Positions 1-56,890 of a stretch of DNA of 56,890 nt are shown in pieces; within the stretch, counting starts at the first letter, position 1, and each line of letters opens with the position of its first letter. The notes under the pieces are model-generated. The model was not told the origin of the DNA, ran no database searches, and saw only the letters and a list, made by a program, of their open reading frames with translations. The position numbers and the translations under genes were made by a program. The stretch is from Syntrophomonadaceae bacterium (GTDB lineage Bacteria; Bacillota; Dethiobacteria; DTU022): assembly GCA_003554615.1 (NCBI GenBank), contig PWGX01000008.1:1-56890 (forward strand), given 5' to 3'.

Positions 1-346
1 CAAAAGGAGGTTCGTGGGTTAGTGAAACGGCAATCGCGGTAATCTTTTTTTCCCGGGCCAGGCGGGAAGCCTCCCCGCACAGTTTGACCAGAGGTTGTTT
101 TCCCCGGGAGGTAAAGATTTCCACCTCTTTTAAGGCGGCCGGGCCGATACCGCAGCCGATCGCTTTTAAAACTGCTTCCTTGGCGGCGTACCGGGCGGCA
201 AGGGAAGCAGGCGAAGCCTTTTGGTCCAGGAAGCGCTGTTTTTCCAGGCTTGTAAAAATCCTGTCCATAAAACGCTCAGGGTATTTTTCAAGGATTCTTT
301 TAATTCTTTCTACTGCTACCAAATCCACACCAACACCGAGGAACAT
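1..346 (-). CDS. acpS: holo-[acyl-carrier-protein] synthase, 3' end truncated by the window edge
   Basis: Reverse-strand translation from ATG at 346: MFLGVGVDLVAVERIKRILEKYPERFMDRIFTS...ARYAAKEAVLKAIGCGIGPAALKEVEIF; typical AcpS GxDLxxxxRI and KEAxxKA motifs. The + strand ORF 84-383 is its antisense. Confidence 0.9.
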   Translation of the reverse strand, partial: MFLGVGVDLVAVERIKRILEKYPERFMDRIFTSLEKQRFLDQKASPASLAARYAAKEAVLKAIGCGIGPAALKEVEIFTSRGKQPLVKLCGEASRLAREKKITAIAVSLTHEPPF

Positions 347-494
347 TAACTCACCTCCAAGGCAGATTATAGCATATTCATAGTTAAACAACTGAAAAAC
401 TCTGAAGGTATATTGATTTTTAATCATGGTTGTGGTAATCTTTAGAAGATATAACACCTCGTTTATCGGGGCTATTTTAGGAGGTAATGTTTTA

Positions 495-692
495 ATGCAA
501 GGTAAGGTTAAATGGTTTAACCCTGAAAAGGGGTACGGCTTCATTGAAGTCGATGAAGGAAAAGATGTTTTTGTGCATTACTCGGAGGTCCAGGAAGAAG
601 GCTTTAAAACTTTGGAAGAAGGACAGGAAGTCGAGTTTGAAATCGTAGAAGGCAACCGCGGCCCGCAGGCTGCAAATGTAGTGAAGATGTAA
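495..692 (+). CDS. cold-shock protein (CspA family), 65 aa
   Basis: [36 protein letters not shown]-1-like KGYGFI; RBS aggaggt just upstream favours ATG at 495 over 426. Confidence 0.95.
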
Positions 693-748
693 CCCCTTTA
701 TTAATCTTTTAACTAATCAAAAAGAACCTGATAAAAAAAATTAAACTG

Positions 749-776
749 GCCGGCATTAAATGCCGGCTTTATTTTG
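749..776 (+). terminator. intrinsic terminator after csp
   Basis: gccggcattaaatgccggc hairpin followed by tttattttg. Confidence 0.75.
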
Positions 777-796
777 TTAAAAAATTGATTTAACCG

Positions 797-863
797 TTGA
801 CAGTATTTAATTGAGGTGTTATTCTTTTTTTTGTCGGATACCCGACTTGTTTGGTCGGAATTC
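797..863 (+). promoter_or_regulatory. promoter TTGACA-N17-TATTCT plus palindromic IscR/Rrf2-type operator
   Basis: -35 TTGACA 797-802, 17-nt spacer, -10 TATTCT 820-825; imperfect palindrome gatacccgacttgtttggtcggaattc about 837-863 directly upstream of the rrf2 gene. Confidence 0.65.
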
Positions 864-885
864 TAAAAAAGTGGTGTATACAGGG

Positions 886-1314
886 ATGAGGTTATCGGCA
901 AAAGTGGAATATGGCGTAAGGGCCATGGCAATTCTTGCCTATTATTATCAAACCGGCCCTTTACCGTTAAGAGAAATTGCGGAACAGGAAAGCATATCCC
1001 TAAATTTCCTGGAGCAAATTGTTCCGGATCTCAGGCGTAATGGTTTGATCTCCAGTGTGCGTGGTTCTCGTGGAGGTTACATGCTTTCCCGGCCCCCGGC
1101 CGAGATCAATATTGGAGATATAGTCCGGGCTGTCGAGGGGCCGATTGCCCCGGTGGATTGCCTGGCTGAAAATGCCGATGATCCCTGCTGTAACCGCAAG
1201 GATGGATGCCTGACCAGGCAGGTTTGGGAGAAGCTGAGAGATAAAATCAACGATGTTTTGGATGATGTATCTCTTGATGAGCTAATTGATGTTAAGCCGA
1301 CCAACATAACGTAA
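886..1314 (+). CDS. iscR: Rrf2/IscR family transcriptional regulator
   Basis: MRLSAKVEYGVRAMAILAYYYQTGPLPLREIAEQESISLNFLEQIVPDLRRNGLISSVRGSRGGYMLSRP; three Cys (C-x8-CC/C); next to iscS/iscU. Confidence 0.9.
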   Translation: MRLSAKVEYGVRAMAILAYYYQTGPLPLREIAEQESISLNFLEQIVPDLRRNGLISSVRGSRGGYMLSRPPAEINIGDIVRAVEGPIAPVDCLAENADDPCCNRKDGCLTRQVWEKLRDKINDVLDDVSLDELIDVKPTNIT

Positions 1315-1329
1315 AGGGAGGAGTATAAA

Positions 1330-2493
1330 ATGCAAAGTCGGCTGGTTTATATGGATCATGGCGCGACCACTCCAGTTAGGAAAGAAGTTTTTGATTATAT
1401 GGCGCCTTATTTCCAGGAACAGTATAGCAACCCTTCCAGCCTGCATGCCCCGGGCAGAGAGGTGCGCCAGGCAGTGGAAGAAGCCCGGGAAAAAACAGCC
1501 TCTGCGCTGGGAGCAAATGAGGACGAAATTTATTTTACCGCCGGGGGTACGGAGTCCAATAATATAGCCCTGCGCGGTGTGGCAAAAAAACGGACCAAGC
1601 CGGGACATATAATTACTTCTTCTGTTGAACACCATGCAGTGCTGGATGTTTGTAAAAACCTGGAAAACGAAGGCCACCGGGTTAAGTACCTGCCGGTAAA
1701 TCAGTACGGGAGGGTCGATCCGGAATCATTAAAGGAAGCCATAGAAGATGACACCTTTATGATCTCGATCATGGCTGCCAACAATGAAATTGGCACCCTG
1801 CAGCCGGTCCGCGAGCTTGGAGCGGTGGCCAGGGAAAAGGGGATCCTTTTTCATACCGATGCCGTCCAGGTTGTTGGACAGCTGCCGTTTAATGTAGCCG
1901 ATCTAAATGCCGATTTTCTGTCTTTGTCGGCTCACAAGTTTAACGGACCGAAAGGGATTGGAGCTCTTTACATGAGAAAGGGTATAAAAATCGACCCCCT
2001 CTACCGGGGAGGGAGCCAGGAGAGGAAACTGCGGCCGGGGACGGAAAATGTTCCCGGTATTATCGGCCTTGGCAAAGCGATTGAACTGGCCGTATCTGAA
2101 ATTCCTGAAAAGAAAAAGAAGCTGGAGCATTTAAGAGACCGTCTTATAAAAGGCCTGCGTGATATTGGAGAGGTCTATTTGAACGGTCATCCCAAAGAAC
2201 GCCTGCCCGGCAATGTAAACGTAAGCTTTCAATACATAGAAGGGGAATCGGTGCTTCTCAGTCTTGACATGGAAGGTATTGCTGCTTCCAGCGGTTCGGC
2301 CTGTTCTTCTGGTTCACTGGAACCGTCTCATGTTTTATCGGCGATGGGGCTCGATCATTCCATGGCCCATGGATCTGTGCGATTTAGCCTTGGTTATGGC
2401 AACAGTGAAGAAGATATTGATTATGTGCTGGAAAAAGCCTCACCGATTGTAGAGAGGCTGCGCAGCATGTCTCCGACTTATCATGCCCGCTGA
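1330..2493 (+). CDS. iscS: cysteine desulfurase (NifS/IscS type)
   Basis: MDHGATTPVRKEVFDYMAPYF...SAHKFNGPKGIGALY...SSGSACSSGS active-site loop. Confidence 0.95.
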   Translation: MQSRLVYMDHGATTPVRKEVFDYMAPYFQEQYSNPSSLHAPGREVRQAVEEAREKTASALGANEDEIYFTAGGTESNNIALRGVAKKRTKPGHIITSSVEHHAVLDVCKNLENEGHRVKYLPVNQYGRVDPESLKEAIEDDTFMISIMAANNEIGTLQPVRELGAVAREKGILFHTDAVQVVGQLPFNVADLNADFLSLSAHKFNGPKGIGALYMRKGIKIDPLYRGGSQERKLRPGTENVPGIIGLGKAIELAVSEIPEKKKKLEHLRDRLIKGLRDIGEVYLNGHPKERLPGNVNVSFQYIEGESVLLSLDMEGIAASSGSACSSGSLEPSHVLSAMGLDHSMAHGSVRFSLGYGNSEEDIDYVLEKASPIVERLRSMSPTYHAR

Positions 2494-2523
2494 AGGTTTA
2501 AAAGACGAAAGGAGAAACGTTGG

Positions 2524-2898
2524 ATGTACAGCGAGAAAGTAATGGATCACTTTACCAATCCCCGCAATGTGGGTGAACTTCCTGACGCAGATGCAATTGG
2601 CGAAACTGGCAGTTTTAAATGCGGCGATACCATGAAGCTTTACCTCAAGGTCAAAGATGATCGGATCGAGGATATAAAGTTCCAGACCTTTGGCTGTGGG
2701 GCGGCGATTGCCAGCAGCAGCATGTTGACTGAGATGGTAAAAGGCAGAACCATCGATGAAGCGGCCCGGGTGACCAACCAGGATGTTGCCGATCAATTGG
2801 GCGGACTGCCGCCCCTTAAGCTGCACTGTTCAAACCTGGCGGCGGATGCCCTCCAGAATGCAATTGGCGATTATAAAAGCAGGCAGCATTCAAGATAA
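2524..2898 (+). CDS. iscU: Fe-S cluster scaffold (IscU/NifU N-terminal)
   Basis: MYSEKVMDHFTNPRNVGEL...KCGDTMKLYLKV...FGCGAAIASSSMLTEMV...LHCSNLA. Confidence 0.95.
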   Translation: MYSEKVMDHFTNPRNVGELPDADAIGETGSFKCGDTMKLYLKVKDDRIEDIKFQTFGCGAAIASSSMLTEMVKGRTIDEAARVTNQDVADQLGGLPPLKLHCSNLAADALQNAIGDYKSRQHSR

Positions 2899-2938
2899 GC
2901 AATTGGCATGGATTGTTTCTGTTTGTACTGTGATCAGC

Positions 2939-3005
2939 TTGACAAAACCCCCTCAAAAATGATATTTTTTTAGTAGCTTTAGCACTCTATAGTTTGGAGT
3001 GCTAA
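2939..3005 (+). promoter_or_regulatory. promoter with canonical CIRCE operator (HrcA site)
   Basis: TTGACA at 2939-2944; TTAGCACTC-N9-GAGTGCTAA at 2979-3005, perfect CIRCE half sites. Confidence 0.95.
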
Positions 3006-3029
3006 AGAGCGAAACGGGGGGGATTAAGA

Positions 3030-4067
3030 ATGACTGCTGAATTGAACGATAGAAAAGAGCAGATTCTTCGATCCGTAGTTATTAATTATATTAAAACAGC
3101 TGAGCCTGTCGGTTCACGTACAATATCCAGATCCCATCCCGGCGGCCTCAGCTCAGCAACAATCAGGAATGAGATGGCCGACCTGGAGGAAATGGGGTAC
3201 CTGGCTCAGCCTCATACTTCCGCCGGAAGAATTCCATCCCAGCGGGGATATCGTTATTATGTCGACGACTTAATGGATTTGAACGAATTAAGTGAGGATG
3301 TTGAAGAGAAGATCAGCACCTCCCTTAGCGCAGGCAAGATGCGAGAGATCGAACAGATTATTATGAACTCGACCAGGGTATTGTCATCTGCCACCAATCA
3401 GACTTCCTTGATTATGGGCCCGCAGTTCAAGAAAAGCGCTTTTCATCAACTTAGAATACTACCCCTGGATGAAAAAAGGGGACTGGTAGTTTTAATTACC
3501 GATACTGGTTTTATAAAGAACAAGGTCATCGATTTTCAGCATCAGTTAAGCCAGACTGAACTGCAGCAGATTGTTTCCTATTTGAACCAAAAACTGTACG
3601 GGTTAACTATTGACCAGGTTACCACTTCACTAATTAACGAGCTGAAAAGAGATCTGTTCCGGCGCCTGGAAATCCTGGAACAGGCATTTATCCTCCTTGA
3701 AGAAAGCCTCAAGGAAGAAAAGCAGATCCGGGTATTCCTCGGAGGGACAACCAATATCCTGAATCAGCCTGAATTTAAAGATGTAGATAAGATCCGCAGG
3801 ATGCTTAACCTGTTTGAACAGGAACCGCTCCTGTTCAAAATCCTTGAGGACACTTCAAGCGAAGACAATATCGTGGTGCGGATAGGCTCTGAGAATGAAT
3901 TTGAAGACATTAAAGAATGTACCCTGATCACGGGCACCTACCGGATCCATGATAAAACCCTGGGGACTGTAGGAGTTCTCGGGCCGACCAGGATGGATTA
4001 CGGGAAGGTGATCAGCGTTATGCGCCGTCTTGTCGATCAGCTTAACCAGAGTCTCAGCAGTTCCTGA
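3030..4067 (+). CDS. hrcA: heat-inducible transcription repressor HrcA
   Basis: ILRSVVINYIKTAEPVGSRTISR...SSATIRNEMADLEEMGYLAQPHTSAGRIPS; preceded by CIRCE, followed by grpE-dnaK. Confidence 0.98.
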   Translation: MTAELNDRKEQILRSVVINYIKTAEPVGSRTISRSHPGGLSSATIRNEMADLEEMGYLAQPHTSAGRIPSQRGYRYYVDDLMDLNELSEDVEEKISTSLSAGKMREIEQIIMNSTRVLSSATNQTSLIMGPQFKKSAFHQLRILPLDEKRGLVVLITDTGFIKNKVIDFQHQLSQTELQQIVSYLNQKLYGLTIDQVTTSLINELKRDLFRRLEILEQAFILLEESLKEEKQIRVFLGGTTNILNQPEFKDVDKIRRMLNLFEQEPLLFKILEDTSSEDNIVVRIGSENEFEDIKECTLITGTYRIHDKTLGTVGVLGPTRMDYGKVISVMRRLVDQLNQSLSSS

Positions 4068-4169
4068 CCGGGTTAAACTACAGGCGGGGGGTACGGCAGT
4101 ACACTGAATTTATTTAGGACTGTGGACTCTTTATTACCATCAATCTTATACGAGCAGGTGAAATTTTTT

Positions 4170-4829
4170 ATGTCCGGGAAAAAACGGAAAGAACAACAAG
4201 CAGAACAATCTGCAGAACAGGAAGAACGACAGCAGGGACAAATGGAACAGGAAACAGTGCTCGAAAGAGAACCTGGCAAGTCCGGAGTGGAACAAGAGCT
4301 GCCGGATCAAAATGATAATGATCTAGCAGCTGAAAAGGACGGGTTAACTGAAGAAGAACCAGGGCAGGAAGAAGAAACGGCAGAAGCGGAATGGATGCAG
4401 GAAAAAGAAGAACTCCTGGACCGGCTGAAGCGAAAGCAGGCCGAAATGGACAATTTACGGCGGATTAGCAAGATGGAACAGGCTGAAGCAAAGGATTACG
4501 CCCTTCACGATTTTTTGAGCAGGCTCCTGCCGGTAGTGGATAACCTGGAACGGGCCCTGGAATCTGCCCGTTCTGATCAAAAAGTCCCCGATACCCATGT
4601 TGACGGACTGGAAATGATCTATAAGCAAATCTTTCAGATCCTGGAGCAGGAAGGGGTTAGTGTCATAGAGGCGGAAGGAAATCCTTTTGATCCGCACTGC
4701 CATCATGCCGTGATGGCAGTGGAAAGTGATGAAACAGAACCAGGAAACGTCGTAGAAGAGCTTCAGCGGGGTTACCGTCACCGGGAAAGGGTCCTTCGGC
4801 CGGCCATGGTTAAAGTTTGCCGTGAATAA
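4170..4829 (+). CDS. grpE: nucleotide exchange factor GrpE
   Basis: Acidic N-terminus then ...RRISKMEQAEAKDYALHDFLSRLLPVVDNLERAL...PFDPHCHHAVMAVE; operon position. Start 4170 preferred; 4122 also possible. Confidence 0.93.
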   Translation: MSGKKRKEQQAEQSAEQEERQQGQMEQETVLEREPGKSGVEQELPDQNDNDLAAEKDGLTEEEPGQEEETAEAEWMQEKEELLDRLKRKQAEMDNLRRISKMEQAEAKDYALHDFLSRLLPVVDNLERALESARSDQKVPDTHVDGLEMIYKQIFQILEQEGVSVIEAEGNPFDPHCHHAVMAVESDETEPGNVVEELQRGYRHRERVLRPAMVKVCRE

Positions 4830-4865
4830 ATTGCAGTCATATACTTTACAAGGAGGACAGGAAAA

Positions 4866-6743
4866 ATGGGAAAAGTTGTAGGAATTGACCTTGGAACCAC
4901 CAACTCAGCAGTTGCCGCTCTAATTGGTAGCGAACCTGAAATTATTGCAAATGCCGAGGGCAGCAGGGTGACGCCCTCTGTAGTGGCTTTTACAAAAGAC
5001 GGCCAGCGTTTATTGGGCCAGGTAGCAAAGCGCCAGGCTGTGACCAACCCTGAACGGACCATCGTCTCGATCAAGCGTGAAATGGGAACCAATCACAAGG
5101 TAAAAATTGATGATAAAGAATATACACCTCAGGAAATTTCAGCAATGGTTTTGCAAAAATTGAAAGCCGATGCCGAAAGCTATCTTGGCGAAGAAGTTAC
5201 CCAGGCGGTTATCACGGTCCCCGCTTATTTTACCGACAGCCAGCGTCAGGCCACGAAGGACGCGGGGACGATTGCCGGGATGGAAGTGCTTAGGATTATA
5301 AACGAACCGACAGCGGCAGCCCTTGCCTATGGGCTGGATAAAAAAGGTGAAGACCAGAAGATAATGGTTTTTGACCTGGGCGGAGGAACTTTTGACGTGT
5401 CCGTTTTGGAACTCGGAGACGATGTGGTTGAAGTTAAAGCCAGCAGCGGCAATAACCGCCTGGGCGGTGACGATTTTGATCAGCGCGTTGTCGATTATAT
5501 TGCCGACGAATTTAAAAAAGACCACGGTATTGACCTGCGCCAGGACAGGATGGCCCTCCAGCGTTTAATGGAAGCGGCGGAAAAAGCGAAAGTGGAACTA
5601 TCTTCAGTAACTTCCACCGATATCAACCTGCCTTTTGTTACCGCCACCCAGGAGGGGCCAAAACACCTTCATATGACCCTGACCAGGGCCAAGTTTGATG
5701 AATTAACCGGCGATCTTGTCGAAAAGACCATGGGCCCGACCAGGCAGGCATTAGCCGATGCTGAATTGAGCACCGATGAGATTGATAAAATTATCCTGGT
5801 GGGAGGGTCGACCAGGATTCCTGCTGTCCAGGATGCCATCCGCAACCTGCTAGGCAAGGAACCGCATAAAGGCGTAAACCCCGATGAGGTTGTGGCCATG
5901 GGGGCGGCTTACCAGGCGGCTGTCCTGGGCGGCGAAGCAAAAGATGTTCTGCTTCTTGATGTAACTCCCCTGTCACTGGGCATCGAAACTCTTGGCGGTG
6001 TTTTTACAAAGATTATTGAGCGTAATACAACCATTCCCACCGAGAAAAAACAAATTTTCTCCACCGCCGCCGACAACCAGACCAGTGTTGATATTCACAT
6101 CTTGCAGGGAGAAAGAGCCATGGCAGCCGATAATAAGACCCTGGGGCGGTTTATGCTCGATGGAATTCCCCCGGCGCCCCGCGGTGTTCCTCAGATTGAG
6201 GTAAGTTTTAATATTGATGCCAATGGCATTGTCAATGTTTCCGCCAAGGACCTGGCCACGAACCGCGAACAAAAAATATCTATTACGGCTTCCAGCGGGC
6301 TGGAAAAAGATCAAATTGACGAAATGGTTAACGAGGCCGAGAAATTTGCCGAGGAAGACCGCAAGCGCAAGGAATTGGCCGAAGCTCGCAACCAGGCCGA
6401 CAGCCTGGCCTACAGCGCAGAAAAAGCTCTGAAGGATCTGGGTGATAAAGTAGAACCAGACAAAGCAGAAGAAGTCAAAAAGGCTGCCGAAGAACTGCGT
6501 GAAGCGGCCCGTGGAGAGGACCTGGAAAAGATCAAGGAAGCCACCGAAAAGGTGAATGGTTTTATGCATGAATTGTCTTCGAAGCTATATGAACAACAGC
6601 AGGCTGAAGCCCAGGAGGCGGGCGCCGAAAGCGGCAGCTCTCAGCCCGGTGGGGAAACAGCTGAAGATGAAAATGTAGTAGACGCCGAGTATGATATTCA
6701 TGAGGCGGATGCCGAAGAGAGCGAGGATAAGCAGGAGCAGTAG
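4866..6743 (+). CDS. dnaK: chaperone DnaK (Hsp70)
   Basis: [21 protein letters not shown]...[13 protein letters not shown]...[13 protein letters not shown]. Confidence 0.99.
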
Positions 6744-6770
6744 AATTAACTCCATGCTAATAGCATTTCT

Positions 6771-6873
6771 AATGCCGGGTTTTTGCCTGAATAACCGATC
6801 CGGTTGTCATAATCACCAACTGACCTTATAATTGATCAGGGCAAGATTTTGAGTTAGGCAGAAACCCGGCGTT
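6771..6873 (+). repeat. long inverted repeat / structured intergenic element between dnaK and dnaJ
   Basis: Left arm 6771-6788 aatgccgggtttttgcct and right arm 6856-6873 aggcagaaacccggcgtt pair over 18 nt with only two G.U wobbles; inner hairpin aaccg-atc-cggtt. Confidence 0.7.
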
Positions 6874-6976
6874 AGTGTTATACTATATGTGTGAGTCCAG
6901 CCTTTTTTAAAAGTTGGATGGAGCTAGACGGTTTTAGAAAACCATAAAATAATTACCAGGGCGAAAAGGATGATAT

Positions 6977-8128
6977 TTGAGTATGGAAAGACGGGATTAT
7001 TATGAAATTTTAGGACTGAACCGCAATGCCAGTGAAGCCGAAGTGAAAAAAGCGTACAGGAGGCTGGCCAAGCAGTATCATCCCGATTTAAACAAGGATG
7101 ATCCTGACGCCGAAAATAAATTTAAAGAGATGAAAGAAGCTTATGATGTCCTGAGCGATCCCCGGAAGAGAGAGCACTATGATCGCTTCGGCCATCAAGC
7201 CGGCGGCCCGGGTGGATTTGAAGGTTTTGGCGGCACCGGTTTTGGCCAGGCTGGTTTCGGCGGCATCGATGAAATATTTGAACAGTTTTTCGGTGGAATG
7301 GGCGGTATGGGTGCACGCCGCAGGCAGCGCGGACCCGAACAGGGGGACCACCTGCGCTATGATCTGGAGATTACCCTGGAAGAAGCTTTTCATGGCGGTG
7401 AAAAAGTAATTACCATACCGCGAACCGAAACCTGCCCTGATTGCGAAGGCAAGAAAACTAAATCCGCCGGCGGTTCCGAGACCTGTCCTTCATGCGGCGG
7501 CAGCGGACAGCAGCAGTATACCCGGAGCACACCTTTCGGCCGTTTTGTCAGCATGCAGGTCTGTGGTAACTGCAGGGGTGAAGGTGTAATTATAAGCGAC
7601 CCCTGTCCCACCTGCAGTGCCCAGGGCCGGATTGTGCAGGAAAGAAAAATTGAAATTAAAATACCACCCGGGGTGGAAGACGGTTCAAGGCTCAGGGTCA
7701 GCGGTGGTGGCGAAGCCGGTGTCCGCGGCGGACCTTCCGGAGATTTATATGTGGTGTTCCGGATCCGTCCCCACAAGGTGTTTCAGAGAAAAGGCAGTGA
7801 TTTGTGGATAGAAGAAACAATAAGCATTAGCCAGGCTGCCCTCGGCGTGGAAAAGGAAGTGCCGACTCTCGAGGGGACGGCTACCCTCAGGATCCCTGAA
7901 GGGACCCAGCACGGTACGACCTTCCGCTTAAAAGGGCAGGGTATGCCTCACCTGCGTGGTTCTGGACGGGGCGACTTGCGCGCAACAGTCAAGGTAAGTG
8001 TTCCCAAACGCCTCACACCTCGTCAGAAGGAGCTATTGGAAGAATTTGCTTATCTTAACGGTGAAGAAGTGGGGGTTGAAAACAAAGGTTTTTTTGACCG
8101 GATGAAAGATGCTTTTGGCGGCGGATAG
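6977..8128 (+). CDS. dnaJ: chaperone DnaJ (Hsp40), full length
   Basis: J domain with HPD ([11 protein letters not shown]), G/F region, four CxxCxGxG-type zinc motifs. Confidence 0.98.
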
Positions 8129-8151
8129 TAACCGGCAGCCCGGAGGTATAA

Positions 8152-8907
8152 ATGCACTACTTCTTTTTAGAAGGATACACCTTGACCGGTGGGCTGGAAG
8201 TAGACCTGCACGAACAAGATCTGAACCATGCTTACCGTGTCCTTCGCTTGAAACCCGGAGATAGGGTAGCCGTGGCCGATGCCCTGGGCAAGGCCTTAAG
8301 CGCAGTGATAACCGTATCCGAACCGCAGCGGGTCAGAGTCAGGCTTGGTGACGAACTTCCTTCAACTGAATCCCCGTTAAATATAACTTTGTTTCAATCA
8401 TTGTCCAGGGGCGAAAAAATGGACCTGGTCATCAGGCAGGCCGTGGAGTTGGGAGTTAAAAAGATCGTTCCTGTGGCTGTGTCGAGAAGTATACCCAACC
8501 TGGGCGGCTCTAAAGCGGAGAAAAAAATCAGGCGCTGGCAGAATATAGCCCGTTCAGCCGCAGCGCAGTGCCGCCGGGCTTTCCTGCCCCCGGTTGAACA
8601 GGCCCTTGACTTAAAAGATACCCTGGTCGAATTCAACAGATACCGGACCCTGGTTCCCTGGGAAGATGAATCAAGAATTTCATTATCCGGCGCTTTAAAA
8701 CAGCCTTGTCCGGAAGATAAGGCTGTTTTATTGTTTATTGGGCCCGAGGGAGGTTTTGAGAAAAGCGAAATAGAAGCGATCAGGGATTCCGGGGCCCAAA
8801 TAATCCACCTGGGGCCCAGGATTATGCGGACAGAAACAGCCGCCACCGCCGTTGTTGCTGTGATCCAGGCGGCATGGGGCGATCTGGGGAAAGAAAGGGA
8901 AATATAG
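8152..8907 (+). CDS. rsmE: 16S rRNA (uracil1498-N3)-methyltransferase
   Basis: HAYRVLRLKPGDRVAV...LFIGPEGGFEKSEIEAI...LGPRIMRTETAATAVVAVIQ. Confidence 0.95.
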   Translation: MHYFFLEGYTLTGGLEVDLHEQDLNHAYRVLRLKPGDRVAVADALGKALSAVITVSEPQRVRVRLGDELPSTESPLNITLFQSLSRGEKMDLVIRQAVELGVKKIVPVAVSRSIPNLGGSKAEKKIRRWQNIARSAAAQCRRAFLPPVEQALDLKDTLVEFNRYRTLVPWEDESRISLSGALKQPCPEDKAVLLFIGPEGGFEKSEIEAIRDSGAQIIHLGPRIMRTETAATAVVAVIQAAWGDLGKEREI

Positions 8908-10220
8908 TGAAGAAAAAAGCTGCTTTTTTCACTCTCGGGTGCAAAGTTAATTTTTGCGAAACAGAAGCGCTGCAAGCGCTTTTTGAGCAGGCCGGTTACA
9001 AAATTACCGATTTTGACAACCAGGCTGATGTTTATGTGATCAACACCTGTACAGTGACCGGCAGCAGCGACCACAAATCAAGAAAAGCAATTCGGCGGGC
9101 CCGGAAACGTTCGCCCGGGGCCATCGTAATTGCTACAGGATGTTATGCCCAGGGTGCTCCAGAAAAAATTAAAGAAATGGAACAGGCCGATCTGATTGTC
9201 GGTAACCGGGAGCGAGAAAAACTACCCCAAATCTTAACTTCTCTGGAACCAGGTACTGCCCTGGATCTTGTATCGCCCCATCCTGCAGACAGCCGCTTTG
9301 AAATGCTCCCCCCGGTTAAAAGAAGGAATCGGACCAGGGGTTTCCTTAAAATCCAGGAAGGCTGCGATCAGCACTGCAGTTACTGTGTCGTGCCGTCGGT
9401 GAGGGGCCCTCTGCGAAGCCTTCATCCGGAAGAGGCAGTTCTAAGGGCTAAGAACCTGGTAGCTTCCGGGTGCCGGGAAATTGTTTTAACCGGCATCCAT
9501 TTAGGGTTTTACGGCGCCGAACTGGAGGATGTTTCCCTGCCTTCACTTTTGAAGGATCTGGAAGAAATACCGAATCTGTTCAGGCTTCGTCTGAGTTCCC
9601 TTGAACCCTCCGATATAAACGCAGAGCTCGTGGACCATATCACCGGATCCTGGATTGTCTGCCCGCATCTGCATATTCCTCTCCAGAGCGGTGACGGGGA
9701 AATACTGCGGCTGATGAACCGGCCCTACGAGCCAGTGGAATATCTTTACCTGGCCAAATGGTTGAAACAGGAAATCCCGGCCCTGGCCTTGAGCACCGAT
9801 ATTATTGTGGGTTTCCCGGGTGAAACAGAAAAGCATCACCGGCGCAGTATGAAATTGATCAAAGATATTGGCTTTAGCCGGCTCCATGTATTCAAATATT
9901 CACCGCGGCCTGGCACCCCGGCGGCCGATTATTCCGGCCAGGTCCCCAACAAAGTTAAAGACCGGCGCAGCAAAGAGGTGATCGAGCTGGGCGAAGAAAT
10001 GGCTTCTGCTTACCGGCGTCAATTTTTAGGCACTGTCCAACCGGTGCTTGTTGAAAAAGTAGTGCCTTACTCTTACGGTGAAGGTTTTACCCAACATTAC
10101 CTGCGGGTTAAAATTGATATGGATATAAAAGGCCTGCACTGGCGCGGCAAATTGATCAATGCCCGATTGGAAAAAGAAGACGGTTCTGAGATCAAGGCCA
10201 TTCGGGTTAAAAAGAAATAA
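8907..10220 (+). CDS. mtaB: tRNA t6A37 methylthiotransferase (radical SAM, TRAM)
   Basis: VKKKAAFFTLGCKVNFCETEAL...IQEGCDQHCSYCVVPSVRGPLRS; GTG start at 8907 overlaps the rsmE stop. Confidence 0.95.
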   Translation: MKKKAAFFTLGCKVNFCETEALQALFEQAGYKITDFDNQADVYVINTCTVTGSSDHKSRKAIRRARKRSPGAIVIATGCYAQGAPEKIKEMEQADLIVGNREREKLPQILTSLEPGTALDLVSPHPADSRFEMLPPVKRRNRTRGFLKIQEGCDQHCSYCVVPSVRGPLRSLHPEEAVLRAKNLVASGCREIVLTGIHLGFYGAELEDVSLPSLLKDLEEIPNLFRLRLSSLEPSDINAELVDHITGSWIVCPHLHIPLQSGDGEILRLMNRPYEPVEYLYLAKWLKQEIPALALSTDIIVGFPGETEKHHRRSMKLIKDIGFSRLHVFKYSPRPGTPAADYSGQVPNKVKDRRSKEVIELGEEMASAYRRQFLGTVQPVLVEKVVPYSYGEGFTQHYLRVKIDMDIKGLHWRGKLINARLEKEDGSEIKAIRVKKK

Positions 10221-10250
10221 GGCGTCGGCATTTTTACGGTTTCTACATTA

Positions 10251-10994
10251 TCAATTCCTTCTTACAGGTTCTAAACTTTTTATCAGGACAGCCAGGTCCT
10301 TTAACTTTCCCCTGTAGGTACTGACGGGTTCTTTGTCAGTACGGTGCAGGAGTAAGTCTTCGACCAGGAAAGTATCTAACCCCGCTTTTGATGCACTGAG
10401 GTCTTCCAGGGTATCATTGCCTGCCATCAGGCACTTTTCTGGAGGACATTTAATAATCCGGGTGATTTCTGTAAAATAAGATGGGTTTGGCTTGCAGAAA
10501 TGCATATTTTCCATGGTGGTTACCAGGTCAAAATCATCCGGGGAGAATCCGCTCCAGGACAGGCGCTGTAAAATAGCGGCAGCCGGAAAAATAGGATTTG
10601 TAGCCAAAACCAGGATCAAGTTTTTTTCCCGGGCATATTCGACAACTGCCCGGGCATGGGGATGTACTTTGCCCCAGCATTGCAAGCTCGGAAAAACGTT
10701 ACGATAAAAGTCATCAACTATAGGTTGGATCTGTTTCTGGTTTTTGCCAATTCTTTTACAGAATTCCTTGTAAAAAATAGTTTCGTTTTTCTTATCCGGA
10801 TCATTGTCTTCGACCATGATCCTTGTTGCCTCAAAGAGATGCCTGATAAAATCATCACGGCTGAGATGGACGATAAATTGTTTGGACAGGGCTTCGAGAT
10901 AGGCCGGTATGAATTTTTCAATATCCAGGTCAAGCAGTGTGCCGTCTAAATCAATCAGCAGGGCTTCGTATTTCCCGGTCCTTCCTGCAGCCAT
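10251..10994 (-). CDS. HAD-superfamily hydrolase
   Basis: LLIDLDGTLLDLDIEKF ... LVLATNPIFP ... CLMAGNDTLEDLSASKAG. Confidence 0.85.
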   Translation of the reverse strand: MAAGRTGKYEALLIDLDGTLLDLDIEKFIPAYLEALSKQFIVHLSRDDFIRHLFEATRIMVEDNDPDKKNETIFYKEFCKRIGKNQKQIQPIVDDFYRNVFPSLQCWGKVHPHARAVVEYAREKNLILVLATNPIFPAAAILQRLSWSGFSPDDFDLVTTMENMHFCKPNPSYFTEITRIIKCPPEKCLMAGNDTLEDLSASKAGLDTFLVEDLLLHRTDKEPVSTYRGKLKDLAVLIKSLEPVRRN

Positions 10995-11377
10995 TATTCT
11001 TGTTCACCCTGGCTTTCACTTTCAGGAAAGTTCATTAATTCTTCGTCGTATATTTCATTGGTGGCATCGCCGATGATTTTTTGTACATCCTGCAGAAGAA
11101 CTATGGCCTTGTATTCCGCCTGTAAAAAACGTTTTGCTACCATGTTCATATTTACCACTTCCAGCAGTTTTTCCAGCTTTTCCTCCTGCTCTTTGGATAC
11201 TTCAATTCCGGACAGTTTTTGCCTCTGCAGCTCCATCTGTTTACCGCGCAGGTCGAGAATCATTTTTTTTGCTGTTTGATCAGCTTTTAATTCTTGCTGT
11301 GCCTTTTTAAGCTCCTTGAATTCTTCCGATTCTCGTAAAGCCCCTGCCAGTTTGTGAGCAGCGTCGTAAGGATTCAT
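10994..11377 (-). CDS. YlbF/YmcA family protein
   Basis: MNPYDAAHKLAGALRESEEFKELKKAQQELKADQTAKKMILDLRGKQMELQ; length and pattern of the YlbF family. Confidence 0.8.
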   Translation of the reverse strand: MNPYDAAHKLAGALRESEEFKELKKAQQELKADQTAKKMILDLRGKQMELQRQKLSGIEVSKEQEEKLEKLLEVVNMNMVAKRFLQAEYKAIVLLQDVQKIIGDATNEIYDEELMNFPESESQGEQE

Positions 11378-11476
11378 AACTTTTATTTCTCCTTTGGAAG
11401 TTTAGGATTTTTATTTAACAGCCGGGTCAGTAATACACAGTCCGTTAATTGTTTACATATATAAATAAGGGAATTT

Positions 11477-12526
11477 TTATGCGGGAGCGGTAAATTTTTG
11501 GACTATCACAGCCATAACCTGGTCCGCTGCTTGATTCAGATCTGTAGCGTCTATTGTTTCTGTAAACCTGGAAGCCCCCGGCCTGGAGTCACTGTAAAAG
11601 TGATCGTAATAATCCCTGCATAATAATTCTGCAACAGTGTAATAATTTCCTTTTTTGATCATAGCTGTCAGCATCTCTGTTTTTCTTTTTCCCAAACGCC
11701 GTTCCAGAGATTTTAACGAGGATTCAAGCTGCCTTTGTATTTCATCACCCAGAGCAGCTTTGACATATGTATCAACAATGCGCTTTACCCTGACTTCAAA
11801 CGGGGCGGTCAAAAGGATATGCTCTCCCTGTTTCATCGCTTCCACGAAAAAGTGGGGGAGATAGATGTTGCCGATCCTTTGCCCTTCTCCCTCGGTAACC
11901 AGGTAGAGTTCGCTCCGGGCTTGATCGAGCTGTTCCAGCAGGAGGGCATCAAAATCTTTCTGGGACCGGGGTTTGTCAAAACCAACCGCCCCAAAAACGG
12001 ATCCGCGGTGCCTGGCCAGCCCTTCCAGATCTATGACCGGCACACCGCACTGTTCCAGTTTTTTTAAAACCAACGTTTTTCCTACACCCGTCAGGCCGTT
12101 CAGGACGTACAGCTTGCTTTTTAGGTTATAACCCCGGAGGCGTTCATTTACGTAACGTCGGTAAGCTTTATAGCCGTTTTTGAGCCTGTAAACCGGCACC
12201 CCGACCAGCGATAAGACCTGGTCCAGGCTCAAGCTGCGCATACCGCCCCTTTTGCAATAAAGGAGGGGCTTTTTGCTGCCGCTTGCCTTTGTTATGCTTT
12301 TGACCAGGGCCGGCAGCCTGGGGGCCACCATATCCAGGGCCGCTCTCCTGGCTTCATGTTCACCCATCTGGTAAAAAATGATGCTTAACTGGTAATACTC
12401 CCTGTCATCAAAAAGAGGAATGTTGACTGCCCCGGGTATTGAAGCTTCATAGTATTCGCCGGGTGAGCGGACGTCGATAAACAGCACATTATTTTGTTCC
12501 AGGGCTTCCCGGATATCTATTTCCAT
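11477..12526 (-). CDS. mnmH: tRNA 2-selenouridine/geranyl-2-thiouridine synthase (rhodanese + P-loop)
   Basis: Rhodanese domain FIDVRSPGEYYEASIPGAVNIPLF..YCKRGGMRSLS followed by Walker A GLTGVGKT; two-domain MnmH architecture. Confidence 0.88.
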   Translation of the reverse strand: MEIDIREALEQNNVLFIDVRSPGEYYEASIPGAVNIPLFDDREYYQLSIIFYQMGEHEARRAALDMVAPRLPALVKSITKASGSKKPLLYCKRGGMRSLSLDQVLSLVGVPVYRLKNGYKAYRRYVNERLRGYNLKSKLYVLNGLTGVGKTLVLKKLEQCGVPVIDLEGLARHRGSVFGAVGFDKPRSQKDFDALLLEQLDQARSELYLVTEGEGQRIGNIYLPHFFVEAMKQGEHILLTAPFEVRVKRIVDTYVKAALGDEIQRQLESSLKSLERRLGKRKTEMLTAMIKKGNYYTVAELLCRDYYDHFYSDSRPGASRFTETIDATDLNQAADQVMAVIVQKFTAPA

Positions 12527-12920
12527 AATCTCTTCCCCCGAATACCAGCAGTTTTTTGTCTTATTTTATGCAGTAGATTTTGTTTCCTGATCCCGTTGCA
12601 ATTAAGTTCGGCCTGATCATTGATTAAGTATGGCTTAAATACATAATAGCATAGAACCGGGGTTAACAAAATGATTGCAGCTTCTGCCTGCAGTCAACTT
12701 ACAGGTAATTATCCGGGGCAAATAAAAAGAATTATTCTAAGGTATTAAGCGGATTGAGTAGGGATTATCTATCTACCAGCCATTATTACAAAAATTTTTT
12801 GCCGGAAAAAGGTAATAAAGGATCATTTAGCGAACTAATCACTATCATAGCTCGATCAAGGGGCTGTTTGCTTCTCAAGGCAATAGGGCTGTGTTATAAT
12901 AGCGGTCAGGAGGAATCAGT

Positions 12921-13283
12921 ATGTCGGCAGAATGCGTTTTTTGCAAGATCATTAACCGGGAGCTGGATGCAGATATTGTTTATGATGACGAAAAAACGGT
13001 TGCTTTTAAGGATATCAACCCCGCTGCTCCCGTCCATATCCTGGTAGTCCCGCGCAAGCATATTCCCACCCTTCTGGATATGGAAAAAGATGACGAGGGC
13101 CTGATTGGCCATTTACACTCAGTTGCAAATGAAATTGCCAAAGCTTTTAAGATCGATAAGAAAGGATACCGGATTGTGCTCAACTGCGGTGCTGATGCTG
13201 GACAAATTGTTTTTCATCTCCACCTCCACCTCCTGGGAGGAAGACCTTTGCTGCAGACCATAGCCAAGGGCAGGGGTGTTTAA
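12921..13283 (+). CDS. HIT family (histidine triad) nucleotide-binding protein
   Basis: CVFCKIINRELDADIVYDDE...GQIVFHLHLHLLGGR. A TATAAT box sits at 12895-12900. Confidence 0.95.
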   Translation: MSAECVFCKIINRELDADIVYDDEKTVAFKDINPAAPVHILVVPRKHIPTLLDMEKDDEGLIGHLHSVANEIAKAFKIDKKGYRIVLNCGADAGQIVFHLHLHLLGGRPLLQTIAKGRGV

Positions 13284-13337
13284 ACTCAATGAATTACAGT
13301 CCCTGGGTATTGGTTTTAAGGAGAGGGGGGAAGAGTT

Positions 13338-13511
13338 ATGGCAGAAATAAAAATTGGCAAAAACGAGACCTTAGATAAAGCTTTGAAGAGGTTTAAGAAA
13401 CAATGTGCCCGCGCCGGGGTTATCTCTGAAGCCCGCCGGAGGGAGCATTATGAAAAGCCTAGTGTGCGCCGGAAAAAGAAAGCCGATGCTGCACGGAAAA
13501 GGCGCCGTTAA
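13338..13511 (+). CDS. rpsU: 30S ribosomal protein S21
   Basis: Manual translation: [57 protein letters not shown]; missing from the supplied ORF list because it is short. Confidence 0.97.
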
Positions 13512-13530
13512 TAAACAGGGAGGCAGTTGT

Positions 13531-13983
13531 ATGGCGGAAAAATCTCTATCAGAAAAGCTTGTAGAAGATCAAAAAGAAGCCCAAAAAGCCAAGGATAGGT
13601 TCCGTTTATCGGTAATCCGAATGCTCCGGTCAGAATTGCAAAACAGCACTATTGCCAAGAATGCTCCGCTTGATGCCGAAGAAGAACTGACAGCTCTGAC
13701 GAGGGAAGTAAAAAAACGCCAGGAATCCTTGGGCGATTATCAAAAAGCCAACCGCCAGGAGCTGCTTGATGACCTGGAACGTGAAATAGAAATTCTTAAA
13801 GAATATATGCCCGAACAGCTTTCTGAAGAAGAACTGGAAAGTATGGTTCGGGACGCAATCTCTGAAACCGGGGCTGAAACAAAGCGGGACATGGGCAAGG
13901 TAATGGGTCTGCTGATGCCTCGTGTTAAAGGCAAAGCCGAAGGCAATGTCGTTCGCCGGATGGTTGAAGAAAAACTGCAATAA
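13531..13983 (+). CDS. GatB/YqeY domain protein
   Basis: MAEKSLSEKLVEDQKEAQKAKDRFRLSVIRMLRSELQN; start is internal to the track ORF 13405-13983, whose N-terminus overlaps rpsU out of frame. Confidence 0.93.
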   Translation: MAEKSLSEKLVEDQKEAQKAKDRFRLSVIRMLRSELQNSTIAKNAPLDAEEELTALTREVKKRQESLGDYQKANRQELLDDLEREIEILKEYMPEQLSEEELESMVRDAISETGAETKRDMGKVMGLLMPRVKGKAEGNVVRRMVEEKLQ

Positions 13984-13990
13984 CTGAAAT

Positions 13991-14019
13991 AAAGGCCCGG
14001 CTTTTTAAGCCGGGCCTTT
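13991..14019 (+). terminator. 13-bp perfect hairpin between yqeY and nfeD
   Basis: aaaggcccggctt-ttt-aagccgggccttt. Confidence 0.7.
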
Positions 14020-14037
14020 ATGTCTGGAGGACGGGTT

Positions 14038-15375
14038 GTGTCGGTAATAAAAAGAACTTTTTTATGGCTGGCTTGTCTGTTCTGCGGACTGCTTATTTTT
14101 ATGCCTTTTGGCAGCGGAGCAGCCGATAATAACACGGTAGTGGTTATTGAAATTAAGGGGACGATCAATCCGGGTACCACGAGCTATGTTGCTTATGCCT
14201 TCGAAGAGGCACTGAACATGGAAGCAGAAGCAGTGATCCTGGAACTTGATACTCCCGGCGGCTTTATCCACTCTGCCGAAGCAATCAGGCGAATCATGGA
14301 CGATCATGATCTACCGGTTTATGCTTTTGTCCGCCCCAATGCCATATCGGCGGGAGCATACCTGGCCCTGGCCGCCGATGAGATTTATATGGTCCCGGGC
14401 AGCACAATTGGCGCCGCCGAACCCAGCTACCTGGGAGTAGGTGAAGTTGATGAAAAGATGCTATCTGTCTGGGAAAAAGAGATGGCCGGGGTGGCCGAGC
14501 GCAGGGGCAGGGATCCGCTAATCGCTTCGGCCATGGTCCGCAGGGATATCGCCGTTGAAGGCCTGGTTGAGGAGGGTGTTTTGCTGACCCTGACTGCCGG
14601 AGAAGCCCTGGAAGTAGGGTACAGCGAAGGTACTGTAAATGACCATGCTTCATTGTTAACAGCAGTTGGCCTTGAAGAGGCCGAATGGCGCCCGGTTGAG
14701 CAGCGGGCTGTCGACGGTCTGGTAAGCTGGACGACCAATCCCGTGGTGGGTACTATTTTGCTGATGATCGGGTTGGGCGGATTGGCCCTGGAGGTTATAA
14801 CGGCCGGTTTTGGCGCCGCCGGGGCCATCAGCCTTGGTGCCTTTGCCCTTTATTTTGGGGGCAATATTGCTGCCGGGATGGCCGAGTACTGGGTTTTGAT
14901 CCTGTTCGCTTTCGGGATTGGATTGATGTTAATAGAGGCGGTGATGCCCGGATTTGGGGTTTTTGGCGTCGCCGGTTTAATTGCTACCATTTTTTCCATA
15001 GTGCTGGCGGCGGTCTCGGTTCAGACCGGGATGGTAATGCTGTTAATCTCAATAGTACTGGCTGCAGTTTTTTCCATCATTGCTTTCCGCTTTTTTGCTC
15101 GCCGGGGAGCCCTGCGCCATATTATTTTGTTTGAAGAAGAGACGTCCGACCTGGGTTATGTGGCCCCTCCCGACCAAAAAGATTTATCCGGAAGGACGGG
15201 GGTGGCCGTTACTTCGCTGCGTCCTTCCGGCGCGGCGGAAATTGATGGCAAACGAATTGATGTGGTCAGCGACGGCTCCTACATTGCCAAAGGGGAACCG
15301 GTTCGGGTTGACCGGGTTGAGGGTGTGCGGGTTATCGTTCGCAGCATCAAAGAGGATAAAGATGAGGGTGAGTAA
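14038..15375 (+). CDS. NfeD family, long form (ClpP-like serine protease + TM + NfeD OB domain)
   Basis: VVIEIKGTINPGTTSYVAYAFEEAL...ILELDTPGGFIHSAEAIRRIM...SAGAYLALAADEIYMVPGSTIGAAEP; multi-TM; followed by floA. GTG start with RBS ctggagg. Confidence 0.92.
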   Translation: MSVIKRTFLWLACLFCGLLIFMPFGSGAADNNTVVVIEIKGTINPGTTSYVAYAFEEALNMEAEAVILELDTPGGFIHSAEAIRRIMDDHDLPVYAFVRPNAISAGAYLALAADEIYMVPGSTIGAAEPSYLGVGEVDEKMLSVWEKEMAGVAERRGRDPLIASAMVRRDIAVEGLVEEGVLLTLTAGEALEVGYSEGTVNDHASLLTAVGLEEAEWRPVEQRAVDGLVSWTTNPVVGTILLMIGLGGLALEVITAGFGAAGAISLGAFALYFGGNIAAGMAEYWVLILFAFGIGLMLIEAVMPGFGVFGVAGLIATIFSIVLAAVSVQTGMVMLLISIVLAAVFSIIAFRFFARRGALRHIILFEEETSDLGYVAPPDQKDLSGRTGVAVTSLRPSGAAEIDGKRIDVVSDGSYIAKGEPVRVDRVEGVRVIVRSIKEDKDEGE

Positions 15376-15426
15376 AATTGAGGTTTGAATGGCGATTCAG
15401 AAAACCAGAAGCAGGAGGTTTGTTCG

Positions 15427-16422
15427 ATGATTGAAGGTTTAATTCCCCTGCTTGCGCTTATAATCGTTGTTGTAATATTTGTTGCAATTATTTTTAGTTT
15501 TATTCCCCTGGGCCTGTGGATTTCCGCCCTTGCCGCCCGGGTGCCTGTGGGAATTTTTTCACTGATTGGGATGCGGCTGCGCCGGGTAATCCCGGTCAAA
15601 ATTGTAGCCCCGTTGATTAAAGCCACCAAGGCCGGGCTTGACCTGAGCGTTAATAAACTTGAAGGGCACTTCCTGGCCGGGGGCAATGTCGACCGGGTTG
15701 TCAATGCCCTTATTGCCGCCCAGCGCGCCGAAATACCCCTGCAGTTTGAAAGGGCTGCCGCTATTGACCTGGCCGGGCGCGATGTCCTGGAAGCGGTTCA
15801 AATGAGTGTCAACCCCAAGGTCATTGAAACCCCTGTGGTAGCTGCTGTGGCCAAAGACGGGATTGAAGTCAAGGCCCGGGCCAAGGTTACAGTAAGGGCC
15901 AACATTGATCGCCTGGTCGGCGGGGCCGGTGAAGAAACCATCATTGCCAGGGTTGGCGAAGGTATTGTTACCACCATCGGTTCTTCGGACAACCACAAGG
16001 TGGTTTTGGAAAACCCGGATAAAATATCCAATACGGTATTGGAAAAAGGACTGGATTCGGGAACTGCTTATGAAATATTATCGATTGACGTAGCCGATGT
16101 CGATGTGGGCAAAAATATCGGGGCCCAACTCCAAACAGACCAGGCTGAAGCCGACAAGCGTATTGCCCAGGCCAAGGCTGAAGAGCGTCGGGCCATGGCT
16201 GTGGCCAAAGAACAGGAAATGATTGCCTCCGTCCAGGAAATGAGGGCCAAAGTTACCGAAGCAGAAGCAGAAGTGCCAAAGGCCCTTTCCCAGGCTTTGC
16301 GGGAAGGAAACATGGGAGTAATGGATTATTACCAGCTGAAAAATGTAATGGCTGATACCGATATGAGAGAAAGCATCGGTAAAATGGGCCAGGAAGATCA
16401 GGAAGAAGACAATAATAATTAA
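15427..16422 (+). CDS. floA: flotillin-like protein FloA
   Basis: [54 protein letters not shown]...; Ala/Glu-rich coiled coil. Confidence 0.95.
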
Positions 16423-16439
16423 AAGCAGGAGGCTTTCCA

Positions 16440-16928
16440 ATGGAAGGGATTATTACTTTTATTGTAATAATTATTATATTTAACCTGCTGAACCGGCTGG
16501 CAGGCGCTGCTAAAAGAAAGCAGCAACCTGTTTCCCGGAGGAGGACATATGATCAGTCCCGCCCGCTGCCCGAAAGGCCTGTTGAAAGAAAGGAAGAGGA
16601 GCCCCGCTATTTTCGATCCGCCAGGCCGGAAGATTTATTTGCCGGGTTAGAAGAAGATGACGAAAATGAAGAAGATGAAGAAGATGATGAAAGCGGCTAC
16701 GAAGTGGATCGGCAAGAGGAATGGCAGGCTGAAACCGGGACTGAAGAAGCTCTTATCAAGAAGAGAAGGGCAGAAAAAAGCGCTCCAACGGCCCTTTCTT
16801 CCAATAAGCTGGGGCAGTTGTTAAGCGATAAGGATTCTTTGGTGGCAGCCTTTATTTTCCACGAAGCCATATCGGGGCCACCGGCCCTGCGCAGAAAAGG
16901 GAAGACCGTTTTCAGCCGGCTGAGATAA
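16440..16928 (+). CDS. hypothetical membrane-anchored acidic protein
   Basis: N-terminal TM MEGIITFIVIIIIFNLLNRLAGAAKRK, Arg/Pro linker, EEDDENEEDEEDDES acidic run, C-terminal LVAAFIFHEAISGPPALRRK. Confidence 0.75.
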   Translation: MEGIITFIVIIIIFNLLNRLAGAAKRKQQPVSRRRTYDQSRPLPERPVERKEEEPRYFRSARPEDLFAGLEEDDENEEDEEDDESGYEVDRQEEWQAETGTEEALIKKRRAEKSAPTALSSNKLGQLLSDKDSLVAAFIFHEAISGPPALRRKGKTVFSRLR

Positions 16929-16939
16929 GCGGGGAGGGT

Positions 16940-17851
16940 ATGATAATGTCCGGTAAAAAGTGCTGGGAAGGTATAAAAACTGGTGCTCCGGGGAACAGCG
17001 ATATCTTAATTATGGGAGTGCCTTTTGACGGGGCTGTTAGCGGTGCCCGGGGGGCAGCTGAGGCCCCTGGCAGGTTGAGAGAACTCTCCAAAAGTGCTAC
17101 GCCTTTGTCTGAAGAAGGAGTGGACCTGCGCAATTTGGTTATTTATGACCGGGACAATGTTCAGTTTAACCATGATTGGGCCGGCTATTTTATGGAGGTT
17201 GAAAAGCAAGCTTCAAACCTGCTTCAAACCGGCGGGTTACCCCTGTTCCTGGGCGGCGATCATTCAGTTACCATTCCCCTGGCCGGGGCTTTTGCCAGGT
17301 ATTATTACCCAAAGCCGGTAGGAATGGTCCATCTCGATGCCCACAGTGACCTGATGGATATCTACCAGGGTGAAAAATGGTCTCATGCGTGCCCTCAAAG
17401 GCGCTTTCTTGAACAGGATAATGTGAGCCCTGAAAATATGTTTTTAGTGGGGATCAGGGAATTTGAGCTTGAAGAGATAGAATTTATAAAGGATAATCCG
17501 GGCCTGGGCCTGGTAACTGCCCGCCGCTATTACCGGGAAGGACATAAGGCGATACTGGAGGAAATGGTCTCAAAATTAAAAAGCCTGGAAGCAATTTATC
17601 TTTCCATTGACATAGATATCCTTGATCCCGCTTATGCCCCGGGAACGGGTACTCCCCAGGCCGGGGGTGTTTCAACCAGGGAATTAATCGAGCTGGTGCG
17701 GGGTACGATGACCGGGCTGCCGGTCAAAACAATCGATCTTGTTGAAGTGGCTCCGCCGATTGACCCCTCCGATATTACTTCCAGGGCCGCCTTAAAAGTG
17801 ATCTACGAAATTTTTGCCGCTGTCGTTTCCTCAAAGGAACAAAATAATTAA
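16940..17851 (+). CDS. speB: agmatinase/ureohydrolase family protein
   Basis: LGGDHSVTIPLA, HLDAHSDLMD, LSIDIDILDPAYAPGTGTPQAGGVSTRE: metal-binding ureohydrolase signatures. Confidence 0.9.
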   Translation: MIMSGKKCWEGIKTGAPGNSDILIMGVPFDGAVSGARGAAEAPGRLRELSKSATPLSEEGVDLRNLVIYDRDNVQFNHDWAGYFMEVEKQASNLLQTGGLPLFLGGDHSVTIPLAGAFARYYYPKPVGMVHLDAHSDLMDIYQGEKWSHACPQRRFLEQDNVSPENMFLVGIREFELEEIEFIKDNPGLGLVTARRYYREGHKAILEEMVSKLKSLEAIYLSIDIDILDPAYAPGTGTPQAGGVSTRELIELVRGTMTGLPVKTIDLVEVAPPIDPSDITSRAALKVIYEIFAAVVSSKEQNN

Positions 17852-17940
17852 ACCCGCACCCGGCAATTTTCCAACTATCTAAGTTTAACAACAAGTGTTA
17901 AAATAGAATCTGCAAAGAATAGAAAGGAGAATGCTGCTTA

Positions 17941-18945
17941 TTGGCAGATAGTATTACGAGCAGGACCATAACGCTTGCCAGCGGAGATGAAGCGGTTCAG
18001 CTGCTGGGAAAACAGGATCGTCATTTCAGCCTGATCGAAGATAAGTTTGATGTTCGCCTGATCCCAAAAGGCCATGAATTAGTGATCGAAGGCAATTCTG
18101 AAGATGTGGAAGCGCTTTATGCCATGCTCCAGGAACTGCTTGCCCATATTCGTAAAGGCCATATGCTGAGCGGGCGGGAATTTGAATATGCCCTTAAACT
18201 TACCGCGCAGGGGGATGTTGGCTCGATCCGCTCCTTGTTCAGCGATTTAATCCTGGTGACGCCACGCGGCAAGCAGATCAGGCCGAAAACAATTGGCCAA
18301 AAAAAATACCTGGAAGCAATCCGTTCGCATGATATCGTTTTGTCAATTGGACCGGCCGGGACAGGCAAAACTTATCTGGCCCTGGCCATGGCGGTTGATG
18401 CCCTTAAGAGCAAGCAGGTGCAGCGCTTAATCCTGACCCGTCCCGCAGTGGAGGCGGGTGAGCATCTCGGCTTTTTGCCGGGCGACTTTCAGGAAAAAGT
18501 GGATCCGTACCTGCGGCCTATTTATGATGGGTTGTATGATCTTTTAGGAGTGGATGTTTTCCAAAAATACAGGGAAAAAGGAATTATTGAAATTGCCCCC
18601 CTGGCATACATGCGTGGACGGACCCTGGATGATTCATTTGTCATTCTTGATGAAGGCCAGAATGCCACTTCCGAACAAATGAAAATGCTTTTAACCAGGC
18701 TTGGTTTTGGCTCCAAGGCGGTGGTCACCGGGGACGTAACCCAGGTTGATCTGCCCGGCGGCAGATATTCGGGTTTAGAAGAAGCTTCCCGTATTTTGTC
18801 AGGCATCGAAGGGATTGCCCTTATATATCTCAGTGAAAAAGATGTAGTCCGACACCCCCTGGTTCAAAGCATCATCAAAGCCTACGAAGCATACAAGGGC
18901 TCAAAGGAAAGGGGTAGCAATGAAAAAGAAAACAAGGCTCAGTGA
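17941..18945 (+). CDS. PhoH family P-loop ATPase (TTG start)
   Basis: SIGPAGTGKTYLALAMAVDALK...LTRPAVEAGEHLGFLPGDFQEKVDPYLRP...VILDEGQNATSEQMKMLLTRLG. Confidence 0.95.
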   Translation: MADSITSRTITLASGDEAVQLLGKQDRHFSLIEDKFDVRLIPKGHELVIEGNSEDVEALYAMLQELLAHIRKGHMLSGREFEYALKLTAQGDVGSIRSLFSDLILVTPRGKQIRPKTIGQKKYLEAIRSHDIVLSIGPAGTGKTYLALAMAVDALKSKQVQRLILTRPAVEAGEHLGFLPGDFQEKVDPYLRPIYDGLYDLLGVDVFQKYREKGIIEIAPLAYMRGRTLDDSFVILDEGQNATSEQMKMLLTRLGFGSKAVVTGDVTQVDLPGGRYSGLEEASRILSGIEGIALIYLSEKDVVRHPLVQSIIKAYEAYKGSKERGSNEKENKAQ

Positions 18946-21025
18946 TATTTTTGACCGGTCTGTCTCATTTAAAGACAACGTCCGGTTGCAAAAACTTGTC
19001 CTGGTTGCTGTCCTCTTTTTTACTGTCTACCTGATCCTGGTTGTAGTCAGCATGCCGGCACGCCTGGATATATCGGTTGGCAGGCCCAGCCCCAGGACTA
19101 TTTATGCTCCCCGCGATGCTGAGGATTCATATGCTACTGAGCAGTTGCGCGAGGAGGCAGCCGAAAACGTGCCCGAAGTTTATGACTATGATCCCCTGGC
19201 CCTGGAAGGAGCTCTGGCGGAGATAGATCGATTTTTTGATCAAGTCGTGGAGATTAACGACATGAACGATGAACTGGAAACTGCAGACAAGGTGGAGATG
19301 ATCCAGGACCTCCTGCCCGAGGAAGTGGCGGCCGATACAGCGGCATCCCTGCTCACCAGCGAGGGCAACCTGAGGGATCTGCAGGAACGGTTGAATAATT
19401 CAGTCAGGGAAGTATTTGAAAATGGCATCAAAGAAAACGAAGTTGAGGCAGTCAGAAGAAGGCTTAGCCAGGAAATAGCTCTTTACCCTTCCAGTCCCGG
19501 TTTGAAGAGGGTTGCTGAAATCCTGGTGAACCCCCTGGTTGAGGTCAACCAATTTTATAATGAAGAAGCGACGGAAGAGGCAAGAGAACGAGCCCGTGAA
19601 GAAGTAGAACCGGTTATTATCATGCGCAACACCCTTATTGTCAGCGAAGGCGAGCCGGTTACCGAGCACCAGTATTCCCAGCTGGAAGATCTGGGTCTGA
19701 TCAGGGGGCATAGGGCTGATTACCCCGCCTATATCGGTCTATTTCTGCTTCTTGTGATCGTATTTGTGCTGGTGGGCATTTATATGTCCATTTTTGCCAA
19801 GGAAGTGTTTGTCAGCCCCAGGCTCCTCATGTTGATGGGGATAGTATTTTTGATCACCCTTCTGTTCTGCGTAGCGGCCAACTATTTTTCCGGATACCTG
19901 ATCCCGGTGGCTATCGGGGTGATCCTGATTACAGTAATGTTTGGTTACAAACTGGCCCTGATTATTAACCTGATCCTTGTCCTGACAGTGGGTCTGATTA
20001 CCGGGGGCAACTTTTCATATATGACGGTTGCCCTGACCGGGGGCCTTGTTTCAATATATGCCGTTACCAGGCTGAGCCAGACAAGCGACCTGGCCCGGGC
20101 CGGGTTCTTTGTAGCTGTGACCAATGCCTTTGTTATCATATCCACCTACCTTTTCTTCGGCAATGTCAGCCTGGAATATGACTCTTTGATTAACTTCAGT
20201 TACAGCATGATGGCCGGGATTGGAAGCGGCATATTCTCAGCTGTTGTCGCTATTGGTTTACTGCCGTACCTGGAAAGTTTCTTCGGGGTTACCACGGCCA
20301 TTACTTTGCTGGAATTATCAAACCCCAACCATCCGCTCTTGAAAGAAATGCTTTTAAAAGCACCGGGTACCTATTATCACAGCATGATGGTGTCCAACCT
20401 GGCCGAATCGGCTGCGGAAACAGTTAATGCCGATGCCCTGCTGACCAGGGTGGGTGCCTATTATCATGATATCGGCAAACTTAAAAGACCCTATTTTTTC
20501 TCGGAAAACCAGTTATCGGGCGATAACCCCCATACAAGGCTTACGCCAAATTTGAGTTCCCTGGTGATCAGTTCCCATCCCAAGGACGGGTTGGAGATTG
20601 GCAGGAAACACCGTCTGCCGGAGCCGATTCTCGAGATCGTGGCCCAGCATCATGGCAGCAGCATGGTTTCGTTCTTTTATCAGAAGGCCCTGGAAAGCGG
20701 CACCCAGGAAAAAGTATCTATGGACAAATTCCGCTATGAAGGGCCGAAACCGCAATCCAAGGAAGCGGCAATTGTTATGCTGGCCGACGCCGTCGAAGCG
20801 GGAGTCCGCTCCCTTAATAAGCCTTCCAGCAGCAGGGTGGAAACGATGGTTCGGCGGATGATCAAGGATAAACTTGAAGACGGCCAGCTGGATCAATCCG
20901 ATTTGACCCTGAAAGAACTGGATCAGATCGCAGAATCTTTTATCTATATTATGTCGGGGATTTATCATCAGCGGATAGAGTACCCGGAAAAAACCCTCAA
21001 AGCGGAACTGGAAAGCGGAACCTAA
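18920..21025 (+). CDS. 7TM receptor with HD hydrolase domain (YqfF/PgpH type)
   Basis: Extracytoplasmic N-region, about 7 TM segments, HD domain GTYYHSMMVSNLAESAAE...AYYHDIGKLKRP; YqfF synteny. Confidence 0.93.
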   Translation: MKKKTRLSDIFDRSVSFKDNVRLQKLVLVAVLFFTVYLILVVVSMPARLDISVGRPSPRTIYAPRDAEDSYATEQLREEAAENVPEVYDYDPLALEGALAEIDRFFDQVVEINDMNDELETADKVEMIQDLLPEEVAADTAASLLTSEGNLRDLQERLNNSVREVFENGIKENEVEAVRRRLSQEIALYPSSPGLKRVAEILVNPLVEVNQFYNEEATEEARERAREEVEPVIIMRNTLIVSEGEPVTEHQYSQLEDLGLIRGHRADYPAYIGLFLLLVIVFVLVGIYMSIFAKEVFVSPRLLMLMGIVFLITLLFCVAANYFSGYLIPVAIGVILITVMFGYKLALIINLILVLTVGLITGGNFSYMTVALTGGLVSIYAVTRLSQTSDLARAGFFVAVTNAFVIISTYLFFGNVSLEYDSLINFSYSMMAGIGSGIFSAVVAIGLLPYLESFFGVTTAITLLELSNPNHPLLKEMLLKAPGTYYHSMMVSNLAESAAETVNADALLTRVGAYYHDIGKLKRPYFFSENQLSGDNPHTRLTPNLSSLVISSHPKDGLEIGRKHRLPEPILEIVAQHHGSSMVSFFYQKALESGTQEKVSMDKFRYEGPKPQSKEAAIVMLADAVEAGVRSLNKPSSSRVETMVRRMIKDKLEDGQLDQSDLTLKELDQIAESFIYIMSGIYHQRIEYPEKTLKAELESGT

Positions 21026-21043
21026 GCATGAAGGGAGCGCTGT

Positions 21044-21502
21044 ATGGTAGTGGGCTTATATATTAACTGTCTGAACGAGGATTACAGGTTATCCAAACTC
21101 TTGACTGATGCGTTAACAGCAAACGTTGAGCGAATCTTGGAAGAATATAATCTTTCCGGCGGCGAGGTTGGTTTGATCCTGGTTGATGATCGGTATATAA
21201 GGTCGCTTAATAAACAGTACCGGGATAAAGATGCCCCCACTGATGTACTCTCATTCTCTTTTCTTGAACCTGACAGCGCAGACAGTGCCGGTGATAAGGA
21301 ATTTGCCGTGGGCGATATTTATGTCTCGGTGGACAGGGCCCGCGGGCAGGCACTAGATGCCGGGCACAGCCTGGAAAGAGAAATTATCCTTCTTGCCGTT
21401 CATGGCCTGCTTCATCTTCTTGGATACGATCACGAAGAGGAAGAAGAAAAGCAGCTGATGCAAAATAAAGAGCGAGAAATAATCGAACGATTTGACTTTT
21501 AG
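21044..21502 (+). CDS. ybeY: endoribonuclease YbeY
   Basis: LNKQYRDKDAPTDVLSFSFLE ... LLAVHGLLHLLGYDHEEEEE (HGxLHLxGYDH). Confidence 0.97.
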   Translation: MVVGLYINCLNEDYRLSKLLTDALTANVERILEEYNLSGGEVGLILVDDRYIRSLNKQYRDKDAPTDVLSFSFLEPDSADSAGDKEFAVGDIYVSVDRARGQALDAGHSLEREIILLAVHGLLHLLGYDHEEEEEKQLMQNKEREIIERFDF

Positions 21503-21520
21503 GCAGGCGGTGGGAGCAGG

Positions 21521-21898
21521 ATGCAAAAGGTACTTTTCAGCCTTAAGAATGCCTGTATAGGCCTGAGGCACTGCTTTTGTACCCAGCGCAATATGGTTGT
21601 ACATGCAGTTATCGGCGCCGTTGTGCTTTTAACGGCATTTTACCTGCATATACCGCTTACCGGAATGCTTTTTTTGCTCACAGCAATTATGGCTGTTATG
21701 GTAACAGAAGTGCTTAATACCGCCCTTGAACAGGTGATTGACCTGTTTACTACAGAGCGCAATTACTTTGCCCAAAAAGCAAAAGATCTAGCCGCCGGGG
21801 CCGTCCTGCTCACCTCTTTGTTTGCTGTCGTGGTGGGCCTGTGTATCCTTGGACCGCCCCTGCTGGAGCTGTTCAGGGACTTTTTGCTGCTTTATTAG
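21521..21898 (+). CDS. dgkA: diacylglycerol/undecaprenol kinase
   Basis: FSLKNACIGLRHCFCTQRNMVVH...VMVTEVLNTALEQVIDLFT. Confidence 0.93.
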   Translation: MQKVLFSLKNACIGLRHCFCTQRNMVVHAVIGAVVLLTAFYLHIPLTGMLFLLTAIMAVMVTEVLNTALEQVIDLFTTERNYFAQKAKDLAAGAVLLTSLFAVVVGLCILGPPLLELFRDFLLLY

Positions 21899-21909
21899 GA
21901 GGTGGAATT

Positions 21910-22737
21910 ATGCTAAATGAAAGCCTCCTGGCAACGGCGCGGGCGGCCAGGATCAGGGCTTATGCCCCTTATTCCGGATTTCCGGTCGGCGCCGCCCTGC
22001 TTACTGAAGAAGGCGCGGTTATAACCGGGGCAAATGTTGAAAATTCTTCTTCCGGCATGACTGTTTGCGCTGAAAGGGCAGCTGTCATGGCGGCAGTCCA
22101 TGCCGGTTACCGTTCCTTTAAAAAAATTGCCGTTGTGGCCGATTGTTCGCCGCCTCCTTCTCCCTGTGGGGCCTGCAGGCAGGTTTTATGGGAATTGGCC
22201 GGCCCTGTTGAAGTAATTATGGGGAACCTGGAGAATGAAATATTGACGGAATCGCTGCAGGATTTATACCCCAACCCCTTTGGTTGTGGGAAGTGGATTG
22301 ATAATCCTGTGGATGAGAGTTTGTTTAATTCTGTGGAAGGCTGGCGGATACCGGTATCTTTTCATCCAATCGGTTACGTGGCCAATGATTTTAATGATTC
22401 CGATCATATTCCCGGCAATTACAAAGAGCTGCTGTCCAGGGTTGTCATCGCCCCGGAATTTGAAGAAGGCCTTTACCGGATCGAGGAAGAAGAGAAAATA
22501 AATATCATATCTTACCTGCACCGGGCCCGGGGATATACATTGAAAGGCAGGCGGCCGGGCCGGGGAAACGAAGTTTACGGCGTTTTTGTCTGCCGGGCTC
22601 CTTTAAGGCCCAATTCCATTGCCCAGACCACGGTAGACCTGGTTGACAGGGACAATAATGTTCTGACAGTGAGAGGTGCGGATCTGGCCAACGGGACGCC
22701 GATCCTTGATTTGAAGACGATCATGCCGGGCAATTAA
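21910..22737 (+). CDS. cdd: cytidine deaminase fused to a C-terminal TrmO/TsaA-like (UPF0066) domain
   Basis: N-term CDA motifs YAPYSGFPVGAALL, CAERAAV, PCGACRQVLWE; C-term FHPIGYVANDF...GVFVCRAPLRPNSIAQTTVDLVDRDNNVLTVRGADLANGTPILDLKTIMP matches the TsaA/TrmO signature. One uninterrupted frame. Confidence 0.88.
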   Translation: MLNESLLATARAARIRAYAPYSGFPVGAALLTEEGAVITGANVENSSSGMTVCAERAAVMAAVHAGYRSFKKIAVVADCSPPPSPCGACRQVLWELAGPVEVIMGNLENEILTESLQDLYPNPFGCGKWIDNPVDESLFNSVEGWRIPVSFHPIGYVANDFNDSDHIPGNYKELLSRVVIAPEFEEGLYRIEEEEKINIISYLHRARGYTLKGRRPGRGNEVYGVFVCRAPLRPNSIAQTTVDLVDRDNNVLTVRGADLANGTPILDLKTIMPGN

Positions 22738-22843
22738 ACGGCGGCCTTCACTGCTCTTGCCGATCATCATTGCAGTGGTATAATTATTTCGCGATACCCT
22801 GATCCACGATAGCAGCAGAGAGAAGAAAAGAAGGGTTATAACT

Positions 22844-23731
22844 ATGCACCGTTCGGGTTTTGTGGCCTTGATTGGCCGGCCTAATGTCGGAAAATCGACC
22901 TTGCTCAATGCCCTGGTCAAAGAGAAAGTGGCTATTATATCTGAACGCCCCCAGACCACGAGGAATCAAATCAGGGCGGTATTGACCAGGCCTGAAGATC
23001 AACTGATCTTTATAGATACGCCCGGCCTGCACAAACCGAAGCATAAGCTTGGCTCGGCGATGGTCCAAAAAGCTCGCAATACAATCCACGAGGTGGATCT
23101 GATTTACTTTATTGTTGAAGCCCATTATCCACCGGGCGGGGGAGACCATTACATAGCTGAGATCCTGCAAAATTCTGTCACCCCTGTATTTTTAATCATG
23201 AACAAAACTGACCTTGCAGCGCCGGAAAAGCTCGATACCCACAGGGATCTATATCAGAGGCTGTGTCCTTTCACAGAGCATTTTTCCGTTTCTGCCCTTC
23301 AAGGTCATAATTTGGCGTATTTGGTGGAAACCACCGCTTCGTATTTTCCGGAAGGGCCGCAATACTATCCTCCGGATATGGTTACCGATCAACCGGAACG
23401 CTTTATTGCCGCGGAAATTATCCGGGAAAAGCTTATTACCCTGACCAGGCAGGAAATCCCCTTTTCCGTAGCAGTGGTCATCGAAGAAATGAAGCCCAGG
23501 GAAGATGGCGAATTACTTGACATTTGGGCGGAAATATACGTGGAAAGGAAATCCCAGGTAGGAATAATTGTTGGTAAAGGCGGGGCCATGCTAAAGGAGG
23601 CCGGAACCAGGGCCAGGCAGGAACTGGAGGCCCTGTTCGGACAGCATATTTTTCTTGACCTGAGGGTTAAAGTGAAGCGAGAATGGCGCAATCGCGATGA
23701 GGAATTGCGCCGCCTGGGTTACAGCGACTAA
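22844..23731 (+). CDS. era: GTPase Era
   Basis: GRPNVGKSTLLNALVKEKVAIISERPQTTRNQIR...DTPGLHKP...NKTD; KH domain GIIVGKGGAMLKEAGTRAR. Confidence 0.98.
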   Translation: MHRSGFVALIGRPNVGKSTLLNALVKEKVAIISERPQTTRNQIRAVLTRPEDQLIFIDTPGLHKPKHKLGSAMVQKARNTIHEVDLIYFIVEAHYPPGGGDHYIAEILQNSVTPVFLIMNKTDLAAPEKLDTHRDLYQRLCPFTEHFSVSALQGHNLAYLVETTASYFPEGPQYYPPDMVTDQPERFIAAEIIREKLITLTRQEIPFSVAVVIEEMKPREDGELLDIWAEIYVERKSQVGIIVGKGGAMLKEAGTRARQELEALFGQHIFLDLRVKVKREWRNRDEELRRLGYSD

Positions 23732-23750
23732 AAAGGACTGGGGAGAAAAA

Positions 23751-24482
23751 ATGGCCGGCCGAATATTTAAAGATGAAGGCCTTGTGCTGCGGACCCGGAT
23801 CCTCGGTGAAGCGGACCGCCTGGTCACCCTGCTGACCTGCGGAGGAGGGAAGTTTGAAGCCGTGGCCCGGGGCGCCCGTAAAATGAAAAGCAAACTGGCG
23901 GCCGGGATTGACCTTTTTACCCGCGGTGAATACACTTTTCACCGGGGCAAAACATGGCCGATTGTTACGGGACAGTTTCCCCTGGAACGATTTTTATGGT
24001 TCAGGGAAGACCCGGAGCTTTATCCTTACGGCCTTTACCTGGCCGAACTGACTGACCGCCTTGTCGCTGGAGAAGAACCGTCCCCGGAGCTTTACCGGCT
24101 GCTGCTCGAAGGATGGCGCCTTTTGGGCAAAAATTGTGATCGGGTGCTGGTTTTAAGAGCTTTTGAGCTTAAATTTGCCCATTACCTGGGATACAGTCCC
24201 GGCTTGCATTATTGTGCGGGATGCGGTTCCTCAGATACCGGCGGTTTTAGTCCAAGGGAAGGCAGCCTGTTATGCTTAGAGTGCCGTCCCGCTGATTATA
24301 TCAACCTGGACAGCGGCACGATTGCCCTGGCCCGGCGCTTGCTGGAAACCCCGCTGCAGCAGGTGGCCATGATCAGGCCGAGCGGCCGGCAAAAGGAAGA
24401 ACTGGCCCGGATGAATAACAGTTTTTTTGCGTATCATCTTGATCTGGGTGAATTAAAATCGAAGCGGCTGTTGAAGGAGTAA
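23751..24482 (+). CDS. recO: DNA repair protein RecO
   Basis: MAGRIFKDEGLVLRTRILGEADRLVTLLT...LARGARKMKSKLAAGIDLFTRGEY; Cys4 zinc CAGC...CLEC. Confidence 0.95.
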   Translation: MAGRIFKDEGLVLRTRILGEADRLVTLLTCGGGKFEAVARGARKMKSKLAAGIDLFTRGEYTFHRGKTWPIVTGQFPLERFLWFREDPELYPYGLYLAELTDRLVAGEEPSPELYRLLLEGWRLLGKNCDRVLVLRAFELKFAHYLGYSPGLHYCAGCGSSDTGGFSPREGSLLCLECRPADYINLDSGTIALARRLLETPLQQVAMIRPSGRQKEELARMNNSFFAYHLDLGELKSKRLLKE

Positions 24483-24559
24483 TTTTAGCGGCTGATAGGT
24501 AAAGACCTGCTGAAGAGCCGGCAGCAAAGGCTCTCGCCGGATAAAGGGGGATAACAGGA

Positions 24560-25027
24560 ATGAAAGTCGGAATAATAATTTACTCACAGACCGGGCACAC
24601 CAGGGAAGTCGCCGGCCTGCTGCAGCAAAATCTTGCAGAAAAAGGACACCAGGCCAGTATCGAAGAGATTACTATTAACGGTAAAACGCCCGCCCAACCG
24701 GGGCAGTTCGAGTTTTTGACCAAACCTGATCCGGTTCAGTATGATGCTGTGATCTTTGGCTCTCCGGTTCAAGCATTTAACCTCAACCCGGTCATGAGGG
24801 CCTACCTGGATCAGCTGCCATCGCTGCGCGGCAAAGAAGCGGCCTGCTTTATAACCAAGCAGCTTCCCGTAAAGTGGAGCGGCGGGACCCAGGCTGTTGG
24901 TAAAATCAAGTCCGCCTGCGAAGCGAAAGGGGCGATGGTTAAAGGTGCGGAAATTGTCTTTTGGACAGAAGGCAAACGCACCGAAAGCATTAATAAAGCC
25001 GTTGAAACCCTGGGCGGGTTATTTTAA
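24560..25027 (+). CDS. flavodoxin family protein
   Basis: MKVGIIIYSQTGHTREVAGLLQQNL (phosphate-binding loop) ... DAVIFGSPVQAF. Confidence 0.85.
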   Translation: MKVGIIIYSQTGHTREVAGLLQQNLAEKGHQASIEEITINGKTPAQPGQFEFLTKPDPVQYDAVIFGSPVQAFNLNPVMRAYLDQLPSLRGKEAACFITKQLPVKWSGGTQAVGKIKSACEAKGAMVKGAEIVFWTEGKRTESINKAVETLGGLF

Positions 25028-25123
25028 TCCGGATTATTCACAATCTGCCTGTTCATTTTTTAGTCATTATATATTATTCGGGATGCAGCGCTGTTCATGA
25101 TTAATTGGCAGGGCAAATATGAC

Positions 25124-25152
25124 TTGACAATGATGTGGCCAGTTGTTAGTAT
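25124..25152 (+). promoter_or_regulatory. putative SigA promoter for the T-box glyQS transcript
   Basis: TTGACA 25124-25129, 17-nt spacer, TAGTAT 25147-25152. Confidence 0.6.
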
Positions 25153-25174
25153 CTTTATAATCAAATAGGTATTT

Positions 25175-25387
25175 GGCAAAGATGGAAAGAAGTAACCGGA
25201 TCAATCCTTTTTAGCAGCGAGTCGGAGTTGGTGGGAGACCGGCAGGAAATTCGGTGAATGGCGTTCCTGAGCCAATCCCCAATTAAGCGGGTCGTGTCTT
25301 GATGGAAGCACGGCCAAGTAGGGTGGAACCGCGGGAACATCTCCCGTCCCTATGGCTTTTGAAAGCCACAGGGTGGGAGATTTTTAT
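25175..25387 (+). promoter_or_regulatory. T-box leader, glycine specific
   Basis: Conserved T-box agtagggtggaaccgcggg at 25317-25335; terminator ctcccgtccct..agggtgggag-attttt; specifier-loop context gaatGGCgttcctgag gives Gly codon GGC at 25260-25262, matching downstream glyQS. Confidence 0.92.
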
Positions 25388-25389
25388 AT

Positions 25390-25431
25390 GCTGTAAGCAT
25401 GCTCAAAGTAGCTGTAAGCATGCTCAAAGTA
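25390..25431 (+). repeat. exact 21-bp tandem duplication between the T-box terminator and the glyQ RBS
   Basis: gctgtaagcatgctcaaagta x2 (25390-25410, 25411-25431). Confidence 0.95.
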
Positions 25432-25446
25432 AAGGAGGAATTTTTT

Positions 25447-26328
25447 TTGGACTTACAGACACTGATGATCAAATTCCAGGATTACTGGGCCTCACGCGGT
25501 TGCCTGATCTGGCAGCCCTATGATGTCGAAAAAGGGGCGGGAACCATGAACCCGGCAACTTTTTTAAAATCGCTGGGGCCTGAGCCGTGGTCGGTAGCTT
25601 ACGTGGAACCGTCCAGGAGGCCTGCGGACGGCCGGTACGGCGAAAACCCGAACCGCCTCTATCAGCACCTGCAGTACCAGGTCATAATTAAGCCCACGCC
25701 GGCGGATATCCAACAGCAGTACCTGGACAGCCTGGCCTACCTGGGTCTTGACCCGTTGGAGCATGATATCCGTTTTGTAGAAGACAACTGGGAAGCCCCG
25801 ACCCTCGGGGCCTGGGGCCTGGGCTGGGAAGTATGGCTGGACGGTATGGAAATTACCCAGTTTACATATTTTCAGCAAGTAGGCGGCTATGATGTGGAAG
25901 AAGTCCCGGTAGAGCTGACCTACGGGCTGGAAAGGATCGCCATGTACCTGCAGGATCGCGATAACGTTTTTGATCTGATCTGGACCGGGAACATTACCTA
26001 CGGCGAAGTATATAAAAGAGTGGAGTGGGAGCAATCCAGTTACAGTTTTGATTATGCTGACCGGGAGCTTTTATTTAAGCTGTTTGGGTTGTACGAAACC
26101 GAGGCCAAGCGGCTGCTGGAATTGAACCTGGTCTACCCGGCTTATGATTATATTTTGAAGTGTTCGCATACTTTCAACAACCTTGATGCCAGGGGGGCGA
26201 TCAGCGTTACTGAAAGAGCCGCCTATATTGGCCGGGTCCGGACCCTGGCCAGGCTTTGTGCCGAATGTTACCTGGAGCAGCGTGAAGCTGCCGGATACCC
26301 GTTAATGGCTGGAGGTGGAGTTAAGTGA
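25447..26328 (+). CDS. glyQ: glycyl-tRNA synthetase alpha subunit
   Basis: [49 protein letters not shown] aaaggagg 25431-25438 favours TTG start 25447 over the track start 25399. Confidence 0.97.
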
Positions 26329-28403
26329 CAGTAAACAGAGATTTTTTAATGGAGATCGGATGCGAGGAGATTCCGTCCCGGTTCTTGCCGGGGGCCATGG
26401 AACAGCTGGAACAGGGCGCCGCTTCCCTCCTGGAAGAAAAAAGGCTCGGGTACGGAAAAATTGAAACTTTTGCCACTCCCCGCCGCCTGGTTGTGTTGAT
26501 CAAAGATCTGGATTCTGAGCAGGCTGACCTGGTGGAAAAGATCAAGGGTCCTCCCGTGGACAAGGCCTATGATGAAAAGGGCGAACCAACCAGGGCCCTG
26601 CACGGGTTTGTTAAGAACCAGGATATTACCATGGAACAGGTGGAAGAAGAAGTAATTAAAAATGCCCCGTACGTGATGGCCCGTAAAGAGACCCCGGGCC
26701 GGCCGGCCGAAGAGCTTCTTCCGGAACTGATGCCGCAGTTAATAAAGAAACTGTCTTTCCCGAGACCCATGTACTGGCAGAGCAAAGATGTCCGCTTTGC
26801 ACGCCCGATCCGCTGGCTCCTGGCCCTTTACGGCGATAAGCCGGTCCGATTTAGGTTTGCCGGCTTGAAAGCGGATAATAAAACCTACGGTCATCGTTTT
26901 CTGGCTCCGGGCCCATTTGAAATAAGCAATGTGGAAAACTTTTTTGAATGCCTGGAGGAAAACTATATCGTCCTGGACCATAACCGCCGCCGGGATATGA
27001 TCCTGGAACAGCTTAAGGAAAAAGCTGAAGAAATTGGCGGGGTGGCCCTGGTTGACGACGATCTCCTTGAAGAGGTTACTTACCTGGTCGAATACCCTGT
27101 TGCCGTCGATGGTTGGTTTGACGAAGCCTACCTGGACCTTCCTCAGGAAGTGCCCATTACTTCCATGCAGAACCATCAACGTTATTTTCCAATTGTTGAG
27201 AAAGAGAGCGGACGGCTGCTCCCTTATTTTATCGGGATCAGCAATAACCGGTTTAATCCTAATATCCGAAAAGGCTATGCCAAGGTCCTACAGGCCCGCC
27301 TTGCCGACGGGCGGTTCTTCTTTAACGAAGATCGCAAAGAACCGCTGGAAAATTACGTGGAACAGTTGAAAAGCGTGATTTTCCTGGAGTCACTGGGTAA
27401 TCTGGACCAAAAAAGGGCCCGCCTGGTCGACCTGGCCGGCAAGCTGGGAGACGAGCTTAATTTACCGGCGGAAAGGATTGAAAAAACGCAGCGTATTGCC
27501 CACCTTTGCAAGGCCGACCTGGTTACCAGCATGGTCAAGGAGTTTACTGAACTCCAGGGGGTGATGGGCCGAGAATACGCCAGGCTCAGCGGTGAACCGG
27601 AAGAGGTGGCTGTGGGGATATACGAACACTATCTCCCCCGTTACCCGGGAGATGAGCTTCCCTCTTATACCGAATCAGCCCTTGTTTCCCTGGCTGATCG
27701 GCTTGATACCCTGGCCGGATGTTTTGCGATCGGGATTCAGCCCACCGGTTCCCAGGATCCATATGGGCTGCGCAGGCAGGCCCAGGGAGCGGTCAATATC
27801 CTCTTAAACCTGGAACTGGATTTAGCGCTAAACAGTTATATTGGCCACGCCCTCGACGTCCTTTCCGGTGCACTCGAATTAGATTCTGAAAAAAAGCAGC
27901 AGGTTAAACAAAACCTGCAGGATTTTCTGTTCCAGAGGATCCGCTTTGCTTTCCAGGAACGGGGTATAGCTAATGATGTTATCGAGGCTGTCCTGACAGT
28001 GCCTCTTAATACTGTCACTGAGTTATTCAACAGGGCTGCGGTACTGGATCAGCAGCAGCAAGGGCCGCTTTTGAATGATGTAATTGCAGCTTACAACCGG
28101 GTTGCCAACCTGGCCAGGAATGCACCGGGCAGCGAGCCGGATCCCTCCTTACTCGAAGAAGCGGCGGAAAAAGAACTGTATCAGCAGTGGCGGGAAGCCG
28201 AAACCAAATTTAACGGTGCTACCGGTCCTGTTGATAAACTGACAGTCTTGAGAGATTTGAAAAAACCGATTGACAGTTTTTTTGATCATGTGATGGTCAG
28301 GGTTGATAATGAAAAGTTGCGCTCCAACCGCTTAAACCTTCTGTCCGGGGTAACAAAATTGTTTAAACGGCTGGCTGACTTTTCAAAAATGCAAGCTCCT
28401 TAA
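26325..28403 (+). CDS. glyS: glycyl-tRNA synthetase beta subunit
   Basis: [22 protein letters not shown]...; overlaps the glyQ stop (GTG start). Confidence 0.98.
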
Positions 28404-28614
28404 AATAACCGGGTTTTAAGCAGGAACAGGACTGATCTGTATAGTATATTAAGATACAATAAGAAAATAATTGTACCTGTTTGGTATTCGGGAGCCGGGT
28501 TTTCGTGTTCAGGGGTGATAATCACTGAGGCTCCCGTATACTTAACCCAAAAATGGCGGACCTGTTTTTATTCCGGCGATAGTCCTGTTTAAGGTCCAGA
28601 AGAGGGGTTTATGA

Positions 28615-29442
28615 ATGGAATATTCCGGGGAAAAACCGGTAGTATATATAGTATCAGATTCTGTCGGCGAGACGGCTGAATTTGTGGTAAAAGCTGTGGC
28701 CAGCCAGTTTGATTCCGGCGAGATTGAAATGCGCCGGGTTCCTTTTGTTGAAACGAGGGAACAGATTGAAAAAGTTTTTAAGGAAGCAAAAACCTGCAAT
28801 GCTATCATTGCCTATACGATTGTGATCCCCGACCTGCGGCAGATGATTGCTGAAGAAGCCCCCAAACACTCTGTCCTCACCGCCGATATCCTCGGCTCGC
28901 TGATGGGCGCTTTTGCCCGCGCTACCTGTAAAGAACCGCACTTTGAAGCCGGCCGGCTTCGGCAGCTTGATGAGGAATATTTTCGCCGGGTGGCGGCGAT
29001 CGAATTCGCCGTAAAACATGATGACGGCAAAGACCCTCGCGGCCTCCTGGAAGCTGATGTAGTCCTGATCGGCGTTTCCCGCACTTCAAAAACGCCCCTC
29101 AGCATGTACCTTGCTCACCAGGGAATCAAGGTGGCCAACCTGCCGTTGGTTCCTGAGGTGGAACCACCTGAAGAATTGTTCTGGTTCCCGCCGCAGAAAA
29201 TTATGGGTTTGATCATAACCCCCCGCCACCTTCAACAAATCAGGAAGGAGCGCCTCAAGGCGCTGGGCCTTGATGAACACGCTGATTATGGGGCCGTAGG
29301 AAGGATCGAGGAAGAACTCGTTTATGCCCGAAGGCTCATGAAAAAAATTGGCTGTACTATTTTTGAGGTATCCGATAAAGCTGTGGAAGAGGTGGCTAAT
29401 CGGATTATCCGGATGCTCGAAGAAAGAGGAGGCGAAAGTTGA
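28615..29442 (+). CDS. pyruvate, phosphate dikinase regulatory protein (DUF299 kinase/phosphotransferase)
   Basis: VYIVSDSVGETAEFVVKAVASQF...DVVLIGVSRTSKTPLSMYLAHQGIKVANLPLVPE; precedes ppdK. Confidence 0.95.
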   Translation: MEYSGEKPVVYIVSDSVGETAEFVVKAVASQFDSGEIEMRRVPFVETREQIEKVFKEAKTCNAIIAYTIVIPDLRQMIAEEAPKHSVLTADILGSLMGAFARATCKEPHFEAGRLRQLDEEYFRRVAAIEFAVKHDDGKDPRGLLEADVVLIGVSRTSKTPLSMYLAHQGIKVANLPLVPEVEPPEELFWFPPQKIMGLIITPRHLQQIRKERLKALGLDEHADYGAVGRIEEELVYARRLMKKIGCTIFEVSDKAVEEVANRIIRMLEERGGES

Positions 29443-32099
29443 TGACCGGGCAGTATGTTTACACCTTCGAAGAAGGAGACCGATCAATGAAAGGCTTGCT
29501 GGGCGGGAAAGGGGCCAACCTGGCTGAAATGGCCGGAATAGGCCTTCCTGTTCCCCCGGGATTTACGGTTACGACCGAGGCCTGCAACCGCTATTTAAGC
29601 AGCGGTGAGAAACTCTGGCCGGAATTGAAAGAAGTGATACTGGATAATTTAAAAAAACTGGAAAAGAAAACCGGGCGCGAATTTGGAGGTGAAAACCCGC
29701 TCCTGCTGTCTGTTCGTTCCGGAGCGGTTGTTTCCATGCCCGGGATGATGGATACCATCTTAAATCTCGGTTTGAACCCCGAAACGGTCGAACATCTGGC
29801 CAAAGAATCCGGGGATCGCCATTTTGCCCTTGATTGTTACCGCCGGTTCCTGCAGATGTTTGGCGATGTGGTTTTAGAGGTTGAACACCATCACTTTGAA
29901 AATATATTAACGGAGGCCAGGCAAAAAAAACAGGTTGCCACAGATGCTGAACTGGAAGAAAAAGACCTGGAACAAATCGTTGCTGATTTCCTGGATCTGG
30001 TTAGAAAAGAAGTTGGCCGGGAATTTCCCCTGGACGTCGAAGATCAGCTTTTTATGGCCGTGGAGGCGGTCTTTAAATCATGGAATACTCCCCGGGCGAC
30101 AGTTTACCGCCAGGCCAATAAGATTCCTGCTGATCTCGGAACAGCGGTCAATGTCCAGGCCATGGTTTTTGGCAACATCGGCAATGACAGCGGAACCGGG
30201 GTTGCCTTCACCCGCAACCCTTCTACGGGAGAGCCAAAAATATACGGGGAATACCTGCTTGACGCCCAGGGTGAAGATGTTGTAGCCGGGATCCGTAACC
30301 CCAAGCCCCTGGAAGGCCTGAAAGAAGATTTGCCGGAAGCGTATGATCAGTTTATTGAAACCTGCCGGAATCTGGAAAGGCACTACCTGGATATGCAGGA
30401 CATCGAATTTACGATTGAAAGAGGAAAGCTGTACATGCTTCAGACCCGCACCGGTAAGCGAACGGCCCAAGCAGCCCTGCGGATAGCTGTGGACATGGTT
30501 GAAGAGGGCCTGATCGATAAAGAACAGGCTCTTGAAAAAGTGGAACCGGCCCAGCTGGAACAGCTCCTGCACTGGCAGATCGATCCCGAGGCCAAAATGA
30601 ACTATATCGCCAAAGGGCTTCCTGCATCACCGGGCGCGGCATCGGGAAAAGTTGTTTTTGATGCCGATCGGGCTCACGAAATGGCTCAGGAGGGGGAAAG
30701 AGTGCTTCTGGTCCGCCCTGAGACCACTCCTGATGATATTCACGGCATTATTGCCGCCCAGGGGGTATTGACCAGCCGGGGCGGCATGACCAGCCACGCC
30801 GCTGTAGTGGCCCGCGGTATGGGTAAACCCTGTGTCAGCGGCTGTGAAGATTTAAAGATCGACCTGACCAGGGGAATTTTTTATGTTGGAGGCCAGCAGT
30901 ATTCCGAGGGAGAAATCCTTTCCATTGACGGCACTACCGGCCAGGTTATCCTCGGTGAAGCGCCCCTGATTGAACCCCAGTTTAGCGAACAATTTTATGA
31001 ACTGCTCGGCTGGGCGGACGAAATTCGCCGCCTCAGGGTAAGGGCCAATGCAGACACCCCTGAAGACGCGCGCCGCTCGGTGGAACTGGGGGCGCAGGGT
31101 ATCGGCCTGTGCCGGACTGAGCATATGTTCATGGCAGCCAACAGGATTCCGTCAGTCCAGAAGATGATTTTGTCAGCCGATTCGGAAAAACGCAAAGAAG
31201 CCCTGGAAGAGCTGTTACCGATGCAGCAGGGGGACTTTAAGGGAATCTTATGGGAAATGGCCGGTTTACCGGTTACCATCCGCCTGCTTGACCCGCCCCT
31301 GCATGAATTTTTGCCAGACCGGGAAGAACTTCTTCTCGAGGTTGACAAAATGCGCCGGGAAGGCGGTGATCCGGAAAAACTCCGGAGAAAAGAAGAACTG
31401 CTTCAGAAAGTGCAGTCTCTTTCAGAATTTAATCCCATGCTCGGGCACCGCGGCTGCCGGTTGGGTTTGGTATACCCGGAAATATACCAGATGCAGGTCA
31501 GGGCAATTTTTTACGCTGCTTTTGAACTTCTCGATGCAGGGATCGATGCCGGGAAGCTGCAACCTGAAGTAATGATCCCCCTGGTAGGGCATTTTGAAGA
31601 AATGAAACGGATGAGAAAACTGGTAGAAGAAACAGTGGAAGAACTGTTTGAGGAGAAGGGAGCCAGGATTCCTTACTTGGTCGGGACTATGATCGAGCTC
31701 CCCCGGGCCTGCCTGGTGGCAGACCACCTGGCAAGTGCGGCAGAGTTTTTCTCCTTTGGGACCAATGATTTGACCCAGACCACCCTTGGTTACAGCAGGG
31801 ACGACTCGGAAGGTAAATTTTTACCCTTCTATATTCAACAAAAGGTTCTGAAAGCCAACCCCTTTGCCGAGATTGATGTTGAGGGGGTGGGCCGGTTAGT
31901 AGAAACTGCCATTGAAAAAGGCCGGAAAACCCGCCCTGATCTAAAACTTGGCATATGCGGAGAACACGGCGGCGATCCGGCCTCGATTCACTTCTTTAAC
32001 TCGGCCGGCCTTGACTACGTGAGCTGTTCTCCATATCGCCTGCCAATTGCCAGGCTTTCTGCAGCCAGGGCTGTAATTTCTGAAAAAGATCATAACTAA
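29439..32099 (+). CDS. ppdK: pyruvate, phosphate dikinase
   Basis: GGKGANLAEMAGIGLPVPPGFTVTTEACN...GGMTSHAAVVARGMGKPCVSG...FFSFGTNDLTQTTLGYSRDD. Confidence 0.98.
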   Translation: MMTGQYVYTFEEGDRSMKGLLGGKGANLAEMAGIGLPVPPGFTVTTEACNRYLSSGEKLWPELKEVILDNLKKLEKKTGREFGGENPLLLSVRSGAVVSMPGMMDTILNLGLNPETVEHLAKESGDRHFALDCYRRFLQMFGDVVLEVEHHHFENILTEARQKKQVATDAELEEKDLEQIVADFLDLVRKEVGREFPLDVEDQLFMAVEAVFKSWNTPRATVYRQANKIPADLGTAVNVQAMVFGNIGNDSGTGVAFTRNPSTGEPKIYGEYLLDAQGEDVVAGIRNPKPLEGLKEDLPEAYDQFIETCRNLERHYLDMQDIEFTIERGKLYMLQTRTGKRTAQAALRIAVDMVEEGLIDKEQALEKVEPAQLEQLLHWQIDPEAKMNYIAKGLPASPGAASGKVVFDADRAHEMAQEGERVLLVRPETTPDDIHGIIAAQGVLTSRGGMTSHAAVVARGMGKPCVSGCEDLKIDLTRGIFYVGGQQYSEGEILSIDGTTGQVILGEAPLIEPQFSEQFYELLGWADEIRRLRVRANADTPEDARRSVELGAQGIGLCRTEHMFMAANRIPSVQKMILSADSEKRKEALEELLPMQQGDFKGILWEMAGLPVTIRLLDPPLHEFLPDREELLLEVDKMRREGGDPEKLRRKEELLQKVQSLSEFNPMLGHRGCRLGLVYPEIYQMQVRAIFYAAFELLDAGIDAGKLQPEVMIPLVGHFEEMKRMRKLVEETVEELFEEKGARIPYLVGTMIELPRACLVADHLASAAEFFSFGTNDLTQTTLGYSRDDSEGKFLPFYIQQKVLKANPFAEIDVEGVGRLVETAIEKGRKTRPDLKLGICGEHGGDPASIHFFNSAGLDYVSCSPYRLPIARLSAARAVISEKDHN

Positions 32100-32195
32100 A
32101 GCTGTTTTTATAAAATTGCCTTTACCTGCAAACAGGAGAATAACTTTTTATGGCGAATAATTTATAAGTTAAAATTGTTGCAAGGAGTGATCTAA

Positions 32196-34292
32196 TTGAC
32201 TCAACATGGAAACCAGGATTTAGCTTTAGAAAATATTCACCCGCCCTGTCAATCAGCCTGCCCGCTGCACCAGGGGGTCCGTGATTACTTGCTGGCCATT
32301 GCCACCGGTGATTTTGATCGGTCGCTGGCAATAATCAAAGAAACAAACCCTTTACCGTTTGTTTGCGGCACTATCTGCGCCCATCACTGTGAAGATGAAT
32401 GCCGCCGCAATGATGTCGACAAGCCGCCTTCAATCAGGGGGTTAAAACGGTTTGCCATTGAATACGGCAATGCGAAAGCACAGCCCCTGGCTGAAGGGCC
32501 AAAAATCGAAGGGAAGGTGGCAGTAATCGGAGCCGGCCCTTCCGGCCTCACCGCCGCTTATGATCTGGCCCGGATGGGAGCAAATGTAACAGTATTTGAC
32601 AATGATAACATGCCTGGAGGCGCCGTCCGCCACTATATCCCCCTTTACCGGCTGCCTGATGAAGTGGTAGATCAGGATATCGATGAAATCGCCGAACAGG
32701 GGGTTAAGTTTAAGTCCGGAGTTGAACTGGGTAAAGATATAACCATAGAGCAGCTGGAAAAAGAAGGTTACCAGTCTATTCTGCTGGCTATGGGGTTGCC
32801 GGTAAGCAGGGGCCTGAATTTGCCCGGTACCGAAGGAGAAGGTATATTATATGCTCTGCCTTTCTTGAAGAAGGTCAAGCGGGAAGGTTTTAAATTTGAA
32901 GGAAGCCCAACCGTGATCGTAATCGGAGGCGGAAATGTGGCCATGGACGTATCCCGTTCGGCTTTGCGGGCGGGCGCGGGCAAAGTCAAGCTGGCCTGCC
33001 TGGAGTGCGATGAAGAAATGCCCGCTTTCAGCTGGGAAATTGAAGAAGCCCAGGAAGAAGGAGTCGAAATGAACCCTTCCTGGGGTCCGGACGAAATTGT
33101 CAGGGAAAATGGCAAGATCAAAGGGCTCCAGCTGGTTGAGTGCACCTGCGTGTTTGATGAGCAGGGGCGTTTTAGTCCGGACTTTAACAAGGAAAATAAA
33201 AATCTTCTTGAAGGAGATATAGTGATCTTCGCTATCGGCCAGGGCGGCGATGCCGGGCCTGTCCGCGGCGAAGTTGACGTTGATGAACGCGGCCGGATCG
33301 TTTTTAATAACCGGACTATGGCTACCAGCCGTCCCGGAGTTTTCGCCTGTGGAGAAATGGTTGTCGGTCCCAGTACTGCCGTACAGTCCATGGGCAACGG
33401 CCGGGTGGCCGCAAAAGCGATTGCCAGTTATCTGCAGGGAGTACCTTTTGACAGTGCTGCCCTGGAAGAGGTGACTGAACTCGAAAAACTGGACTCCCAG
33501 GTGGCCGAAGAAATCGATCAGGTAGAGCGTAATCCCATCCCGATGATGACTCCGGAAGAACGGGTGCGCCACTTCAATCAGGCGGAACTGGGCTATGATC
33601 CTGAAACAGCAGTTTGTGAAGCCCGCCGCTGTCTGACCTGTGCCGCAGGGGCTCAGCGAATTGATGAACTTTGCGTTAACTGCCTGACCTGCGTCCGGAT
33701 CTGCCCTTATGATGTCCCTGTCATCAACGAAGAAGGCACGGTTACCATCCGCAATGAACACTGCCAGGCCTGTGGCCTGTGCATGGGGATCTGCCCGGTC
33801 TATGCCATCAAATTCCGCTCCTCTTATGTGGACGAAGCAGCCGATGCTATAGAACCGGCCGTGAAAGAACTGACTGACAACCGCAATGGAGAGCCGGCCA
33901 TGCTGGCTATAACCTGTGCTTACGGAGCCTTTGCCCTGCCGGAATTTGTAAACAAGGAGCATAAAAACACCGTGGTAGTCCGTTATCCATGTGTGGGTAA
34001 AGTTGATTCCCTCCACCTGCTTAAGGCGATCGAAGAGGGCGCTGACGGTGTGGTTGTGGTCGGCTGCAGCGAAAGCGATAAATTTAAGTGCCAGTATAAA
34101 GAAATCAGCCAGTGGGCGGAAAAACGAGTTAACCATGCTGCTGATTTGATGGAGTCAATCGGCCTGGAACGGGAAAGAATTTCCTTTGCCGAACTGGCCG
34201 GTGAAGAAATTGACAAGTTTGATCAGGTGGTAGCCGAAGCTGTTAAAAACCTTAAAGAAGGCGGCTCATCATCCGAGGGTGAAGAAGAATAA
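32196..34292 (+). CDS. FAD/NAD-dependent oxidoreductase (GltD/NfnB-like) with two [4Fe-4S] motifs and C-terminal MvhD/FlpD domain
   Basis: N-term CQSACPLHQGVRDYL..VCGTICAHHCEDECRR; VAVIGAGPSGLTAAYDLARMG; VIGGGNVAMDVSRSALR; CVNCLTCVRICPYDVP..CQACGLCMGICPVYA; C-term RYPCVGKVDSLHLLKAIEEGADGVVVVGCSESDKFKCQY. Confidence 0.88.
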   Translation: MTQHGNQDLALENIHPPCQSACPLHQGVRDYLLAIATGDFDRSLAIIKETNPLPFVCGTICAHHCEDECRRNDVDKPPSIRGLKRFAIEYGNAKAQPLAEGPKIEGKVAVIGAGPSGLTAAYDLARMGANVTVFDNDNMPGGAVRHYIPLYRLPDEVVDQDIDEIAEQGVKFKSGVELGKDITIEQLEKEGYQSILLAMGLPVSRGLNLPGTEGEGILYALPFLKKVKREGFKFEGSPTVIVIGGGNVAMDVSRSALRAGAGKVKLACLECDEEMPAFSWEIEEAQEEGVEMNPSWGPDEIVRENGKIKGLQLVECTCVFDEQGRFSPDFNKENKNLLEGDIVIFAIGQGGDAGPVRGEVDVDERGRIVFNNRTMATSRPGVFACGEMVVGPSTAVQSMGNGRVAAKAIASYLQGVPFDSAALEEVTELEKLDSQVAEEIDQVERNPIPMMTPEERVRHFNQAELGYDPETAVCEARRCLTCAAGAQRIDELCVNCLTCVRICPYDVPVINEEGTVTIRNEHCQACGLCMGICPVYAIKFRSSYVDEAADAIEPAVKELTDNRNGEPAMLAITCAYGAFALPEFVNKEHKNTVVVRYPCVGKVDSLHLLKAIEEGADGVVVVGCSESDKFKCQYKEISQWAEKRVNHAADLMESIGLERERISFAELAGEEIDKFDQVVAEAVKNLKEGGSSSEGEEE

Positions 34293-34315
34293 GCCACCCT
34301 ATAAATTCAGGACTT

Positions 34316-34352
34316 AACAGCCCCGGGTGCCTGGTGGTGCACCGGGGCTGTT
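34316..34352 (+). terminator. intrinsic terminator/strong hairpin after the oxidoreductase
   Basis: aacagccccgggtgc ... gcaccggggctgtt followed by gt-rich sequence. Confidence 0.65.
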
Positions 34353-34473
34353 GTAGTGTGCCCTGCATGTTTTTTAGCCTGGCTTTGAAAGCCCGTTGTG
34401 AGCGTGGCTTTACCACGTGAAAAGATGGTTCATTTATGTTTCCGTTTGGGTTGGTTTCAAACAAAAAATGAAG

Positions 34474-34500
34474 GCAGGAATTCAAACATAACTGTCGAAT
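34474..34500 (+). promoter_or_regulatory. candidate SigH-type promoter overlapping a TGTCGAA 0A-box-like core
   Basis: GCAGGAATT-N11-GTCGAAT fits RnAGGAwWW-N11-12-RnnGAAT. Confidence 0.5.
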
Positions 34501-34682
34501 AGAATATACCTGAATGAAACCGGGCCGGGTTCTAATTTGTCTCCAATAAGAAAACAAATGATCACCAGAAGCACTCATGTTTAAATACGGTCAGGATTTA
34601 AAAATATACCTGGAGTTGAAAGGAAGGAAATAACTCTTAATAGGCATTAGTTTTAACCTGAATAAATAAGTCGATCGGGTTT

Positions 34683-34714
34683 ACCTCGTCTCTGTTTTCG
34701 AGATGGGGTTTTTG
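34683..34714 (+). terminator. intrinsic terminator upstream of dnaG
   Basis: acctcgtctc-tgttttc-gagatggggt + tttt (10-bp stem with two G.U). Confidence 0.75.
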
Positions 34715-34795
34715 TTATCTTGATATCCTGGATTAACTGCAGCTTTAGGGACTGGATTGTGAATTTGAAGCTAAGATCAGACGGCAGGGGTTTTT

Positions 34796-36610
34796 ATGAG
34801 CCGGGGCATACCGGAAAATGTTATCGAGGAAATCAGGCAGCACACTGACCTGGTAGAAGTGGTAGGGGAATATCTGAGCCTTGAAAGGAGAGGGAAAAAC
34901 ATGATCGGCCTCTGCCCCTTTCATAGTGAAAAAACCCCGTCTCTTACAGTTTCGCCCGAGAAACAGCTTTTTCACTGCTTTGGCTGTGGGGCTTCCGGTA
35001 ATGTTTTTAGCTTTATCATGCAGATTGACAACTTGACATTCCCGGAAGCGGCCCGATTTTTGGCCGGGCGAGCCGGGGTAAAAATCCCGGAACAGAAAAA
35101 ATCAGCACCGGCCGAAGACGATTTGAAAGCTAAAATATATCAGCTCAACCAGCTGGCTGCTAAATATTATGTTTATTGCTTAAACAACACCGGTGCCGGT
35201 AAAAAGGCTCTTGACTATTTGTATCGGAGGGGAATAGAACAAAAAACAATAGAGCAATTCATGATCGGTTATGCACCGGTGGATTGGACCGGCTTTTTCA
35301 GCTTTGCCCAAAAGAAAGGATTTAGTGCCGAGCTGCTGGTAAAAGCCGGCCTTGCATCGCCGGGTCGGCAGAAAGGTTTTTATGATCGGTTTCGAAACAG
35401 GATCGTTTTTCCGATCCTTGACATCAGCGGGAAAGTGGCCGGTTTTGGAGGCAGGCTTTTGAACGGTGAAGAAAAACAGGGTCCGAAGTATCTAAATTCG
35501 CCGGAAACGCCGGTTTTTGACAAAGGGTCAATCCTGTACGGGATGAACCTGGCCCGGGAATGGATCAGGCGGGAGAAGCTGGCCATTATGATGGAAGGTT
35601 ACACCGATGTGGTTACAGCTTATCAGGCCGGGATAAAGAATGCAGTTGCTTCTCTTGGCACATCATTAACGACCAGCCAGGCCCGCAGCCTCAGATCCCA
35701 GGCTGATACAGTAGTTACGGCCTATGATTCAGATAGTGCCGGCGAGGCTGCAACCTGGAGAGGATTGAGCATTCTGCAATCCACCGGATGCCTGGTTCAG
35801 GTAGCCGAGATGCCGGAAGGAAGTGATCCTGACGATTTTATCCGGGAACAGGGAGCGGATAAATTTCTGGAGATCACCCGCAATGCCTGCCCCCTGATGG
35901 AATACCGGCTGAGGCAGTTAAAGAAAAGGTACGATCTGTCCTCAGACCGAGGCCGTCGCGAATACACAGAAGAACTACTGGAGATATTGGTCACGGCTGG
36001 TAATCAGATTGAACAAAATTACTATTTAAAAAAAGCTGCTGAAGAACTCGGTGTTGATGAAGATGCACTGCGCAGCGAACTGAAAAAACGCCGTTACAGG
36101 GGAAACCGGTCCATGCAGGCAGGAAAACAGGAAGTGCCGGAGAAGAAACAACATATTAATATCAAACCTGCCGAAAAAATATTGATATCTTTAATGCTTC
36201 AGAGCAAGGAAATAGCAAAACAAGGTCGAAATCAATTACAATTGGATTTTATTGAAGATGAACGGGTCAGGAATATTTTTACCTTAATATTTGAACAAAC
36301 AAAAGATGAAAAAATGGCCTCTGTAGACAGGATATTAGATCATTTTGAAGATCCGCAGACAATTAATTTAATAACCGAGGCTGTAACCGATCCTGCTTTG
36401 CAGGATTTGTTACCCCAAACCGCGAAGCGTATGACAGAAGATTGTATCAACAAGTTGTACACGATTTGGGCAAAACGGAAACAAATAGAATTGCAGAAAA
36501 AACTAAAAGAACTGGAGCAGCAGGGTTCTGAAGAGCAGTTAGAGGAACTGCTGAAAGAACATCAGCACTTGTTGAAAAGAAAAGAAATTAACCCTTGCCG
36601 GATGGAATAA
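34796..36610 (+). CDS. dnaG: DNA primase
   Basis: [34 protein letters not shown] zinc domain; [21 protein letters not shown]...AYDSDSAG. Confidence 0.98.
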
Positions 36611-36623
36611 GGAGGGGATATCA

Positions 36624-37739
36624 ATGGCTAAAGATATAGAAAAAACAATTTCCCTGGAAGACGCGCAGCAGGAATTAATCGAGCGCGGTAAAAATAAAGG
36701 CTCAATTAGTTATAAAGAGATCATTGAGACCCTTCAGCCGTATGATCTTTCAGTGGATGCACTCGACAACTTTTACGATAAACTGGCCCAGCACGGGATA
36801 GAAATAACTGATGATACCACAGCCGACGTTAAGGAAGATGCTAAACCTGCCCATACGGATGAAGAGGTAAAAGAGGAAGCAAGCAATCTTTTAGCGGTGC
36901 CGGAGGGAGTCACGGTAAATGATCCGGTTCGGATGTACTTGAAGGAGATTGGCAAAATTCCTCTGCTCACTTCGGAAGAGGAGGTTGAGCTGGCCAAGGC
37001 TATTGAGCAAAACGATGAGAACGCCAAAAGGCGTCTTGCCGAGGCTAACCTCCGCCTTGTAGTCAGCATAGCGAAAAAATATGTGGGACGGGGAATGCTG
37101 TTCCTGGACCTGATCCAGGAGGGCAACCTTGGCTTGATTAAGGCTGTAGAAAAATTTGATTATCGTAAAGGCTATAAATTCAGCACTTACGCTACCTGGT
37201 GGATCAGGCAGGCCATAACCAGGGCTATAGCCGATCAGGCCCGGACAATCCGCATCCCGGTCCACATGGTTGAAACCATCAACAAATTGATCCGTATTTC
37301 CAGGCAGCTGGTCCAGGATCTGGGCAGAGAGCCCTTGCCGGAAGAAATTGCTGAGGAGATGAATATCACTGAAGAGCGAGTCAGGGAAATCTTGAAAATA
37401 GCCCAGGAACCGGTTTCACTCGAAACGCCCATTGGTGAAGAAGATGACAGTCATCTCGGCGATTTTATTGAAGACCACGAAGCACAAGCTCCGGCAGATG
37501 CCGCCGCCTTCGAACTGCTCAAAGAGCAGCTTGAGGACGTGTTGGATACCCTTTCTGCGCGGGAAGAAAAAGTGCTGCGACTGCGTTTTGGCTTAGATGA
37601 TGGACGCTCAAGAACGCTTGAAGAAGTTGGACAGTACTTTGGAGTGACCAGGGAAAGGATCCGCCAGATAGAAGCTAAAGCGCTTCGCAAACTGCGCCAT
37701 CCCATGCGCAGCAAGCGCCTGCGCGACTACCTTGAATAA
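36624..37739 (+). CDS. rpoD: RNA polymerase primary sigma factor
   Basis: [61 protein letters not shown]...[21 protein letters not shown]. Confidence 0.99.
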
Positions 37740-37760
37740 ACTAAAAAGGAGCAAATATTT

Positions 37761-37800
37761 GAGACAAGCCCTTGACGGGTTTGTCTCTATTCAGTATAAT
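37761..37800 (+). promoter_or_regulatory. tRNA-Asn promoter (TTGACG-N17-TATAAT) with the -35 box in the loop of an 11-bp inverted repeat
   Basis: gagacaagccc 37761-37771 / ttgac / gggtttgtctc 37777-37787; TTGACG 37772-37777; TATAAT 37795-37800. Confidence 0.8.
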
Positions 37801-37817
37801 ACAAATGCCGATAAGGT

Positions 37818-37892
37818 TCCTCAGTAGCTCAACGGCAGAGCGACCGGCTGTTAACCGGTAGGTTGCAGGTTCGAATCCTGCCTGGGGAGCCA
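37818..37892 (+). tRNA. tRNA-Asn(GTT)
   Basis: Cloverleaf TCCTCAG...CTGTTAACC anticodon GTT...GGTTCGAATCC...CTGGGGA G CCA encoded. Confidence 0.97.
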
Positions 37893-37907
37893 ATTTTATG
37901 TACTTTT

Positions 37908-38588
37908 TTAACTGCTTTGCTTCTGCTTTCTCCAATCACAGCGATTCCTTTTGGAACAGAAGTCACAGGGAATCATACTGCTGTCGAGATCTTTCCCCCT
38001 GGGAATGATAAAAGAAACTGATTTCCTGGGGATCATCAGGCAGCTGTCTGATAAGCGGATTCCAATTTTATCGGCCGGTAAAATAGAAAAAACCAATCGC
38101 TGCTGCTCAATTGGCCATCCTTCCTGGCCGGGTTGAGCACGCATGCCCAGGGACAAGTCCAATTCGCAGGCTTTCTTGCTGATTATATCTTCTACAGTCT
38201 CCGAAACTTTGCGCACGGCCGCAATGCCGGCACCGTCTAGAGCTACTCCCATGATCGGATTTTCAGCCATTAGCTCCTGGACCCTTTGTTCAAGATCGCC
38301 GCCGATTGTGCATATGGCAATATTCAGGTGTTCTGCCCCGGCCATTGCTTTGCCAACCAGCGGCCCTTCAAAGCTTCCTCCCTCGAAGGTGATTTTCTGG
38401 TGTTCAAAGTCGGTTACCTCGATGATAGTATACATAGCCGCAGGATTGATCAGGGAATGGGTTTCTTCAATTACATCCCTTGCATTTTCAAAGAGCTTTG
38501 GTGAAGCCCTTTCCGGATCTATACCCTGGCCTTTTAGCACATCCTCCTCTGTAAGGGTAAAATCAAATTCAGTGACCAGTTCATACAT
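37908..38588 (-). CDS. methionine-synthase (MetH) activation-domain-like protein
   Basis: VALDGAGIAAVRKVSETVEDIISKKACELDLSLGMRAQPGQEGWPIEQQRLVFSIL..ADKIGIRLSDSCLMIPRKSVSFIIPRG; C-terminal CDFCSKRNRC. Confidence 0.65.
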   Translation of the reverse strand: MYELVTEFDFTLTEEDVLKGQGIDPERASPKLFENARDVIEETHSLINPAAMYTIIEVTDFEHQKITFEGGSFEGPLVGKAMAGAEHLNIAICTIGGDLEQRVQELMAENPIMGVALDGAGIAAVRKVSETVEDIISKKACELDLSLGMRAQPGQEGWPIEQQRLVFSILPADKIGIRLSDSCLMIPRKSVSFIIPRGKDLDSSMIPCDFCSKRNRCDWRKQKQSS

Positions 38589-38716
38589 GCAGTTTACCTC
38601 CTATATATAGAACAATCTGTTTATCATTTTAACTTGCTTCCACGTTCTTGACAACAATCTTTATGGTGTGTTAAACTCATATAGCCGTAGGAGGTTAAGC
38701 TGATGGCAGGCGATGT

Positions 38717-38792
38717 GGGCCCATAGCTCAGCTGGAAGAGCTACCGGCTCATAACCGGTTGGTCCCAGGTTCGAGTCCTGGTGGGCCCACCA
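38717..38792 (+). tRNA. tRNA-Met(CAT)
   Basis: GGGCCCA...CTCATAACC...TGGGCCC A CCA. Elongator Met most likely; tRNA-Ile2 (lysidine) not excluded. Confidence 0.93.
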
Positions 38793-38800
38793 AGAATCCT

Positions 38801-38876
38801 GGCCCCTTCGTCTAATCGGTTAGGACACCAGCCTTTCAAGCTGGCAACAGGGGTTCGAATCCCCTAGGGGTCACCA
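38801..38876 (+). tRNA. tRNA-Glu(TTC)
   Basis: GGCCCCTTCGTCTAATCGGTTAGGACACCAGCCTTTCAAGCTGG...GGTTCGAATCCCCTAGGGGTC ACCA. Confidence 0.97.
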
Positions 38877-38888
38877 ATTAGCTGAGCT

Positions 38889-38917
38889 AATGCTCAGCGA
38901 GAGAACAGCTGCCTTAC
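38889..38917 (+). pseudogene. tRNA-Val(TAC)-derived fragment (D arm to anticodon)
   Basis: gctcagcgagagaacagctgccttacaag versus gctcagcgggagagcacctgccttacaag in tRNA-Val at 39786: 26/29 identical, no gaps. Confidence 0.6.
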
Positions 38918-38933
38918 AAGGCAAATTTTTTTG

Positions 38934-38972
38934 CACGCACGGGATATAAAAGTTCCGTGTGTGTTGTTTTTT
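38934..38972 (+). terminator. terminator of the tRNA-Met/Glu transcript
   Basis: cacgcacggg..ccgtgtgtg hairpin followed by ttgttttttt. Confidence 0.7.
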
Positions 38973-39199
38973 TATAGCGGCAATTTTCTTTTAAGGCTTT
39001 ACCTGCAGAAAGCCGCTGCCATAGATATTTTAAAGCAAGGGTACAATACAAAAGATACCGGACAAGCCAGTATCTTTAAATTGGATTTATGATGGCCTTT
39101 TCCAGACCTGGTTTAGGTTGACATCTGCAGGATTACCGAATAGATCCGGCCAAAGTTGCCCAGTAATACAAGGTAAGGAACTAACACTTAAGAATTGTT

Positions 39200-39649
39200 T
39201 TACTTGACAATCAGGACGTTGCATTCAGCACAGTGAGCGACTTTGTTGCTGACACTTCCCAGGAAAGCTTCTTTGATGCCTCTCAGGCCATGGCTGCCTA
39301 AAACAACCAGGTTAAAATCTTTTTTATTGACCATTTCGCATATCGCATCCGATGGTGTTTTTTGACCAAAAATTACACTGGTATTTACTTGTAACCCTTT
39401 TTCCCTGAAGGTTTCAGCTGCTTTTTCGACAATTGCCTCAGCCTCTCCCTGGATATTTTTTAAAATCCTGTTCCATTCCTCATCCGTGAAGTGAATACTG
39501 ACTCCGGGACTTACAATGTTTCCCCAGGTTACAGTTATAATAGTCACTTCGGCTTTTAGAGCTTCTGCAATAGGCAGGGCTTCGTCAACAACTTTTTTTG
39601 AATGATCAGAACCATCAATAGCCAGTAAAATTCGATACATTTTCTTCAC
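39200..39649 (-). CDS. universal stress protein (UspA family)
   Basis: MKKMYRILLAIDGSDHSKKVVDEALPIAEAL...LVVLGSHGLRGIKEAFLGSVSNKVAHCAECNVLIVK. Confidence 0.95.
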   Translation of the reverse strand: MKKMYRILLAIDGSDHSKKVVDEALPIAEALKAEVTIITVTWGNIVSPGVSIHFTDEEWNRILKNIQGEAEAIVEKAAETFREKGLQVNTSVIFGQKTPSDAICEMVNKKDFNLVVLGSHGLRGIKEAFLGSVSNKVAHCAECNVLIVK

Positions 39650-39785
39650 TCCTGTTTGATAAATTTAATTATTTTGTTTTAATACTTCGACAAGCGTGGT
39701 ATATACTCCTACAGGACGCACCGCAATAAACATATCTTTTGGTTCTTTACAATTAATTCAAAAACCCTTACAATAACAAATACAA

Positions 39786-39860
39786 GGGCGAATAGCTCAG
39801 CGGGAGAGCACCTGCCTTACAAGCAGGGGGTCGCAGGTTCAAAACCTGCTTCGCCCACCA
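39786..39860 (+). tRNA. tRNA-Val(TAC)
   Basis: GGGCGAATAGCTCAGCGGGAGAGCACCTGCCTTACAAGCAGGGGGTCGCAGGTTCAAAACCTGCTTCGCCCACCA; promoter TTTACA-N17-TACAAT just upstream. Confidence 0.97.
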
Positions 39861-39982
39861 TAGGGTTAACTGAATTAGGGCCTTGCATAATGCCAGGCCC
39901 TAATATTTTGCCTCCGCTGCAGGCATTGCCCTGTCAATAGAAACCAACCTTGATTCATCTCTTGTTATATTCGTTGTTACTC

Positions 39983-40552
39983 TCATGGAGTCTCAATCTT
40001 TGAAGCGACTTCTTCTTCCCGCAGGTTCAACCCTGTTTTTATATCTTTCAGCTGATCATAAATATTAAAGAACAGGATGACCAACTCCAGGTAAACTCTT
40101 AAAAAAATAACAGCGACTAACGCTCCAATCGGGGCTGTAATCAGGGCAATAAACACTCTCCCAAAACCGGTGGCTCCAACAGCTATTATGGATGAAATTA
40201 TGGCAGTAAACATTCCCAGTCCGATGCCCAGTAATCCCAGGATATACAGAGCTTTTATGATTTTGGGTGTGACCATTTCGGTCATATTTACATCAAAAAG
40301 AGATGCTAAAAACCCTTTCCCCCTGGAACTAAAATTTTCCTCAGGCTCCTGGAATGCTTTTTGCGGTTCCGGCGGGATTTCCTCCGTGGGGGGGACTTGT
40401 TCCGGTGGGGTTTCCCTTCCTTCGTATGGCCCCGAAGTGCCCGCGGGTTCGTCCGTCCGGTCTAAAAAAGAATGACAGTGCTTGCATTTGATTGCCTTAA
40501 TTTTGATTTCTTCCCCGCAATGGGGGCATTCCTTGTATTCCTGGTCGTTCAT
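39983..40552 (-). CDS. zinc-ribbon plus DUF4282-like membrane protein
   Basis: CPHCGEEIKIKAIKCKHC zinc ribbon, Pro-rich linker, two TM helices, ...RVYLELVILFFNIYDQLKDI. Confidence 0.7.
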   Translation of the reverse strand: MNDQEYKECPHCGEEIKIKAIKCKHCHSFLDRTDEPAGTSGPYEGRETPPEQVPPTEEIPPEPQKAFQEPEENFSSRGKGFLASLFDVNMTEMVTPKIIKALYILGLLGIGLGMFTAIISSIIAVGATGFGRVFIALITAPIGALVAVIFLRVYLELVILFFNIYDQLKDIKTGLNLREEEVASKIETP

Positions 40553-40899
40553 TTCCCGGCCTCCCTTTAATATTAGATTGTTTTAGCCTTATAAGCAGAT
40601 GTCCTTCATTATGATAATGGTGCTACTTGTAAAGTATAATTTAACCGGTGGAGGTTTACAATATCTAGATTTGGCTGTTCGGACGGTATTTGTATTAAAC
40701 AGCCCGGCAGGCCTTTATTATTAGCGGTTTTTTAAAGCAGGATTTTACGGCCCAAAAAAGAAGAAGATTTATTAGCGCTTTAAAATATTTATCTTACGTG
40801 TAAATACTAGTGGTTTAATCAAAAGAAACCGGAATTTGATGGATTATCCCCGGAATGTTTAGGCGGCTTGTTAAACATTAAAAAAGGAAGTGAAAGACT

Positions 40900-41478
40900 A
40901 TGGAAGTAAAAAAACCTGATCGGGAAGAAGCAATGGCCCTGCTGAGAAAACACAATCAGAATGAGGCTTTAATCAAACATGCTTTGGCGGTTGAAGCAGT
41001 CATGGGGCATTTTGCTGAGAAGTTTGGTGAAGATCCGGAAAAATGGCGGGCAATAGGTTTAATCCATGACCTGGATTATGAAAAATACCCCGACGAGCAC
41101 TGCCATAAAACAAGGGAAATGCTGGAGGAAGAAGGATGGCCTGAAGACTATATCCGGGCGGTGCAAAGCCATGGCTGGAAAATCTGCACAGATGTAGAAC
41201 CCAGGGAGCCTATGGAAAAAATCCTTTATGCCATAGATGAATTAACCGGCCTGATCGTGGCTACTGTTTTAATGCGGCCCAGCAAAAGCATTATGGATCT
41301 AAATGCCAAGTCGGTAAAAAAGAAATGGAAGCAAAAAGGTTTTGCAGCCGGTGTCGACCGCGGTATCATAGAAGAGGGGGCCAACCTTCTCGGCATGGAT
41401 GTTACCGAACTTATAGAGGAAACAATCAAGGGAATGCAGAATGCGGCAGACGAACTTGATTTAAAGGGCAACCTTTAA
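40900..41478 (+). CDS. HD domain (HDIG) hydrolase
   Basis: LIKHALAVEAVMGHFAEKF...WRAIGLIHDLDYEKYPDEHCHKT. Confidence 0.88.
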   Translation: MEVKKPDREEAMALLRKHNQNEALIKHALAVEAVMGHFAEKFGEDPEKWRAIGLIHDLDYEKYPDEHCHKTREMLEEEGWPEDYIRAVQSHGWKICTDVEPREPMEKILYAIDELTGLIVATVLMRPSKSIMDLNAKSVKKKWKQKGFAAGVDRGIIEEGANLLGMDVTELIEETIKGMQNAADELDLKGNL

Positions 41479-41779
41479 ACTTTGCTTATAAAAAATTACT
41501 TCCAGTAGAGGGCCTGCTTGATTTAATCAGCCAGGTTCTTCATTTTGGATCGGATATTTAAAACTTATCCCCTCCTGTTCATTTCTTTGCTATGGCTTGA
41601 TGCTGAAAATGGGCTCGTCCCTGACAATAAGCCGTTAAGTTATTTCTTAAATTGTGTATTTCCCCCTGGAATCATGTATAATTTATTACAGTTCTAAAGA
41701 ATAACCATGTAACCTTGTATTACAGTAAATCCGGTTATGTTAAAAGCAAAAATAGGACTAATTTGCGGGAAGTGTTTTT

Positions 41780-42892
41780 TTGGGTGTATCAGCGAATAAT
41801 CATAAAGTAATTGTCGCCATGAGCGGTGGAGTAGATAGCTCTGTAGCGGCCTTTTTATTGAAGGAAGCCGGCTATGATGTAGTTGGTGTTACCCTTCGGA
41901 TGTGGGTTGATCCTTTGTCCGAAGCACAGGCAGGGGAAGAGGCTAAAAGCTGTTGTTCTTATGAAGCCGTCCTTGATGCTCAAAAAGTGGCCGCCCTGCT
42001 TGATATTCCCCATTACGTCTTAAACATGAAGGATGAATTCTATGAAAACGTTGTTTGTGATTTTACGTCCGAATACCTGCTGGGCAGAACCCCCAATCCC
42101 TGTGTTGAATGTAACCGGACCGTTAAATTCTCTTTTCTGCTGCAAAAAGCAAGGGGACTGGGAATTAACCGCCTGGCTACAGGGCATTATGCCCGCATAA
42201 AATATGATGAAACAAGTGGCAGCTATAAACTTTACCGGGGGGTTGACAGGCAGAAAGACCAGAGTTATATGCTTTATGTCCTCACCCAGGAAGAACTAAG
42301 AGCAAGCCTGTTTCCGGTTGGAGATAAGACCAAGCAGGAAATCCGGGAAATTGCAGAAAGAGGAAAGCTTAAGGTGGCAGGTAAAGAAGAGAGCCAGGAA
42401 ATATGTTTTATTCCCGACAACGATTACCGTTCTTTCATGGAGAGGATGTGCCCGGAAGCCGCCCGGCCGGGCGACATTTTTTCTACTTCCGGTGAAAAAC
42501 TTGGCCGTCACCAGGGGATAGCCTTTTATACGATCGGGCAGCGCAAAGGGCTGGGCATAACTTATTCTGAGCCTTTATATGTCATCGATATTGATCCTTC
42601 CGGGAACCGTATAATTGTAGGAACAGAACCGGAAACTTACAGCTCGGGGATGATCGTAGAAAAACTCAATTATATTTCCGGTACTGCTCCCTCAAAACCC
42701 TTTAAAATCGAGGTCAAGATACGTTATCGAGCCCTGGCTGTACCGGCCACCTTATACCCGCCGGAAAATGGTCATGCCAGGGTGGATTTTGAGTCAAAAC
42801 AGAAAGCGGTTACTCCCGGCCAGTCGGCGGTTTTTTATGACGGCGATGAAGTTTTGGGCGGCGGTTTAATTAATGGGCCCATAAAAAAATAA
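41780..42892 (+). CDS. mnmA: tRNA 2-thiouridylase MnmA
   Basis: VIVAMSGGVDSSVAAFLLKEAGYDVVGVTLRMW...GRTPNPCVECNRTVKF...ATGHYARI...EESQEICFIPD; probable TTG start. Confidence 0.97.
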   Translation: MGVSANNHKVIVAMSGGVDSSVAAFLLKEAGYDVVGVTLRMWVDPLSEAQAGEEAKSCCSYEAVLDAQKVAALLDIPHYVLNMKDEFYENVVCDFTSEYLLGRTPNPCVECNRTVKFSFLLQKARGLGINRLATGHYARIKYDETSGSYKLYRGVDRQKDQSYMLYVLTQEELRASLFPVGDKTKQEIREIAERGKLKVAGKEESQEICFIPDNDYRSFMERMCPEAARPGDIFSTSGEKLGRHQGIAFYTIGQRKGLGITYSEPLYVIDIDPSGNRIIVGTEPETYSSGMIVEKLNYISGTAPSKPFKIEVKIRYRALAVPATLYPPENGHARVDFESKQKAVTPGQSAVFYDGDEVLGGGLINGPIKK

Positions 42893-42959
42893 GATAATCC
42901 GATTATAGGCATTACCGGGAATAATATCCTAAGATAGTTGGTCAAGGAGGAAAGGTGTC

Positions 42960-44273
42960 ATGAAAAAGGTAGTTGTATTCGGAGCCGGCAGAATAGCAGC
43001 CCCGTGTGTTCGACACATGCTCAAAGATCCTGATTTACAAGTGGTAGTAGTAGATAAGGTAATTGAAAACGCCCAAAAGATTATTGCCAATCATCCCGGT
43101 GGCGAAGCGGTTTCTTTGGACCTGCAGGATGCCGACAACTTAATAGATGAGGCAGATCTGGTGGTGAGCCTGCTGCCTCGCTTTTTAGATCTGCAGGTGA
43201 TTAATAAGTGTATTGAGCATAAGACATCTCTTGTTTTCCCTAATTTTTTATCGCCCGAAATAAAAGATCTGGATCAAAAAGCAAAGGAAGCCGGGATTAC
43301 TGTTCTTGGTGAAATTGGCTTGGATCCGGGAATTGATCACATGTCAGCCGTAAAAGTAATTGATGAAATTAAGGAAAAAGGCGGAGCAGTAAAAAAATTT
43401 AGTTCATGGTGCGGGGGGCTTCCCGCTCCGGATGCGGCAAATGAGCCGGTGAGGTACAAGTTTTCCTGGTCTCCAGAAGAGGCTATCGAAGCCTGCACCT
43501 GCCCGGCTCGTTTCCAGAAGCAAGGGAAAGAAATAAATATCTCCGGCAGTGAATTAATGAAACACTATTCTTTTAAAAATGTGGCGGGATGCGGTTGGTT
43601 TGAAGAATATCCTAACAGCGATGCTATTTTTTATATTGATATATACGGTATACCGGAAGTTGACACGATTTACCGGGGCACTTTTCGCTATCCCGGCTGG
43701 TGTGAAACCATAGCCTGTCTATATGAAGTTGGAATGTTTGACACCCGTGTTGAAGACGTCGGGAATATGACTTATAAGGAATATATTTGTAAGCGGATTG
43801 GTTTGTCAAGCAATGAAAATATTGCCAGGGCCCTGGCTGAATACCTGGGGGTCCGGGAGTATTCAGTGGTGATTAAAAATATTGAGTGGCTTGGGTTTTT
43901 TAACAATGAGCCTCTACCGTTTGAACAGGCTGCAGCAAAAGAAATTTTGTCAGATCTTTTATTAAAAAAACTCAGCTATGGTAAAGGGGAAAGAGACCTG
44001 GTGGTTATGGTCCATGAATTTGATGTTCTTCAACCGGGCGGAAAAGCGGGGCGAATTACATCGACCCTGGTTGAATACGGAGAACCGGACGGCGATTCGG
44101 CAATGGCCAGGACTACCGGACTTCCGGTGGCGATTGCCGCCAAAATTATTGTCAGGGGGAAATACGGCAAGCCGGGAGTGCAAATTCCTGTAGACAGGGA
44201 ATTGTATCGGCCTGTGCTAAAAGAACTGGAAGAATTAGGTATTTACTTGAAGGACACTTATGTTGAACTATAG
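42960..44273 (+). CDS. saccharopine dehydrogenase family protein
   Basis: MKKVVVFGAGRIAAPCVRHMLKD...LGEIGLDPGIDHMSAVKVIDEI...SWCGGLPAPDAANEPVRYKFSWSPE. Confidence 0.88.
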   Translation: MKKVVVFGAGRIAAPCVRHMLKDPDLQVVVVDKVIENAQKIIANHPGGEAVSLDLQDADNLIDEADLVVSLLPRFLDLQVINKCIEHKTSLVFPNFLSPEIKDLDQKAKEAGITVLGEIGLDPGIDHMSAVKVIDEIKEKGGAVKKFSSWCGGLPAPDAANEPVRYKFSWSPEEAIEACTCPARFQKQGKEINISGSELMKHYSFKNVAGCGWFEEYPNSDAIFYIDIYGIPEVDTIYRGTFRYPGWCETIACLYEVGMFDTRVEDVGNMTYKEYICKRIGLSSNENIARALAEYLGVREYSVVIKNIEWLGFFNNEPLPFEQAAAKEILSDLLLKKLSYGKGERDLVVMVHEFDVLQPGGKAGRITSTLVEYGEPDGDSAMARTTGLPVAIAAKIIVRGKYGKPGVQIPVDRELYRPVLKELEELGIYLKDTYVEL

Positions 44274-44520
44274 AAGGTAATTTATTCTGGTTTAATCGGA
44301 GGTTGAAGTTCATTATTGTTCAGGACTTTAATTATGGCATAAGCATCAGAAATGGGATGAGGTTCAGGTAGTAATTACAACAACTATTTCATCTGCTGCT
44401 TACAGGGTTCTCTTTTATTGTTTCCGGTTTAATGTTTCTTTTTAGTACAAGCCAAATCGGCAGGCGCTGTTTAAGCAGGATTGCCGGCAGGTGTTTTTAA
44501 ACAGTTAAATTGATTGTATT

Positions 44521-44796
44521 GTGCGGATTTCAAGCCTGAACAATGCTGAAAAAGACGGATCTACACTGCGGTTCAGGGCTAAAAAAGATTCAAAGCTGTG
44601 GCAGGTAGAAGTTGTTGATATTAGAAACAATGAAGTAGTCCACGAAATACCTACTGAACGGGCCTTTGAAGTGGCAAACCGAATCCAGGGTCTTTATGGA
44701 ATTCTAATGGATGAAAAATGGATGAAAAAAGGTAAGGTTGTTTTGACCTGGAGCTGCCAGGCTTTCCGTCCAGCTTTTTTAAAATCCCGGTTATAA
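44521..44796 (+). CDS. FlaG-like domain small protein (GTG start)
   Basis: LRFRAKKDSKLWQVEVVDIRNNEVVHEIPTERAFEVANRIQGLYGILMDEK resembles FlaG; atypical 24-aa tail. Confidence 0.5.
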   Translation: MRISSLNNAEKDGSTLRFRAKKDSKLWQVEVVDIRNNEVVHEIPTERAFEVANRIQGLYGILMDEKWMKKGKVVLTWSCQAFRPAFLKSRL

Positions 44797-44887
44797 AATA
44801 GGAATACTTAAATTTACGCTTGACACCAGGGGCACAGCCCATCGGTACGGCTGGTTTTTCGCTCCCCACGCCTGGAGTTGTCCCATC

Positions 44888-44931
44888 AATATGATCTACT
44901 GCCCGACTGCCCGGCACCGGTAGATCATATT
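44888..44931. repeat. 12-bp perfect inverted repeat, 20-nt GC-rich loop
   Basis: aatatgatctac 44888-44899 / gtagatcatatt 44920-44931. Confidence 0.8.
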
Positions 44932-45165
44932 TGCCAAAATCAAGTTACATTTGACAAATCGGTTCTCTACAAGAAATAAAACCAGGTAACCCCTTAGGAT
45001 CTAAAAATAAGGTGAAAAATATTTGCCTGTATCAATATTTGATATATGCAATAAAAATTACTCCCTTCCTTCCCGGCATTGTCAGTTGTTTTAATTTCCC
45101 CGGAAATATTCTAATGAGAGCCCGGATATGATAAGATTAGATCATAAAAGTCCGGTTTTATCGGT

Positions 45166-47208
45166 ATGGGATGGGGTGTTTTAGTGTCAGGGTATACAGC
45201 CGGTTTGAACCGATTAATTATTTTAGCTTTCTCCTTAATATTAACCACTAGTTTATTTGCTTTGATTCCTGCTTCCGGTGCTCGAGCTTCAAATAACGAT
45301 CTGCCTGATCATGGGAACGAATTAAGCCTGACCATCCTTTACACCAATGATGAACACGGTGCCTTGATCCCCCATTCCCCGGCCGTCGATTTTCACCCTT
45401 ACAGGGAAAACCCTGCTGTTGGCGGATATGCCCGCCTGGCAGCAGTTGTTGAGGAGGTCAGGCAGAAAAAAGAGGCTGCAGGAGAACCTGTGTTATTGTT
45501 TTCCGGCGGCGATTTTATAGGAGGGACAGCCTACAGCTGGCTGGCTCCCCTGGGCTATGCACCTGAATTAAGTATAAAACAAAAGATCGGTTATGATGCG
45601 GTGATAATCGGCAACCATGAGTACGATTACGGTCCTGGTGTTTTAGCTAAATATCTTAAAGAGGCCGGGTACCCGGAAGCCCACCAGGAAACAGCAGTCC
45701 TGGCTTCAAATACCCTGGCGCCCCCCGATCACCCCCTGGCCCGGGAACAGTTATACCGGGAAAACCACCTTATCTCCCTTGACAACGGCCTGAAGGTGGG
45801 ATTGTTTGGATTAATGGGCAAAGACGCCGTTGCAGTCACCACGGCCAACGAACCGGTTGAATTTTCCGATCAGCACCAAGCAGCCCGCCGGATGGTGGAA
45901 ACACTTGAACAGCAGGGAGCTGACCTGATCATTGCTCTTACCCATTCCGGGGTGGAGGAAGATCGGGGCCTGGCTGCCGATGTTGCAGGGATCGATGTTA
46001 TAGTTGGCGGGCACTGCCACACCGCCCTGGAAGAACCGGTTATTGTAAATGATACGATCATTGTCCAGGCCGGCGCGCACCTGGAGTATGTGGGGCATCT
46101 CGAACTGACCCTTGACCTGTCTTCCGGCACGGTAAGCATTCGTAACGATCCTGATCAAGCCCCTTTCCTAAAAAAACTGGATCACTCGATCCCTCTTCAT
46201 CCCGGCATTGATGAAGCGATCGGGGCCTATACGGACATATTAAACGAATATATCGAGGAAAAAACGCAGGGGCGCTTCCAGCATATACTGGATCCGGTTG
46301 CTTTTTCCGAATTTAAACTTCCGGATTACCCCCCGCTGCAGGAAACACCGATGGGGAATTTTGTTGCCGATGCGATGCGCCTGGTGACCGCTGAGAAAAC
46401 CGGCCACGATCCTGATTTTGCCGTTCAGGCCAACGGTGTAATCAGGGGCAGTATTATACCGGGCGCCATGCCCCATTCTTACGGCAAAATATCTTTCTAC
46501 GATCTGGTTGAGCTGGTGGGGTTGGGGATGGGAGAAGATGGTCATGCTGGTTACCCTCTTATTGCCGCTTACCTGACGGGAGATGAAATAAGGCGCATTC
46601 TCGAGGTAGCTGTTTTGATGGAAGAAGTAATGGGCAATACATATTTCCTCCAGTTTTCCGGATTGCGCTATGATTATAACCCCCATAACGCTGTTTTATT
46701 CACGGTGCCTTTTTTAAACCTCCCGGTTCCCACGACCAGGGCGGTTGTCAACGCCGAAAAATATACGGGAGAAGGCCGGCAGGTGCCGGGAGAAGGCCCT
46801 TATGTTCCGATTGAAAAAGGAGACGAAGAACTGTACTGCCTGGTTACGGATGCCTATATCGCTTCTTTCCTGCCGATGGTCGGCGAAATGATTCCCCGGC
46901 TGGACGTGGTTTTAAAAGACCGGGACGGCACCCCTGTCGCAGTTGAAGATATTGAGAAACTGATCGTTCATATCAATGATGAGGAACTTAAAGTATGGCA
47001 GGCTGTGGTGGAATATGCCGCCGATCAGCCGGTGGGAGATTCGGGCCTGCCTGAAATCGAACCCTATTATGCTGCCCCTGCCGGCAGGATTAACCCGGTG
47101 TGGACGATACCGCTGATCATGTGGCCGCTGGTATTTTTCCTGACCCTGGCCCTGGGAGGATGCTACCTGTACAGGAGAAGAAAGAAGGGCCGCACCAGGC
47201 TGCAATAA
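45166..47208 (+). CDS. secreted, membrane-anchored 5'-nucleotidase/metallophosphatase (UshA-like)
   Basis: Signal peptide, LTILYTNDEHGALIP, LLFSGGDFIGGTAYS, IIGNHEYDYG, IIALTHSGVEEDR, VGGHCHTALE; C-terminal TM WPLVFFLTLALGGCYLYRRRKK. Exact start uncertain (45166 or 45184). Confidence 0.92.
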   Translation: MGWGVLVSGYTAGLNRLIILAFSLILTTSLFALIPASGARASNNDLPDHGNELSLTILYTNDEHGALIPHSPAVDFHPYRENPAVGGYARLAAVVEEVRQKKEAAGEPVLLFSGGDFIGGTAYSWLAPLGYAPELSIKQKIGYDAVIIGNHEYDYGPGVLAKYLKEAGYPEAHQETAVLASNTLAPPDHPLAREQLYRENHLISLDNGLKVGLFGLMGKDAVAVTTANEPVEFSDQHQAARRMVETLEQQGADLIIALTHSGVEEDRGLAADVAGIDVIVGGHCHTALEEPVIVNDTIIVQAGAHLEYVGHLELTLDLSSGTVSIRNDPDQAPFLKKLDHSIPLHPGIDEAIGAYTDILNEYIEEKTQGRFQHILDPVAFSEFKLPDYPPLQETPMGNFVADAMRLVTAEKTGHDPDFAVQANGVIRGSIIPGAMPHSYGKISFYDLVELVGLGMGEDGHAGYPLIAAYLTGDEIRRILEVAVLMEEVMGNTYFLQFSGLRYDYNPHNAVLFTVPFLNLPVPTTRAVVNAEKYTGEGRQVPGEGPYVPIEKGDEELYCLVTDAYIASFLPMVGEMIPRLDVVLKDRDGTPVAVEDIEKLIVHINDEELKVWQAVVEYAADQPVGDSGLPEIEPYYAAPAGRINPVWTIPLIMWPLVFFLTLALGGCYLYRRRKKGRTRLQ

Positions 47209-47287
47209 GTGCCCGTCGGTAGACACTTTCCGGTAATTATGCTAACTTTAAGCAAGAAACTACCCATAAGATTGGAGCTGATGAGGT

Positions 47288-48163
47288 TTGAAATGCCTGG
47301 CCTGGATCGACGGTTATGTGTGTGATATCTCCGAAGGCCAAGTTCCCCTGGAAGACAGGGGGTACCTATTCGGGGACGGGGTTTATGAAGTGATTAAGAT
47401 TTACAATGAGAAACCGTTTTACCTGCACCCTCACCTGCAAAGACTGCAAAACAGCGCCAATGCCATTGATATTGAGATTCCCTATTCGATGGAAGAAATT
47501 GAAACAGAAATTAACGGTTTGATCGAGAAAAGCGAATGCAGGGGCGGTTATTTATATATGCAGTTGACCAGGGGCAGTGCAAAGAGAGATCACCTTTTAC
47601 CTGAGGGCACCAGGCCCTCCATGGTGATGTATGTGAGGGAATTTACCTCTCCGGCCTCCATAGAAGATATCAAACCATCTTCATGTATAACCCTGCCTGA
47701 CGAAAGATGGATGAATTGCTATATCAAGTCGGTCAACCTTTTACCAAACGTTTTAGCCCGGCATAAAGCTGCTGAAGCCGGAGCGGAAGAAGCAATATTT
47801 TATCGCTCCGGCGGGATAGTCACCGAAGGCACCCGGACCAATATTTTTGCAGTTATAGATGGCGTGGTCCGGACCCATCCGGAATCAAAGCTGATTTTAT
47901 CCGGGATCACCAGGATGATAGCGCTTGATATTTTAAAGAAACTTGATGTTACAGTATCTGAAGCGGCCTTTAAACTCGAAGATTTGGAAAATGCAGCGGA
48001 GGTGTGGACTACATCTACAGGCATGGAGATAGCCCCGGTGGCGAAAATTAACGGGCGCCCGGTTAGTGATACGGTTCCCGGCCCGATCTGTAAGAAATTA
48101 ATTGAAGAATTCTGGAAAAAAGTCGAAGCTGAATGTTACGATGGCGGTAAGCGCCGGGATTAA
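47288..48163 (+). CDS. aminotransferase class IV (D-amino-acid/branched-chain type)
   Basis: LEDRGYLFGDGVYEVIKIYNEKPFYLHPHLQRL...YIKSVNLLPNVLARHKAAEAGAEEAIFYRSGGIVTEGTRTNIF. Confidence 0.93.
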   Translation: MKCLAWIDGYVCDISEGQVPLEDRGYLFGDGVYEVIKIYNEKPFYLHPHLQRLQNSANAIDIEIPYSMEEIETEINGLIEKSECRGGYLYMQLTRGSAKRDHLLPEGTRPSMVMYVREFTSPASIEDIKPSSCITLPDERWMNCYIKSVNLLPNVLARHKAAEAGAEEAIFYRSGGIVTEGTRTNIFAVIDGVVRTHPESKLILSGITRMIALDILKKLDVTVSEAAFKLEDLENAAEVWTTSTGMEIAPVAKINGRPVSDTVPGPICKKLIEEFWKKVEAECYDGGKRRD

Positions 48164-48217
48164 CCGGCGGTGATAACTGCAAAGACTCCTCTAGCATTGT
48201 CGATAAGGGGTGTAAAA

Positions 48218-49336
48218 ATGCTGGCTAAAGTTAAAACGGTAGCCGCTTACATGGAAGAACTTGCGCCTTCCACGATTGCCATGTCCGGCGATCCGGTCGG
48301 GCTCCAGCTCGGCCATCCTGAAGCGGAGGTCAAAAAAATACTGGTCGCCCTTGATCCGGGCTTCGATGCTATCCGGGAAGCCGCAGAGGCTGAAGCTGAT
48401 ATGCTGGTAACCCACCACCCCCTGTTTTACAATAAGATTGTTTCCCTGGATGAAAGCAATCCATCCGGACACCTGGCTGCGGAAGCACTGAGAAAAGGCA
48501 TGTGCATATTCAGCGCTCATACCAATTATGATATTGCTCCCCGCGGTGTTAACTACCGCCTGGCAGAGGCGCTGGGCCTTCCGGCCGAACAGGGCCGGGT
48601 GGTAGAGGTGACCGGCAGTGAACAGCTTTTAAAACTGGTGGTATTTATACCGGCCGGCCATGAAGACAATATTCGCGGCGCTCTATCCAGGGCGGGGGCC
48701 GGCCAGATAGGCAATTACAGCCACTGTACTTTTCAAGTGCCGGGAACAGGAACGTTTATGCCCGGCGAGGGCACCGATCCCTATATCGGCAGCCGGGACA
48801 GGCTCGAAAAAGTTGAGGAAATGCGCATGGAAACTATTCTTCCGGCGACCAGGAAAAAGGAAGTAATTAAGGCCTTGATTGAAGCTCATCCTTATGAAGA
48901 GGTTGCCTATGATCTTTACCCGCTGGCCCTGGAGGGCGGAAGCATAGGCCTTGGCCTGCAGTTTGAACTGGAAACACCGATTTCAATGGAATTCATTCTA
49001 GATAAGTGCCGGGTTACATTAAAGGCGGAATCCCTGCGCAGCTGGGATGCCGGTAAAAGCAGCTTCAACCGGGTGGCATTATGTGGAGGCAGTGGAGGGT
49101 CTTTGATTGAGCCGGTGGTCCGGCAGGGGGCAGAACTCCTCATCTCAGGTGATTTCCGGTACCATGATTTAAAACTGGCCCAGGCTTACGACCTGGCCCT
49201 GGTTGATGCCGGCCATGATGCAACCGAGTGGCCGGGAGTGGTGTACCTCCACAAATACCTGGAGGAACGTTTGAAAGCTGATCGGTACGAAACCGGAGTT
49301 AACCTGCAAACTTCGGTTTCCCCGGGCTGGAAATAA
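48218..49336 (+). CDS. NIF3/YqfO family (GTP cyclohydrolase I type 2-like)
   Basis: MLAKVKTVAAYMEELAPSTIAMSGDPVGLQLG...DMLVTHHPLFYNKI...FSAHTNYDIAPRGVNYRLAEALGL...SGDFRYHDLKLAQ. Confidence 0.95.
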   Translation: MLAKVKTVAAYMEELAPSTIAMSGDPVGLQLGHPEAEVKKILVALDPGFDAIREAAEAEADMLVTHHPLFYNKIVSLDESNPSGHLAAEALRKGMCIFSAHTNYDIAPRGVNYRLAEALGLPAEQGRVVEVTGSEQLLKLVVFIPAGHEDNIRGALSRAGAGQIGNYSHCTFQVPGTGTFMPGEGTDPYIGSRDRLEKVEEMRMETILPATRKKEVIKALIEAHPYEEVAYDLYPLALEGGSIGLGLQFELETPISMEFILDKCRVTLKAESLRSWDAGKSSFNRVALCGGSGGSLIEPVVRQGAELLISGDFRYHDLKLAQAYDLALVDAGHDATEWPGVVYLHKYLEERLKADRYETGVNLQTSVSPGWK

Positions 49337-49342
49337 CTTTTT

Positions 49343-49370
49343 AAAAAGGTAGGTTTACACCTACCTTTTT
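49343..49370 (+). terminator. terminator after nif3
   Basis: aaaaaggtaggt-ttac-acctaccttttt, perfect 12-bp stem. Confidence 0.85.
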
Positions 49371-49395
49371 CATTAACCGAGAGGGGTGTATAAGG

Positions 49396-50106
49396 GTGCA
49401 ATTGAAGCTGCTTTGGGAATTACAGGAACTTGACCTCTCCATTAAAGGCCTTCAATTAAAAATTGAAGAAGCTCCCGGGTTGAGCGGGGTGCAGGAGGTA
49501 AAAGAAGACCTGGAAAACCTGGAAAATAATTATGCTGAAAAAGAAAACCGGCTTAAGTCAGCCCGTAAAGAGTTAAAACAGATGGAATTTGAAGAACAAT
49601 CTATTGTTGAAACCAGCAATGAGCTAAAGGACAACATGTACGGCGGCAAAGTCAGCAATGTTAAAGAGCTTGAACAAATGCAGCGACGGCTGGACAATTT
49701 GGCTGATAACAAGAAACAGCTGGAAGAAAAAATTATTAATTCAATGGAATTAATCGAGTCCCTGGAAGAAGAGCTGGGCGAGCTCGGGGAAAAAATTAGC
49801 CGGGCCAGGGAAGATCTTGAAATTAAGGAAAAGCAGCTTGCAGATGAGCTGGATCAATATAACCGGGAAGTTGAAAGGTTGCAGGTCCAAAGAGATGAAC
49901 TAACAGAAAAGCTTGATCAGAAATACCTTGAAAAATATTTGCTCCTGGCCCAAAAATACCAGGGCAAAGCCCTGGCCAGGGTTGTCGATGAGATCTGCGG
50001 CGGTTGTCGGGTGTTTATTTCTTCAGCCCAGCGGGGTCATCTTTACAATCCGAGCTCGATGGTGTATTGTGAAAACTGCGGGCGATTGCTGGTCAAACTG
50101 GACTAG
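49396..50106 (+). CDS. coiled-coil zinc-ribbon protein (C4-type, CT398/YqfO-neighbour family)
   Basis: Long coiled coil followed by CGGCRVFISSAQRGHL...VYCENCGRLL. Confidence 0.85.
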   Translation: MQLKLLWELQELDLSIKGLQLKIEEAPGLSGVQEVKEDLENLENNYAEKENRLKSARKELKQMEFEEQSIVETSNELKDNMYGGKVSNVKELEQMQRRLDNLADNKKQLEEKIINSMELIESLEEELGELGEKISRAREDLEIKEKQLADELDQYNREVERLQVQRDELTEKLDQKYLEKYLLLAQKYQGKALARVVDEICGGCRVFISSAQRGHLYNPSSMVYCENCGRLLVKLD

Positions 50107-50175
50107 CCATGCAGCACAATAATTGCCTGAACTATTTTTAATAGAACCTGTAAAATTGATCCGGAGGTTTTTATT

Positions 50176-50988
50176 TTGGCTAAGAAAAATGAAAGACCAA
50201 AAGACCTGAAAAGACAACGCTGGGCGGCTATCGTAGCTGCTTTCCTGGCTTTTGGAATGGTGGCATCCGTAGTAGGGGGGTATCTCGGGCATACCCTTGG
50301 TGGAGAAGGCGCGGGCATCCCCCAGGAGCAGGCTGATCCTGAGCCCGAAGATTACCTGGACTACTATGAAGGTGAAGTAGAACGCCTGGAAGAGCACCTG
50401 GAAGAACATGATCCCAGTCCTGCAGTGCTCCAGGAGCTGGCCGAGAATTATCGCTATTTGAGCCTGATCAAGCAAATGTACTTCAATGATCATGAAGCGG
50501 TGGAAGAATACCAGGAAAGGCTGCTGTCCATCTATGAAACCCTGGCCGATATGGAACCTGAGAACCCCAGGTTTCGGCTGGAGCTGATCGGTTTTTATAA
50601 AGAACTGGAGAAAGATGAAGACCTGATATCTGATCAAATTACTATTTTGCAGGAATTGCTCCGCGAAAACCCTGATCCCGCGGTCCACCTTTCTTTTGTT
50701 ACCCTGCTTGATACCGGGAATATGGAAGAACTGCAGCAGGAAGAAATTGGATGGCTTTTTAATTATCTCGAAACGAGGGTAACAGAAGGCACGGCCGATA
50801 ATGAAGAACGCTTATACTATACTTTTTTACTTGGCGAATACCTGGGTGACCAGGCCACGGCCGAATCAATGCTCGAGGATATCCTGGAAGATGAAACAGA
50901 GGACAGCTGGATTTACAGGGAAGCCCAGAACTATTTGCGCTATCTTCAGAGCGAAGATGACGTCGAAGAAGATATTTACTTTGAATAA
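50176..50988 (+). CDS. membrane-anchored TPR-like protein
   Basis: N-terminal TM WAAIVAAFLAFGMVASVVGGYLGHTLG; helical repeat-like, Glu-rich remainder. Confidence 0.7.
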   Translation: MAKKNERPKDLKRQRWAAIVAAFLAFGMVASVVGGYLGHTLGGEGAGIPQEQADPEPEDYLDYYEGEVERLEEHLEEHDPSPAVLQELAENYRYLSLIKQMYFNDHEAVEEYQERLLSIYETLADMEPENPRFRLELIGFYKELEKDEDLISDQITILQELLRENPDPAVHLSFVTLLDTGNMEELQQEEIGWLFNYLETRVTEGTADNEERLYYTFLLGEYLGDQATAESMLEDILEDETEDSWIYREAQNYLRYLQSEDDVEEDIYFE

Positions 50989-51021
50989 TTACCCGGAGAG
51001 GAAGCGTAATATACCCCTATT

Positions 51022-51783
51022 ATGGAAAGAGAAAGGTTAATTCGTCTTTTTGAAGAGCTGCGTGTACGCTTGATGATCATTGCGGGGGCAGTTTTTCTTT
51101 TTGCCATTATCAGCTTTACTTTTAGCGATCAAATCAGGCATATTTTGTTGATGCCCGCCGATATGGCATATGCAGGCCTCGATGCAGAGGGTCTGGATCT
51201 TCAACTCATCTTTTTGACTCCCTCAGAAGCGCTCCTGGCCAATCTGCGCCTGGCATTTATTACCAGTGGAATTGTAACCCTGCCCTTGATTCTTTATCAG
51301 CTGCTGGCCACTGCCATAACTGCCGTCGGAAAGACTAAACGGTCTGCTGTGCTGTTAACCCTGGTTATGTACATCCTTTTTGCCATGGGGCTTTCATTCG
51401 CCTATTTTGTGGTTCTTCCCTTTGCTTTGAATTTTTTTGTGGGCTTTTCCGGAGCCGACCTGGTTCCAAGCTTCAGCATTGCCCGTTATTTAACTTTTAC
51501 CACTTCCTTTATGCTGTCTTTTGGCCTGGTATTTCAAATGCCGGTGCTATTCTGGTTTCTGGGCAGTATAGGTCTGCTGACAACTGCATATTTACGAAAA
51601 AACCGCAAGTTTGCCCTGCTGATTATCATCATTTTTGCTTCGGTTCTGACCCCGCCCGATATATTTTCCCAGGTCTTAATGGCCATTCCCCTGATGTTAT
51701 TGTACGAGCTGGGGATATTCATGGTTTACCTGTCTCGGCGCAAGAAGAAAGATCAGGACTTGCCCGATGCGACCGCCGGTTAG
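51022..51783 (+). CDS. tatC: Sec-independent translocase TatC
   Basis: Six TM; LIRLFEELRVRLMIIAGAVFLFAII...FLTPSEALLANLRLAFITSGIVTLPLILYQ...FALNFFVGF...FGLVFQMPVLFWFLGSIGLL...SVLTPPDIFSQVLMAIPLMLLYELGIF. Confidence 0.95.
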   Translation: MERERLIRLFEELRVRLMIIAGAVFLFAIISFTFSDQIRHILLMPADMAYAGLDAEGLDLQLIFLTPSEALLANLRLAFITSGIVTLPLILYQLLATAITAVGKTKRSAVLLTLVMYILFAMGLSFAYFVVLPFALNFFVGFSGADLVPSFSIARYLTFTTSFMLSFGLVFQMPVLFWFLGSIGLLTTAYLRKNRKFALLIIIIFASVLTPPDIFSQVLMAIPLMLLYELGIFMVYLSRRKKKDQDLPDATAG

Positions 51784-51870
51784 TTGGGTCTTATATTTCT
51801 CATGAAGGGATAATGCGTTGATCTGTAGAAATATGTTCCAGATACTTCTGGGAAAGGCTGGATCTAGATT

Positions 51871-53406
51871 ATGAAACTGGCCGGAAATGGAGAATACCGG
51901 GGAGAATTATTAAATAATAAGCCGCACGGCCGGGGCACGGTTACCTGGCCGGACGGGAGCAGGTATAGCGGCGAATGGAAAAACGGGCGTTTCCACGGCG
52001 AAGGTACTTTTGTCTGGTCCAATGGCGATAAGTACGAAGGCCACTGGAAAGAAGATAAGATGCACGGCCGGGGTACGTATCTGTTTGCCGACTGGCGTAA
52101 ATATGTCGGAGAGTGGAAGAATGATCAAATGCACGGGCTGGGTACTTATTACTGGCCCACCGGTGAAAAATATGAAGGCGAATTTGTAGACGGCTTATAT
52201 GAAAGGCATGGCACTTTTACCTGGCCCGATGGAAAAAAATATACCGGTGAATGGAGGCAGGCCTACCGCCACGGTCAAGGCATGATGGTATGGCCGAATG
52301 GCAAGAGCTATAAAGGGCAGTGGGTTGAAGACCGCCGCGAGGGGACAGGAACCCAAATCTGGCCCGACGGACGCAGGTATGAAGGCGAGTGGAGAGACAA
52401 CCGGATGCACGGCCGGGGCACCTATACTTTTGCCGATGGGGCGAGATACGTAGGCACCTTTAAGCAGGGGCAGTTTACCGATAAAGGCCGTTACTTTTTC
52501 CCGGACGGCGCTGAATACAAAGGCAGGTTACAGGAAGGCTTGCCCCACGGCAGCGGCTCCGCCCTGTTGCCGGATAGGACCCGGTTTAAAGGAACTTATG
52601 AACATGGTAGAAATACCGGAACCGGCCGGTGTATTTTACCCGATGGAACAAAATATGTCGGGGAATGTAAAAATAACCGGCCCCATGGAAAAGGGACTTT
52701 GTATTTCCAGGATCAGTCTCGTTTTGTCGGAACCTTTAACCAGGGCGCGCTCCTGGACGAAGGGACCTTTTTTTTCCCCGATGGATCTCTATACAGTGGA
52801 GAGCTGGCCGGCGGCCGGCCCACTGGCGGGGGCGAGGTCGCCTATAAAGATGGAACGGCCTACAAGGGCGAGTTCAAGAATGGCAAAAAACACGGTTACG
52901 GGATCATGACCTGGAAGGATGGCTCTGAATATAAAGGTTACTGGCAGGATGATTTAATGGAAGGATCCGGCCTGTACCGTAGTACCGCTGGTGATCGTTA
53001 CGAAGGATCTTTTAAAAAAGGGCTGTATCATGGTGAAGGCTGCCTTGAAAAGCCTGATCGATCAATCTGGCGCGGCAGCTGGGAATCGGGCCTGATGCAT
53101 GGGCGCGGTTACTGTGAAATGGATGGAAAAGGTTCATACGAGGGCGAATTTGCCGCCGGCAAGTTCCTCGGCTGGGGCATCCGGACCTGGCCCGGGGAAA
53201 GCACCTACCGGGGACGGTGGTGGAAAGGTTACCCTCACGGGTACGGCACCTATAAACCGCTGGTTGGGGAACGGTTTACCGGAAACTGGTTTCTAGGGCG
53301 CCGGCATGGCTTTGGGCGGCTGGTGCCGGTAAATGATAAGGCCAAAAGAGGGTTCTGGTTCATAGGCATGGGCCCCTTTAAGCTTAAAACAGATGCTCCT
53401 TTATGA
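51871..53406 (+). CDS. MORN repeat protein (about 21 tandem 23-aa repeats)
   Basis: Tandem YxGEWKNGxxHGxGTxxWPDG units across essentially the whole 511 aa; no signal peptide. Confidence 0.95.
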   Translation: MKLAGNGEYRGELLNNKPHGRGTVTWPDGSRYSGEWKNGRFHGEGTFVWSNGDKYEGHWKEDKMHGRGTYLFADWRKYVGEWKNDQMHGLGTYYWPTGEKYEGEFVDGLYERHGTFTWPDGKKYTGEWRQAYRHGQGMMVWPNGKSYKGQWVEDRREGTGTQIWPDGRRYEGEWRDNRMHGRGTYTFADGARYVGTFKQGQFTDKGRYFFPDGAEYKGRLQEGLPHGSGSALLPDRTRFKGTYEHGRNTGTGRCILPDGTKYVGECKNNRPHGKGTLYFQDQSRFVGTFNQGALLDEGTFFFPDGSLYSGELAGGRPTGGGEVAYKDGTAYKGEFKNGKKHGYGIMTWKDGSEYKGYWQDDLMEGSGLYRSTAGDRYEGSFKKGLYHGEGCLEKPDRSIWRGSWESGLMHGRGYCEMDGKGSYEGEFAAGKFLGWGIRTWPGESTYRGRWWKGYPHGYGTYKPLVGERFTGNWFLGRRHGFGRLVPVNDKAKRGFWFIGMGPFKLKTDAPL

Positions 53407-53536
53407 GCAGGGGCAGTGGGATAAAGCTTTTTCCCTGGCTGCCGAGAAGTATAACCTCGATGAAGTTGAAGTTATGTCTTACTACCTGGAATCCCTCGAA
53501 TTAGCTGATATGGCCGGTAACTGGAATAATTCTTAA
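53393..53536 (+). CDS. overlapping 47-aa ORF or frameshifted C-terminal extension of the MORN protein
   Basis: MLLYEQGQWDKAFSLAAEKYNLDEVEVMSYYLESLELADMAGNWNNS*; +1 frame relative to the MORN ORF, protein-like composition, no clear RBS of its own. Confidence 0.4.
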   Translation: MLLYEQGQWDKAFSLAAEKYNLDEVEVMSYYLESLELADMAGNWNNS

Positions 53537-53750
53537 TTTGACATCAAAAGTGAACCGTGATAAAGTTTACCTATATTTATGTGCATATTTATTATTTATT
53601 TTGCCTATTTCGGCCCTGATCTAACTGGAAATCCAGATCCGGCCGGGGCATGATTCCCTCTTTTTGCTATGCCGCCCAGGCTAACTCGTGCCGGTTTATA
53701 AAACTGCACTCTACTTCAACCAAATAAATATCTGAAAGGGGATTATAAAA

Positions 53751-54239
53751 TTGATTACTGAAAATGAGCAAAAAATATATGACCTCATGGACCAGCTGGG
53801 CATTCAATACACCCGTTATGAACATCCTCCGGTTTACACGGTCGAAGAAGCGCAGCAATACTGGAAAGATATCGAAGGAGCCCATTCAAAAAACCTGTTT
53901 TTAAGAAATAACAAGGGAAACCGCCATTTCCTGGTAGTCCTGGAGCAATCTAAATCGGCCGATTTGAAAGACCTTTCCGCCAAACTGGCTGCGGGCAAAC
54001 TTAGTTTTGCTTCTGAGCGCCGCTTGCAGGAGCACCTTGGACTTGAGACGGGGGCTGTTTCACCTTTCGGTATTATAAATGACGAGAAAAAAGCAGTTGC
54101 CCTGGTAATTGACCGCGCTTTGCAGAAAAAGGAATATGTCAATTTTCACCCCAATGTTAATACGGCCACGGTTAATCTTTCATTCAAGGATTTTGAAAAG
54201 TTCCTCAAGCACTGTGGCAACGAGGTTATCTATATTTAG
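53751..54239 (+). CDS. prolyl-tRNA editing (YbaK/ProX, PrdX-like) protein, TTG start
   Basis: LMDQLGIQYTRYEHPPVYTVEEAQQYWKDIEGAHSKNLFLRNNKGNRHFLVVLEQSKSADLKDLSAKL. Confidence 0.88.
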   Translation: MITENEQKIYDLMDQLGIQYTRYEHPPVYTVEEAQQYWKDIEGAHSKNLFLRNNKGNRHFLVVLEQSKSADLKDLSAKLAAGKLSFASERRLQEHLGLETGAVSPFGIINDEKKAVALVIDRALQKKEYVNFHPNVNTATVNLSFKDFEKFLKHCGNEVIYI

Positions 54240-54273
54240 CCGGGAACCGGTGACTTAAAGCTATAAAGGTGGC

Positions 54274-56076
54274 ATGTCTCTTTTGAAAGAATTAAAGAGT
54301 ATTCAAAGCTTTTTACAGCAGGTCACAGGAGCTTTTGCAGGGGTAGTAGGTATAGAAATCGGCATTATCAGCAGCAACCTCGAAGTTATTGCCGGTAGCG
54401 GCTACTTCGAAAAAGAGGTGGGGACCGTATATGGCGAGGGCTGCATGACCCATAAAATAGTATCTTCTACCAGCGAGGAATCTATTTTTGTTGAGAACAC
54501 GTCCCATGTAGTTTGCTGTGCGGAATGTGAATACTCGGAAAGATGCGAAGTGCTTGCTTTTGTAATGCGCCCCATCGTCTACGGGGATGAAAAAATTGGC
54601 AGTATATCACTGCTGGCTCTGACCGAACAGCACCGCCGGAAACTGCTTAACCATTATGAAAAGATGCAGGATTTCCTGAGTAAATTGGGCAACATCATTT
54701 TGATTTCACTCAATGAAAAAAGAATGGAATCCAAGGTTACCAGCCTGATGAACCAGTTTAAAGATGTCATCAACTCTATTTATGAGGGCGTTATTGCCAT
54801 TAATAACCAGGGCATAATTACTAATATGAACCATGCTGCAGAAGAGATGCTGGATCTTGAGTATAACAGCGAAAACGGCTGTCATATTAACGACCTTTTC
54901 CCCGATTTTGTAGTAGAAGATGCCATCAGCAAGCATAACAGCGCCGGAGAAGATCTTTATTACGTAAATGAAGTGAGCTATACCGGTCCCGAAAACAAAA
55001 CCTTATACCTGTTTTATAATGTCACCCCTATGTATGAAGACGGAAGGGTTTCGGGGGCGGTTTTGACATTTCGTAAGAAAGAAGAAGTAGAGGAAATGGC
55101 CACCCGGATTATGAAAGAAAACAAAAAATCGACTTTTTCCGGTATTATCGGAGCCAGCGCGGAAATCAATGAAATCAAGGAAAAAATGAGGTTGATTGCT
55201 GCCACTGATTCGACCGTTTTAATTAGAGGCGAAACCGGAACCGGAAAGAGCATCTTTGCGCGCGCCATACATGAGGAAAGTCCTCGCCGGAAAAACCCTT
55301 TTGTTTCTGTGAGTTGTGCGGCCATACCCGCCACGCTGCTTGAATCGGAACTGTTTGGCTACGAAGAAGGAGCATTTACCGGGGCCCGCAAAGGCGGCAA
55401 ACCCGGAAAATTCGAGATGGCTCACGGCGGCACAATTTTTCTTGATGAAATCGGTGATATGCCTCTTGATTTTCAGGTAAAACTGCTGCACGTGATTGAG
55501 AATAAAAGCATAGCCCGGATCGGTGGAGTTTCATTTCGTGATGTCGATGTGCGCATTATTGCCGCTACCAACAGGGACCTGGAAGAATTGATTAAAGAAG
55601 GGAAATTCCGTGAAGATCTTTTTTACCGGATTAACGTTATCCCCTTTATCCTGCCCGGATTACGGGATCGTAAAGACGATATCATTCTTTTAATGCACCA
55701 CTTCCTCGATTATTACTCGGTGCGCCTTAATAAAAAGATTAAAGGGTTTGAAGAAGAAGCCCGTGAAGCCCTGCTTGCCTACCCCTGGCCGGGCAATGTC
55801 CGGGAATTGGAAAATGCTATCGAATATGCCATTAATATAGAGTCCGGAACTCAAATTAGCAAAAGCAGTTTGCCCGAAAAAATAACCAGGTATTACAGCA
55901 GAAGCGACTCAATTGGGATTGAAGATATTTCCTCGCTGGAGCAAAAAGCCATTAAAGCTGCCCTGCAAAAATACGGGTACAGCACCCGGGGCAAAGAAAA
56001 AGCTGCCAGCGCCCTCGGTATAAGCAGGGCTACCCTCTATCGAAAGCTAAAAGATATTGAAGTGGACGCTTCTTAA
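54274..56076 (+). CDS. sigma54-dependent transcriptional activator (Cys-rich sensory domain + PAS + AAA+ + Fis HTH)
   Basis: [57 protein letters not shown]; Fis [22 protein letters not shown]. Confidence 0.95.
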
Positions 56077-56182
56077 TTTGATAAAAATTATCATTTTGAT
56101 AATACGCTGATCTTTCTTCATGTTTTCCGTCACTGCTATCCATTTTGCAGTATATCGCCGCACAGTGTTTCTAATTATGAGA

Positions 56183-56222
56183 AAGAACACCGTTATCAAT
56201 AATAAGCACGGTTTCTTTTTTT
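56183..56222 (+). terminator. probable terminator of the activator gene
   Basis: gaacaccgt..acggtttc stem (one bulge) followed by a T run. Confidence 0.5.
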
Positions 56223-56268
56223 CCATATAACAAGGGCAGGATTGAGTTTTCGGGTAAATTTTAACGTA

Positions 56269-56284
56269 TGGCATGAATATTGCT
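56269..56284 (+). promoter_or_regulatory. sigma54 (-24/-12) promoter for the BCCT gene
   Basis: TGGCATGAATATTGCT: GG (56270-56271) - N10 - GC (56282-56283). Confidence 0.85.
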
Positions 56285-56427
56285 TTATTTATAAAGTAGA
56301 TTAATAATTTCCTCATGTAATGTTCGTTTTTAGATGCCAAAAAACAAGTTAGGGGGTTGATAAATGTAGCATGAAAACTCACCTTTTATCCCGCACTGAT
56401 AATCTTATTTTGAAGGAGGTATCCTAA

Positions 56428-56890
56428 GTGGTTGAGAAACAAACGGAACAAGAAAAAAGCATGTATGCCAAGCGAACGTTTTGGATTGCCCTTATTATCA
56501 TGCTTGTATTCGTGGTTTTTGGTATTGCCGCCCCGGATGCTTTTGGTGAGGCAGCCGGAACAGTTTTTGACTACATGGTGGAACAGTGGGGATGGTCTTT
56601 CATCCTCGGGGCTAGTCTTTTCCTGATTATGATTGTCTACCTGCTGTTGAGCCCGGTGGGTGAGATTAAGCTGGGTAAAGATGACGAAGAACCGGAGTAC
56701 GGTAACTTTACCTGGTTTGCGATGCTGTTTAGCTGCGGGATGGGTATCGGCCTCCTCTTCTGGGGAGTATCGGAGCCGATCTGGCACTACATGTGGCCGC
56801 CTTATGGCGAAGCGGGCATTCCCGCCGCTGTTCACATGGCGATGCGCTACTCATATTTCCACTGGGGCTTACATCCCTGGGCTATCTATG
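56428..56890 (+). CDS. BCCT family betaine/carnitine/choline transporter, 5' part, runs off the window
   Basis: Manual translation from GTG after RBS aaggaggt: VVEKQTEQEKSMYAKRTFWIALIIMLVFVVFGIAAPDAFG...NFTWFAMLFSCGMGIGLLFWGVSEPIWHYMWPP...AMRYSYFHWGLHPWAIY. Confidence 0.93.
   Translation, partial: MVEKQTEQEKSMYAKRTFWIALIIMLVFVVFGIAAPDAFGEAAGTVFDYMVEQWGWSFILGASLFLIMIVYLLLSPVGEIKLGKDDEEPEYGNFTWFAMLFSCGMGIGLLFWGVSEPIWHYMWPPYGEAGIPAAVHMAMRYSYFHWGLHPWAIY

Follow-up and report, generated by a model that had tools for sequence, protein, structure and literature searches.

A cytidine deaminase fused to a TsaA/UPF0066 domain at the cdd locus of one bacterial family

At the usual cdd locus of the window (the whole 56,890-nucleotide stretch of DNA analysed here), a single reading frame joins a cytidine deaminase to a TsaA/UPF0066 domain. 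This architecture is uncommon, as it occurs in one family of uncultured bacteria in everything we searched, and its full-length recurrence across that family is far beyond chance. We consider it fairly probable that the product is bifunctional, uniting an ordinary cytidine salvage deaminase with a class VIII SAM-binding domain that has its own substrate.

The frame opens with an ATG at 21910, preceded by a strong Shine-Dalgarno sequence, AGGAGGTGG, and closes with a TAA at 22735-22737, running through 275 codons with zero internal stops. It is laid out as a cytidine deaminase (residues 1-125), a linker (126-144) and a TsaA/UPF0066/TrmO_N β-barrel (about 145-272), and Pfam recognises both halves: dCMP_cyt_deam_1 at 3.6e-16 over residues 4-103, and TrmO_N at 5.6e-20 over residues 171-272. 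The gene order in the window is rnaY-like HD protein, ybeY, dgkA, cdd-TsaA, era, recO, flavodoxin-like and glyQ, and rnaY-ybeY-dgkA-cdd-era-recO is the usual cdd locus. The gene and its immediate neighbours are:

21910..22737, plus strand: cdd-TsaA fusion gene, 275 aa and stop (domain profiles, full-length homologues)
21521..21898, plus strand: dgkA, upstream neighbour, ending 11 nt before the fusion start (DAGK_prokar match)
22844..23731, plus strand: era, downstream neighbour (GTPase and KH_2; position conserved in relatives)

The earlier note had described a deaminase frame at the dgkA-cdd-era locus that runs stop-free into a complete TsaA/UPF0066 domain with the deaminase motifs CAE and PCGAC intact. 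All of this is borne out: by the gene order, by a barrel model that aligns over its full length with the structure 2nv4, and by the motifs themselves, found as CAER at residues 53-56 and PCGAC at 85-89. As a side observation, most of the relatives read (for example L072, L083 and L155) carry a DUF881 gene between dgkA and cdd, which is missing from the window (21895-21910) and from L061.

The genomes that we compared are largely fragmented assemblies; the fusion was found in 32 of the 36 searched from the window's family (29 full-length copies and three cut at contig ends), spanning 17 genera at 55-95% identity, and no unfused cdd was found among these 36. Other families of the same order and class have solely unfused cdd, which in sister families occupies the corresponding locus wherever that locus was read. 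Across 399 genomes sampled evenly from the phylum, only the window's family gave full-length matches, the remaining listed matches covering the deaminase part and at most a short run beyond it, and a further class (113 genomes) gave zero fusion matches. A narrow peptide-pattern scan with the window protein, which was the sole coverage of other phyla, returned one other full-length fusion, whilst a viral collection yielded deaminase-only matches and one weak longer match (L193, 30% over residues 2-195). The nearest named fusion record is SKMK01000022.1, from the MAG Syntrophomonadaceae bacterium CSSed162cmA_245. That a sequencing or assembly error erased a stop between two genes, a doubt raised in the earlier note, is a rival whose probability we put close to nil, and we reject it as the origin of the fusion: the frame is real in 32 genomes, at the spread of identities given above. 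The accompanying doubt, that such a fusion is already documented as common, fails as well, with one family among the searched genomes and no report of it found in open-access PMC texts.

Four of the 36 family genomes have no fusion match, and at least one of these, G010, retains the locus with cdd missing: in this member of the window's genus (L174:5286-7524) the order is dgkA-DUF881-era, and cdd-TsaA is absent between DUF881 and era. This is an apparent loss of the sole cytidine deaminase, and the cdd-TsaA gene can therefore be lost.

How did the two domains come together? A maximum-likelihood tree of 86 TsaA domains gathers the fused ones, on a long stem, into a single group (support 100/99), hence one origin followed by divergence, and the tree gives no reliable pointer to the unfused source group. 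We also looked for a precursor with adjacent cdd and tsaA genes, and found no cdd in the short stretches, mostly 1.5-2 kb long, that border unfused TsaA genes. Mean pairwise identity is 66% in the deaminase half and 65% in the TsaA half, and falls to its lowest value between them:

22285..22341, plus strand: variable inter-domain linker, residues 126-144 (21.5% mean pairwise identity)

The TsaA-half dN/dS (Nei-Gojobori) is 0.02-0.14 in ten pairs and the deaminase half is much alike, save that in the closest pair the deaminase-half changes are too few for a useful ratio. Purifying selection on the TsaA half is as strong as that on the deaminase half, with the linker exempt, and, judged by selection, both halves look functional. 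A degenerating TsaA domain is rejected by these ratios. We likewise discarded the idea that the TsaA half is translated separately, starting within the frame: the linker has no conserved in-frame start codon, and across residues 118-160 the sole column with start-like codons in at least eight of 30 genomes is residue 157 (13/30), which lies inside the barrel.

The deaminase half is of the tetrameric type, exceeding the cut-off of NCBIfam TIGR01354 (tetrameric cytidine deaminase; 123.7 bits against 113.65) and matching Cdd structures, including 1jtk and 2d30, in Foldseek. Its features are:

21910..22284, plus strand: cytidine deaminase domain, residues 1-125, tetramer type, with C53, E55, C86, C89 and, as the conserved C-terminal Phe, F124 (Pfam, NCBIfam, Foldseek)
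22066..22077, plus strand: CAER motif, residues 53-56, with zinc ligand C53 and catalytic E55 (sequence; invariant columns)
22162..22176, plus strand: PCGAC motif, residues 85-89, with zinc ligands C86 and C89 (sequence; P85, C86, G87 and C89 invariant)

Among the 27 fusions aligned, deaminase features are invariant or nearly so, and C53, A54, E55, R56, C86 and C89 do not vary at all; the numbering of the zinc ligands and catalytic Glu equals that of B. subtilis Cdd. Position 48 (22051-22053) behaves differently: the family mostly keeps Tyr there, whereas the window protein has Ser, and several members of its genus have Ser, Pro or His. In known deaminases Tyr48 contributes to contacts with the substrate and between subunits, so its replacement may alter salvage activity, substrate range or stability.

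The TsaA half exceeds the gathering cut-off of Pfam PF01980 (72.1 bits against 26.8). Modelled alone from 69 sequences, it reached a mean pLDDT of 93.5 and a pTM of 0.84, and superposed on SAM-bound AF0241 (2nv4) with a TM score of 0.87 and 1.7 Å over a whole-length alignment; YaeB-like and TrmO structures ranked next. The model thus assigns this half to the class VIII β-barrel fold. The two-domain model has a pTM of 0.47 and leaves the domain arrangement and assembly unpredicted. The barrel and the residues aligned with its SAM site are:

22342..22725, plus strand: TsaA/UPF0066/TrmO_N β-barrel, residues 145-272, from invariant W145 (profile, alignment, model)
22417..22419, plus strand: N170, at the SAM-binding Gln position, AF0241 Q22 or E. 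coli Q25 (alignment)
22594..22614, plus strand: R229 (AF0241 R82) through R233-P234-N235 (alignment; RPN invariant)
22681..22716, plus strand: D258 (AF0241 D111) and K269 (AF0241 K122, a partner-subunit residue) (alignment)

In both AF0241 and TrmO the SAM pocket is formed by two subunits, Lys122 of AF0241 being supplied by the partner, and the known contacts are Arg82, Asp111, Lys122 and Gln22 in AF0241 and Arg92, Asp125, Lys136 and Gln25 in E. coli TrmO, where mutation of Gln25 sharply cuts m6t6A formation (PMC4132733). The fusions retain three of these four contacts, with Arg at the R82 column in 32/33, Asp at D111 in 33/33 and Lys at K122 in 33/33. The fourth has changed from Gln to Asn: its column holds Asn in 25/33 fusions, Gln in 1/33 and sometimes Arg, compared with Gln in 37/52 unfused TsaA domains. 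The TsaA half very probably binds S-adenosylmethionine.

Should this half be called TrmO? The fusion scores 72.5 bits against TIGR00104 (TrmO), below the 93.25 cut-off; it has no PRQ motif of the E. coli TrmO kind; and it ends directly after the barrel, lacking the C-terminal DPRxxY domain on which E. coli TrmO depends (PMC4132733). These three features argue that its proper name should be TsaA/UPF0066, class VIII-like, and not TrmO. The label of "TrmO-like tRNA methyltransferase" given previously holds insofar as the SAM-site residues are mostly kept, and gives way at the replaced Gln, the absent DPRxxY domain and the curated cut-off. Among the 24 family genomes that are at least 90% complete, 19 have no TrmO_N match besides the fusion. 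This leaves room for a TrmO-like tRNA role, in which the TsaA half would make m6t6A37 in tRNA-Thr(GGU) while the deaminase tetramer takes the place of the missing C-terminal tRNA-binding domain. Besides the lack of a second TrmO_N protein in most of the family, the three retained SAM contacts are in keeping with such a role, as is the loop ahead of GVF (RxGRGN), which by eye resembles the RPPRLGGN loop found in long TrmO more than its counterpart in the short unfused relatives. We nonetheless find it doubtful, considering the low profile score, the loss of PRQ and of the DPRxxY domain, and the total absence of TrmO_N proteins from many genomes in the order and class; because of the latter, m6t6A looks dispensable and is probably not essential for this class.

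Perhaps the barrel serves as a sensor instead, such that SAM bound between subunits would tune or stabilise the deaminase tetramer with no methyl transfer. This would suit the native salvage locus, a superfamily SAM site that is built between subunits, and the change in the very Gln by which the amino group of SAM is held. Yet the remaining pocket, RPN included, is conserved as well as in unfused relatives, and we know of no TsaA-domain sensor that could serve as precedent, which makes this reading rather improbable in our view.

The wider company kept by TsaA bears on a further possibility. Elsewhere in the phylum, genomes carry TsaA fused to FmdE (L092, L151), to a UvrA-like ATPase (L115) and to RNase H (L138). 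The domain acts like a mobile add-on, with no obvious substrate common to its partners, and partner identity is therefore poor evidence of a shared one. This weighs on the idea of coupled chemistry, whereby the protein would deaminate and methylate the same nucleoside or RNA. Whilst the physical fusion is conserved across the whole family, the deaminase is of the free-nucleoside tetramer type, the linker is variable and related genomes join TsaA to these other proteins; we give such coupling only a slim chance. The earlier note had entertained it too, and it gains no support beyond the fusion itself, with several unrelated TsaA partners in related genomes.

Some of these other proteins deserve a description of their own. 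The UvrA-like case (L115:137-3511, minus strand, G093 contig C1) is a 1125-aa ABC ATPase frame with TrmO_N at residues 159-254 (3.6e-19), in which the last SAM-site motif reads IMPY in place of DIKPY, and in G294 (L138:1441-2319, plus strand) TrmO_N is in frame with RNase H (PF00075, 3.1e-46), a further case of TsaA joined to a protein related to nucleic acids. Within about 43 kb, contig C30 of G047 (244000-290500; L104, L105, L106) carries four TsaA paralogues, 263-300 aa in length, three of which resemble the FmdE-fused type of L092.

We return to the bifunctional protein that we favour. Its N-terminal half, the sole cytidine deaminase detected in the cell, would perform ordinary pyrimidine salvage, converting cytidine and deoxycytidine to uridine and deoxyuridine. 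Its C-terminal half would be a class VIII SAM-binding β-barrel belonging to the TsaA/TrmO superfamily. The barrel was joined to the deaminase a single time, in the family ancestor and at the native cdd locus, and both halves have since been kept under purifying selection. We posit that the barrel binds SAM as a dimer, with K269 coming from the partner subunit as in AF0241; the four barrels of a deaminase tetramer could pair into two dimers of this kind. The TsaA half would then methylate its own substrate, most likely RNA or a nucleoside, independently of deamination. Against bifunctionality stand the replacement of Gln22/25 in the SAM site, the low pTM of the two-domain model, and the changes of Y48 in several members of the window's genus, which could alter salvage.

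What might that substrate be? To our knowledge, m6t6A37 formation is the sole reaction demonstrated for class VIII SAM enzymes, and their homologues are widespread. The TrmO discovery paper raised the possibility that archaeal homologues, which have no DPRxxY, have other targets (PMC4132733). We could speculate that the TsaA half works with pyrimidine nucleosides, either as a novel class VIII methyltransferase or as a SAM sensor, with one polypeptide thereby tying cytidine salvage to the cell's SAM or methylation state, an idea that we hold to be unlikely. If true, it would give the TsaA superfamily a second biochemical role besides m6t6A. A small, family-fixed fusion with an assayable partner makes the function of other TsaA domains directly testable.

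Amongst known systems, the closest solved structure is AF0241 (2nv4), an archaeal single-domain UPF0066 protein with SAM bound, which shares the single-domain barrel (TM 0.87) at about 31% identity; it is unfused, and its PRQ and KKY correspond to PxN and KT in the fusion. TrmO/YaeB (E. coli, P. aeruginosa 7btu; TIGR00104) has the same barrel fold and the same Arg, Asp and Lys SAM contacts, whereas the fusion has Asn for the Gln of PRQ, an N-terminal deaminase, no DPRxxY and a score below the cut-off. In TsaA-FmdE proteins, a fusion already in the literature (PMC2954224), TsaA is likewise covalently joined to another domain, but the partner differs, and in the FmdE fusions seen here TsaA is N-terminal. 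Lastly, the tetrameric Cdd enzymes (B. subtilis 1jtk and B. anthracis Cdd-2 2d30, at 45-46% identity in the structural match) share the fold, the zinc and catalytic residues, the C-terminal Phe and the cdd locus with the fusion, which differs from them in its added C-terminal TsaA domain and, in the window protein, in the change of Y48 to Ser.
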